IMG/VR virus record: IMGVR_UViG_3300037882_001997
Location: 1-41,218 of that record
DNA length: 41,218 bases
Source of the DNA: a virus
Reading direction: 5' to 3' (one strand)
The translations under genes and the position numbers were made by a program. Positions within the stretch are counted from its first letter, which is position 1. Each line of letters starts with the position of its first letter. This document shows, in pieces, positions 1 through 41,218 of this stretch. The notes under the pieces were generated by a model. It had not been told where the DNA came from. It did no database searches and saw only the letters and a program-made list of their open reading frames with translations.

Positions 1-99
1 ATTTAATACTAGATAAGTTTCGCAACGACTAGAAACTGCAAAATGAAGCCAATCAAAAACATATTCCCGGCAAGTAGGTATGGGAAATAAATGCTCAAA
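1..99. repeat. Left copy of 99-bp terminal direct repeat (circular-assembly overlap)
   Basis: The first 99 bases are identical to bases 41120-41218. An open reading frame continues seamlessly across the join when one copy is removed. The repeat lies inside a coding sequence, so it is most simply the leftover overlap of a circular or circularly permuted assembly. True phage terminal repeats are usually longer and intergenic. Confidence 0.95.
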
Positions 100-720
100 G
101 AATTCTTGTATGATGGGGGCTAGCTTTACGTTCCTATAGTGTTCTATTTCTTTCTCTGTTAATTCTCTGGATAACTGCCATTCAGGTTTGAGGTAAGTAT
201 TGACATGAGTTACTTCTTGATTACCATACCGGTCAATATAGACTTGCTCAGGACGATAAGGGTTAAACTGTATTCTAGCGGGAATAGGATTCTGTCGGTA
301 TTCTTTTTCAAACATTTCTTTATAGGCGCCATAATCAATATCCAATAAAACTCTTTCTTTTTTATCAAAGAACATCACATTATTTTTATCGTTAATGCTC
401 ATGAAGGGAATAGCATTCTCATAATTAAAAGGCATGACAAGATCTTCAATAGCTCTAAGGTGTGACTTCTTACCCTTAGATTGAGAGAATTTTATTTGTA
501 GTTTAAGGGCATCCAAGAAGTGAGCGCCGTTAGGAGAATCAGTAATGAGAGAGAGATATTTTGAGCGACTATCACGACAAAAAGTAAGCATAAACTCAGA
601 TATTTTATTTGCTGTTATCTTGTCACCATCTAAAGATAAAACTCCCGAGGAAGAGAACTTAACGGAATCAAAAGTTTCGACTATATGAGACGCAAAGTCG
701 GAAAGAAGTTCTTTATTCAT
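1..720 (-). CDS. SF3-type replicative helicase (D5/DUF5906-like), N-terminal 240 residues; continues at 41119
   Basis: This is the N-terminal part of a 512-residue protein whose remainder lies at 40301-41119. The ATG at 720-718 follows a GGAG at an 11-base gap. I recognise no primase motif in these 240 residues; they form the region in front of the ATPase core. The last residues before the contig end read LVLN and run straight into the Walker A loop (GAKGIGKN) encoded at the other end. By analogy with phage D5/DUF5906 proteins it should unwind DNA, and perhaps prime, at the replication fork. It has its own candidate promoter at 761-789 and lies just after a terminator-like hairpin, so it probably starts a transcript. 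Confidence 0.85.
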   Translation of the reverse strand, partial: MNKELLSDFASHIVETFDSVKFSSSGVLSLDGDKITANKISEFMLTFCRDSRSKYLSLITDSPNGAHFLDALKLQIKFSQSKGKKSHLRAIEDLVMPFNYENAIPFMSINDKNNVMFFDKKERVLLDIDYGAYKEMFEKEYRQNPIPARIQFNPYRPEQVYIDRYGNQEVTHVNTYLKPEWQLSRELTEKEIEHYRNVKLAPIIQEFFEHLFPIPTCREYVFDWLHFAVSSRCETYLVLN

Positions 721-760
721 ATAAATAATTGCTCCAGTATTTTCTTAATTGAACTTGACT

Positions 761-789
761 AGTATTTTCTTTTTAGTTAAATTAGTCAA
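761..789 (-). promoter_or_regulatory. Candidate sigma70-type promoter for the helicase transcript
   Basis: Reading leftward, TTGACT (789-784) is followed after exactly 17 bases by AATACT (766-761), five and four matches to the -35 and -10 consensus. It lies between the terminator-like hairpin at 821-860 and the helicase start at 720. The same arrangement, TTGACA with 17 bases to AATACT, occurs downstream of the capsid gene at 10527, which supports a shared style of promoter. Confidence 0.5.
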
Positions 790-820
790 GATCTTATCGT
801 TTCCAGTTCGGTAAGATTAA

Positions 821-866
821 AATAATGCCTCATGAGGTTAAAAACTCATGGGGCATTATTGTTTTT
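821..866. terminator. Bidirectional terminator-like hairpin
   Basis: A 16-bp stem (arms 821-836 and 845-860, one G-T type mismatch) encloses an 8-base A-rich loop. On the + strand it is followed by GTTTTT; on the - strand by a T-rich run. It sits directly after the stop of the leftward gene at 865-1446, so its likely role is to end that early transcript before the helicase promoter. Confidence 0.7.
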
Positions 867-1446
867 ATAATAAATCTTCATCCTTTTTATTCTCTTCTTC
901 TAACTCTTTTAAATCTTGTTGTATCTTTGGAGTATCTCCACCAGATAAGAAAATAAATTGATTTAATAGCTTGCTTGTGTGTTTTATGTATTTTTCTCTG
1001 TCCTCTTTGTCGAATGCCATGAAGCCCGCTAAAACAAGCTGCACTAGGGTAGAGTTGGTAATATATGCAGATTCACAGAATGCTTTTACTTCTTTGTAAA
1101 GTTCTTGAGGTATTCCTCTGAGTGGACCCATAGAGACATGGGTGTAGTTAGTGGCTATCTTTAGTTTACCTGCTCTGCTTTGTTCACGCACCATCTTACC
1201 TACTTCACGTATAACTAAGACTAAATCTTTTTTCAAAGTTACTGTTTCAGAGTAAAGATATTTAACGTCTAACTGATATACTCTGGTCTCTCTGTAGATC
1301 TCGTAAGCCTTGGAGATGCTTTTGCCCACATATAGTGCCCTTTTTCTGCCGTTTGATCTTCTGACAAAAACATGAAAATAAGTTCCTTCTTCATATTCAT
1401 AATAGAATTTAGTTTCTTGACATGCAAAGCGTTTAATTTCATTCAT
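865..1446 (-). CDS. Hypothetical early protein, 193 aa, with ribbon-helix-helix-like segment
   Basis: I do not recognise the family. The ATG at 1446 is preceded by AGGAAGG five bases away and overlaps the end of the upstream small gene by 8 bases, so the two are coupled. Residues about 110-145 read like an RHH/CopG-type segment: IPQELYKEVKAFC followed by a helix containing TNSTLVQLVLAGF. This could mean DNA binding, but the resemblance is weak. The C-terminus is very acidic (KELEEENKKDEDLL). It is the last gene of the first leftward transcript and ends against a terminator-like hairpin. An early regulatory role is possible but inferred only from position. Confidence 0.75.
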   Translation of the reverse strand: MNEIKRFACQETKFYYEYEEGTYFHVFVRRSNGRKRALYVGKSISKAYEIYRETRVYQLDVKYLYSETVTLKKDLVLVIREVGKMVREQSRAGKLKIATNYTHVSMGPLRGIPQELYKEVKAFCESAYITNSTLVQLVLAGFMAFDKEDREKYIKHTSKLLNQFIFLSGGDTPKIQQDLKELEEENKKDEDLL

Positions 1447-1606
1447 CGTGCCCTTCCTGTATGTTTAATTTTGTTTTTTGTTCCTCTAGTATCTCCTCGG
1501 CATAGCATTCCGAGCATATGTAATAATCATTTGCAGTGTCGTAGGCTACTTCGTGGTTAGTGCCACAAGTACCGCAAACGCATTCAACTAATTCACGTTC
1601 TTTCAT
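1439..1606 (-). CDS. Small zinc-ribbon-like protein, 55 aa
   Basis: The protein has five cysteines arranged as two knuckles: CVCGTC at residues 9-14 and CSEC at 31-34. This is the pattern of a small zinc ribbon. The rest is acidic and helical. An AGAGG seven bases before the ATG at 1606 supports the start. The stop overlaps the next gene's start by 8 bases and the preceding gene ends two bases upstream, so it is embedded in an early operon. Small zinc-ribbon proteins in phage early regions often bind host enzymes or nucleic acid; the role here is unknown. Confidence 0.72.
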   Translation of the reverse strand: MKERELVECVCGTCGTNHEVAYDTANDYYICSECYAEEILEEQKTKLNIQEGHDE

Positions 1607-1607
1607 G

Positions 1608-1874
1608 TTAATACCTCTTCCCTAGTATGCATTCTCTTACCGTCCTAATCTCGTCAGGGTATGATTGTCCAGCACAGTATGACCAATGACCGTTTTCCTT
1701 AATAAGACGGTCTAAAATACCAAAAGACTGAATACTAGATGCTGAATAAGTAAGGATACTTCTAAGACGATTGCACGTTTTTATTCTGCAACGGTGTCCT
1801 ATAATATCTACAATAGAATCAATGTCTGATTCGGTTAAATTTGATTTAAGTGTGTTTAAGTTTTGCTGCTTCAT
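1608..1874 (-). CDS. Hypothetical early protein, 88 aa
   Basis: No family is recognised. The start at 1874 has a GGAGAG about seven bases upstream. The N-terminal half (TESDIDSIVDIIGHRCR) looks helical and basic, and the C-terminal half contains three cysteines and aromatic residues (HWSYCAGQSYPDE). It ends two bases before the zinc-ribbon gene at 1606, so the pair is co-transcribed. Nothing supports a specific function. Confidence 0.7.
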   Translation of the reverse strand: MKQQNLNTLKSNLTESDIDSIVDIIGHRCRIKTCNRLRSILTYSASSIQSFGILDRLIKENGHWSYCAGQSYPDEIRTVRECILGKRY

Positions 1875-1923
1875 TCCAGTCTCTCCAAGTTAATTAAATT
1901 TAGTTATCTATCTATTGTAGTTA

Positions 1924-2193
1924 TTAAAAGTCAATCTCTTCAGCATACTTCTGTATTACTTCTAGCGGAAGTGGAGGAGGTAAGTCATCATTAGATACCA
2001 TTGAGATCTTCTTAACCTCAGAGATAGTGGACTTTGAATCTTTTCTCGATTGAAGTTCTATTAATCGTGCAATTACTTCGTCATGATCGTAGTCAGTGGT
2101 GCAATCCTGAGATAGGAAGTTATTCTGTTGGAGTCTGATACATTGGGTTAGGTTTAATCTTGTTGCTGTTTTTGTTCCGTATGTTTTTCTCAT
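1924..2193 (-). CDS. Hypothetical early protein, 89 aa, first gene of the leftward arm
   Basis: This is the first leftward gene next to the divergent control region, so probably among the first expressed. The N-terminus is basic (MRKTYGTKTATRLN). The middle carries an acidic-histidine stretch (DYDHDEVIARLIELQSRK) that looks helical, and a DDLPPPLPLEVIQKY segment near the end resembles a peptide-binding or docking region. A weak GGGA lies nine bases before the ATG. No family is recognised. Confidence 0.68.
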   Translation of the reverse strand: MRKTYGTKTATRLNLTQCIRLQQNNFLSQDCTTDYDHDEVIARLIELQSRKDSKSTISEVKKISMVSNDDLPPPLPLEVIQKYAEEIDF

Positions 2194-2286
2194 GATATCT
2201 ATTCCCAGTTTGAGTCAAGTTATTTTGATCTCTTTAAGACATTACAGCATCGTTTCGGGATAATCAAGGAAAATATTAGATATTGT

Positions 2287-2300
2287 TTGATGTCTATATA
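2287..2300. repeat. Direct repeat copy 1 (TTGATGTCTATATA)
   Basis: The same 14 bases recur at 2538-2551 in the same orientation, 251 bases away, with no other similarity around them. A conserved 14-mer in a regulatory gap suggests a binding site rather than a duplicated segment. Confidence 0.75.
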
Positions 2301-2340
2301 AAATACAGTGTTTTGGAGTTTTGGGTAGAATTTATATTTA

Positions 2341-2368
2341 AGTATATATGTCTAAAAAAATAACTCAA
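2341..2368 (-). promoter_or_regulatory. Candidate early leftward promoter
   Basis: Reading leftward, TTGAGT (2368-2363) and TATACT (2346-2341) are separated by 16 bases, five matches each to typical -35 and -10 elements apart from single substitutions. Transcription would start near 2334 and run into the gene at 2193. This is the best leftward match in the gap by eye. Confidence 0.45.
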
Positions 2369-2537
2369 ATCTAGATATGTGGTATGTTAAATGTAATAAA
2401 AAAAGCACATTATTTTTTTTGTATTTTTTTTATTTTTTGAGTTCAAAAATTAACTTAATTTTAAAACCCCGGTAATTTTGAGATGGCGAGAAAAAACGTA
2501 GTGGATTTGGCGAATACGCTATGCGCCTTCGGATAAC

Positions 2538-2551
2538 TTGATGTCTATATA
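2538..2551. repeat. Direct repeat copy 2 (TTGATGTCTATATA)
   Basis: This is the second copy of the 14-mer at 2287. It lies within a looser inverted repeat: GATAAC at 2532-2537 pairs with GTTATC at 2558-2563. Copy 1 lacks these arms. Confidence 0.75.
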
Positions 2552-2595
2552 GCCTATGTTATCAAGAATAGTGAGTATTTGCGTCATTAATATAT

Positions 2596-2621
2596 TTATA
2601 GAAGGAGTGCTCCATCTATAA
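2596..2621. promoter_or_regulatory. 26-bp near-perfect palindrome, candidate operator or origin element
   Basis: The arms are TTATAGA (2596-2602) with TCTATAA (2615-2621), and inside them GGAG (2604-2607) with CTCC (2610-2613). One A-A mismatched pair separates the two stems, and two bases form the centre. A loop of two bases is too tight for an RNA hairpin, so a dimeric protein site on DNA is the more natural reading. Its location in the divergent gap fits an operator or replication-initiator site. Confidence 0.65.
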
Positions 2622-2689
2622 TTAATGTATATACAGCAAGGCTATCTATACAATTACAATAAGGCTATAAGTTATGCACCAGGCTGCTG

Positions 2690-2815
2690 CGACACAGGGT
2701 TGTCATGCTGTTTGGTGTGGTGTAGTGGGTGCAGTAGGTACAGTGTTTACTGTGGTAGATGGGGTAGTTTGTATCCCCCCTAGCAGTGAATATTGTGGTT
2801 GTTGTGGTGGTATAA
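2690..2815. other. G/T-skewed, repeat-like block upstream of the terminase genes
   Basis: The + strand is dominated by GGTGTGG, GTGGGTG, GGTAGATGGGGTAG and TTGTGGTTGTTGTGG type runs, quite unlike its A/T-rich surroundings. It is followed by a stem with arms TTGTG(G)TGG and CCACACAA at about 2799-2823. One frame is open for 72 codons across it but looks like translated repeat. The block could be a packaging recognition site, a single-strand initiation site or a G-quadruplex-forming element. Confidence 0.5.
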
Positions 2816-2895
2816 CCCACACAAAAATTTTTCTAATTTTTCAAATCAAGTTGCTGACATGCATCATCAACTACTATCCACACCAAATATAAAGT

Positions 2896-2924
2896 TTGCA
2901 CTACCGCATAGTTATACGTAATAT
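2896..2924 (+). promoter_or_regulatory. Candidate rightward promoter placing the start site at the terminase AUG
   Basis: TTGCAC (2896-2901), 17 bases, then TAATAT (2919-2924), four matches to each consensus hexamer. Transcription would begin about seven bases after the -10, at or just before the ATG at 2933. That gene has no Shine-Dalgarno site, so a leaderless message is possible. Confidence 0.35.
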
Positions 2925-2932
2925 CTTTATAT

Positions 2933-3463
2933 ATGAGCAACACGTTACCAACGTCCTCAGTTACAACTGCAGAGATGAAACAATTCAAGAAAGACTTCGT
3001 AGAATTAATATCAAATGGATATATAGAAGCTAAAGCACTACAAGAACTTAACTTAAGTCGTGGGGTATTTGTACGATACTGTATGGAAGATCCTGAGTTT
3101 ATTAAGCAGATTGAAGAAGCTAGAAAGAATAGAGCTGAATTCTGGATATCTAAGATAGCCAACTCTGTAGATGATGTACTGGATGCTAAAGAAGTACCTT
3201 CTGAGAAGTTGAAGTTCGATAAATTAATGTATCTTGCCAAGGCAGATAACCCAGATCGCTATGGGGTAGGTAAGACTAAGGTTGATATCTCCTTAGATCT
3301 AAAACAATTCAAACTATTACCACCAGAAGAAGCTGTTAAAGCTTTAGCTAATGATCCCTTTGCAGCAGTCGAAGCAGAATTCACTGAAGTGCCTGATAAT
3401 GAGGGCAGTGTCGAAGACGCTGCGAGTATTCCGCAGGAATGCGAAGATGAGGAGTTGTTATGA
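2933..3463 (+). CDS. Small terminase subunit-like protein
   Basis: At 176 aa and as first gene before the large terminase, this fits a small terminase subunit, which recognises phage DNA and regulates the motor. Residues about 20-60 look like a helix-turn-helix module (IEAKALQELNLSRGVFVRYC followed by MEDPEFIKQIEEARKN), the usual form of phage TerS N-termini. A helical middle (DVLDAKEVPSEKLKFDKLMYLAKADNPDRYG) matches the oligomerisation part, and the C-terminus is acidic. The start at 2933 is the first possible one after an in-frame stop at 2909. It lacks a Shine-Dalgarno site, unlike most genes here. Met15 at 2975 is an alternative. Confidence 0.75.
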   Translation: MSNTLPTSSVTTAEMKQFKKDFVELISNGYIEAKALQELNLSRGVFVRYCMEDPEFIKQIEEARKNRAEFWISKIANSVDDVLDAKEVPSEKLKFDKLMYLAKADNPDRYGVGKTKVDISLDLKQFKLLPPEEAVKALANDPFAAVEAEFTEVPDNEGSVEDAASIPQECEDEELL

Positions 3464-3858
3464 AGTTCAAAACACCGGAAGTAGAAGCTAGATTTAAGGA
3501 TATGAATGTAACTGCTCAGAAGATAGCTAAGGAAATGTATTCCTGGCTTAAGGAGAACTATGACATCGAGATGGTTATCACAACAACTGTCTCGACGACA
3601 GCAGAAGATAAAGAGCTATCTCGCATTTCAGATACTCATCGTACTCGTCGTGCTTTTGATGTTCGTACTTACAACATTCCTGAAGAGATTATCCAAAAAC
3701 TCATAGAAGTATTTAATCTCCGTTACGGAAAGTTCGGTGCTGTTTCTTCTGCCAAACCACAACTTATAATCAATAGATCCCATGGCAGTGGTCCGCACCT
3801 ACATATTCAACTAAATCGCAAATACGCATTACCGGAGATAAATTATGGGAAGAACTAA
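3460..3858 (+). CDS. M15-type (D-Ala-D-Ala / L-Ala-D-Glu) peptidase-like protein, possible endolysin
   Basis: At 132 aa, the protein carries the two zinc-site blocks of the M15/VanY-like peptidases: a THRTRRAFD block with His60 and Asp67, and GPHLHIQ with His113 and His115. These families cut cell-wall stem peptides, and phages use them as endolysins. There is no signal peptide or membrane segment, so release would need a holin. The ATG overlaps the TerS stop (ATGA) and follows GAGGAG. Its place between the two terminase genes is unusual, as lysis genes normally sit at the end of the late arm. The usual third catalytic acid is not obvious to me. A DNA- or virion-processing role cannot be excluded. 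Confidence 0.68.
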   Translation: MKFKTPEVEARFKDMNVTAQKIAKEMYSWLKENYDIEMVITTTVSTTAEDKELSRISDTHRTRRAFDVRTYNIPEEIIQKLIEVFNLRYGKFGAVSSAKPQLIINRSHGSGPHLHIQLNRKYALPEINYGKN

Positions 3859-4036
3859 AGGATCTAAAAACAAGATCAACGAAAAGCTAGAAGAGATAGT
3901 AGAAGAAGTCCAAGCTCTTGATGTATCTGAAGAAGAGAAAGCGCAGGCACTAAAAGAACTCGATGACTTATTCGTAGTTGAGCCAAAGAAGTTCATTGGC
4001 TATCACCCTATTACTGGAATTGGGCTTTGGGAGTAA
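3845..4036 (+). CDS. Small basic/acidic protein with AT-hook-like N-terminus, 63 aa
   Basis: The N-terminus MGRTKGSKNK is AT-hook-like and nearly identical to the first ten residues of the HNH endonuclease at 33159-33737 (MGRPKGSKNK). An acidic helix (KLEEIVEEVQALDVSEEEK) follows, then a short C-terminal tail FIGYHPITGIGLWE. It overlaps the preceding peptidase by 14 bases and the large terminase by 10. A GGAG lies eight bases before the ATG. Position suggests an accessory to packaging or a DNA-binding partner of the terminase. It could instead be a remnant of a homing-endonuclease N-terminus. Confidence 0.7.
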   Translation: MGRTKGSKNKINEKLEEIVEEVQALDVSEEEKAQALKELDDLFVVEPKKFIGYHPITGIGLWE

Positions 4037-5499
4037 CAACCCAAGATGCCCAGTATTTAGCTACCGTCTTAAATGACTTACATTCTGTATGGCAGCCCCA
4101 TGCAGGACAGATAGCCATTGGTAAGTCTCTATTCTATGAGGGCAAAAGACGTGTCATGATGAGATGCGGTCGTAAGTTTGGTAAGACCGAGTTAGCTATC
4201 TACGTTCTTTACCGTTGGGCAATGACAACTCCTAATGGACAATTCTACTACATCGCTCCATTCTACAATCAAGCTTCAGAAATTATCTGGAAACCAAACA
4301 GACTCCAGAATTTTCTAGGGGAACATTCCAATAAGTACATTGCGTCAGTCTCAGAGACAGACAGGCGTATAACATTCAAGAACGGAAGCTTCATTAAGTT
4401 AGTTGGTTCCGATAACTATGAGTCCGGTCGAGGATTCAACCCAGATGGAGCAGTCTATGATGAGTTTAAAGATTTTGATTATCGCTTTCATCAGGGCTTT
4501 GCTGATAACCTTTTGGCAAAGAAGGCACCTCTACTTATCGTTGGGACTCCGCCAGAACTCTTCGATCATTTTTTCGTCCGTACTGAAGAAGAATTCAAGC
4601 TTGACCCAAGGGGGGCATACTTTAAACGGCCTACGCATACGAACCCCTACATTGATAAAGAGGAACTCGAACTAGAAAAACAAGCCGCCATCAACAAAGG
4701 TGAGTGGGCAAAGTATATGCGAGAAATTGAGGCAGAGATAGTTCCCGGTGGAGCTAATGCTATCTTCCCCATGCTCGAAGTGCCTAGATACGATGAAGTC
4801 GGGGAATTTGTTGGGGAATCAAGACACATAAAGAATCATACTAATCTAATGGATGAGATTAATAAGTACCCCAAGGATTGGAGATACTATGCCGCATACG
4901 ATCCAGGAAGTAGTTCTTGTTTTGCTGCTGTATTCGCTGCTGTCAATACTTTTTCTAAGAAGATAATTGTATTGGATGGAATCTACGAGAAAAAGAAAAT
5001 GGAAATGTCCACTCGTAAGATATACCCCAGAGCAAAATCTATAATGAAAGAACTAAGACCAGGATACGATTGGTATCAGGTCTACGATAACGCTGCTTCA
5101 TGGTTTAACAACGAAGTCGTGGCAGAATACCGTGAAAGCTTAATACCTTGTGACAAAGACGTTAATAAGAAAGAAGAAAAGCTATCTGTCATCAAAGACT
5201 TCTTGCTTGAAGACTTACTTGTAATTTCAAATAGGTGTAAAGGATTAATTTCCGAGATGTCCACCTATGCCACAGACGAAGACGGTAAAATCCCTAAAAA
5301 GAATGACCATGCCATCGACGGGTTACGCTATCTTATGAATGCAGCTAATCTAAATACAGTTCCTAGAGATAGACACCAAAGACCAGACGATAGAAGAACT
5401 TGGAAAGATATAGACTATCTCGAAGACGAAGATATAGCATTAGAACCAGTAGACTTTAATATATATGACGATGAATTCCTTGAGGAGGATTATGATTAA
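4027..5499 (+). CDS. Large terminase subunit (packaging ATPase-nuclease)
   Basis: The TerL motor translocates DNA into the prohead and cuts it. Visible motifs in order: an adenine/Q-like region HSVWQPHAGQ, Walker A RCGRKFGKTE (46-55), Walker B GAVYDEF with Asp145-Glu146, motif III VGTPPE (172-177), and RNase H-type nuclease acids Asp292 (YDPGSS), Asp354 (YDNAA) and Asp431 (HAIDG). At 490 aa it has normal length. The start is odd: the frame opens after a TGA at 3979, and the only recognised initiator before the Q-like region is TTG at 4027, inside the end of the previous gene. Termination-reinitiation is likely. Confidence 0.95.
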   Translation: MGVTTQDAQYLATVLNDLHSVWQPHAGQIAIGKSLFYEGKRRVMMRCGRKFGKTELAIYVLYRWAMTTPNGQFYYIAPFYNQASEIIWKPNRLQNFLGEHSNKYIASVSETDRRITFKNGSFIKLVGSDNYESGRGFNPDGAVYDEFKDFDYRFHQGFADNLLAKKAPLLIVGTPPELFDHFFVRTEEEFKLDPRGAYFKRPTHTNPYIDKEELELEKQAAINKGEWAKYMREIEAEIVPGGANAIFPMLEVPRYDEVGEFVGESRHIKNHTNLMDEINKYPKDWRYYAAYDPGSSSCFAAVFAAVNTFSKKIIVLDGIYEKKKMEMSTRKIYPRAKSIMKELRPGYDWYQVYDNAASWFNNEVVAEYRESLIPCDKDVNKKEEKLSVIKDFLLEDLLVISNRCKGLISEMSTYATDEDGKIPKKNDHAIDGLRYLMNAANLNTVPRDRHQRPDDRRTWKDIDYLEDEDIALEPVDFNIYDDEFLEEDYD

Positions 5500-5776
5500 C
5501 CTTGTAGTACCAGCCATTATTATTTCCTGCCTAGCCTTATTTGTAGGCAGTGCCGCTTTGATTATTGTCTTAGCAAAACACTGGTCTTCGCACAAGATTG
5601 AGTGGCGTCCTTTGGAACTTAAAGCGTTTGAAGAAGGAGAGGAAGAGGAATCAGATAAGCTGGCACAAAAAGATGACGAGCTACTATCAGACGCACTTAA
5701 ACTTCAAAAATCTAAAAAGAAAAAGAAGATAGAAGAGGATCCTCTAGCAGATTTACTACAATCCCATAATTTTTAA
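5492..5776 (+). CDS. Small single-span membrane protein with charged tail, 94 aa
   Basis: A perfect GAGGAGG site lies just upstream of the ATG at 5492, which is chosen over an in-frame ATG at 5465. Residues about 3-27 form one strongly hydrophobic segment (NLVVPAIIISCLALFVGSA and on). The rest is a charged, probably coiled tail with runs EEGEEEES and KKKKK. It overlaps the terminase by 8 bases and precedes the portal. Candidate roles are a holin-like or signal-anchor lysis regulator, or a membrane anchor for prohead assembly. The sequence does not decide between them. Confidence 0.75.
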   Translation: MINLVVPAIIISCLALFVGSAALIIVLAKHWSSHKIEWRPLELKAFEEGEEEESDKLAQKDDELLSDALKLQKSKKKKKIEEDPLADLLQSHNF

Positions 5777-5788
5777 TAGGAGATAAAT

Positions 5789-7906
5789 ATGAGTTTTCAA
5801 ACATTCGATGATCTGGATAACACCACCTCATCTGAGGCAGTTGTTCCATTCCAGTTCAGAGAAAATAAAACTAAAGAAGGGACTCTTGAGTGGCTTAATA
5901 CCCGCTTCCAAAGAGTTTACCAGAATTCATTCCCCAGATTCGTTATGTATCGTCGTTACATTAATATGTATAAGAACGTAACAGAAGAAACTGGTGACAG
6001 TGTAACTAGAACATCTAATAGATATATTCCTGGTAACTCACGTAAGCCAGCAATGAAAGATAACTTAGTCTGGGATCTAGTAGATCAGAAGACAGCAGAA
6101 ATTTCTAAGTCCTCAACTAAAGTATCCTTCATTCCACAAAGTTATTTTGACCAAGGAGATATTAACAACGCTAAAGCTTGTAAAATCCTTTGTCAGTCAC
6201 GCATGGAAGAAATTAAGTTTGACCGCATCATGACTAAAATGGATCGCATCATGTTCCTTATGGGACATACCATCGGTGAGATCTGTTGGAATCCTGATGT
6301 CGGTCCACTTAATACTGCTTACGTTGCCAAGAAGAAACAATACAAAGGTAAAGTACCCAAGACAGACGAGAACGGAATTGTTATTGAAGGCAAGTACCTC
6401 TCTGACGATGACATGAGATTGGGTGACGTAGAAATTAAACCACTTCTTCCGTATTGCTGTTTCCCTGAAGAGACCAAGAAATCAATTAAAGAATGTGACT
6501 ACTTCGAGACAATCGAATGGTGCTTTAAAGAAGAAGTACAAGCAGACTACCCAGCAAGTAAAGACAAGATCACAGAGAATAGCCACGTTATGTGGGACAT
6601 GTCAGCAAGCGACCTAAGTGTTCCTGAAAATATGGTTATGGTTAGAACTTTCTGGCACAAACCAACTAAGCACTTTCCTGCAGGTGCCAAGATCACTTAT
6701 TGCGAAGACTGTATCCTAGATTGGATTGATTTTCCTTACGAAGACAAAGAACTTCCTTTCATTGAAGATAAAGATATTGAATGCATTGATGAATTCTGGG
6801 GGCGTCCTTTCATTATCAACATCGAGCAGTTCTATAGAATGAATAACTCTTTGTGGTCTGGGATCGCAAGAAACCACGGGGTACTAAATGCTCCTAAGTA
6901 CGTTTATCCTGAAGGAAGTGTTGATAAACAATCATTGAATAACGAATTTGGTTCGATTGCTTATCGTGGTGCCAAAGCTCCTGAAGTTTTACAACACAAC
7001 TACGTAAATCGTGGTGAAGTAGATCTATCGGCACTTATTTCTACTAGAGCAGGTAAACTTGCAAGACTCTTTGATATTTCTCGAGGAAATGTACCTCAAG
7101 GTGTAACTGCAGCTCAGGCAATGCGTCTTCTTGAAGATCAACAGTATCAAGCAATGGCAGTAACGGCAGAAAATAGAAAACAGCGTGTCCTGGATATCTA
7201 CAAGAAAACAGTTCTTCGTATGGCACAATACTATACGACAGACGATGAGCGTATGACTCGTATCTTAGGGTCTAACAACTCTTACCTCATCAAATCATTT
7301 AAAGAATTTGATTTCAGCCTAATCAACGATATCCGTATCGAAAACGATTCAGTTCTTTCTACTTCAAGAGCAGGAAGAATGGCAGATATCGTAGACTTGA
7401 ACACAGCTAACCAAAAAGATCCGTTGTTTGGTAAAAAAGAAATGATCCGAATACTGGGATTAAATTTAGTTGAGGCATTCCAGGATGAAGTAACTTATTC
7501 AATCGACACAGCCAAGCAATGTCTTGATATGCTTCTCCATGGTGAACTTGCTCCAGCTCCAGAAGGAACAGACGGACTAATAGAATTCTATGGTGTGTTC
7601 TCTAGGTTCGTAGAGTCTCCAGAATATAAATTTATCGTACGTCCTGATACAAAACAAAACATCATGGATTATATCCTGGCAATCGAAATGCTTTGTTACG
7701 AGAAGTCAGTGAAGAATCCAGCATTTGCTATGGAACTATCTCAGTTCCCTAAGTACCCAATGCTATTCACGCCTCCAGCAGTATCAGCAATTCAGAATCC
7801 AGCCCTAGCTCAACCAGTTAATCCACAGGCAGGACCTTCAACATTAGAAACACCTAATGCAATGAAGAAAGTCGATGCCGAACTAAAACAACAAGGGAGT
7901 TTATAA
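5789..7906 (+). CDS. Portal protein (P22-like, podovirus type)
   Basis: The 705-aa length, position between large terminase and scaffold, and a composition rich in aromatic and charged residues match portal proteins of P22-like podoviruses, about 700-750 aa. The portal is the dodecameric ring at the capsid vertex through which DNA enters and leaves. The segment RLFDISRGNVPQGVTAAQAM is typical of the portal wing/stem region. The C-terminus is proline- and alanine-rich, then helical, possibly a barrel. AGGAG precedes the ATG. The N-terminus SFQTFDDLD resembles stretches in the scaffold gene that follows. Confidence 0.9.
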   Translation: MSFQTFDDLDNTTSSEAVVPFQFRENKTKEGTLEWLNTRFQRVYQNSFPRFVMYRRYINMYKNVTEETGDSVTRTSNRYIPGNSRKPAMKDNLVWDLVDQKTAEISKSSTKVSFIPQSYFDQGDINNAKACKILCQSRMEEIKFDRIMTKMDRIMFLMGHTIGEICWNPDVGPLNTAYVAKKKQYKGKVPKTDENGIVIEGKYLSDDDMRLGDVEIKPLLPYCCFPEETKKSIKECDYFETIEWCFKEEVQADYPASKDKITENSHVMWDMSASDLSVPENMVMVRTFWHKPTKHFPAGAKITYCEDCILDWIDFPYEDKELPFIEDKDIECIDEFWGRPFIINIEQFYRMNNSLWSGIARNHGVLNAPKYVYPEGSVDKQSLNNEFGSIAYRGAKAPEVLQHNYVNRGEVDLSALISTRAGKLARLFDISRGNVPQGVTAAQAMRLLEDQQYQAMAVTAENRKQRVLDIYKKTVLRMAQYYTTDDERMTRILGSNNSYLIKSFKEFDFSLINDIRIENDSVLSTSRAGRMADIVDLNTANQKDPLFGKKEMIRILGLNLVEAFQDEVTYSIDTAKQCLDMLLHGELAPAPEGTDGLIEFYGVFSRFVESPEYKFIVRPDTKQNIMDYILAIEMLCYEKSVKNPAFAMELSQFPKYPMLFTPPAVSAIQNPALAQPVNPQAGPSTLETPNAMKKVDAELKQQGSL

Positions 7907-9163
7907 ATGAGCGAATCAGCAGCAGCCGTAGAGTCAAGTGACTCTAGTTTTCAAACCTTTGATTCTTTTGACGATTCAGAAGTAGCAACCCCTGATGAGG
8001 CAGTAGATGATTGGTCACAGCCTGAACCAGAAGCAAAAGAATCTAAACCTAAAGACGAAGGGCTTAAGGTATTAGATGATACGGTAGTAGACGGAGAAGG
8101 TGATGTAGTTAAGGAAGAAGGCAAAAAAGCCCCAAAAAAGGCAGAGAAAGAAGAAACTTCTGAAGACGAAGTGGAAGAAGAAAAGCCTTTGGAGGACCAA
8201 CCTATTAATGAAGCCAACGAAGACAAGAAAGCTAAAAAGCTTCGTATGCGCATGGGAGAAGATCTATTCAATATAGACTCTAACTCTACATTTAAAATTA
8301 AAGTAGACGGAGAGCAAGTAGACGTAGAACTACAAGATCTAATCAATAACTATAGCGGAAAGACAGCTTGGGATAAGAAATTTACTGAGCTAGGCAAAGA
8401 AAAGAAGGCTGTAGAGTTTGAAAAGAATACAGTAGTTAAACAAAAAGAGCAGTTAATTCAACATCTTACACAGGCACTAGACCCAATCAAGGACCCTAAT
8501 AAAAATCCTTTAGATTCTTTATTGTATTTAGTTGAATTATCTGGAGAAGATCCATACAATGCATATAGACGTATTATGGAAGCTAACTTGGATACAATTA
8601 GCGAACTATACGATATGGATGAAACTCAACGTGAGTTATTCTTCCATAAAAAGAAAGACGAGCTTCATTCTAATGTGAACAAGAAGCGTCAAGATCGTGT
8701 GACTCAGGAACAAGCCTTTAACCAGACTGTTCAGAAAGTAGACGCTCTACGCCAAGCTAAAAATGTCACAGAGGACCAGTTTGTCGATGCTTCTGAAGAA
8801 TTGGAGCAGATATATAAGGACTCGGGGCTTGATGCTAAAACCATCACTGACGAGGCGATTGTGGATTATGCAAGCTTGAAGCCACACATTGCTACAGTAA
8901 AAGAGCTAGTCGAACCGTATGTCGATAACATTTCGGAACAGAAGTACGGTGATGTGGTAGCAGAATTGTCCAGATATCTTAGAGATAAGAAGATGGATAC
9001 CAAAGCTATCCAAGAAGTTCTAAAGCGTAACTTCTCAGTTGAGGAGGAAGTTAAGGAACTTAACTCTAAGCTATACCAGAAGTCCTCTAAACAAGGGAAG
9101 AAGGCAAGTGTTAGGGAAGATGAATCGAATGGAAATGAATCCTTCGATGACTTAGACGTATAA
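7907..9163 (+). CDS. Scaffolding protein
   Basis: The protein has 418 aa, is extremely rich in Glu, Asp and Lys and is largely coiled-coil after an acidic disordered N-terminal 110 residues. It lies between portal and capsid, the standard scaffold position. Scaffolds guide prohead assembly and then exit. A folded-looking segment (residues about 115-150, FKIKVDGEQVDVELQDL) resembles a domain common in phage scaffolds. Its ATG follows the portal stop directly and GGGAG lies before it. It carries SFQTFD near the N-terminus and SFDDLDV at the extreme C-terminus, both echoing the portal N-terminus. Confidence 0.88.
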   Translation: MSESAAAVESSDSSFQTFDSFDDSEVATPDEAVDDWSQPEPEAKESKPKDEGLKVLDDTVVDGEGDVVKEEGKKAPKKAEKEETSEDEVEEEKPLEDQPINEANEDKKAKKLRMRMGEDLFNIDSNSTFKIKVDGEQVDVELQDLINNYSGKTAWDKKFTELGKEKKAVEFEKNTVVKQKEQLIQHLTQALDPIKDPNKNPLDSLLYLVELSGEDPYNAYRRIMEANLDTISELYDMDETQRELFFHKKKDELHSNVNKKRQDRVTQEQAFNQTVQKVDALRQAKNVTEDQFVDASEELEQIYKDSGLDAKTITDEAIVDYASLKPHIATVKELVEPYVDNISEQKYGDVVAELSRYLRDKKMDTKAIQEVLKRNFSVEEEVKELNSKLYQKSSKQGKKASVREDESNGNESFDDLDV

Positions 9164-9190
9164 TAACAATGATTTAAAAAGGATTTTAAA

Positions 9191-10468
9191 ATGGCTGTCC
9201 AGACTCCATATAGCATCTCAGAACAAACAGGATTATTCCTGACGCTATTCAAAAACCGTTCTGACAATATGTATAACTCTGCTAACGTACTCGAAGGACG
9301 TATTAAAAAGTCTAACGATTTCGTAGGTAAGCAAATGAACATCGAAACTCAACTCAGCTTTGCTGGTGGTTACGGTGCCAAACTTCTTCCAAACGGTAAT
9401 CCGTCTTTGGTTGAGCAAGCTGTTGTTTCTGCCAAGAAACACTACTCTCGTGTATTCGTTGACCGTGAAGGTCTTAAAGCTGCTTCTTCTTCTAAAGGTG
9501 CATTCCAGACATATTTGGCATTCCCTATCAAGAAAACAGTTGAAGACTTTATGCGTAACATGTCTCGTATTCTTTACGGTGACGGTTCTGCTGTTCTTGG
9601 TCGTGGTGATGGTGCTACAAACGTAACAGGTGCAGGATCTACTGCTTCTCCTTATATCATCACTCTTCGTGCTTCTGACTTCAACGTAGCTAACTTCGAA
9701 GAGAAGTCTATTGTTCAAGTAGTTACAGGATTAAACGCAGGAAATAACCTTGGTGGATCTGCTGAAGGTGGCGATGCAATCACTAACCTTCTTACTATCT
9801 CTCAAGTAATCCCAAGCACTCGTAAGATTTACCTTGTTGGTACATCTACAGTTCTTGCAGCACTTGTTGCCGGCCCATCTCCTTTTGCTACTACTGCAGG
9901 TCTAGTTCCTCAGCGTTCTTACCTTGCTGAAGCTCAAGGTCTTGGCGGTGCTTTGATGGCTACTTCTGGTACTCTTTACGGTCTTACTGTTCAACGCAGA
10001 TGGCAAGCTACTCAAGTAGATGCTGGTGCTTCAGGTGTCGTAGTAGATATGCTTAACGATGTTATGCTCAAAGTTGAGCAATCTTTCGGTGAAGCTCCTA
10101 ACATGATTATCTGTAACTACAACCAATACCGTAAACTTCTTGCTCAAATGGAAGACCAAAAGCGTTATAACCTTCCGAACAAGAACGTTAAAGGTCACAT
10201 GGGCTTCTCTGGTATCGAATATATGGGTACTTCAGGCGCAGTTGGTATCTTCGTAGACAGATTCTGTCCAGAAGATAAAATCTTCTTCTTGAATGACAAG
10301 TATATCCACAGATATCACCGTCCAGGTGGGGCTGAGTGGTTCCAAGATGATAAGACTGTATTCTTAAGAACTCTTGATGAAGATGTTCTTGAAGCTCGGT
10401 ACGGTTCTTACATGGAGAACTTCATCACTCCAACAGCACATGGTGTTCTATTCAACCTTGCTAAGTAA
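9191..10468 (+). CDS. Major capsid protein
   Basis: At 425 aa, it follows the scaffold and fits the P22/HK97-type coat length. Codon choice shifts to a narrow set (GCT, GGT, CGT, CTT, AAC), unlike neighbouring genes, as expected for the most abundant protein. The N-terminal arm (residues about 15-45) leads to an FVGKQMNIETQLSFAGGYG segment, and the C-terminal part (AEWFQDDKTVFLRTLDEDVLEARYGSYMENF, split across sheets) is typical of capsid cores. An insertion rich in Gly, Ala and Thr lies near residues 135-170. AGGA lies before the ATG. A strong terminator follows. Confidence 0.93.
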   Translation: MAVQTPYSISEQTGLFLTLFKNRSDNMYNSANVLEGRIKKSNDFVGKQMNIETQLSFAGGYGAKLLPNGNPSLVEQAVVSAKKHYSRVFVDREGLKAASSSKGAFQTYLAFPIKKTVEDFMRNMSRILYGDGSAVLGRGDGATNVTGAGSTASPYIITLRASDFNVANFEEKSIVQVVTGLNAGNNLGGSAEGGDAITNLLTISQVIPSTRKIYLVGTSTVLAALVAGPSPFATTAGLVPQRSYLAEAQGLGGALMATSGTLYGLTVQRRWQATQVDAGASGVVVDMLNDVMLKVEQSFGEAPNMIICNYNQYRKLLAQMEDQKRYNLPNKNVKGHMGFSGIEYMGTSGAVGIFVDRFCPEDKIFFLNDKYIHRYHRPGGAEWFQDDKTVFLRTLDEDVLEARYGSYMENFITPTAHGVLFNLAK

Positions 10469-10497
10469 TAAACCTTAATCACGACATGTGGGTTTGG

Positions 10498-10524
10498 GGG
10501 CATCCTTCGGTGGGTGCCCTTTTT
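10498..10524 (+). terminator. Strong rho-independent terminator after the capsid gene
   Basis: An 8-bp GC-rich stem (10498-10505 with 10512-10519, one T-G pair) closes a TTCGGT loop and is followed by TTTTT at 10520-10524. It would end or attenuate the packaging/capsid transcript. Confidence 0.88.
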
Positions 10525-10526
10525 AT

Positions 10527-10555
10527 TTGACATAGACATAGTTACCTTAAATACT
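10527..10555 (+). promoter_or_regulatory. Candidate promoter directly behind the capsid terminator
   Basis: A perfect TTGACA at 10527-10532 begins three bases after the terminator U-tract. AATACT (10550-10555) follows at 17 bases; TACTAT at 19 bases is an alternative -10. A new transcript would start near 10562 and cover the 119-aa gene. Confidence 0.65.
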
Positions 10556-10716
10556 ATATATATCCCTGCTCAGGGAATTCCCCAAAAAGCACACTTGCTT
10601 CTATAGACCACGGATGGGCTATAGTTGTCACTTTTCTCTTGCCAATATATTAACTAGATCTACAATACTACTATAGGCAATATCGCCTCCCTCTAAAGGG
10701 TGACAGAAGGAATTTT
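10556..10716 (+). other. Structured 5' leader of the 119-aa gene
   Basis: About 155 bases with no open frame of note but several short hairpins: CCCTG/CAGGG near 10564-10575, CTATAG arms near 10602-10625 with extra C-G pairs, and CCCT/AGGG near 10692-10703 just before the AAGGA ribosome site. Such a long leader is unusual in this compact genome. It may stabilise the message or regulate its translation. Confidence 0.5.
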
Positions 10717-11076
10717 ATGATTAACTCATTAAAACGTGCTCAACAATGTCGTCAAGTAGGTCAAGTAGAAATTAACATTTCAGTTAATGGTACTGCAACT
10801 ACTCCGGTAGCTTCTGGTCCAGACGCTGCTTTTGTTCAGTCTATTACAGACAACGGAACAGGTGACTATACAATCACTCTAAAAGAATCGGCAAAAATTG
10901 CCCTTCATGTGTCTTCTCTTGTATTAGCAACAGCGGATTCTTCTATTATTGTTCACGCTGTATCTACAAGCACAGTTCAAGTTAGAGCTAAGTCTGTAGC
11001 CGGATCTCCAGCAGCTAAAGATGTCGATTTCAGCATCCAGATCAAATTTATGGATCAATTAAGCTACTACTTCTAA
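10717..11076 (+). CDS. Probable capsid decoration or accessory head protein, 119 aa
   Basis: I do not recognise the family with certainty. The protein looks all-beta: alternating hydrophobic strands, TDNGTGDYTITLKESAKIAL in the middle, and no charged tails. Small beta-sandwich proteins encoded right after the capsid gene are commonly head decoration or fibre-base proteins. It is flanked by a promoter and terminators, so it forms its own transcription unit and is likely made in high amounts. AAGGA lies before the ATG. A minor head fibre is the main alternative. Confidence 0.65.
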   Translation: MINSLKRAQQCRQVGQVEINISVNGTATTPVASGPDAAFVQSITDNGTGDYTITLKESAKIALHVSSLVLATADSSIIVHAVSTSTVQVRAKSVAGSPAAKDVDFSIQIKFMDQLSYYF

Positions 11077-11086
11077 TTTTTAAACA

Positions 11087-11108
11087 GGGAGTCTTCGGAC
11101 TCCCTTTT
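11087..11108 (+). terminator. Rho-independent terminator with UUCG tetraloop
   Basis: A perfect 7-bp stem GGGAGTC/GACTCCC (11087-11093 and 11098-11104) with loop TTCG and tail TTTT. It closes the single-gene unit that begins with the promoter at 10527. Confidence 0.9.
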
Positions 11109-11140
11109 GATACTAAGAATCCCCTTAAGGAGGAGAGATC

Positions 11141-12469
11141 ATGGCTACGGAATCAGGCTACTCAAACCAAAAGAAACTAGGTCAATCCCAGTTTAAGACT
11201 ATTCATAACGTAGGAAGTGACCAGTTCGCTGCTCCAGTTGTACAAAAAACACTATTTGACATTACTCCAACCCCCCAAACTATTATATCCGTAACGGATA
11301 TAATCGGAGAAAATGGTCAAATTTCAGCATGGCAAATAGAAATTACTGCTCACGGTGCAATTAAAGGCAACGTACTTCAAATGTCTACTGGCACATTGAA
11401 GTCATGGGAATATGAAATCGTATCTATTGTAGATGCCGACAACTTTTTAATCCTTCCAATTTCAGATACTAAGCCAATTGCTGCAGAAACAGCTAAAGTT
11501 ATGGCATGGATTACTACCCGTTCTAATGAAGACGGAAGTGCTATTGTAGTGGTAGATCCTGCTCCAATAGCTATCCTGGTTGAAGGTGTGGCAACAGAAA
11601 TTCAAGATAGTGCAACTCCCTCTAACGTACAGGCAATGCCAGTTAAAATCATGGCAGTTGATGGAACCAACATCAACATAACTGCTGGCGACATCAATAT
11701 ACAGACAACAGACATGGGAGCTACTTTCGATTCTATGAGAATCGGAGATGGTTCAGGTAACTACATCGGCGTAACAGTAAATGATGAGGCGAAAGTTAGC
11801 GATGCAGATGCTTTAGCAGAGCTTCAGGCATTGTCGTCTGTAGATTTCGCCACACAAACAACCCTGGCGGCTCTTTTGACTGAGCTCCAATTAAAAGCGG
11901 ATTTGACAGAAACTCAGCCCGTTTCTTTGGCTTCTATTCCACTCGCAACAGGAGCGGCAACAGAGGCTAAACAAGATACTGGTAACACGTCTCTAGGGTC
12001 AATTGATACAAAGCTTTCTTCTCAAGCTACCGCAGCAAAACAAGACGATATTATTAATGAGTTAGATGCTATTCAAGCATCGGTTGACTCTATAGATGTA
12101 AAACTACCTGCTACTCTTGGCACAAAAACAGCAGCCAACTCTTTGGCGGTAACTTTAGCCTCAGATCAAGTAGCTATCCCTAATGCGGTCATCGCAGGAA
12201 CAGTCACTAATGCTCAGGCTACCGTTGGAACCTCTGCTGTAAGAGCTACCGTTTCCGGTTCAGCGCCAAACGCAGCAAGAAAACGTCTTAGCATTAAACC
12301 ATCTAAGAATAATACAGGATCAATCTATTACGGATCTTCATCTGTGACTACTGCTAACGGATTAGAAATCATCGGCCCAGACAGATTAGACTTTACTTTC
12401 GATGCTTCAGATTACTATTTAATATCGGACACAGCCGCACAGGTTGTTGAGATTGTAGAGGTTATTTAA
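11141..12469 (+). CDS. Fibre-like structural protein, 442 aa
   Basis: GGAGGAG six bases before the ATG marks strong translation. The N-terminal 125 residues look beta-rich. A middle stretch (about 225-310) has the alternating pattern seen in phage fibres, with TEAKQDTGNTSLGSIDTKL and a related AAKQDDIINELDAIQASVDSI repeat that should form a trimeric coiled coil. The C-terminal 80 residues (RKRLSIKPSKNNTGSIYYG and on) resemble a common compact beta-domain of head and tail fibres. The likely role is a head fibre or tail accessory attached after DNA filling. No catalytic motif is visible. Confidence 0.75.
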   Translation: MATESGYSNQKKLGQSQFKTIHNVGSDQFAAPVVQKTLFDITPTPQTIISVTDIIGENGQISAWQIEITAHGAIKGNVLQMSTGTLKSWEYEIVSIVDADNFLILPISDTKPIAAETAKVMAWITTRSNEDGSAIVVVDPAPIAILVEGVATEIQDSATPSNVQAMPVKIMAVDGTNINITAGDINIQTTDMGATFDSMRIGDGSGNYIGVTVNDEAKVSDADALAELQALSSVDFATQTTLAALLTELQLKADLTETQPVSLASIPLATGAATEAKQDTGNTSLGSIDTKLSSQATAAKQDDIINELDAIQASVDSIDVKLPATLGTKTAANSLAVTLASDQVAIPNAVIAGTVTNAQATVGTSAVRATVSGSAPNAARKRLSIKPSKNNTGSIYYGSSSVTTANGLEIIGPDRLDFTFDASDYYLISDTAAQVVEIVEVI

Positions 12470-14253
12470 TGAAAACTTTAAGTCTATTATTGACATTAAT
12501 TCTTAGCTTTAATTGTGTTGCCGTTGCTCCTTATGGGATCAAGGGACAAAATCAATCGCAAACACTTTATTCTAACGTACATCAAACACCGAACAACCAA
12601 GTGACAAATCTTGGCGGAATTAACGCCTTGATTGAAACTGGCAACAAGAACATTCTAGAAAATCCAGGCTTTGAGCACTCTTTATTCTCGACGGGGTGGA
12701 TAGAATCAGGAACAGGAACGGATACTGCTGAACTAAGCGTAGTAATCGACGGTAAAAAATCATTCAAGACGGTTACCTCTGCTCAGACTATTAACATTTC
12801 TCAATCATCTACCCTTTATGCTGCTCAGTTTGCTGACGGTATCCAGGGTTTGGCTTCAATTAGAATCAAAACCAATCATACTGGGGCTATGTCTGTTTGC
12901 TCGATTAATGCAGGAGTAGTTTCAACTACAAACTGCGTAACAGTGATTGCCGACAATAAGTGGGGATTGTATAAAGTTCCATTTGTTTTAGGTGCAACAT
13001 CTAACGGTATCTCTATCGTCGGAGCAAGCGGAACAGGTACAACTTATTTTGACGATGCTTTTGTAGGCGCTCAAGATATAACTCAGAACGCTCAGTCTAT
13101 AAGTACCCAATATGGTAGATTGTCGCTTTCTGGAACTACGGCATCTGGAGCTAAACTACTTGGAGCGTTAACAGAGTCTTCAGGTAGCGGTTTATTTTCG
13201 TACAACTCCGCAACTGGGGATTACACGGCCCTAGTAACTGCCAATTTTACAATAGCTGGTTCAATGAGAGCCACTACTACCACAAGAGCAGATCCTACAA
13301 TTGTAGTAAACGGAAATCAGGTAGGAAGGGATACTACAGACACAGCCGTGGCTACAGCATGGGCAGGAGCTAGTTTTTCAGGAATAATAACAGCGGGCCA
13401 GGTGTTTTATATAATCAACCAAGGAACCGGAGCATCGGATAACGCTTACTCATCTGTCAGCGCAGTATCTCTTGCAAATGCTTCAATTTACTCTTCTCAA
13501 TGTGGAGCTAATTGTGTTGATACATTTAGTGCGAAAGTTTCAAGCTCGGGAGTAATCAGCGATGAAAACATAGACTTCTTATCTTCTTGTAGCTTTGGAA
13601 GTACTGGACTAGGGTCATGTACCTTTACGTCAGGAATTTTCACCGTAGCTCCAAACTGTGCCGTAACATATTCGGGAGCAGGTACAGGAGCCAATGCTCG
13701 AGTAGCAAATATTAGAACTCAAAGTGCATCGTCTATTGAATACCTAACAGAAGCGGCTTCTTTAACTAACGCATCTATTAACATTATTTGCCAAAAACAA
13801 GGCGCAGATTTTACCAACACCAGAGCAATAACCGGAAGCTTTAAAGAGGTAATGACGGTACCAGGAATTACTAAGCCTAAAACTTGCTTCTACGGATTTG
13901 GAGGAGCTTCAGCGACATTATCCGCACCTACTGAATGTTCTACAGGGACGTGTGTAGAAACTCTTGATACTTGTGGAACAGGGACACCGCCATCGTTTTC
14001 ATCTACAGGTATTTATACTGGTTTAACTTTTGCTTCTGGGACTTTTGCTAATTCGTCATTTGTTAAGTGTGACACCTATGCAGCTTCTACATCTAACGGA
14101 TCCGGGAGACAGGGAAGCTTGTACTTCGCTACTGGTCAGCAAACATGGGCAGCAAACGCTTCCGGAGGATACGTATCAAACGTCCTATCATACAACGGCG
14201 GAACATTAGCAAACGCTTACTTTATGGTTGAGTGTAAAGGACAAGTCCCATGA
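12469..14253 (+). CDS. Exported cysteine-rich adhesin-like protein, 594 aa, with Sec-type leader
   Basis: The ATG overlaps the previous stop (TAATG). Residues 1-20 form a classic Sec leader: a lysine, then LSLLLTLILSF, with a plausible CVA/V cleavage. After it comes a carbohydrate-binding-like domain opening with ENPGFEHSLFSTGWIESG (about 64-200, CBM4/9-like by eye). A C1q-like beta domain follows (about 235-330). The last 260 residues hold many paired cysteines (NCVDTF, SSCSFGS, GSCTF, ICQKQG, TCFYGFGG, ECSTGTC), suggesting disulfides. An export leader is unexpected in a virion protein assembled in the cytoplasm. It may be a secreted phage protein or a fibre with a host-like N-terminus. Confidence 0.72.
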   Translation: MKTLSLLLTLILSFNCVAVAPYGIKGQNQSQTLYSNVHQTPNNQVTNLGGINALIETGNKNILENPGFEHSLFSTGWIESGTGTDTAELSVVIDGKKSFKTVTSAQTINISQSSTLYAAQFADGIQGLASIRIKTNHTGAMSVCSINAGVVSTTNCVTVIADNKWGLYKVPFVLGATSNGISIVGASGTGTTYFDDAFVGAQDITQNAQSISTQYGRLSLSGTTASGAKLLGALTESSGSGLFSYNSATGDYTALVTANFTIAGSMRATTTTRADPTIVVNGNQVGRDTTDTAVATAWAGASFSGIITAGQVFYIINQGTGASDNAYSSVSAVSLANASIYSSQCGANCVDTFSAKVSSSGVISDENIDFLSSCSFGSTGLGSCTFTSGIFTVAPNCAVTYSGAGTGANARVANIRTQSASSIEYLTEAASLTNASINIICQKQGADFTNTRAITGSFKEVMTVPGITKPKTCFYGFGGASATLSAPTECSTGTCVETLDTCGTGTPPSFSSTGIYTGLTFASGTFANSSFVKCDTYAASTSNGSGRQGSLYFATGQQTWAANASGGYVSNVLSYNGGTLANAYFMVECKGQVP

Positions 14254-14495
14254 AAATACTTTGGCAATTTATTGCACCAACAGCTAAAGCAATTGCAAGC
14301 GTAATTGCGGTATTAATCGGCATTGGGTGGGGAGCGTTTGCCTCTATCCAATTAATCGTTAAGGCAGAATCAGCTTCAATTAGAACAGAATTCGACTCTA
14401 AAAGAGCAATAGATATTAAGCATATTGATAAGAGATTCGATGACACCCACGCAATTCTAAAAGAAATAAAACAAGACATAAGGAATTTAAAATGA
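14250..14495 (+). CDS. Small membrane-anchored coiled-coil protein, 81 aa
   Basis: It is coupled to the previous gene by ATGA, with AGGA eight bases before the ATG. Residues about 8-38 are hydrophobic and glycine-rich (IASVIAVLIGIGWGAFASI), forming one membrane span. The remainder is a charged helix (DSKRAIDIKHIDKRFDDTHAILKEIKQDIRN) with coiled-coil spacing. This resembles single-span holin-like or spanin-like lysis proteins. It could also anchor the exported protein encoded just upstream. No family is assigned. Confidence 0.72.
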   Translation: MKILWQFIAPTAKAIASVIAVLIGIGWGAFASIQLIVKAESASIRTEFDSKRAIDIKHIDKRFDDTHAILKEIKQDIRNLK

Positions 14496-14920
14496 ATTCT
14501 AACTCTAGATATGATGCATACTTTGCAAAAAAAGCCGCCGATAAAAGCGGAGTAGAAATGCTTCCTGGTTCAGAAGTCGGTCCCGGAGCAGCTCAAAGAG
14601 ATTGGTTAGGAAATTCTAATTTAACTCAAAATGAGGAAATAGAAGCCCCTTCTGCTGCTTCTATCTCTCCAAGTTCTGCTGGAGATATTGCAAAAGCTAC
14701 TCAGCAAGGCGGGGTAGAAAGTGGAATATCTACAGCTCTAATGGCTTCAGGAAATCCTTACGCTATGGGAGCAGGTCTTGGTCTTCAGACGCTAGGGGCC
14801 ATGAAGAAAGGTGAAAATGAAAGAATTCAAAACAGATATGCGGATGAAATAAAGAAGATAAATGCTCGTCAGAGCGCCATAAATAAACTTGCTCAGATTG
14901 GACAAGGATTAAAGGCATAA
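14492..14920 (+). CDS. Probable internal virion / ejection-related protein, 142 aa
   Basis: The protein is Ala-, Gly- and Ser-rich with a hydrophobic glycine patch (GNPYAMGAGLGLQTLGAMKK, about 93-112) followed by a basic helix. Short proteins of this make-up, just before adaptor genes in podoviruses, are often internal virion proteins that leave with the DNA. The start overlaps the previous stop (ATGA). No enzymatic motif is seen. Confidence 0.6.
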   Translation: MNSNSRYDAYFAKKAADKSGVEMLPGSEVGPGAAQRDWLGNSNLTQNEEIEAPSAASISPSSAGDIAKATQQGGVESGISTALMASGNPYAMGAGLGLQTLGAMKKGENERIQNRYADEIKKINARQSAINKLAQIGQGLKA

Positions 14921-14921
14921 A

Positions 14922-15791
14922 ATGAAACGATTAGAATTTCAGATCACACAAGTTCGTAATTCTACCGATAACAAGGATACTAACGGAATCTCTGATGCTG
15001 AGATAGTGGGCTATTTTAACGATGCCCAGAAATACATCACAACTCTTGTTTTTAAAAATAATCCCTATGCGGATTTATTCAAGGTTCAGAAAGAGTATCC
15101 TGCAGGAACTACAGGAATATATGATCTTCCAGAAGATTGCTATTCTTCTAACGCCATTTCAATGGTTGAAGGGAGATACGCTGTTACTGAAAACAATAAC
15201 GGGTATTCTAGAATAAAGCCTATTTCTGAGTCGGAATTTTCGTATATGTTTGGGTACATTGTTAGGAATAACCAAGTACTTATTTCAGGTCAAAACAACA
15301 TATCTCAGTTAACCTCAGTACGCATTACGTACTTCAAGCAGTTACCTACTTTAGATATTCGACAAGCTACAATTAATGCCGTGACTCCTGGAGTATCTAT
15401 TGGATTGTCGGCGGCTCCAATTTCTTTATACACCATGGATGACCACTGCTCTGTAGTAGATAATCAAGGGGATCAGCTTGTACCAAATATTTATTTTAGT
15501 AATGTTACTGGCAATACTCTTGTTACTACTGATACATCTGGAGTAGTGACTGGAAATTATATCGTATCTGGAGCTAATGCTTGCAATAGAAGCCAACTTC
15601 CAGACGTTTGTGAGCCCTACTTATTTGATTATGTAAAACAGAGAATCTATACTAGGAACAACTATTCTGACGCAGACAAGCAATTGTATTTTACTGAGCA
15701 ACAAAAATCAGAAGTAATATCTATTTTCTCGAAAAATAAGAAAGACGACGATACAATTCCTATTACAGATATTGGATTTTTACTTTTCTAA
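14922..15791 (+). CDS. Head-tail adaptor (P22 gp4-like tail accessory protein)
   Basis: At 289 aa, it begins with a helical DAEIVGYFNDAQKYITTLVF segment and a DLPEDCYSSNAISMVEG segment, both common in podoviral adaptor proteins that dock on the portal and close the head. An inserted beta-rich part spans about 150-225. The C-terminal helix segment (CEPYLFDYVKQRIYTRNNYSD) fits the family. It lies directly before the gp10-like protein, matching P22 gene order gp4-gp10. One base separates it from the preceding stop. Confidence 0.72.
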   Translation: MKRLEFQITQVRNSTDNKDTNGISDAEIVGYFNDAQKYITTLVFKNNPYADLFKVQKEYPAGTTGIYDLPEDCYSSNAISMVEGRYAVTENNNGYSRIKPISESEFSYMFGYIVRNNQVLISGQNNISQLTSVRITYFKQLPTLDIRQATINAVTPGVSIGLSAAPISLYTMDDHCSVVDNQGDQLVPNIYFSNVTGNTLVTTDTSGVVTGNYIVSGANACNRSQLPDVCEPYLFDYVKQRIYTRNNYSDADKQLYFTEQQKSEVISIFSKNKKDDDTIPITDIGFLLF

Positions 15792-15800
15792 GAGGTTATT

Positions 15801-18176
15801 GTGGCATTAGGGAAAATGTTAAATCTTGGCGGTATAGACAACCGCCCGCCTAAGGCAGATCAAAGTGTAGGTCGCTTTAGAGTAGCTAGAAACGTAATGC
15901 CTACCCCAGACAATAGACTTATCCCTAGATATGACAATTCTATATATAGTTCTTTTGCAGCAGATTCTACGGTAACAACATTTAACACCATTCCTTATAA
16001 TAATGATGTTTTAAGCTTGTGTGCTAAATATTCAGCAGATTCAGGGATACAATACACCCCCGTTCTAAATGGTGTGGATTCCATACCCTCTGCTGTAGAG
16101 GCTATTTGCAGTACAATACAGAACAATGATGTAGTTTATGGTCAAGCAGTAATGGCTTATCGTAGAAACAATACCGTATTCTATAAAGTACAAGAGCAAG
16201 TTGAAACTTCTTTGGACTTACTTAAATATGATGGGGTGGAGCTTCGTAAAGCAGGATGTGACCAGCCTATCATATCTACTGCTGGGTTTAATGCCACCGG
16301 AACAAGGTACGTCAGAGCTATTCAACATTCAATTGACTTTGACAACAATCAACCAGCCAGCGAGTATGTTCAGTTTAGGACAAATGACACTAATTTAAGT
16401 GTTACTCTAGACAGAAGCTCAGGAAATTTGATTTCAAACAATGCAGGACAAACAGGATTTTCTCCTACTTCAGTTATCTCAAATGACTCTATCCCTGAGA
16501 GCTATTTTGTGGGTACTGCAACTTACGATGCAGGTAATTTAGACTTTCCAATAACGACTACAAAAACAAACATAACTACTGCAAATAAGATAGGAAGTTA
16601 TGTAATAGTTAAAGAGAGCCAATACGTAATAGGGGGAATCTACTACCTAGGCGTAGCTCTAAAAATAAAACAAGTTACCCCTTCTATCAAGCTTGATGCC
16701 AATGACGTATATGTTTTGGACTTTAATCGAGAATGGCAAAAAATAAATATTTCTGGGCTAGATGCATCAAATCTAGCTTCTTCTATTTCCTGGGGAACTA
16801 AAACATTTATGTCTTTTTGGGAGTCTCTTTCAGCCAGCGGCATTTACTACTTCAGAAAACTATCTCCTTCTTTCCCAGACGCCCTAGCAGTTACTTTTGC
16901 AACAACGGTTACCTTGACCGCAGCGGCTACAGCCACCGCAGGGTCAGACACTAAAATCATAACTTTAGCCCCTATTTTGAACGATATCTATGATGTAAAT
17001 ACTAAAAAATTAAGTCCTAATTCTAGGGCAAACTTTGGATCCAGCACTCAATCAGATTTCTACTGCCTCACTGTCTACCAAGACCAAATGCTACTTGCTA
17101 ACGATGACCTTATCTTCTTCTCAGACTTTACACTAGGTGGTGAGTTTGAGCAGTTAAACTCTTCTAATTTCATTAAAGTAGGGGATCTTGATTTTGGCAG
17201 AGTTACCTCTATTTGCGCTACTCAGGATTTCTTTGTTGTTTCAAGGGAACGCAAAAACTATTACGTTAATGGAAACATAGCTACCGGAAACTACCGAGTA
17301 CAGGACATTGTTGAAGCGGAGATAGGAGCATGGTCAAATAATTCTTCTATCCTAATCAAAGACTCAGTTGTTCTTATCACAGCTCTTGGTGTGTTCCAAA
17401 TCGTAGGTGGAGGTAGGGCAGAACTTATATCTAAAACATGTCCTAAGAACTTCTCAACATATGATGCAAATTCAGTAAATGAAGATGTGGTTTTTAGACT
17501 CCTAGGATTCAATTCCGAATTACTCCCCGAGCAAGATCCTGAAAGCTACCTGGATGACGGGCTATCTGTTGCTTATGACGAATATAGAGAACTTCTTGTA
17601 ATTCTAAAGAAAGGCGTAAACCAAAGCAACGTGGCTATAGTACTGCATACAGCTACCGGGGAATTTTATGAGTGGGATGGCATAAAATCAGGTCAATTCA
17701 TAGAATCTATAGGGTTTGTAAAAGCCAAAATGTACATAGGAACTACCGACCTAACAGCCCCAAATAACGCAGTAATATACAAAGAAGATGCAGCAGCTAC
17801 CTTAAGCTACTGCACTTCAAACCCAATTATACTGTACTCTTCTTGGATGACAGCCGGGGAGCCTTCTCTAGAGAAATCATTACTTCAGCTTAAGATGTTC
17901 GGAAGAGTACAGTCCAACGGAATTACAAGCGGACTTAAGGTTAAGAGTTTTAAGGATTGGGATTTCAATACAGCCACAACCGACTCGACCTACTACCCTA
18001 ATAGTCCTTCATTGAGTTTAGATAGCCAAACTCAATATTCTCACAAGAAGAGACTTAACTCAGATAAAGTGTTAGCTGCTTCTGTAGGATTCTCAGTCAA
18101 TACCACAGGGGTGACTTTTGAAATAGAGTCCATGGAAATAGAGTTTAATGCAATTCAAGAAGGGATGAAGAAATAA
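15801..18176 (+). CDS. Tail stabilisation protein (P22 gp10-like)
   Basis: The protein has 791 aa and starts at GTG with AGAGG six bases before it. The N-terminus, GKMLNLGGIDNRPPKADQ followed by GRFRVARNVMPTPDNRLIPR, is the hallmark opening of phage packaged-DNA stabilisation/tail hub proteins. The rest is beta-rich with seven-bladed-propeller-like repetition (QDFFVVSRERKNYYV, SSILIKDSVVLITALGVFQI, EYRELLVILKKG), typical of these nozzle proteins. It would form the tail tube beneath the adaptor ring and hold the DNA in. Length is above P22 gp10 (about 470 aa), so extra domains are present. Confidence 0.78.
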   Translation: MALGKMLNLGGIDNRPPKADQSVGRFRVARNVMPTPDNRLIPRYDNSIYSSFAADSTVTTFNTIPYNNDVLSLCAKYSADSGIQYTPVLNGVDSIPSAVEAICSTIQNNDVVYGQAVMAYRRNNTVFYKVQEQVETSLDLLKYDGVELRKAGCDQPIISTAGFNATGTRYVRAIQHSIDFDNNQPASEYVQFRTNDTNLSVTLDRSSGNLISNNAGQTGFSPTSVISNDSIPESYFVGTATYDAGNLDFPITTTKTNITTANKIGSYVIVKESQYVIGGIYYLGVALKIKQVTPSIKLDANDVYVLDFNREWQKINISGLDASNLASSISWGTKTFMSFWESLSASGIYYFRKLSPSFPDALAVTFATTVTLTAAATATAGSDTKIITLAPILNDIYDVNTKKLSPNSRANFGSSTQSDFYCLTVYQDQMLLANDDLIFFSDFTLGGEFEQLNSSNFIKVGDLDFGRVTSICATQDFFVVSRERKNYYVNGNIATGNYRVQDIVEAEIGAWSNNSSILIKDSVVLITALGVFQIVGGGRAELISKTCPKNFSTYDANSVNEDVVFRLLGFNSELLPEQDPESYLDDGLSVAYDEYRELLVILKKGVNQSNVAIVLHTATGEFYEWDGIKSGQFIESIGFVKAKMYIGTTDLTAPNNAVIYKEDAAATLSYCTSNPIILYSSWMTAGEPSLEKSLLQLKMFGRVQSNGITSGLKVKSFKDWDFNTATTDSTYYPNSPSLSLDSQTQYSHKKRLNSDKVLAASVGFSVNTTGVTFEIESMEIEFNAIQEGMKK

Positions 18177-18553
18177 TGGACCCTAGAAGTCGTTTCTTAA
18201 TTAGGTCTGATAGGGATTTGGACAAGATTCCTAAGGATGCTGGTACGGAAGATATTATAAATATCACTAATAAGGCATTGGGTTACGTAGAGTTTTTAAA
18301 TAAGAATATATCGCTTAGATCTAATTTTAACTGCTACGTGGCAGAAAATGTAGTTTTGGCAGCAGGGACTACCGTAAAGATACAACATTTTCTTGGCGTA
18401 GTACCTAAATGGCGTATAATATTAAGACAGACAGGTAACGGAGTAATTACAGACGTAAACGACTCTCCCTCTGATTGGAATGATAAGATTATATCTTTGA
18501 AAAACAACGGTGCGGTAGAAGTTGTATTATCTGTTTGGATAGGGAGAGAGTAA
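18176..18553 (+). CDS. Small tail-associated beta-domain protein, 125 aa
   Basis: It is coupled to the previous gene by TAATG. The N-terminal 50 residues are charged and helical. The C-terminal 75 (AAGTTVKIQHFLGVVPKWRI, then DSPSDWNDKIISLKNNG) follow a recurrent phage beta-sandwich pattern found at tail tips and fibre bases. A connector between nozzle and fibres or a tail needle-like plug is likely. Precise assignment is not possible. Confidence 0.62.
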   Translation: MDPRSRFLIRSDRDLDKIPKDAGTEDIINITNKALGYVEFLNKNISLRSNFNCYVAENVVLAAGTTVKIQHFLGVVPKWRIILRQTGNGVITDVNDSPSDWNDKIISLKNNGAVEVVLSVWIGRE

Positions 18554-19500
18554 TGAGTTTCATTAAAAAACTAGGGAATGCGGCAACAGGAATAGCTACA
18601 GGAGGACTTTATACTTCTGAAGGAAACGGACTACTACAAGGTAGTAACCCTATCGACACAGTTAAGTCCATAGCAGGAGGTCAAACTTCAGCAGAAGCCA
18701 GGGAGCAACAAAAAAAAGACGCTATGTCTAGAGAATCTCGAATAGCTTCTTCTATCTCTTCAGGTAAAAAAGAAGGACTAGATTTGGCTAATATTGGCTA
18801 CGGTCAAGGACTAGCTGATACTGGTTCAGACATCCAAAGAGTTAGAGAACTACAAAAAGCAAGAACAAACCAATCTGCTTCGGACCCTGTTACCGCTGCA
18901 ATTATGGCGCAAAAAGCCGGAGCAGTAGCTAATTCCTCAAGACAACTAGCTTCTTCTGGAGTTAAGGGAGGAGTAGCGGCTCAAGCCACGGAAGCAGTTT
19001 CTCGCCAAAGGCAATCAGATATCGACGCTTCATTATATGGTCAACAACGCCAAGCAGTTCAAGATGAAAGAAGCCTAGCAGGAAATACTCTCTCAGGCAC
19101 TACTTCTCTTATGTTCGGAAATGCTGGTCTTGGTCTAGAAGGAGCAAAACCAGATTTACCAAATACTAAAGGTCTTACGGATTCAGTTATATGTACTGAA
19201 CTATTCAGACAAGAAATTATGCCACTTCCTTTGTACCTTAAAGATTCAGAGTACGGAAGAAAGCTAAACTACAACGTGATTGCAGGATATAAATTACTTG
19301 CAGTACCCGTAGTTAAATTAATGCAAAGAAGTCCTCTGGTCACTTCGATAATAAAATATCCTGCAATGAAGTGGGCTAAACATATCGGTGGGGTGGAATC
19401 ATCTCTCTTTGGATATGCTTGTCAATATATCGGAGAACCAACTTGTTACATCTTAGGGGTATTATTTAAAACAGTTAGAGGGGTAGTATATGGCTTTTAA
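18553..19500 (+). CDS. Ejection/internal virion protein with conserved C-terminal domain, 315 aa
   Basis: The start is ATG at 18553 (TAATG overlap with the previous stop, GGGAGAGAG before it). An upstream TTG frame extension is less likely. The N-terminal 205 residues are Ala/Gln/Ser-rich and helical, typical of podovirus ejection proteins. From about residue 212, a compact domain (VICTELFRQ, GYKLLAVPVVKLMQRS, EPTCYILGVLF) matches a recurring domain at the end of phage internal proteins with a Cys-Thr-Glu opening. The product is expected inside the head or tail and released into the cell with the DNA. Confidence 0.72.
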   Translation: MSFIKKLGNAATGIATGGLYTSEGNGLLQGSNPIDTVKSIAGGQTSAEAREQQKKDAMSRESRIASSISSGKKEGLDLANIGYGQGLADTGSDIQRVRELQKARTNQSASDPVTAAIMAQKAGAVANSSRQLASSGVKGGVAAQATEAVSRQRQSDIDASLYGQQRQAVQDERSLAGNTLSGTTSLMFGNAGLGLEGAKPDLPNTKGLTDSVICTELFRQEIMPLPLYLKDSEYGRKLNYNVIAGYKLLAVPVVKLMQRSPLVTSIIKYPAMKWAKHIGGVESSLFGYACQYIGEPTCYILGVLFKTVRGVVYGF

Positions 19501-19921
19501 TTCTGCAATTATTATAAAACCAAAGAAAATCAAAGGTGCTGACAAGGTAAAACATAGTAGTCTGCATGGAGTGGAAGAATTTATGCCGAAAGAAGAAGTA
19601 GAAACAAGTGAAAAAGCGGAATCATATTCTAAAGGGAAGAAGTTCGAAACTTCAGAAAAAGTAAAAGAAACTGCCTTGAATTCTATTAATCCTATCAAAC
19701 CTTCAAAATTTGAAGGTTCTTACTCCCCAAAATCTGAAGATATGGTGAGCATTGATTTGATGCTCTCTGGATCAAAAAAACCAAGTCAAGAATCTAATGC
19801 TTATGACAAAGAAGCTGGAGAATTCAAAGTAGAGAAAGATGAAGAAGGCATATTCAAAGAATCAGGTGAATCCGCTAAAAAGAAATATTTAGAAAAATTA
19901 AAATCTCGTAAAGGGATGTAA
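19490..19921 (+). CDS. Hydrophilic small structural-region protein, 143 aa
   Basis: The protein is Lys/Glu/Ser-rich and has little hydrophobic core, so probably disordered. It has two similar stretches: EVETSEKAESYSKGKK and KFETSEKVKETALNS. It lies among ejection-protein genes and overlaps the previous stop by 11 bases, with AGAGGGG before the ATG. A chaperone or a small internal protein is possible. No family is recognised. Confidence 0.6.
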   Translation: MAFNSAIIIKPKKIKGADKVKHSSLHGVEEFMPKEEVETSEKAESYSKGKKFETSEKVKETALNSINPIKPSKFEGSYSPKSEDMVSIDLMLSGSKKPSQESNAYDKEAGEFKVEKDEEGIFKESGESAKKKYLEKLKSRKGM

Positions 19922-19924
19922 TAA

Positions 19925-21232
19925 ATGGCTAATTTAGATTTTTTAAAATTTGATCCTAATAAAGACACTAGGAAGCCATTCAGCATGACTGACTATGAAG
20001 CTATTCCTCCAGAGCTTCGTAATGATTATGTTAAGACAACTTCTATTCCCGCCAAGAACCAAGTCAGCAATGAAATGGTTATTGAAGCCCCTGTGGCACA
20101 AAAGCAAGTAGCCATTGCTACTCCAGTAGAAAAGCCAAGAATTGAAGAGATGAAACAAATATTCTCTCCTCAACCTGAGGTCCCAGTAGAGCAGCCGCAG
20201 TTTCAACCTACTTCTGAGTTAGTAGACCCGGAGGAAGTTAAACTGAAAGCACAGGCTATGATGCCTCAGTCAGGCCCAGCGAATTGGCTTCCTGCTTTAG
20301 CTCCATTATTAGCTGAAGCCTTCATGGGAGGAAATGGTAAAAGTGCTGGAGAATCTCTAGGTATTTCTGGAAACTATTTAGTAGACCAGGAAAAAGATAA
20401 AATTAAACGATCACAATCTCTTGAAGATAAATTAATGGAAATTCAAAAAGCCAGGGCTATTGCATCTGCCAAAGCTCAAGGCAAAAACTCCCTTAAAACA
20501 CTTGAAGTAGATGTTAACGGAAAACCTATCATTACTGCAGTTCCAGACGCAGTAGGAAAGCAAGCATGGAAAGCTCCAACTAGGGAATCCACCGCCTTAA
20601 CCTTTGACCAAAGATTAGAACTAGAAAAACAAAAAGCTAAACTCAAAAAAGAAATGGATGGGTTTAAGCAAAAAGCTAAAGACAGCGAAAAGAAAATAGA
20701 TCTTGAGAAATACTATGGCTCAGAAAGATCTAAAGATCCGTTTACTCGAGACACTAAAAAAGTAGCCGATGCCTATAACAAATTGTCTCAATTAGACCCA
20801 GAGTCTAAAGACCCTATTCAAGACATTGCTGTTATATTTGACTTTATGAAGTCCCTAGATCCAGGTTCCGTAGTAAGAGAATCAGAGCAATCATTAGTTA
20901 TGGGAGCCAAGTCTGTGGGGGATTTTGTAGAAAATCTTTCCGATATGCTTAAGAAAAATAGAAAGTTAACTCCCGATCAAGTTAGAGGAATTCAAAGATT
21001 CTCTGCTCTAAACTACCAGAGAAGGCTTCAATCTCAAGAAACGCAGGTAGATGCAAGATACAAGAAAATAGCTGAAAAATATGGCTTAGATCCTCAAGTA
21101 GTTTTGGAAGATTTGTCTATGGGCACCCCAATGTTATGGACAGATAAGAAAACAGGAAGAACAAAAATACTTTCAATACCAAAAGGGCAAGAAGCTGAAG
21201 CTGAAGCTGCTGGCGCACAGAGGGTAAAATAA
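19925..21232 (+). CDS. Ejection/internal virion protein, 435 aa
   Basis: The N-terminal 90 residues are Pro- and Glu-rich. A short hydrophobic segment (NWLPALAPLLAEAFMGG, about 120-135) is followed by long charged coiled coil (about 150-270). A conserved-looking helical block (DIAVIFDFMKSLDPGSVVRE, about 299-318) is a recurring signature of podoviral internal proteins with a DPGSVVRE motif. The C-terminus is Ala/Glu-rich. Together with its neighbours at 18553 and 21232 it likely forms the trans-envelope channel for DNA entry. Confidence 0.72.
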   Translation: MANLDFLKFDPNKDTRKPFSMTDYEAIPPELRNDYVKTTSIPAKNQVSNEMVIEAPVAQKQVAIATPVEKPRIEEMKQIFSPQPEVPVEQPQFQPTSELVDPEEVKLKAQAMMPQSGPANWLPALAPLLAEAFMGGNGKSAGESLGISGNYLVDQEKDKIKRSQSLEDKLMEIQKARAIASAKAQGKNSLKTLEVDVNGKPIITAVPDAVGKQAWKAPTRESTALTFDQRLELEKQKAKLKKEMDGFKQKAKDSEKKIDLEKYYGSERSKDPFTRDTKKVADAYNKLSQLDPESKDPIQDIAVIFDFMKSLDPGSVVRESEQSLVMGAKSVGDFVENLSDMLKKNRKLTPDQVRGIQRFSALNYQRRLQSQETQVDARYKKIAEKYGLDPQVVLEDLSMGTPMLWTDKKTGRTKILSIPKGQEAEAEAAGAQRVK

Positions 21233-23097
21233 TGGCTAAATTAACTGCAGCAGACCTAGATAAGATGGCAGGATTTGATTCGTATGAAGCTCCAGAACCT
21301 AGGGATAAACCTAAAGTAGTTGCGGAATTCGATAATCAAAAGAAAGCTGCTGAGTTTGTTAAGGATATGCTCAAAGTAGTTGGTCAAGGAGCTTCCTTGG
21401 GATTTGCTGATGAGGGGATAGCTGCAGCAAAAACAGGCTCTATCAGTTCTCCAGAATACATCAATGAAAGAAATATTATTAGAAATGAAATGCAGAAATC
21501 CAGAGAAAATGTTGGAACTATTTCCCCCGTTCTAGAAGCTGCAGGATCTATGATTCCTACAGCAGGAGCAGGAGCTATTTCTTCTAGTGTTAAGGCAGCT
21601 CCAGTTCTAGCAGAAATGGTGTCTGCGGGAATTCAAGGAGCGGGAGAATCGGAAGACATAACAGGAATTCCTGGAGAAATGGGAACTTCTATGGCGCTTC
21701 AAGGAGCTGCTGAAGTTGCTGGCAAAGGACTTAAAAAATTAATTTCAGAGGATTCTACAAAAATACTATCTAAGTCAATGGGAGCAAAAGCTTCTCAGGT
21801 GAATTTACCTGAAGGTAAATCAATTAAAGAATCTATCAAGAGATTAAATGACCGTGGATTCTTTAAACAAGGTGAAGTTGTAGTTGATACAACAAACCAA
21901 GCCTATAAAAGAGCAGGGAAAACATTAGGTGACTTTTTTAAACCACAGAGTTTAGACAGCCTGTATGAAAGATCCATAAAATCCTTGTCTACTTTGAAAG
22001 AAGCAAATAATGCTTTATTAGAAAATAAGTACATTAAAAGATCTCATTTAATAGAGGATTTGAACCAAGCCGTAGCTGATATGACTTACGATCCAACAGG
22101 ATTTAACGTATCCGCTAGAGAAAATCTTGCGGAAGAAGTTAAAAATATTATTTTGGAAGATTTAGTAGCCAAAGGTAATTGGCTGCCTCAACAGAATTTT
22201 AAAGCAAAAGCTATTGAAGAAGCTAAGAAATCACTAGATGCGCACATAGGAACTCCAGCATTTAAGAAAAGAGCTGAGGACTTAGGAATAAATCCAGAAG
22301 CTATGATGTTGTTCAGAAAAAAATTAGATTCTCTTGTAGATCAGGTGGGAGGGAAAGCTTACAAATTAAATAACGATATGATGTCGGATTTAATAAATGT
22401 AAAACAAACCATAGAAAATAAATTAAACCGTTCTTACGTAGACACTGGTTCAGGTCTTATAGATCAAAGAAGTTGGATGACTAAGTTATTGGAAGGGATT
22501 AGTCCTACTCCAGTAGACATTGCTAGATCTGACCTGGCAACAGCAGCAGAAAATCCTTTAATGCAAGGTGCTGGAAAGCTACTTAAGAGAACCCCGGTAG
22601 AAGCTCTAACAGAAGATAAAGGTGGGTACCCTACTCAAGAGCCAGCTAACGGATTTAATGGAGTAAAACCAGCATTTCCTTTTGGGGTACCTCCTCAAGA
22701 GCAAATTAAAAAACTACCAGGATCTTCTATGATTACTCCAAGAGAAATAATTAACTTCCGTATTCCTAGAACTACAGACGGTATTTTAGCTAACAAAGAA
22801 AGAGTAATAGCTAAGTTAGTTCAGAATGGAGTAGACGGAGAAATGATAGATACCATAGCCCAAGCTCTTAATGATGACCTTGAAGCAGTTTCTAATATAG
22901 CTCCATTGATTATCCAGCAATTTCCTACTATATTTGAAAGATCAAAATATCAAGTTTTTGATGGTGTTATAGCTGGTCCAGATAGAGCTAAAGCAGCAGA
23001 TGCTATATCAAAAAGAGCTGATATGGATTCCATTGCAAGAGCTAAGGCAATTGATGGGATTAATAAATACGGTAAACTTCCTCAGGAGCTAGCGTAA
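21232..23097 (+). CDS. Ejection/internal virion protein, 621 aa
   Basis: It starts by TAATG overlap with AGAGG before it. The N-terminal block (GQGASLGFADEGIAAAKTGS, then YINERNIIRNEMQKSRENVG) is common to large phage ejection proteins and tail-injected enzymes. A hydrophobic Ala/Gly region (about 100-165) and a long helical middle follow. No lytic transglycosylase or protease motif is visible, so the wall-degrading function, if any, must lie elsewhere. It would enter the cell with DNA. Confidence 0.7.
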   Translation: MAKLTAADLDKMAGFDSYEAPEPRDKPKVVAEFDNQKKAAEFVKDMLKVVGQGASLGFADEGIAAAKTGSISSPEYINERNIIRNEMQKSRENVGTISPVLEAAGSMIPTAGAGAISSSVKAAPVLAEMVSAGIQGAGESEDITGIPGEMGTSMALQGAAEVAGKGLKKLISEDSTKILSKSMGAKASQVNLPEGKSIKESIKRLNDRGFFKQGEVVVDTTNQAYKRAGKTLGDFFKPQSLDSLYERSIKSLSTLKEANNALLENKYIKRSHLIEDLNQAVADMTYDPTGFNVSARENLAEEVKNIILEDLVAKGNWLPQQNFKAKAIEEAKKSLDAHIGTPAFKKRAEDLGINPEAMMLFRKKLDSLVDQVGGKAYKLNNDMMSDLINVKQTIENKLNRSYVDTGSGLIDQRSWMTKLLEGISPTPVDIARSDLATAAENPLMQGAGKLLKRTPVEALTEDKGGYPTQEPANGFNGVKPAFPFGVPPQEQIKKLPGSSMITPREIINFRIPRTTDGILANKERVIAKLVQNGVDGEMIDTIAQALNDDLEAVSNIAPLIIQQFPTIFERSKYQVFDGVIAGPDRAKAADAISKRADMDSIARAKAIDGINKYGKLPQELA

Positions 23098-23375
23098 TGG
23101 CACAAGTATGTACAGTAATACAAGCAGATCCTCAGAGTTTAGCGGATGCTCTAACTGCTTTAAATTCTGAAGTCCTTATAATCGAGAAGACTTCTTCAGC
23201 AGGTAAATTCTTGGTAATTCACCAATCCCCATCCACTTCACAGACTTTTGAAGTAATTATGGGGGATCCAGCCAAGCTAGCTGATAGCCTACAGACTATC
23301 ATTACTGGTGGAGCTACGGTCAATATCGTATGTCCTACCTTTTCAGCTTCTCACTACGTTATAGGATATGTATGA
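23097..23375 (+). CDS. Small protein made of two repeat modules, 92 aa
   Basis: Two about 40-residue modules occupy the whole protein: VIQADPQSLADALTALN followed by FLVIH, and VIMGDPAKLADSLQTII followed by YVIGY. The same module appears once in each of the next two genes. The pattern (a strand, a GDP-x-x-LA helix, then two strands ending in an aromatic-Val-Ile) suggests a small alpha/beta fold. The start overlaps the previous stop and AGGAG precedes it. I do not recognise the family. Position just before the tail fibre suggests a virion accessory or fibre-attachment part. Confidence 0.75.
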   Translation: MAQVCTVIQADPQSLADALTALNSEVLIIEKTSSAGKFLVIHQSPSTSQTFEVIMGDPAKLADSLQTIITGGATVNIVCPTFSASHYVIGYV

Positions 23376-23509
23376 CATCAACATATATACAGGGAGATCC
23401 TGAGACATTAGCGGCTGCATTGCAGGACATTATAGATCTTGGAAATACTATTTACGTTTTAATTAAAACAAAAGCAAATGCAGATTTTCTAGTTATTTAC
23501 GGGGTTTAA
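23372..23509 (+). CDS. Single repeat-module protein, 45 aa
   Basis: This short gene begins in ATGA with the previous stop and ends immediately before the next ATG at 23510, so the three genes form a tight series. The product is one module only (YIQGDPETLAAALQDIIDLG, then FLVIYGV). Its agreement with its neighbours in spacing of GDP, LA-x-AL and the final aromatic strand is good evidence that it is translated. Confidence 0.72.
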   Translation: MTSTYIQGDPETLAAALQDIIDLGNTIYVLIKTKANADFLVIYGV

Positions 23510-23809
23510 ATGAACTTCATAACCGTATTAGGATCGCCTGAAACGGTATGTGCGTTCATAGAGCAATTGATACTTAGTGGCGCAATAATTTGGGATGTAA
23601 AAAAATCCTTTTTTAACGCTACTTATTTAATAGGATATGAGGAAACAGTAGTAAACGATTGTTTCTTAGCTTTAGAGGATGGAAGTCTTTTATTGCTTGA
23701 AAATGGATCTAAGATAGTATTGGAAGTATGTCCTGTTTTCTATATGCTACTAGAGGACGGAAGCTTCCTTTTATTAGAAGATGGGTCTAAGATAGAATTA
23801 GAGGATTAA
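23510..23809 (+). CDS. Repeat-module protein with LEDGS tail, 99 aa
   Basis: Residues about 3-44 are a divergent fourth copy of the module (VLGSPETVCAFIEQLILSG, then YLIGYEE). The C-terminal half is two copies of an 18-residue beta-repeat: LEDGSLLLLENGSKIVLE and LEDGSFLLLEDGSKIELE. Such LLLEDGS strings are known from phage tail and fibre proteins. The combination links the module family to virion structures, probably the fibre base. ATG starts directly after the previous stop. Confidence 0.75.
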   Translation: MNFITVLGSPETVCAFIEQLILSGAIIWDVKKSFFNATYLIGYEETVVNDCFLALEDGSLLLLENGSKIVLEVCPVFYMLLEDGSFLLLEDGSKIELED

Positions 23810-23812
23810 TAA

Positions 23813-25885
23813 ATGAGCGACCTTAAGATAAGTCAATTACCTACAAAAGCTACCCCAATAGCTGCAGATATAGTCCCTATTGTAGATTCTGTAGATACAA
23901 CAAATAAAAAAATAACTATAGGTACTCTTCCCATATCAACAGCTACTCAGACAGCATTGAATGCCAAAGTAACAGGTAACACAGCCATTACAGGTGCGAC
24001 AAAAACTAAAATAACTTACGATTCCAAGGGATTAGTAACTTCAGGGGCAGACGCTACTACAGCGGATATTACAGACAGTACAGATAAGAGATACGTTACC
24101 GATGCTAATTTGGTTGTTATCGGGAATACTTCAGGCACAAATACTGGGGACCAAGATTTATCTGCTCTGGCATTAAAAGCTACAACAATATCGACGACTG
24201 CCCCCCTTGCGGGTGGTGGCGATTTATCTGCAAACAGAACACTATCTATTCCTGCGGCTACAACCTCAGCAGACGGTTATTTAACCTCTACGGATTGGAA
24301 CACGTTCAACGGAAAACAAAACGCATTAGGCTTTACACCAGAAAACTCAGCAAATAAAACGACAAACTTCACAGGAAACACTGGAAGCAATACCTTATTT
24401 CCAACGGTAAAAGCTATCTACGATGCACTTGTAGGATACCTTGCGAGTTATCAGCCTATCCTAGGATTTAACCCTGCTAGTGAGAGTCTTTCGAACTTAG
24501 ACGGTGTAGCAATTAATGCAGATTTACTACCAGACACTGACAGTAACTACAACATAGGTCAGAGTGGTCAGAACTGGAATTCAATAGCTGCAGCAAAGAT
24601 TGGGTATGACGGTGCAACAGCTATAGATTTAGACTCTAGGAAAATGTTCGATACTAATGAAAAAGAATCGATGAACTTTGAAGGGAGAATTCTTAGTGAC
24701 TCATCCAATATAAGCTCCGTTGATTATCAAAATAGACAATTGCTTGATACCGTATCTAATGCTTCTGTTCAATACGGAAACAGAGCACTACTCGATAGTG
24801 CTGGCGTTGAGTCTGTAAACTGGGAGTCTCGGTATCTTGCCGATGATTCAGAGATTCAAGCTTTAGATTGGATTGATAGAAGATTATGGTCTAATGATGG
24901 TTCAACCGTAACGCTAGACTGGTCCAGTGCTGATGGACTCATCACTATAACTCAGCCCATTGATGACAACTCCACGTTTGTAGCAACGACTGCTTACGTA
25001 GACACCCAGCCAAAAACTAAAATTGAAACATTCACTACTAGTGGAACATGGACTAAAGATCCTAGAGCTAAGAGGGTTACAGTGGTTCTCAGGGGTGGTT
25101 CTGGTGGTGGTGGTGGTGGTAGACGTGGTGCAAGTGCGACAAACCGTTTTGGCGGTGGTTCTGGTGTAGTAAGCTCTATTGCTTGGATGTCATTTAACCC
25201 AAGTGACTTGGGAGCAACAGAAAACTATGTCGTAGGAGCTGGTGGAACCGCAGGAGCAGCAGCAACGGTCAACGATACAAACGGCGGGAATGGCGGTGCA
25301 GGTGGAGAGAGTAATTTCGGTACCGTAGTTAGAATAAGAGTCCCGGCTTCTGCTGGTGGAAGTGGCGGTACAGGAGCCGCAGGAGCAGCAGGGGTAGCAC
25401 AGGCTGTTACAATCAGTCCCTTCTCAACCGTTCAAGTAGCAGGCAGTACAGGCACCTCAGCAATAGGAAGTGGCGGAGGATCAAGAACAGACATAGTAGC
25501 TTCTACCTCTAGTGGTGGTGGAGCAGGTTCAGCAGGTGCAAACGGAAGTAGTGCCGGTGGTGCTGGTGGACAATTTACGGCTAACTCTTTCTTAGGAACC
25601 AAGAATGGTGGAGCAGGTGGAGCGGCAGGTGGTTCAACTCCTGGAGCTGGTTCTGTCGATACGGGAACTAAATTTATGGGGATGCCTATCGGCACTGGTG
25701 CTGGTGGTGGAGGAAGTAACGGTAACGGAAGCGGTGCCGGTAGTAATGGTGGCAACGGATTTACGAGCGGAGGTGTTCACCTCGGTGGAGCAGGAGGCGG
25801 TGGTGGAGCGAGCACGAACGGGTTTAACTCTGGTGCTGGTGGAATCGGTTCAAACGGTGTGATCGTCGTTATAACGGAGTACTAA
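23813..25885 (+). CDS. Long tail fibre with 16-residue repeats and glycine-rich tip
   Basis: The 690-aa protein opens with MSDLKISQLPTKATPIAADI, a very common start for phage fibre proteins. A fibre-type repeat region with TGDQDLSAL and FNGKQNALGFTPE motifs follows. Residues 270-365 are six exact 16-residue repeats. From about residue 400, after TFTTSGTWTKDPRAKRVTV, a glycine-rich domain extends to the end, as in phage adhesins that bind the host surface. No autoproteolytic chaperone domain is seen. The small protein that follows probably assists folding or attachment. GAGG lies before the start. Confidence 0.88.
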   Translation: MSDLKISQLPTKATPIAADIVPIVDSVDTTNKKITIGTLPISTATQTALNAKVTGNTAITGATKTKITYDSKGLVTSGADATTADITDSTDKRYVTDANLVVIGNTSGTNTGDQDLSALALKATTISTTAPLAGGGDLSANRTLSIPAATTSADGYLTSTDWNTFNGKQNALGFTPENSANKTTNFTGNTGSNTLFPTVKAIYDALVGYLASYQPILGFNPASESLSNLDGVAINADLLPDTDSNYNIGQSGQNWNSIAAAKIGYDGATAIDLDSRKMFDTNEKESMNFEGRILSDSSNISSVDYQNRQLLDTVSNASVQYGNRALLDSAGVESVNWESRYLADDSEIQALDWIDRRLWSNDGSTVTLDWSSADGLITITQPIDDNSTFVATTAYVDTQPKTKIETFTTSGTWTKDPRAKRVTVVLRGGSGGGGGGRRGASATNRFGGGSGVVSSIAWMSFNPSDLGATENYVVGAGGTAGAAATVNDTNGGNGGAGGESNFGTVVRIRVPASAGGSGGTGAAGAAGVAQAVTISPFSTVQVAGSTGTSAIGSGGGSRTDIVASTSSGGGAGSAGANGSSAGGAGGQFTANSFLGTKNGGAGGAAGGSTPGAGSVDTGTKFMGMPIGTGAGGGGSNGNGSGAGSNGGNGFTSGGVHLGGAGGGGGASTNGFNSGAGGIGSNGVIVVITEY
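24620..24907 (+). repeat. Six tandem 16-codon repeats inside the tail fibre
   Basis: Six consecutive units of exactly 16 residues (270-365 of the fibre) share Arg at unit position 7, a Leu or Met at position 9 and mostly Asp at position 11, with Ser-hydrophobic at the start. Examples are SVDYQNRQLLDTVSNA and SVQYGNRALLDSAGVE. The exact register suggests a beta-solenoid shaft. DNA copies have diverged, so the array is old and maintained by selection. Confidence 0.8.
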
Positions 25886-25886
25886 C

Positions 25887-26288
25887 ATGAGATACTTGAT
25901 CTTAGAAAATAACATTGTTGTAAATGCTATAAACGCCACTCAAGAGTTTATTGATGGCGGTAACTTAGTAGCAATTCAGAGCGACACAGAAGGGGATATT
26001 GGGGACACCTACGAGAACGGTGTTTTCATCAAGCCAGAGCCAGTAAAAGTTTTTGAGCCAGTAAAGCCAGCCCATATGCGAAGGGCATTAAGACAAGCTG
26101 GGATACTTAACACTATTAACTCAATACTCTCCCAGGACGGTTATGAGAACGCTAGGGATGCATTTGAGTATACTTTAATATTCATGCGTGATGACGTTAT
26201 GGTTAATCAAGTTGGAACAGCTTTAGGGTTAACAGAATCTCAAATTGACGATATTTTTATTAACGGTGCAAATTTACAAAATGCATAA
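25887..26288 (+). CDS. Fibre-associated small protein, possible assembly factor or fibre tip
   Basis: The protein has 133 aa. It starts with MRYLILENNIVVNAINATQE, which is typical of small proteins encoded directly after phage fibres and thought to help fibre assembly or attachment. The N-terminal 45 residues are beta-rich; a proline linker (KPEPVKVFEPVKPAHM) leads to a helical domain. GGAG precedes the start, one base after the fibre stop. The function is inferred from position. Confidence 0.68.
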   Translation: MRYLILENNIVVNAINATQEFIDGGNLVAIQSDTEGDIGDTYENGVFIKPEPVKVFEPVKPAHMRRALRQAGILNTINSILSQDGYENARDAFEYTLIFMRDDVMVNQVGTALGLTESQIDDIFINGANLQNA

Positions 26289-26304
26289 TTATGCAATTAT
26301 GCAT
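26281..26304. repeat. Perfect 10-bp inverted repeat at a promoter
   Basis: Arms ATGCATAATT (26281-26290) and AATTATGCAT (26295-26304) flank ATGC. The repeat overlaps the stop of the previous gene and sits where the -35 region of the following promoter would be. It could be a protein-binding operator or an RNA hairpin that protects the new 3' end. No T-tract follows, so it is not a classic terminator. Confidence 0.7.
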
Positions 26305-26308
26305 AATC

Positions 26309-26314
26309 TATAAT
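26309..26314 (+). promoter_or_regulatory. Perfect -10 box (TATAAT) before the 88-aa gene
   Basis: TATAAT at 26309-26314 lies 17 bases before the ATG. There is no good -35; the inverted repeat occupies that place. A start near 26321 would give a 10-base leader holding only GGAGG. Confidence 0.5.
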
Positions 26315-26330
26315 ATACCATGGAGGACAT

Positions 26331-26597
26331 ATGTCGTTAGGTGTTGAAAAAATTGAAAGTGCTGCTGAAGCCCTTAAGAAACTTGTTATCGCTGGAAAGA
26401 AAATTTCTGCTGACAAGAAAATTGGAATGGATGATTTGGGAGTTTTAGTAGCTCTTGTTTCTGATGCTTCTTCTATCGTTGAAGCTTTTAAAGATCTTGG
26501 CGAAGCTTGGTCTGAAGCTAAGGATATTGACGTTGCTGAAGCAATTCAATTGATCCAGGCGATTCACGCTAAAATTCAAGAAATCGAAAAGGCTTAA
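26331..26597 (+). CDS. Small, probably highly expressed helical protein, 88 aa
   Basis: GGAGG four bases before the ATG, a perfect -10 box and narrow codon choice (GCT, GAA, AAG, CTT) point to strong expression, like the capsid gene. The protein is almost all helix: KKLVIAGKKISADKKIGMDD, then a hydrophobic VLVALVSDASSIVEAF and an acidic-amphipathic KDIDVAEAIQLIQ end. No membrane span or catalytic motif. Similar helical small proteins occur in marine and freshwater phage genomes without function. It may be a minor virion protein or a regulator of host machinery. Confidence 0.72.
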   Translation: MSLGVEKIESAAEALKKLVIAGKKISADKKIGMDDLGVLVALVSDASSIVEAFKDLGEAWSEAKDIDVAEAIQLIQAIHAKIQEIEKA

Positions 26598-27079
26598 GAA
26601 AAATTAGGGATATAAAAACTTCCTAAAATTTTAGAGGCAGCAATATCTCGGGATTTTGCTGCTTCTTCCTCTGATGAAAAATAACCTACATAGTGTCTTA
26701 TTCCATATCTTGTCACATACGCATTCCAGCCTCTACCATCACTGTGTCTACTGACCCCAACAAACCTAGAGGAACTGTTCTTTTTAGCTTTTCTGCTTAA
26801 ATGGTTTTCTTTAGAAGAACAATTCCGCAAATTTATTTTTCTATTGTCTAGGCTGTCACCATTTATATGATCTACAGACTCTGATATAGAAGACAAAATC
26901 TCTCTATGAAATAATATGGTGCGTCCTTTATAGGATCTTCTAAGATATGGCTTATTGCTATTACGTATATTTGGAACATGCCATTTAAAAGAAAGATATA
27001 GGTCGTAGCTTTCAGGACAAAACACTAGCATATTTCCTTTTTTGTCTAATATAATAATAGTTATCAAGGAACCTCCCAT
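26594..27079 (-). CDS. HNH homing endonuclease with AP2-like domain, antisense in the late arm
   Basis: At 161 aa, the protein has an N-terminal beta segment (ITIIILDKKGNMLVF) typical of these enzymes, then HNH with His58, Asp70-His71 (VDHINGDSLDNRKINLRN) and a C-terminal AP2-like DNA-binding domain (FVGVSRHSDGRGWNAYV, YVGYFSSEEEAAK, about 105-150). Such genes cut a site and copy themselves. It lies opposite to all neighbours and fits exactly between the 88-aa gene stop and the next start, so it is a recent insertion. The ATG at 27079 overlaps the ATG of the next rightward gene on the other strand. Confidence 0.85.
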   Translation of the reverse strand: MGGSLITIIILDKKGNMLVFCPESYDLYLSFKWHVPNIRNSNKPYLRRSYKGRTILFHREILSSISESVDHINGDSLDNRKINLRNCSSKENHLSRKAKKNSSSRFVGVSRHSDGRGWNAYVTRYGIRHYVGYFSSEEEAAKSRDIAASKILGSFYIPNFS

Positions 27080-27302
27080 GGGATTAGAGCTTATTTTAGG
27101 TATATTAAAAGAAGGATTAAAACTAGCAAATTCTAAAGAGGCTACAAAATATTTAGATCAGGTGGTTAAAATTGAAAAAAGTTATTATGAAGAATTATCT
27201 AAGTCTGAAGCTGATCGTTCTCAGTTGTATCTTGATGAGCGGCTGCTCGAACTTGAAACAATCGCCTCAAATTTCATCAAATTTGCTAATAAAAAGCAAT
27301 GA
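27078..27302 (+). CDS. Hypothetical coiled-coil protein, 74 aa
   Basis: The ATG at 27078 has AAGGA eight bases before it; an upstream extension lies over the HNH promoter area and is rejected. The protein is an amphipathic helix throughout (LILGILKEGLKLANS, then YYEELSKSEADRSQLYLDE). The N-terminus is mildly hydrophobic but too weak for a clear membrane span. A lipoprotein gene begins inside it in another frame, recalling i-spanin/o-spanin nesting. Without a clear membrane anchor the spanin reading is tentative. Confidence 0.65.
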   Translation: MGLELILGILKEGLKLANSKEATKYLDQVVKIEKSYYEELSKSEADRSQLYLDERLLELETIASNFIKFANKKQ

Positions 27303-27537
27303 CGGAGTTTCATTGGTTCATTTTGCTCCTGATATTCCTTTCCCTGTGGATAAGGCGTTCTTCCCAATTGAGCCAGATCTATCCGGCGTATATTATTCGT
27401 GGAGAGAATGCGCCAAGAGATTTATATTGTGTGTCAAGTGGGAACAGAAAAAAATATCTTTTAAGTTCAACGATCCAGAAGCCATGAAGTTCTTCAAAGC
27501 TAATGACTTCGGATTTATTAAGAGAAAATCACCTTGA
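27187..27537 (+). CDS. Nested lipoprotein, possible outer-membrane spanin
   Basis: The first 20 residues form a lipoprotein leader: MKNYLSLKLIVLSCILMSGC with lipobox LMSGC. The gene starts inside the 74-aa gene in a different frame and extends 235 bases beyond it. Rz1-like spanins have this architecture. The mature part (about 97 aa) has only two more Cys (about residues 75 and 82) and no coiled coil or proline-rich region, so an exclusion or cell-surface lipoprotein is equally possible. A TTG start at 27172, behind an AGGTGG, would add five residues. Confidence 0.72.
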   Translation: MKNYLSLKLIVLSCILMSGCSNLKQSPQISSNLLIKSNDGVSLVHFAPDIPFPVDKAFFPIEPDLSGVYYSWRECAKRFILCVKWEQKKISFKFNDPEAMKFFKANDFGFIKRKSP

Positions 27538-27689
27538 AGAAAAAACAGCCTAAGCCAAAATCTAAAGCTGAAAAATATGAAGCTATACTACAAAACCTAA
27601 ATCAAGCTAAAATTGACGGAAATACTAAACAAATAAGATTTTGGACTGATATGCTTCTATTTCTGGAGAAAAGAGATAAAGGCAAGTAG
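27534..27689 (+). CDS. Small basic helical protein, 51 aa, TTG start
   Basis: The TTG at 27534 overlaps the lipoprotein stop (TTGA), a coupling pattern used elsewhere here. The product begins KKKQPKPKSKAEKYEAILQN and ends WTDMLLFLEKRDKGK, with high Lys content and helical spacing. It is nine bases before the exonuclease start. Coding use resembles neighbours. Function unknown. Confidence 0.5.
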   Translation: MKKKQPKPKSKAEKYEAILQNLNQAKIDGNTKQIRFWTDMLLFLEKRDKGK

Positions 27690-27697
27690 ACTTAATC

Positions 27698-28675
27698 ATG
27701 GGTAAAAAAGCCTCGGATGTTCATGAAATAGTCGCAAAGATTAAGGCAATGGCAAAAGAGCTAGGGAAGACACCTACCCTTCGTGAATTTATGGAAGTAG
27801 TTTCGAGACGGCAAATAGATAAGCATGGATGGAACAACTTGCTTAAGATGGCAGGGTTAGACCTAAACTTCACACCAAATATAGAACATACAATAGACGT
27901 TAGACCCCCCAAAGTGCTTCTATTTGATATTGAGACTTCAGCTTGTGTTGCCCATGTATGGGGAGGATATGAGCAAAACATAGGAGCAAACCAAGTAATA
28001 CAAGATTGGTATGTGCTATCGTGGGCAGCAAAGTGGATGGGAGAAGATGAGATATTCTACCAGGACATAAGAAAATATAAAAATGGAGAAGATCATAAAA
28101 TACTCCCAGGAATACATAAATTAATCTGTGAAGCGGATTTTGTGGTGGGGCACAATAGTGATAAGTTTGACATCAAGAAACTAAACGCAAGATTCCTTAA
28201 GCATGGTATGCCTCCCTTATCCCCCTACCGTTCTATAGATACTCTTAAGATAGCCAGGAAATACTTCAAACTAACTTTCAACACTCTTAGCTACATTGCA
28301 AAATATTTGGGATTAAAAGAGCAGAAGTCTGAGCATAAAAAATTCTCCGGTATGGATCTTTGGAATGCTTGTATGGGCAAAGACAAGAAGCTTCGATTAG
28401 AGGCTTTTGAGGAAATGGAATTGTATAACAAGCAAGATGTTGTCGTATTGGAAGGTATTCTAACTAAGCTAATGCCTTATGATCCATCCATAAAATTCTC
28501 TTCTTTTTATCAGCAAGATGCATGTTCTTGCGGGGGTAAAGTGTTTATCAAAGATGGTCTGTGGTACATGCCTCGAGGGGCATTCCAAAGGTATAAATGT
28601 AAAGGATGTGGTAAAGTATTTAAAGACAGAAAGAACCTAATTAACAAGGACGTTAGAAAGGAGTTGATGTCATGA
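27698..28675 (+). CDS. DEDD-family 3'-5' exonuclease with HNH-repeat-like N-terminus and zinc ribbon
   Basis: Residues about 22-54 (GKTPTLREFMEVVSRRQIDK, then HGWNNLLKMAG) match the homing-endonuclease-associated repeat that binds DNA. The core is an RNase H-fold exonuclease: LLFDIET (Asp77, Glu79), VVGHNSDKFD (Asp158), YNKQD (Tyr243, Asp247), the DEDDy pattern. The tail has a four-Cys zinc ribbon (CSCGG at 276 and CKGCGK at 301). Such stand-alone exonucleases occur in phages and resemble the YprB group. Odd: a nucleic-acid enzyme encoded at the end of the structural arm, not in the replication arm. Confidence 0.85.
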   Translation: MGKKASDVHEIVAKIKAMAKELGKTPTLREFMEVVSRRQIDKHGWNNLLKMAGLDLNFTPNIEHTIDVRPPKVLLFDIETSACVAHVWGGYEQNIGANQVIQDWYVLSWAAKWMGEDEIFYQDIRKYKNGEDHKILPGIHKLICEADFVVGHNSDKFDIKKLNARFLKHGMPPLSPYRSIDTLKIARKYFKLTFNTLSYIAKYLGLKEQKSEHKKFSGMDLWNACMGKDKKLRLEAFEEMELYNKQDVVVLEGILTKLMPYDPSIKFSSFYQQDACSCGGKVFIKDGLWYMPRGAFQRYKCKGCGKVFKDRKNLINKDVRKELMS

Positions 28676-28809
28676 TTAAATGGTATGGAATGATTCCACC
28701 TAGACCGATGGAATGTGATTGGATGTACATTGATGTTGGCGACCATACTAAGTGGCTGGAACTCCTGGAATCCTTAAGACCAGCTCTATTGGCACGTTAT
28801 GAGGATTAA
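28672..28809 (+). CDS. Hypothetical protein, 45 aa
   Basis: GGAG lies eight bases before the ATG at 28672, which overlaps the exonuclease stop (ATGA). The next gene begins 11 bases before its stop. The product (MIKWYGMIPPRPMECDWM at the N-terminus, then HTKWLELLESLRPALLARYED) is compact with three Trp. The coupling on both sides supports a real gene. No family is recognised. Confidence 0.62.
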   Translation: MIKWYGMIPPRPMECDWMYIDVGDHTKWLELLESLRPALLARYED

Positions 28810-29086
28810 ATCATTTGAATTGTTTAACCACGTTGTAACAGTCAAATACGTCAAGAAGATACGAGGTAGGTTACTGGGTGACTGTGACTACAATACCTTC
28901 ATTCTTAGAATAGCCACCCATGAAAATGGGGAGAAGCTAAAAGATAGCGTATTAGAGCATAACAGGTGGCATGAGCAGATTCACCTTTCATTAAATATGA
29001 TGGGAAGAAAAGATCTCAGCGAGGACGAGGATTTTGTTGATACGTTAGCTGGATTACTTGCCCACTACGAAAAAAGTAAATTGTGA
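28799..29086 (+). CDS. Small HExxH metallopeptidase-like protein, 95 aa
   Basis: The zinc motif HEQIH (residues 58-62) sits in a helix, followed by SLNMMGRKDLSEDEDFVDTL with an acid in the right place for a third ligand. The first half is a short beta region (HVVTVKYVKK, DYNTFILRIA). This is the layout of minimal ImmA/IrrE- or SprT-like metallopeptidases found in phages. A substrate cannot be named; phage or host regulator cleavage is a possibility. It overlaps the preceding gene by 11 bases. Confidence 0.7.
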   Translation: MRIKSFELFNHVVTVKYVKKIRGRLLGDCDYNTFILRIATHENGEKLKDSVLEHNRWHEQIHLSLNMMGRKDLSEDEDFVDTLAGLLAHYEKSKL

Positions 29087-29133
29087 AAACTTTTATTGTA
29101 GTATTCATACTTCTTTATTTTCTATCTGCATGA
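29083..29133 (+). CDS. Possible 16-aa hydrophobic peptide, GTG start
   Basis: GTG at 29083 overlaps the previous stop (GTGA), and its own stop overlaps the next ATG (ATGA). The product MKTFIVVFILLYFLSA is a pure membrane helix. Both junctions use the coupling style of this phage, but the peptide is very short and its ribosome site weak. It may be a leader for translation of the next gene, or a signal segment lost from that gene by a frameshift. Confidence 0.3.
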   Translation: MKTFIVVFILLYFLSA

Positions 29134-29339
29134 AGTGTCAAATAATTTTCTTAAATCGCTGGATTGATTGCCCCAATGAAATTGTTCAGAGAAATCTAAG
29201 ACTCCAAGACGCTATAAATGCAAAACGTATTGAGATGTTAAAATGGATGGAACAACTAAGCAGATACGAACAAGTATCTGCTTATAATGGTTTCATTAGA
29301 GATAGAAGAAAGAAACTCAAACTATTAAAGACGGTTTAG
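29130..29339 (+). CDS. Hypothetical basic helical protein, 69 aa, last rightward gene
   Basis: ATG at 29130 is chosen over an upstream TTG at 29058 that would overlap the metallopeptidase by 29 bases. Product: MKCQIIFLNRWIDCPNE, then a charged amphipathic helix (QDAINAKRIEMLKWMEQLSR) ending in KKLKLLKTV. It converges with the leftward gene at 29317 with 23 bases of tail-to-tail overlap. Function unknown. Confidence 0.6.
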   Translation: MKCQIIFLNRWIDCPNEIVQRNLRLQDAINAKRIEMLKWMEQLSRYEQVSAYNGFIRDRRKKLKLLKTV

Positions 29340-29610
29340 TTATAATCTTCTTAGGTTTAATCTGAAGCTTCTCCTGAAGTCTGCCAATAGCATCCTTCTC
29401 TTCAGGAAATACTTGTCGTCTAAGTTCTTTACAGATTTTAGATACGGCTTCGAAATCTTCTTTTGTAGAGAATGCTTTTGTTACCAATTCATCATCTTTA
29501 AATATGTGGTCTATGAATCCCATAATAAGCATCCACTCTAAAAGAGTAACAGCAGCAATAACTGGCTTAGACATCTCGATAGCAATTTCTTGTTCAGTAA
29601 TTTGTTTCAT
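29317..29610 (-). CDS. Hypothetical early-arm protein, 97 aa, last leftward gene
   Basis: ATGA coupling with the gene upstream. The sequence has a helical EQEIAIEMSKPVIAAVTLLE start, a MLIMGFIDHIFKDDELVTKA middle and a basic C-terminus (KLQIKPKKIITKPS). It is the last gene of the leftward arm. No family is recognised. No strong terminator is visible past it, so the two arms may run into each other and produce antisense RNA. Confidence 0.68.
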   Translation of the reverse strand: MKQITEQEIAIEMSKPVIAAVTLLEWMLIMGFIDHIFKDDELVTKAFSTKEDFEAVSKICKELRRQVFPEEKDAIGRLQEKLQIKPKKIITKPSLIV

Positions 29611-29897
29611 TTCTTAGTCCTAAAACCACGATAGTTGCTCAAGATTTGTTTAAAAGAAACTGTTTTATTTTTACCATTAACTTTTACATTAAACTTAGGG
29701 TTGCCTACAGAAAAAAATTCTGTGCTAGATTTAATAAGACTCCAACCAAGCTTCTTAGCTTGATGAAAACTTTCAAAGCTAAATTCTTTACTTCCACAAG
29801 TCAGATTAAAGATGCGCTGACCATTCTTCTTAGTCTCATAAGAACCGATAAATTCTTTGTTCTTATACTTTGTTGTGTGAATCCATTTAGATTTCAT
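29607..29897 (-). CDS. Hypothetical basic beta-rich protein, 96 aa
   Basis: AAGGAG five bases before the ATG gives a strong start. The protein is Lys-rich with aromatic beta strands: KWIHTTKYKNKEFIGSYET, then NVKVNGKNKTVSFKQIL. The composition fits nucleic-acid binding, but no family is recognised. It follows the 58-aa gene by 9 bases and overlaps the next by four. Confidence 0.68.
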   Translation of the reverse strand: MKSKWIHTTKYKNKEFIGSYETKKNGQRIFNLTCGSKEFSFESFHQAKKLGWSLIKSSTEFFSVGNPKFNVKVNGKNKTVSFKQILSNYRGFRTKK

Positions 29898-29906
29898 AGT
29901 TGCTCC

Positions 29907-30083
29907 TTATTTATTTGCCATACATCGTTTTAAAGCTTCATCCCTAGCATATTTCTTTTCGTATTCATTTGTACATAGGACATAGTATTTCTGGCAAGTA
30001 TGTTGTTCTATAGCTACTTTAGCAGCGTAGTCCTTAGAGTGATTTATCTGGCACAACAAAACTATCATCTGTAACATTTCCAT
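29907..30083 (-). CDS. Small cysteine-containing helical protein, 58 aa
   Basis: GGAGG four bases before the ATG at 30083 supports expression. The product (MEMLQMIVLLCQINHSKDYA, then QKYYVLCTNEYEKKYARDEA) has four Cys (11, 30, 37, 54) and a hydrophobic start, not long enough for a clear membrane span. It sits between the SNF2-type helicase and the 96-aa gene. Function unknown. Confidence 0.62.
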   Translation of the reverse strand: MEMLQMIVLLCQINHSKDYAAKVAIEQHTCQKYYVLCTNEYEKKYARDEALKRCMANK

Positions 30084-30094
30084 AGATCCTCCAG

Positions 30095-31327
30095 TTATTT
30101 CATTACTTCTGTTATTACTTTACGTTTAGCTGTCAGAGACTTAAGTATCAAATCATCGACTGAGCTACCAAGAACATGGACAACTCTACAAGCTCTTTTC
30201 TGTCCCATACGGTGATGGCGTTTCATAGCTTGGTCTAAGGAAGCTACTTCCCAGGGTAGATCATTGATAATCATAAGATTAGACGCTGTTAAGTTAATCC
30301 CAGTAGACATAGCCCCAAAAGTTCCGAGTAGAACATCCAATTGACCATTATTAAACATATCATTTATTTCTTGTCGTTTCTGCATACTTACGTCACCAGT
30401 TATTTGTTTTACTCTGTAATTAGACAATTCCAGCTCCATCATGTCTAGTGGCTTTCTGTGGTCCGAGAATACAATGATTGGTCCTTCATCTGATTGTAAC
30501 GCCTCTGATACATAATCCGCCGTGAACTTGGCTTTAGATACTGCTGAGCTGACTTTGACAGTAATTTCAGCAGAAAATTTTGCACCTGTAAATTGTTGGA
30601 ATGCTTCCAATAGCTTCGGATCATCTTTGTACGACACCACGACACTAGATTCGCTAAGTTCCGGTAAATCAAGTACCGAAGCTTCATGCTTAATAGAGTA
30701 GGGTTTAATAAATGTACGTAGTTCTTCTACGTTTTTCATTCCAGTGTAAGAGAGTCCATAAGTACCTTGGGAAACATTAGTAAAGCGATTGCAAAAAGTA
30801 TAGAAGGATCTATAGTGGTCTGTGATCTTGGGCTGTGCTGGTCCCTTAGATAAAAGTACCAGGAAGCTGTATATCTCAGGAATTCTGTTCTTCAGAGGGG
30901 TCCCACTCAATGCCATAAAATACTCTGGGGTATATTTATAAAATAAATGGTGGAATCTCATAGTACGTTTAGCATCTAAATTTTTTAAATATTGGCTTTC
31001 ATCAGCTACAATAAATTTCACATTCTTAAATACGTCTTCAGCTTTTTCTAACTGGGTATAGGGTACAATGGTTACATCCGCAGATTCATCCCATTTTAGA
31101 AGATGGTGGGAAGCCTTGAGAGTTGTATGTTTTGTTACTTCATTTGCCCAGTTAGAAGCTAGAAATGGAGGGCATACTATGACAGCTTTTTTCTTAGCTG
31201 CAATGATAGAAGCCAGAGCACTTAGGGACTTACCTGTTCCCATAGTGCTCCAATCTCCAAGATACTTTTTAGATAAAACTGCCTCAACAGTTTGATTCTG
31301 GTGAGGCAACAAATTAGACTTTAACAT
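30095..31327 (-). CDS. SNF2-type SF2 helicase/translocase
   Basis: The 410-aa product shows the SNF2 order of motifs: Q-like NLLPHQNQTV, Walker A MGTGKS (29-34), VIVCPP (Ia), VADESQ with Asp109-Glu110 (II), SGTPLKNR (III, about 141), and in the second lobe VFSDH (IV), GTFGAMSTGINLTAS (V) and QAMKRHHRMGQKR (VI, near 380). Phages use such ATP-driven translocases in DNA replication, recombination or branch processing. The start overlaps the preceding stop (TAATG). It lies next to a Cas4-like nuclease, so a joint end-processing role is reasonable. Confidence 0.9.
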   Translation of the reverse strand: MLKSNLLPHQNQTVEAVLSKKYLGDWSTMGTGKSLSALASIIAAKKKAVIVCPPFLASNWANEVTKHTTLKASHHLLKWDESADVTIVPYTQLEKAEDVFKNVKFIVADESQYLKNLDAKRTMRFHHLFYKYTPEYFMALSGTPLKNRIPEIYSFLVLLSKGPAQPKITDHYRSFYTFCNRFTNVSQGTYGLSYTGMKNVEELRTFIKPYSIKHEASVLDLPELSESSVVVSYKDDPKLLEAFQQFTGAKFSAEITVKVSSAVSKAKFTADYVSEALQSDEGPIIVFSDHRKPLDMMELELSNYRVKQITGDVSMQKRQEINDMFNNGQLDVLLGTFGAMSTGINLTASNLMIINDLPWEVASLDQAMKRHHRMGQKRACRVVHVLGSSVDDLILKSLTAKRKVITEVMK

Positions 31328-31866
31328 TAAGCCCCAAAAAATGTATGAACTTGTTCTAAGAAAGTAGGGACAATCTGTCCTTTATCATCAATGAAGTCCT
31401 GACCATTTAATCCAGAAGTAAATGCTTTGATATTCTCTGGAGTGTCGATTGTTTTCCATGCTGTATTGTACTTTTTGGCAAGGTAGCCACCAAAGATAGA
31501 TTTGTGTTCAGGCAATGCTGAGTCATACTTCTGAACATTTGATTTTACTTTCTTATGTTCTTTAACTACTTCATCGGAAATAACTGGAGGAATGTTAGCT
31601 GATTCTACTTCAGACTTAGCTTCGACTACTTTTTTGGTTTTCTTAGCTTTAGGCTCTTCAGAAACTACCTCTTTAATAGGTTGTGTAACCTCTTTAGTAG
31701 GTACATCGGTAATTCCGTAAAGAATAGAATGAACAGCATTTTTAAGCGCTGTCATAGCTTCTGCAAATGATTCACCGTCATCAATGTTAGCCGAAGCTGA
31801 CATCTCTTCATGCTCGTAGTTACCTTTGTTCTTTCTTTCCACGTAGCTAATTGTTAAAATTTTCAT
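31327..31866 (-). CDS. Hypothetical recombination-module protein, 179 aa
   Basis: ATG at 31866 is chosen (AGGA six bases before, ATGA overlap with the nuclease). A longer frame begins inside the nuclease and lacks a ribosome site. The N-terminal part (SANIDDGESFAEAMTALK, about 25-45) resembles small phage proteins encoded next to single-strand annealing and SSB genes. A Lys/Glu-rich linker follows (about 70-110). The C-terminal 70 residues look folded (FGGYLAKKYNTAWKTIDTPE). Its role is unknown but context is DNA metabolism. Confidence 0.65.
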   Translation of the reverse strand: MKILTISYVERKNKGNYEHEEMSASANIDDGESFAEAMTALKNAVHSILYGITDVPTKEVTQPIKEVVSEEPKAKKTKKVVEAKSEVESANIPPVISDEVVKEHKKVKSNVQKYDSALPEHKSIFGGYLAKKYNTAWKTIDTPENIKAFTSGLNGQDFIDDKGQIVPTFLEQVHTFFGA

Positions 31867-32732
31867 AGTAAATCCTGTTCCTTTAATGTTTCTAATGTTG
31901 TTACTTTTACTTTTGTTTTGTTTTCTGTGAATGTCTTGCCATAGCAATTGCTCCAATATTGGCACGGTGAGAAATATGAAAAGCAATTAGAGAAGTTCTT
32001 TCTTGGAGCTTCCCCCCCATGTAATTCAGTAGCTCTGTTGTGGACTTCGTTAAACAATGACCACATAGCTTCTGGATTCATTTCTTCCACTGGGATAAAT
32101 ATCTCAACTACCTTAACTCCATTATCAAGCCCCTTTTGAGTACCTGCTTTGGATTTAATGACTTGAGTATATAAGCAACCAGCGAATTCTTTTCCTACTA
32201 TTTCAGGCACAGCAATATCAATCTCAGACGCAAAGTGAGCATAGAGGTTCAACTGAGGATCTAAAGCAAGTCGAGACAAGATACTTTCATCATGCCTACC
32301 TGCTGTCTTAAGATCCAGGATGTACCACTTATTGCCACAAACTGCGATGCCGTCGATAAACCCATTGAAGATAGAAGTGCCCAAAGGTAATTCGCACTTA
32401 ACTAATTTAATTCCACTAAGCTGTCTAAATTCAACATACTTCTTAAGCATAGTAGTAAGAAGGTCTTTATCTTCTGGACCTACATTGTACTCAACCATAG
32501 CTGAGATAATCAGATCTTCAGAATAACTCTTGTGGAGTGTTTTCTCTAATACCTGGTGAAATGCTTTACCAACGCCCAGAGCATCGGATTCAACATAATC
32601 AGGATCTTTGGGGGTATTAGCTACTTTATAATGATAGTACTTAGCTTCACAGCTTTGAAGTGTGGACATGCTCGAATAGGAGAGTTTAACTCTCCCATCC
32701 TTTGCCAAATTATTTGAATTTGAGTTTGTCAT
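31863..32732 (-). CDS. Cas4/RecB-like PD-(D/E)XK nuclease with Fe-S cysteine signature
   Basis: At 289 aa, the nuclease core reads GFIDGIA (Asp127), ILDLKT (Asp140 and Lys142) and LDPQLNLYA (motif with Gln160). The family-typical four cysteines appear in the expected order: Cys28 near the N-terminus, then Cys250, Cys257 and Cys263, the pattern of Cas4/AddB-type Fe-S nucleases. The enzyme would degrade or trim DNA ends, in concert with the adjacent SSB-like protein and SNF2-type helicase. There is no cas1 or cas2 or CRISPR in the window, so adaptation is not implied. Confidence 0.88.
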   Translation of the reverse strand: MTNSNSNNLAKDGRVKLSYSSMSTLQSCEAKYYHYKVANTPKDPDYVESDALGVGKAFHQVLEKTLHKSYSEDLIISAMVEYNVGPEDKDLLTTMLKKYVEFRQLSGIKLVKCELPLGTSIFNGFIDGIAVCGNKWYILDLKTAGRHDESILSRLALDPQLNLYAHFASEIDIAVPEIVGKEFAGCLYTQVIKSKAGTQKGLDNGVKVVEIFIPVEEMNPEAMWSLFNEVHNRATELHGGEAPRKNFSNCFSYFSPCQYWSNCYGKTFTENKTKVKVTTLETLKEQDLL

Positions 32733-32733
32733 A

Positions 32734-33132
32734 TTAAATCAAATCGTCTGAAGTTTCGTTTGAAGAGTCATCCAAAACAACTTCAATCGAGTGAGTCATT
32801 GTTCCTGGGTGAGTTGATTTAGGCCCCATTTTATTCATGCCTTTATAGGTAATGATTAGGCGATCTTCTAAACTAGCTTCATCCATAGCCTTTTTAAAAT
32901 TACCTCCACAATTTAGATAAATCATGGAACCTACTTCTGCGCCAAAACTAGATTCAATTACTTTGAACCCATAAATAGGTTTTCCATAGCGGTCAACATT
33001 GTCTAAATTTTCAAAAGACGCTTTTAATACTTCCCCAGACTTCCAATCTTTCCATTGGCGAGGTTTAACAAAACTTGCAAATCCAGAACCTAATACTTTA
33101 CCCATACTTTTAACTTCTTTTGCTTGAATCAT
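32734..33132 (-). CDS. Single-stranded DNA-binding-like protein
   Basis: At 132 aa, the product looks like an OB fold: KASFENLDNVDRYGKPIYGF, then GSMIYLNCGGNFKKAMDEAS and DRLIITYKGMNKMG. It ends in an acidic tail with a hydrophobic last residue (SSNETSDDLI), the classic SSB protein-interaction tail. It lies between the polymerase and nuclease genes. The start at 33132 has only a distant GGA; Met10 at 33105 is an alternative. Family assignment rests on layout and the tail. Confidence 0.7.
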   Translation of the reverse strand: MIQAKEVKSMGKVLGSGFASFVKPRQWKDWKSGEVLKASFENLDNVDRYGKPIYGFKVIESSFGAEVGSMIYLNCGGNFKKAMDEASLEDRLIITYKGMNKMGPKSTHPGTMTHSIEVVLDDSSNETSDDLI

Positions 33133-33158
33133 TATTTAAGTGTAATTCCAAGTTCAAG

Positions 33159-33737
33159 CTACTCGGAGACACCAGACTTATTTACATCAGGTATTATATT
33201 TAATCTAGCAAAAATTCCAAAATATTTAATTGCAGCCTCATTATAGGCTCTTGCGGCTTGTTCCTTATTATTAAATTGCCCCAGGTAAACAGATTTCTTA
33301 TTTACGTGAATGTAGGCTTTAAAAAGAAGTTGATTAGGGTCCGCTTGGTAAACCCCTTTGTATTCTCTGCCTTCATGTATTTTTCTATTCTGACCATTCT
33401 GTATATTAGTGGCTATACGTAGATTGGAAACCAGATTGTTTAACCCATTTCCATCGGAGTGATCTACAATATATTTCCCCAACTCCAAGCCTAGAACTAC
33501 CCTATGCATCTTAATAGAGGAATTTTTATGTTTAGCATAGGCATAGAAAACGTGCTTAGGTTTTACAACACCCCATCTAAAACATTTTACCAAGTGGTAT
33601 TTATCTTTGTCTACATAGGCAAAATGAATTCCGTACTTAGGAGAATTTAAAATTATTTTTACAATATCTCCCTCCACAACAATTTCGTTCTCTGTCACAT
33701 AGTAATTTTTATTTTTACTACCTTTAGGTCTTCCCAT
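33159..33737 (-). CDS. HNH homing endonuclease with AT-hook-like N-terminus and AP2-like domain
   Basis: The 192-aa product has MGRPKGSKNK (AT-hook-like) at the start, an HNH domain with His78, Asp92-His93 and Asn101 (VDHSDGNGLNNLVSNLRIAT), and an AP2-like domain (YKGVYQADPNQLLFKAYI, YLGQFNNKEQAARAY, about 125-172). It lies between polymerase and SSB and starts on the polymerase stop (TAATG), a tidy insertion between genes. Its first ten residues almost equal those of the 63-aa protein at 3845. Confidence 0.88.
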   Translation of the reverse strand: MGRPKGSKNKNYYVTENEIVVEGDIVKIILNSPKYGIHFAYVDKDKYHLVKCFRWGVVKPKHVFYAYAKHKNSSIKMHRVVLGLELGKYIVDHSDGNGLNNLVSNLRIATNIQNGQNRKIHEGREYKGVYQADPNQLLFKAYIHVNKKSVYLGQFNNKEQAARAYNEAAIKYFGIFARLNIIPDVNKSGVSE

Positions 33738-35737
33738 TACAACAGCTCCAGATTAAGTGATGTTAAAAAGTATTTTGAGAATGTTTTATATTGATCCGTT
33801 GCTCTTGGGTCAACATAATTTTTTTGAGTAACTAACATAGCGCCATCAGACAGGGTGCTCTTTCCTTCCTCAAGGGAGGGTCCCCACGCCTTACAATCTA
33901 GTTTAACCATAGCCGCTTTTTCTTTTAGGTCCCCTTCAAAGTAAAACATAAAAGCTTCTTTCATAGATTCTTTTAATTGTAGTATGGAATTTTCTAATTC
34001 ATTTTCTCGAAACATGATAAACAGTTGGTCATGTAACGTGAAGATAATATTGAGTCCTTTATTTTGCGCTAACTGTACAGCCTTTCTCATGATACACGCT
34101 CCGAATCCCTGTATCGGCATATTTCCTACAGATCTAAAGTTCGGATTGTCTCCAAACATGTGAAATCCATCTGGAAGTCTTACATATCTAAGATCTGGAT
34201 AGTTTTCAATGTTAGAAGCTCGCCACTCTGAGAACGTAGAGAATAGTTCATAGAATGAATCTACGAGTCCCTTAGCTTCTTCTACAGTGACTTCTCTTCC
34301 GAGTTTCTCCGATAAGTCCCTGGATAATCCATGCTCTGTCATAAGATATGATAGTCCTAGTACAGTTGCCTTACATAAATCCCTCTCCTTAGAGTGAGTT
34401 TCTTTAGTTCCGTGAGGGGGTACTAGACCAATACCTTTTGCGTAGTAGAGATATACATCCCCTTCGGCATAAGCTTGAATCATCTTCTTATCTTTAGACA
34501 TCAGAGCTGAAAGTAAGAATTCCTGGGAACCATAATCAATAGCACCAATACAATAGCCTTCAGGAGGAGCACATAGACTACGCATCCAACCGCTTTTCAG
34601 AAATAGGAAGGATGTTGATTTTTGTTGTGACCGGGAGCTTTGAGCACCATAGATCCCCATTGAACTTCGGACCATTCCATCGGATCCAACATAATCCCAG
34701 AAAGTAGTTTCGGATTCTCCTGACTTCTCTCTAAATCCTTTAAGCTGTTGAGAGAAGTTTAGGTATCTTACAAACTGCGCACCAAAATTATTACGAGGGT
34801 AATCATGAGAGTAATTAAAAAAGTTCTTCCAAGCATCCAAAGCTAAGGAATATTTCCCTGTATCTGTTCTTTCCCACTTCTTAGCATAAGGGGAATTTTC
34901 TATCCATGCCGTAACTGCAGCAGTATTGAGGGAGTATCTGCATTCTTTCTTATTCCATCTAAATGGCAGGATGTCAGGGAATTGAGAGTTAATATCTTCA
35001 ACACACTCTCTCATAATGACAGGAATGTTATCCGTCAGATTCCTAAGCCACTCAAGATTTACTGGGTAGCCATGCTGAATCATCATGGCAGAACGAACAG
35101 CATACTCAGCTCGGTAAGCTTGTTCCTGGAGTAAGTTCTTTCTATGCTGCTGCTTTATCTTATGCCCCAAAGTAGCATTGATAGCTTTATGAAGCTTCGG
35201 CAAATGTTCAGTATCCGACATACAATAATTCAAAATGTCCGTAGCTTCTTCTCTGGTAAAATCTTCTGGGGAGGATATAATCAAATCTCTCATTTTATTT
35301 TTATGGTCAGTATCAATAATTATTTTACACAGCTTAAACAGAGCTGCAGATAATCCCTTCTTACCTTTCTCAAATCCCATATTAGGGAGCTTCTTAACTT
35401 TACCGTTAATAAGCTGATCGCCCTTAGAAATTTCATTATTGTGGTTGGACAGCATGACATACTCTAAGTACAGATCAATCCACTTCATTCTTAGTGGGTC
35501 AATGCCTAATGACAAGAATGCCCTTGCTTCAGCTTCCACAGCATACGAAACAAAGACATATCCTTTAGCTATGTATTCTTCAATTACAGCTTTGAATCTT
35601 ATTTTCTCTGCTTCATTATTGTAGAGCCAAAATGATTCCTGGCCATACTCTTCTGTGACTAAAGCAAAGCAAATGACGTTGAGATCTCTTTCTGCAGTTC
35701 CGTTGAATTCACTATCCAAGAAGATGTACTTAGGCAT
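33737..35737 (-). CDS. polA: Family A DNA polymerase with 3'-5' exonuclease domain
   Basis: The 666-aa enzyme copies the phage genome. The exonuclease part has LDSE (Asp8, Glu10) and YCMSD (Tyr171, Asp175); the exo II block (AVEAEARAF, about 66-74) is divergent. Polymerase motifs: A AIDYGSQEF with Asp401; B RDLCKATVLGLSYL with Arg452, Lys456, Leu460 and Tyr464; C TLHDQLF with His569-Asp570-Gln571. Leu460 aligns with E. coli Phe762 and T7 Tyr526. Gln571 replaces the usual Glu of the HDE motif. No 5'-3' exonuclease domain. A GGA lies ten bases before the ATG, and the RusA gene overlaps the start by 79 bases. Confidence 0.93.
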   Translation of the reverse strand: MPKYIFLDSEFNGTAERDLNVICFALVTEEYGQESFWLYNNEAEKIRFKAVIEEYIAKGYVFVSYAVEAEARAFLSLGIDPLRMKWIDLYLEYVMLSNHNNEISKGDQLINGKVKKLPNMGFEKGKKGLSAALFKLCKIIIDTDHKNKMRDLIISSPEDFTREEATDILNYCMSDTEHLPKLHKAINATLGHKIKQQHRKNLLQEQAYRAEYAVRSAMMIQHGYPVNLEWLRNLTDNIPVIMRECVEDINSQFPDILPFRWNKKECRYSLNTAAVTAWIENSPYAKKWERTDTGKYSLALDAWKNFFNYSHDYPRNNFGAQFVRYLNFSQQLKGFREKSGESETTFWDYVGSDGMVRSSMGIYGAQSSRSQQKSTSFLFLKSGWMRSLCAPPEGYCIGAIDYGSQEFLLSALMSKDKKMIQAYAEGDVYLYYAKGIGLVPPHGTKETHSKERDLCKATVLGLSYLMTEHGLSRDLSEKLGREVTVEEAKGLVDSFYELFSTFSEWRASNIENYPDLRYVRLPDGFHMFGDNPNFRSVGNMPIQGFGACIMRKAVQLAQNKGLNIIFTLHDQLFIMFRENELENSILQLKESMKEAFMFYFEGDLKEKAAMVKLDCKAWGPSLEEGKSTLSDGAMLVTQKNYVDPRATDQYKTFSKYFLTSLNLELL

Positions 35738-36165
35738 GAGATTTTTTCCAGTTTGTAGTTGATTATTAAATTGTGTTTGTCGTTGTGTGAGATGAAAGAA
35801 GAGTAAGTAACTCTGCGAATGAGTTTGTCGTCTAAGTCGAGGAAAGAAAAAATTGTGTCCTGGAGCAACTTGTGGGCGTCAAGATCCCCTGCTCTGTTAC
35901 TGACAGAGCCTTCTTTAGTTAGAATTAAATCTTTTGGCGTGAAAAAGATGTATTCTGCTGAGATGAAATGTTCCAAACGATTGAAGGAAAATTTGAATTT
36001 GAGTAACTCAGTTTGGAATTGCGCTAGCCTAGAGTTTAGATCTTTTTCAAACTCTCGAGCTAACGGTGTTTTGATATACATAGGACGAGGTTTTGCCACC
36101 AATGCCTTGGCACGATTGGTAGGCATAGGAGGCAAGTCCTCAAATCGCAAGGATACTGAATCCAT
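35659..36165 (-). CDS. RusA-like Holliday-junction resolvase
   Basis: At 168 aa, it shows the RusA acid pattern NRAGDLDAHKLLQDTIF with Asp94, Asp96, Lys99 and Asp103, followed by LDLDDKLIRRV with Asp112-Asp113. The N-terminus (LPPMPTNRAKAL, then RPMYIKTPLAREFEK) also fits. RusA cuts branched DNA to clear it before packaging. Its C-terminal 25 residues overlap the polymerase start by 79 bases, so expression of the two is linked. The GGAG before the ATG is buried in a perfect hairpin at 36172-36204. Confidence 0.82.
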   Translation of the reverse strand: MDSVSLRFEDLPPMPTNRAKALVAKPRPMYIKTPLAREFEKDLNSRLAQFQTELLKFKFSFNRLEHFISAEYIFFTPKDLILTKEGSVSNRAGDLDAHKLLQDTIFSFLDLDDKLIRRVTYSSFISHNDKHNLIINYKLEKISCLSTSSWIVNSTELQKEISTSFALL

Positions 36166-36171
36166 GTTGCT

Positions 36172-36204
36172 GCTCCATAAGTAATTAAGTTTGTCTTATG
36201 GAGC
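36172..36204 (-). promoter_or_regulatory. Hairpin that would sequester the RusA ribosome binding site
   Basis: Perfect 10-bp arms GCTCCATAAG and CTTATGGAGC with a 13-base loop. In the leftward RNA the second arm contains GGAG, the Shine-Dalgarno site six bases from the RusA ATG, and the first arm supplies its exact complement. It may be a translational switch that opens with an upstream ribosome, a protein or temperature. The upstream gene ends at 36256, 52 bases before the hairpin. Confidence 0.75.
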
Positions 36205-36255
36205 GAGTATATTTAGATTGGATTGAGGTGGGAAAATAAAAAAACTAAAAGAGTA

Positions 36256-36975
36256 TTACAGAGAAGTAAGTTTAGCTTTTGCTGCCATGTAGATAGGATG
36301 CTCTTTACCAAAGTATTCTTCAAATACTTTTAACCCAGGATCAATGTCATATTTTAACCAGCGAATCAAAGCTCCTGAATTACTCTTTGGCTTCAGTTTC
36401 TTGTCGATGAATTCAATAATTGTATAAAAGTAAGGCGGTCTTACACCAAAAGTTCTATAGTAATATGCACGATCTTGAAGTGGTGTAATAAAGGCTACAT
36501 GATAAACTTGAGTAAGTTTATTTTTCCAAAAATAGTTCCTATCTTGATTTCGGCACTCCCAAAGCTGCTTGCAAAATTCAATAAAGTTAAACTTGGGTAA
36601 TGCCCAAGGAGAAAAATTCCAAGCCCCTAAATCAATATTTCCGAGATACGCAAACCCTAGCATTTCATCTCTAGACATTGGCGGCTCAAAATCATCAATA
36701 TGTCGAGTACGCTGATGCCAGCAACGATACATATAGGGATTATCAAGATTTAATTCCAGCCCAATTTTTTCAGCATAGGCCGAATAAATCCAACCATTAT
36801 TTGAAGAAGGGGCTCCATTTGTGCATGGCTTGTCATGGTAGCGACCATATTTATCAACGTATTTATTCATAACTTCCTTTCTAAAAATCCGATCATAGTT
36901 TACATAATACTTATCCATATCAGTTCTAATGCTAGCCACCTCAGTCACACCGCTTGCGTTTGTTCTTGGTGCCAT
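36256..36975 (-). CDS. Hypothetical early protein, 239 aa
   Basis: The protein is rich in Tyr, Trp, Asn and Phe: DKYYVNYDRIFRKEVMNKYV, then NNGWIYSAYAEKIGLELN and FYTIIEFIDKKLKPKSNS. It has no cysteine clusters or known catalytic motif. Start by TAATG overlap with AGGA nine bases before it. Proteins with this opening and length occur in other phage genomes as unknowns. It precedes the RusA-polymerase group, so a role in DNA metabolism or host takeover is possible. Confidence 0.72.
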   Translation of the reverse strand: MAPRTNASGVTEVASIRTDMDKYYVNYDRIFRKEVMNKYVDKYGRYHDKPCTNGAPSSNNGWIYSAYAEKIGLELNLDNPYMYRCWHQRTRHIDDFEPPMSRDEMLGFAYLGNIDLGAWNFSPWALPKFNFIEFCKQLWECRNQDRNYFWKNKLTQVYHVAFITPLQDRAYYYRTFGVRPPYFYTIIEFIDKKLKPKSNSGALIRWLKYDIDPGLKVFEEYFGKEHPIYMAAKAKLTSL

Positions 36976-37232
36976 TATTTAGCGTCCTTGAATAATTTCT
37001 GGCCCAGTCTCTCAAATCGCTTAGGCCACACAGCGTCCAGTTCGGTAAATGTTAGTGATCGCCAGGCTTGGTCAAATTCACTCTCTGTAATGGTAATGGA
37101 CTTTACGGGACATTCATAAATCAGCCTTGCCTTAATTAGGTCGCAAGCCGGCAGACACTCATGATCCGTATAAACCCTGACAACACCTCGCTCATCAATA
37201 AGTGCCCTAACATTCACTTCTTTCGTTCTCAT
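36975..37232 (-). CDS. Hypothetical early protein, 85 aa
   Basis: GAGG lies five bases before the ATG. The product looks compact alpha/beta: VNVRALIDERGVVRVYTDHE, then IYECPVKSITITESEFDQAW, with Cys at 26, 30 and 41. It is coupled to the 239-aa gene through TAATG. No family is recognised. The base composition around here (37000-39300) seems slightly more GC-rich than the neighbouring genes. Confidence 0.68.
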   Translation of the reverse strand: MRTKEVNVRALIDERGVVRVYTDHECLPACDLIKARLIYECPVKSITITESEFDQAWRSLTFTELDAVWPKRFERLGQKLFKDAK

Positions 37233-37288
37233 CTCGCCCTCGCTTGTATATTTCTATATAAAGTTTCAAAGTTATTTGTATAAAATTA

Positions 37289-37498
37289 TTAATTATGCTT
37301 CTCCGGTTTTATATCGTCTGTGAATAGCCATTTGTATGAGGAGTGGTACTGCTTAAATGAGAATGGTTTTGTAAATGGATGAAACAGGAAAGCTCCCTTC
37401 ATTCCATTAGAAATATCAATTCCTTTATGGTTAATGCATACTCGCCACTTGCCAAGGCGCATTTTAAAACCCTTTATCTGCCATGATTCTTGATTCAT
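37289..37498 (-). CDS. Hypothetical early protein, 69 aa
   Basis: ATG at 37498 (ATGA overlap with the preceding 44-aa gene, GGGGGAG just upstream) is preferred to a TTG seven codons earlier. The product is basic and aromatic: QESWQIKGFKMRLGKWRV at the start, then FTKPFSFKQYHSSYKWLF. This make-up suits a small beta protein. Function unknown. Confidence 0.62.
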   Translation of the reverse strand: MNQESWQIKGFKMRLGKWRVCINHKGIDISNGMKGAFLFHPFTKPFSFKQYHSSYKWLFTDDIKPEKHN

Positions 37499-37629
37499 AA
37501 CTCCCCCAAATATTCCCAATAATGATTCTTGCTTGCTTTTATTCCAATCAGTAGATTAAACATATCTTCAAACCCAGACTCGAAAACATAAAGTTGATTG
37601 GTTAAATTATTGTAAAATACTAAGCTCAT
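37495..37629 (-). CDS. Hypothetical protein, 44 aa
   Basis: A short gene with ATGA overlaps at both ends, which supports translation: its ATG shares bases with the stop of the 161-aa gene and its stop with the ATG of the 69-aa gene. Product MSLVFYNNLTNQLYVFESGF, then EDMFNLLIGIKASKNHYWEY. No family is recognised. Confidence 0.6.
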   Translation of the reverse strand: MSLVFYNNLTNQLYVFESGFEDMFNLLIGIKASKNHYWEYLGEL

Positions 37630-38111
37630 TTCTCTCCCAGTATTTCGTCTACTCCCTTGAGTGTGACATTTGCTATGTCAAATTCAATTGTATTATCAAC
37701 ATTCAAGCTACGGAGTAACATTAACGCCTCTCTCATTATCTCCACGGCTTTTTCGAGCTTCCGTTTATCCCACGCAAGGTCGACTATTTTTCTGCCCATC
37801 TCGAGGTTACATACCTGAAGATGTGACTGTAGCCTAGCTATCTCCGCATCCTTGATTCTCGCACAGGCACTCCACATTTCTTTTGCACCAGCTTTTCTAT
37901 TTCTTTGAGCTATAGATGCTGGTGATTCATAGTAAACATTCCCTGCCATCCCAACACCTCTGACAAATTCCTTTATCCAGTACTTCCTAAACGCCTCGTC
38001 GTCGCTCACTTGGTTCGATTCTGCTTTAAACAGCGGACACTCAGGGTCATGGTAAAGTTTATCGCCGTATCCTTGGCATCCGTGAGTGCAAATAGAGTAT
38101 TTAATATTCAT
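37626..38111 (-). CDS. Hypothetical protein with N-terminal Cys/His cluster, 161 aa
   Basis: The second ATG at 38111 is chosen, since AAGGA lies six bases before it and directly against the first ATG at 38117. The N-terminus has a compact Cys/His cluster (CTHGCQGYGDKLYHDPECPL) that could bind zinc. The remainder is long helix (AEIARLQSHLQVCNLEM and on to about 140). This may be a DNA- or protein-binding early protein. It is coupled to the following 44-aa gene. Confidence 0.65.
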   Translation of the reverse strand: MNIKYSICTHGCQGYGDKLYHDPECPLFKAESNQVSDDEAFRKYWIKEFVRGVGMAGNVYYESPASIAQRNRKAGAKEMWSACARIKDAEIARLQSHLQVCNLEMGRKIVDLAWDKRKLEKAVEIMREALMLLRSLNVDNTIEFDIANVTLKGVDEILGEK

Positions 38112-38139
38112 CTTCATTCCTTATGTTTTGCACGAGTGG

Positions 38140-38478
38140 TTAGCGGTCACTATTTAAAAAATCATCGAAATCAATCTCTTTCCATTTTGCGTATTCATAG
38201 TAGTCGTTCATGTGGGCTCGCTTGTATTCGTTAAGCTCGTCAAATGAAAGCCCTAAATTATCCAGGTAATTAACAATCTTGAGCAGTTTTTTAATATGGT
38301 TGTCGCGAGTTTCAAGAGCTATGCAAGCCTTGGTCACAACGTCACCAACGTCGATGGTTTGAAATTTTGGAGGATAAGCACCAGGCTCGGAGTCGTTTGT
38401 TACGTATTCTATCACAGGAGGTACAGGCACCCTTAAGTGAGATTTTCTTATGTACTCAACCTTTGATTTAAATTTCAT
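38140..38478 (-). CDS. Hypothetical protein, 112 aa
   Basis: The ATG at 38478 has GGTGG five bases before it, better than the GTG at 38487 that lies in that site. The sequence has a basic start (KFKSKVEYIRKSHLRVPVP), a Pro-rich linker, and a helical acidic C-terminus (YDYAKWKEIDFDDFL-like). No family is recognised. It lies 29 bases before the 161-aa gene in the same transcript. Confidence 0.64.
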   Translation of the reverse strand: MKFKSKVEYIRKSHLRVPVPPVIEYVTNDSEPGAYPPKFQTIDVGDVVTKACIALETRDNHIKKLLKIVNYLDNLGLSFDELNEYKRAHMNDYYEYAKWKEIDFDDFLNSDR

Positions 38479-38489
38479 TCTCGCCACCT

Positions 38490-38597
38490 TTATCCTGATA
38501 ACTGTTCTTTTTCGCTCTTAATCTTGATACACACACTTCCGCCCCAGCAATTTTCGCGGTCGCAATCGGGGCATGTGTCAGAATTACTTGGTGTCAT
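38490..38597 (-). CDS. Tiny zinc-ribbon-like protein, 35 aa
   Basis: The product has CPDC at residues 9-12 followed by Cys17 and Cys23 (CDRENCWGGSVC), consistent with a single zinc knuckle. It starts within the end of the HNH gene (14-base overlap) and stops 12 bases before the 112-aa gene's ATG. The ribosome site is weak, so confidence is moderate. A similar CxxC small protein exists at 1439. Confidence 0.45.
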   Translation of the reverse strand: MTPSNSDTCPDCDRENCWGGSVCIKIKSEKEQLSG

Positions 38598-39309
38598 AAT
38601 ATGATTCTTTATGAATTTCCAAGAATCTTCTATCAAACGCTGCTTCTGCTTCTTTTTCTGTTAAAAAAGAACCTAAATACTCGTCTTTTCCATTATTTTT
38701 AATCCTAGAATACCAAATCCTCCCACCGCTGGTGTTGTGTCGGTACACCTTTTTGAGTTTTCGTTTAAACAGGGCGTGAACTACGTTTTCACGGCATGAA
38801 ACATATTCAAGGTTTTTAATGTCGTTGTTCAACTTATTAGAATCAATGTGATTAACAAAAAGATTGCTTTCCCCAATAAAAGACGCGGCAACTAGTCGAT
38901 GCACATACTCGCGCCTATAGGTATAATATCCGCGAATCCCTTTAGCTCCAAATGTATATCTATCCCAATCAGAGGGCTTCAGGACTGAAGCTCTATTTAC
39001 TGCGGTAACTTTTCCGCAGGTAGAAACTATTAAATTATCTATACTGGTTACGGAAATTGTTTCTGGTCTATCGGTAACACTCTGCACTGCCAAAGTCGCC
39101 TCACTAAATCCTATAACTGTTGAGTGCTTTTTTTTGTGATGCAAGCTGTTTGAGTAGGTATTGCTGCATTTTACACACTTAAACCTAAAGCCAGTCTTTG
39201 TCTTTGGCATTTCACGTGCTTTATAGCTGCCCTTGCATATGCGGCACTCCACAGTATCTCCTGGCTTAAACATTGATGATAATAGTTTGTGGGTTCTTGC
39301 GCCGCTCAT
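38584..39309 (-). CDS. HNH homing endonuclease with zinc ribbon and AP2-like tail
   Basis: At 241 aa from ATG 39309 (ATGA overlap with the SprT-like stop, GAGG before it). A treble zinc ribbon opens it (CRICKGSYKA, KCVKCSNTY, about 20-50). An HNH core follows (YVHRLVAASFIGESN, then VNHIDSNKLNNDIKNLEYVS, about 133-175) and an AP2-like end (YSRIKNNGKDEYLGSF, EKEAEAAF). It is the third enzyme of this type and lies between small early genes, probably a mobile insertion. Confidence 0.85.
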   Translation of the reverse strand: MSGARTHKLLSSMFKPGDTVECRICKGSYKAREMPKTKTGFRFKCVKCSNTYSNSLHHKKKHSTVIGFSEATLAVQSVTDRPETISVTSIDNLIVSTCGKVTAVNRASVLKPSDWDRYTFGAKGIRGYYTYRREYVHRLVAASFIGESNLFVNHIDSNKLNNDIKNLEYVSCRENVVHALFKRKLKKVYRHNTSGGRIWYSRIKNNGKDEYLGSFLTEKEAEAAFDRRFLEIHKESYYDTK

Positions 39310-39734
39310 ATCCACCTCTTAATGTTTTCACTACAAAAATACGGCACCGAGAATTTCACTTTCTCCTCGGTTTTGTAGTTGTTGGCATGGTTGTATGATG
39401 CAACGTGGCAATACTCATGCACCAAGTTTCCAACCACATCAAGCACGTCCATTGACGGAAGTTTTCTAATGTTAATGTGAATCGAAACGCCATCCGAGTA
39501 ACCAATGGCTTTGCTGTAGGCGTACCAAGGTTTGTAAGTAAAAACTTTCACAAGCGGTCTTTCTTTAAGAAGATTCAAAAAGATATCTACGCCTTTCCCT
39601 GAATTATATTTGAAGTCGTTCTTTAACCTAATCTCGTTCATCATCGGAGAGTTAACATCAAGAAGCTTTTCAGCGATCAGTATCGCTTCCGAGATTTTTG
39701 CTTGAGTGGTCATGTTCGTAAATCTTGATTTCAT
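39306..39734 (-). CDS. SprT-like HExxH zinc metallopeptidase, 142 aa
   Basis: The start is ATG 39734 with AGGA eight bases before it, rather than the ATG 12 codons upstream, which lies in the previous small gene. The zinc motif is HEYCH (about 106-110), preceded by VVGNLV and followed by NHANNYKTEEKVKFSVPYFC, where a third ligand (His or Glu) may lie. The compact helical/beta layout fits SprT-like minimal proteases. Phage homologues have unknown targets. Confidence 0.72.
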   Translation of the reverse strand: MKSRFTNMTTQAKISEAILIAEKLLDVNSPMMNEIRLKNDFKYNSGKGVDIFLNLLKERPLVKVFTYKPWYAYSKAIGYSDGVSIHINIRKLPSMDVLDVVGNLVHEYCHVASYNHANNYKTEEKVKFSVPYFCSENIKRWI

Positions 39735-39736
39735 TA

Positions 39737-39895
39737 TTATTTTCCTGATCGAGTGATTACTTCGTGACATTTTTGTAATTTGTTAGACGCTGACTCTAGA
39801 TCCTTAATCGTTTCTTTTTTAGTTAATTCTTTTCCAATTACAAGCATCGAAATAAATGATGCGGATAAGAAAAAAGTGTTTGCAAATTGTTTCAT
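39737..39895 (-). CDS. Small membrane protein, 52 aa
   Basis: A GGAG four bases before the ATG at 39895 supports the start. Residues 3-20 form one hydrophobic span (FANTFFLSASFISMLVIG) and the rest is a charged helix (LTKKETIKDLESASNKLQK). This topology resembles small spanin-like, toxin-like or anti-host membrane proteins. Coding region ends two bases before the SprT-like ATG. Function unknown. Confidence 0.65.
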   Translation of the reverse strand: MKQFANTFFLSASFISMLVIGKELTKKETIKDLESASNKLQKCHEVITRSGK

Positions 39896-39905
39896 ACTTC
39901 TCCAG

Positions 39906-40301
39906 TTAGTAATGTGATTTAAATTTAATTTCCTCTAGATGATTCAATTTTAGTCCACTAAGTTTTATCTTGTCTAGTCTTTTGCATAACTCAATAAAAA
40001 GTATCTCAAAAGATGTTTTAATATGCGGAGGAAATTTATCAAAAAATCTACGAAATTCTCCACGATTTACTGCAATTTCATAGAGTTCATTAACATAATG
40101 AGGATACCAATAAATTAATGCTGAATGATGACCTTGAAGCAGATTTTCCCTATAGAAACTAGGTCTAAACTTCCTCATGTACTTCTCATCCTGAAGGGCT
40201 CTTTGAATGGTCATATAAGATACTTCGCCTATAGGTAGTTCTTCTAACTTCCAATATTCATACATAATGGTTCTGGGCGAGAAGGGTATTCCGTAAGCCA
40301 T
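39906..40301 (-). CDS. Hypothetical protein following the helicase, 131 aa
   Basis: ATG at 40301 overlaps the helicase stop (TAATG); a TTG eight codons earlier is rejected. The product is rich in aromatic and basic residues: PFSPRTIMYEYWKLEELPIG, then YMRKFRPSFYRENLLQGHHS and KFPPHIKTSFEILFIELCK. It could be a helicase cofactor or loader because of the coupling, but no family is recognised. Confidence 0.68.
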   Translation of the reverse strand: MAYGIPFSPRTIMYEYWKLEELPIGEVSYMTIQRALQDEKYMRKFRPSFYRENLLQGHHSALIYWYPHYVNELYEIAVNRGEFRRFFDKFPPHIKTSFEILFIELCKRLDKIKLSGLKLNHLEEIKFKSHY

Positions 40302-41218
40302 TAGAGCAGCTCTGCGTTTTGCCAATCATTAGAAGAATCTATTGGCAATGCTATAACAAAGTATGGATTGATCTGGAGGTAGTTTGTATCTCCATCTTTT
40401 TCAATATGCCCCAAGGAGTTCATCCCTTCATGCTTATAGTTTTTTAAAAAATCCTTAACTTTATTGATAGTGGGGAAACGGTAGACTCCTCCGGTGCGTT
40501 CTTTAAACTTAATCTTAAGCTCGGATTCCTCAAAATAACTTATAGAAACTCCTTGAGTTATTTCATCGACAAGCATTCTTTGCCATTCCGTCATTGAGGT
40601 ATAGCAAAGACGGTAGAAATGATCGCCCTTATAGTCCGTAAACTCATCTTCCATAATTTGCGGATCACGGTACATTAACCAATAACCTAGATTAATCATT
40701 TCTTGTGAAGTTGGATCAGATACAATAGAAACAAACTTATCTCTTTTTTCTTTTGACCAAATATCAGATAGCCTGACTGAAGTCATATCTGCTACAGCGA
40801 AGCGTCTTTCATCAGGATCTATCTTGATGTCATTCTCTCCATTGTTGCTAATAATAAAGCTGTTAAATGTTTCCTGGTTTCTTTTAGCATCCATTCCCTT
40901 GAATTCGATCATCTGAATAGGATTGATGATACGCTTAAGGGTGTTGATGTCCTCTGCTTCCGTTATCTTGAATTCATCAAAGACAATCATGCGGCAATCG
41001 ACAAGAATGGCATTGAATCCCTTAAGGGCTGATTGATGGGCTATCTTGTGATTTGATCTGCCTATTAATGTTTTACAAAGTATCTCGGCAAGCAAGTTCT
41101 TACCTATCCCCTTAGCTCCATTTAATACTAGATAAGTTTCGCAACGACTAGAAACTGCAAAATGAAGCCAATCAAAAACATATTCCCGGCAAGTAGGTAT
41201 GGGAAATAAATGCTCAAA
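40301..41218 (-). CDS. SF3-type replicative helicase, C-terminal part with ATPase motifs
   Basis: This is the continuation of the gene at 1-720; together they make 512 aa. The last 99 bases of this segment repeat residues 208-240. The ATPase motifs are GAKGIGKN (241-248, Walker A with Asn where Ser/Thr is usual), VFDEF with Asp288-Glu289 (Walker B) and ISNNGEN (sensor, Asn332). This is the SF3/D5 pattern. Downstream, an IDPDERRFAVADMTSV segment is the typical arginine-rich sensor. The C-terminal 100 residues look like a winged helix (FPTINKVKDFLKNYKHEG). Confidence 0.88.
   Translation of the reverse strand, partial: FEHLFPIPTCREYVFDWLHFAVSSRCETYLVLNGAKGIGKNLLAEILCKTLIGRSNHKIAHQSALKGFNAILVDCRMIVFDEFKITEAEDINTLKRIINPIQMIEFKGMDAKRNQETFNSFIISNNGENDIKIDPDERRFAVADMTSVRLSDIWSKEKRDKFVSIVSDPTSQEMINLGYWLMYRDPQIMEDEFTDYKGDHFYRLCYTSMTEWQRMLVDEITQGVSISYFEESELKIKFKERTGGVYRFPTINKVKDFLKNYKHEGMNSLGHIEKDGDTNYLQINPYFVIALPIDSSNDWQNAELL
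41120..41218. repeat. Right copy of 99-bp terminal direct repeat
   Basis: Identical to bases 1-99. Removing it leaves one uninterrupted helicase gene, so the non-redundant genome is 41,119 bases. Confidence 0.95.

Follow-up and report, generated by a model that had tools for sequence, protein, structure and literature searches.

Three small genes beside a fibre-type gene in an uncultured phage share a predicted beta-alpha-beta-beta module

Three consecutive small genes at the end of the virion gene block in an uncultured phage carry, as judged by sequence comparison, four copies of one module of about 40-44 residues. The copies are real, homologous and old, and they represent a real, previously unnamed protein family, since related phages keep the gene series and more distant ones hold a single copy. 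The family would be new, with a fold of a familiar kind and a mode of evolution, tandem duplication, that is also familiar.

Results

The stretch of DNA analysed here (the window) comprises a single IMG/VR virus record, 41,218 bases long, and has a gene order like that of short-tailed phages. Terminase (4027) is followed by portal (5789), major head protein (9191) and tail-type proteins, then by an ejection-type block running to 23097; after the three small genes come a fibre-type gene and a lysis-type block; the labels "ejection-type" and "lysis-type" are taken from gene order, not from family matches. All three small genes lie on the plus strand. Gene 1 (23097..23375, 92 aa) holds a tandem pair, modules a (23097-23231) and b (23241-23372), gene 2 (23372..23509, 45 aa) holds module c alone (23372-23506), and gene 3 (23510..23809, 99 aa) joins module d (23510-23641) to a C-terminal LEDGS tail. 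The start of gene 1 overlaps the stop of the preceding gene (TAATG), with AGGAG at 23084-23088, the start of gene 2 (ATG 23372) overlaps the stop of gene 1 as ATGA, and genes 2 and 3 share a frame with a single TAA between them (TAA-ATG), an arrangement found alike in the window and in its relative G008. As the genes overlap or abut, coupled translation is favoured.

The upstream neighbour, also on the plus strand (21232..23097), encodes a 621-aa protein that is kept in relatives and is, from its position, probably of the ejection or internal-virion type. Downstream on the same strand (23813..25885) lies a 690-aa Gly-rich tail-fibre-like protein, which in the PHROG scan matched phrog_6202 (tail fiber) at E 0.0017 and phrog_2295 (unknown function) at E 4e-19, and whose N-terminus (MSDLKISQLPTKATP..DIVPIVD) is common to the genes that follow the series in relatives. 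After it comes a 133-aa protein (25887..26288, plus strand; phrog_6034, unknown function, 8e-11), possibly a fibre assembly factor.

Several other features of the window were noted in passing. A 594-aa protein of the virion block (12469-14253, plus strand) begins with a signal-peptide/lipobox-like sequence (MKTLSLLLTLILSFNC), carries a motif of carbohydrate-binding type, ENPGFE...GW, and has no PHROG match. By eye, three minus-strand ORFs (26594-27079, 33159-33737 and 38584-39315) resemble HNH-AP2 homing endonucleases; the one at 26594 sits inside the lysis-type block, and a similar ORF is found at the corresponding place in a relative (L036:7887-8387). Two overlapping small plus-strand ORFs (27042-27302 and 27172-27537), the second with a lipoprotein-like signal (LSCILMSGC), may be a spanin pair.

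An earlier note on this DNA had proposed that the three genes were built from one repeated module, and both the ORFs of 92, 45 and 99 aa and the four copies were confirmed. Scored against shuffled sequence, five of the six pairs of copies are significant by Gumbel p (a-b 9e-5, a-c 2e-7, b-c 6e-7, b-d 5e-6, c-d 3e-6), the pair a-d alone being non-significant at p 0.15. Between-copy identity is 36-48% for DNA and 15-38% for protein, which bears out the note's description of the copies as old and of low DNA similarity. Profile searches seeded with one copy, by which the module could have failed, instead recovered other copies in the window and in relatives: in phmmer, copy c found the a-b gene at 4e-8 and d at 0.014, and copy b found c at 0.0014 and d at 0.003, d being the weakest. 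The shared spacing described earlier, GDP-x-x-LA-x-AL, holds exactly in c, and the other three deviate from it (a ADPQSLADAL, b GDPAKLADSL, d GSPETVCAFI); across a 13-copy alignment the sole invariant position is the P.

The small proteins used directly as queries gave no match at first, and relatives were reached through the major head protein, which gave 16 loci, three of them in records of ~41-42 kb (G004, G008 and G010). The four-copy window profile found 3, 4 and 4 matching places in these, respectively, with a best E of about 1e-16, and module matches seeded from the window by profile or single copy ranged from 1e-16 to 3e-4. In all three the series has the ejection-type gene on one side and, on the other, a gene whose N-terminus is of the fibre type, so that the placement beside a fibre gene that had been noted in the window extends to four diverged phages. 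The architectures differ in detail (92-45-99 aa in the window, 92-44-72 in G008, 92-72 in G004, 94-74 in G010). Copy c has a 44-aa counterpart in G008 and none in G004, gene 3 has counterparts of 72 aa in each of these two, and the 74-aa protein of G010 is only partly module-like; G004 also has two extra ORFs between the ejection-type gene and the series. Identity of the 92-aa proteins is 63-70% within the group of window, G004 and G008, and 37% between the window protein and its G010 counterpart. For the 92-aa gene, Nei-Gojobori pN/pS among the window and its two close relatives was 0.25-0.37; the third gene gave 0.43-0.57 and the 45/44-aa pair 0.63. These ratios are rough because synonymous sites are near saturation; at 0.25-0.63 overall, they indicate purifying selection on the series genes. 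When module proteins served as seeds for direct scans of viral and genome collections, only these same three records were matched. The ejection-type protein alignment likewise returned known relatives only, a scan with the 791-aa tail protein gave no match, and a head-protein scan of bacterial and archaeal genomes for a host was also without match.

More distant phages were obtained by a wider head-protein search. In G015 and G016, whose head proteins are 48-51% identical, one stand-alone module gene of 43-44 aa directly follows the ejection-type gene and precedes a gene for a small helical, possibly lysis, protein, with no fibre gene beside it. Both are weak matches: the profile gave E 4e-4 and 0.004, copy b alone gave 9e-4 and 0.01, and the overall range of 4e-4 to 0.05 is marginal. 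They are supported by the same exact gene position. On the combination of module and position after the ejection-type gene, the family includes the window, G004, G008, G010, G015 and G016. No module was seen in G019 and G021, records that may be incomplete or too diverged. One protein each in G015 and G016 has a J-domain-like N-terminus (L075:13073-13684 and L079:2178-2771, both minus strand).

The copies also preserve some record of their history. Among the window, G004 and G008, copies a share 67-76% identity; their identity is 39% with copy a of G010 and 27-41% with copies b, and position-matched copies across phages are mostly closer to each other than to their paralogues. On a tree of copies the position groups cluster more than shuffled labels do, which makes it probable that duplication preceded the split of the fibre-linked phages; no branch is strongly supported, and the tree therefore does not settle the order of the duplications. 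Since two distant phages keep one module, a single small gene was probably duplicated before the series phages diverged. The sequences thus suggest a single-gene state giving rise to the duplicated series, and this is probably the direction of change.

AlphaFold2 modelled the 92-aa protein from 11 sequences with pLDDT 94.2 and pTM 0.82, predicting a strand-helix-strand-strand (beta-alpha-beta-beta) unit twice over. Modules c and d were modelled together in a construct in which the TAA separating gene 2 from gene 3 is translated, a modelling device by which we do not claim read-through. They show the same element order as a-b at low confidence (pLDDT about 58-79; construct mean 55), and the LEDGS tail appears as short strands with pLDDT under 50.

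A profile search of the PDB gave no match, and a PDB fold search gave none below E 0.07, its top matches being ACT regions of aspartokinases. The ACT domain (beta-alpha-beta-beta-alpha-beta) was set aside at E of at least 0.076 and rmsd about 9-12. In a viral-library fold search none reached E 0.05, and the best TM to query (0.55-0.59, E 0.26-1.3) belonged to the N-termini of collagen-like fibre proteins K7PMK4, A0A7T7GU87 and Q45PZ0, which between them come from phages Rogue1, JK06 and BECP10; the c-d model likewise ranks K7PMK4 first. A 45-aa protein of Aeromonas phage 25AhydR2PP matched one module (TM 0.78, E 2.0), and because a gene of that length sits there among non-structural genes we take this as a common small fold and not as a homologue.

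The nearest known system at the level of fold is gp21 of Rogue1 (K7PMK4, Drexlerviridae), which has tandem units of beta-alpha-beta-beta type at the N-terminus of a fibre-type protein. The fold match covers 98 columns (TM 0.59, rmsd 4.1, 13% identity, Foldseek E 0.26), and profile-profile comparison gave a probability of only 3-9%, with a local score above 60 of 60 column shuffles. The two units that begin gp21 are each weakly DUF1737-like (protein match E 1.3e-4, below the Pfam cut-off; genome matches 5.9e-4 and 0.0065). DUF1737 (PF08410), the N-terminal domain of phage-borne NanS-p esterases (PMC10462455), is likewise a short domain with, through the Rogue1 fold match, apparently the same element order; its Pfam model, run with E up to 10, matched neither the window nor any of five relatives. 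In Rogue1 the domain is fused to a collagen fibre encoded before the major capsid gene, whereas the window has three free proteins. We read the modelled likeness to the tandem DUF1737-like N-terminus of Drexlerviridae as a shared fold type and do not claim homology. Collagen-like "tail fiber" genes of Drexlerviridae begin with a tandem DUF1737-like pair (L085:1565-1885 and its relatives L091-L095), and several records label the collagen-like fibre gene "DNA polymerase". These collagen-like fibres may be head fibres, because in the records with an annotated capsid they lie just before the major capsid gene.

The earlier note knew of no described family with this serial arrangement, and family searches likewise point to none. 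Pfam and PHROG scans of all module proteins gave nothing significant, a weak NapD match at E 0.06 being dropped as below threshold, and tblastn with the three window proteins and those of two relatives against 50,697 phage records gave no module match. The range covered was Pfam, PHROG, PDB and INPHARED, and none of these four gave a significant match at the sensitivities used.

In the tail of gene 3 a unit of ~21 residues occurs twice (residues 52-72 and 78-98; 23663-23725 and 23741-23806, plus strand), where the third proteins of G004 and G008 have one. Only two proteins align with the last 22 residues of this tail, both annotated as virion structural proteins, NOXIFER_141 of phage Noxifer and RPMD05_84 of Rhodobacteraceae phage LS06, each time at the extreme C-terminus and with the pattern LLxDGSxxLLEDGxxxxLE; the remainder of both proteins is without similarity to the module. 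The alignments are not significant alone (E 0.2-2), and for that reason we treat the likeness as suggestive. To that extent the description of the third gene as a module fused to LEDGS repeats of virion-protein type is upheld. Two unrelated phages thus have virion structural proteins whose very last residues form an LLEDGS-type tag (L099:2021-2572 and L098:865-3069).

Discussion

We give about even odds to the most likely reading, in which the products of the three genes are paralogues with beta-alpha-beta-beta domains and serve as small structural components of the tail, d perhaps being the one that docks the fibre. The proteins would then be present in the virion, where sheet-to-sheet contacts would hold the domains next to one another; a-b together with c would make up a small collar at the distal tail, and d would contact the fibre of the next gene via its LEDGS tail. 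That a gene with the fibre-type N-terminus directly follows the series in G004, G008 and G010 is consistent with such parts, as are the overlapping or abutting genes, the purifying selection, the confident tandem fold of a-b with its like order in c and d, the LEDGS tail and the collagen-like fibre N-termini among the fold matches. Counted against them are the module gene of G015 and G016 with no adjacent fibre, the missing copy c of G004, fold matches that all have E above 0.05, and the low model confidence of c, d and the LEDGS tail, and we know of no module homologue from a virion. The earlier suggestion of a modular fibre adaptor set fares less well, as the linkage to a fibre gene is not constant: the stand-alone module genes of the single-copy phages make fibre docking unlikely as the original role.

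By the evidence of those same phages the family is not defined by fibre linkage, which leaves room for the module proteins to be chaperones, factors that help to assemble the ejection protein or the fibre and are then lost from the particle. Very small, separately encoded proteins beside large virion proteins are often chaperones, and the module gene keeps its place beside the ejection-type gene in phages that have no fibre gene next to it. However, copy d bears a C-terminal tail otherwise seen on virion structural proteins, and several diverged copies under selection suit a multi-subunit part better, so that we regard a chaperone role as possible but unlikely. The position of the module gene directly before the small helical gene in G015 and G016 could instead mean that the module proteins open the lysis block and act in lysis or host takeover, for instance by regulating that possibly holin-related gene. 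This strikes us as improbable, as no signal peptide or membrane segment is apparent in the sequence of any copy, and in four phages the fibre gene, or genes after the fibre-type N-terminus, separate the series from the lysis block. Least expected is a receptor-binding cluster, also raised in the earlier note, with the modules as exposed domains binding host surface molecules. The series does adjoin a fibre gene and its copies diverge from each other, but receptor-binding tips usually vary fast, whereas counterparts of the module genes are conserved across phages at the pN/pS values given above. The module proteins also had no significant match to a carbohydrate-binding family, and nothing found points to receptor binding, which we consider very improbable.

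Returning to the reading as tail parts, a fuller scenario can be drawn, in which a one-domain tail protein became four specialised copies in a hetero-oligomeric collar, the beta-repeat plug of the last member docks the fibre, and relatives preserve the single-copy, partial and full stages. Taken as a whole, we think this scenario rather unlikely to hold in every part. Shared by virion proteins that are otherwise unrelated, the C-terminal LEDGS tag may serve for docking more generally. The family has gone unrecognised by Pfam and PHROGs, and stages of its duplication are still visible among relatives, which would make it a test case of how new parts arise in short-tailed phages.
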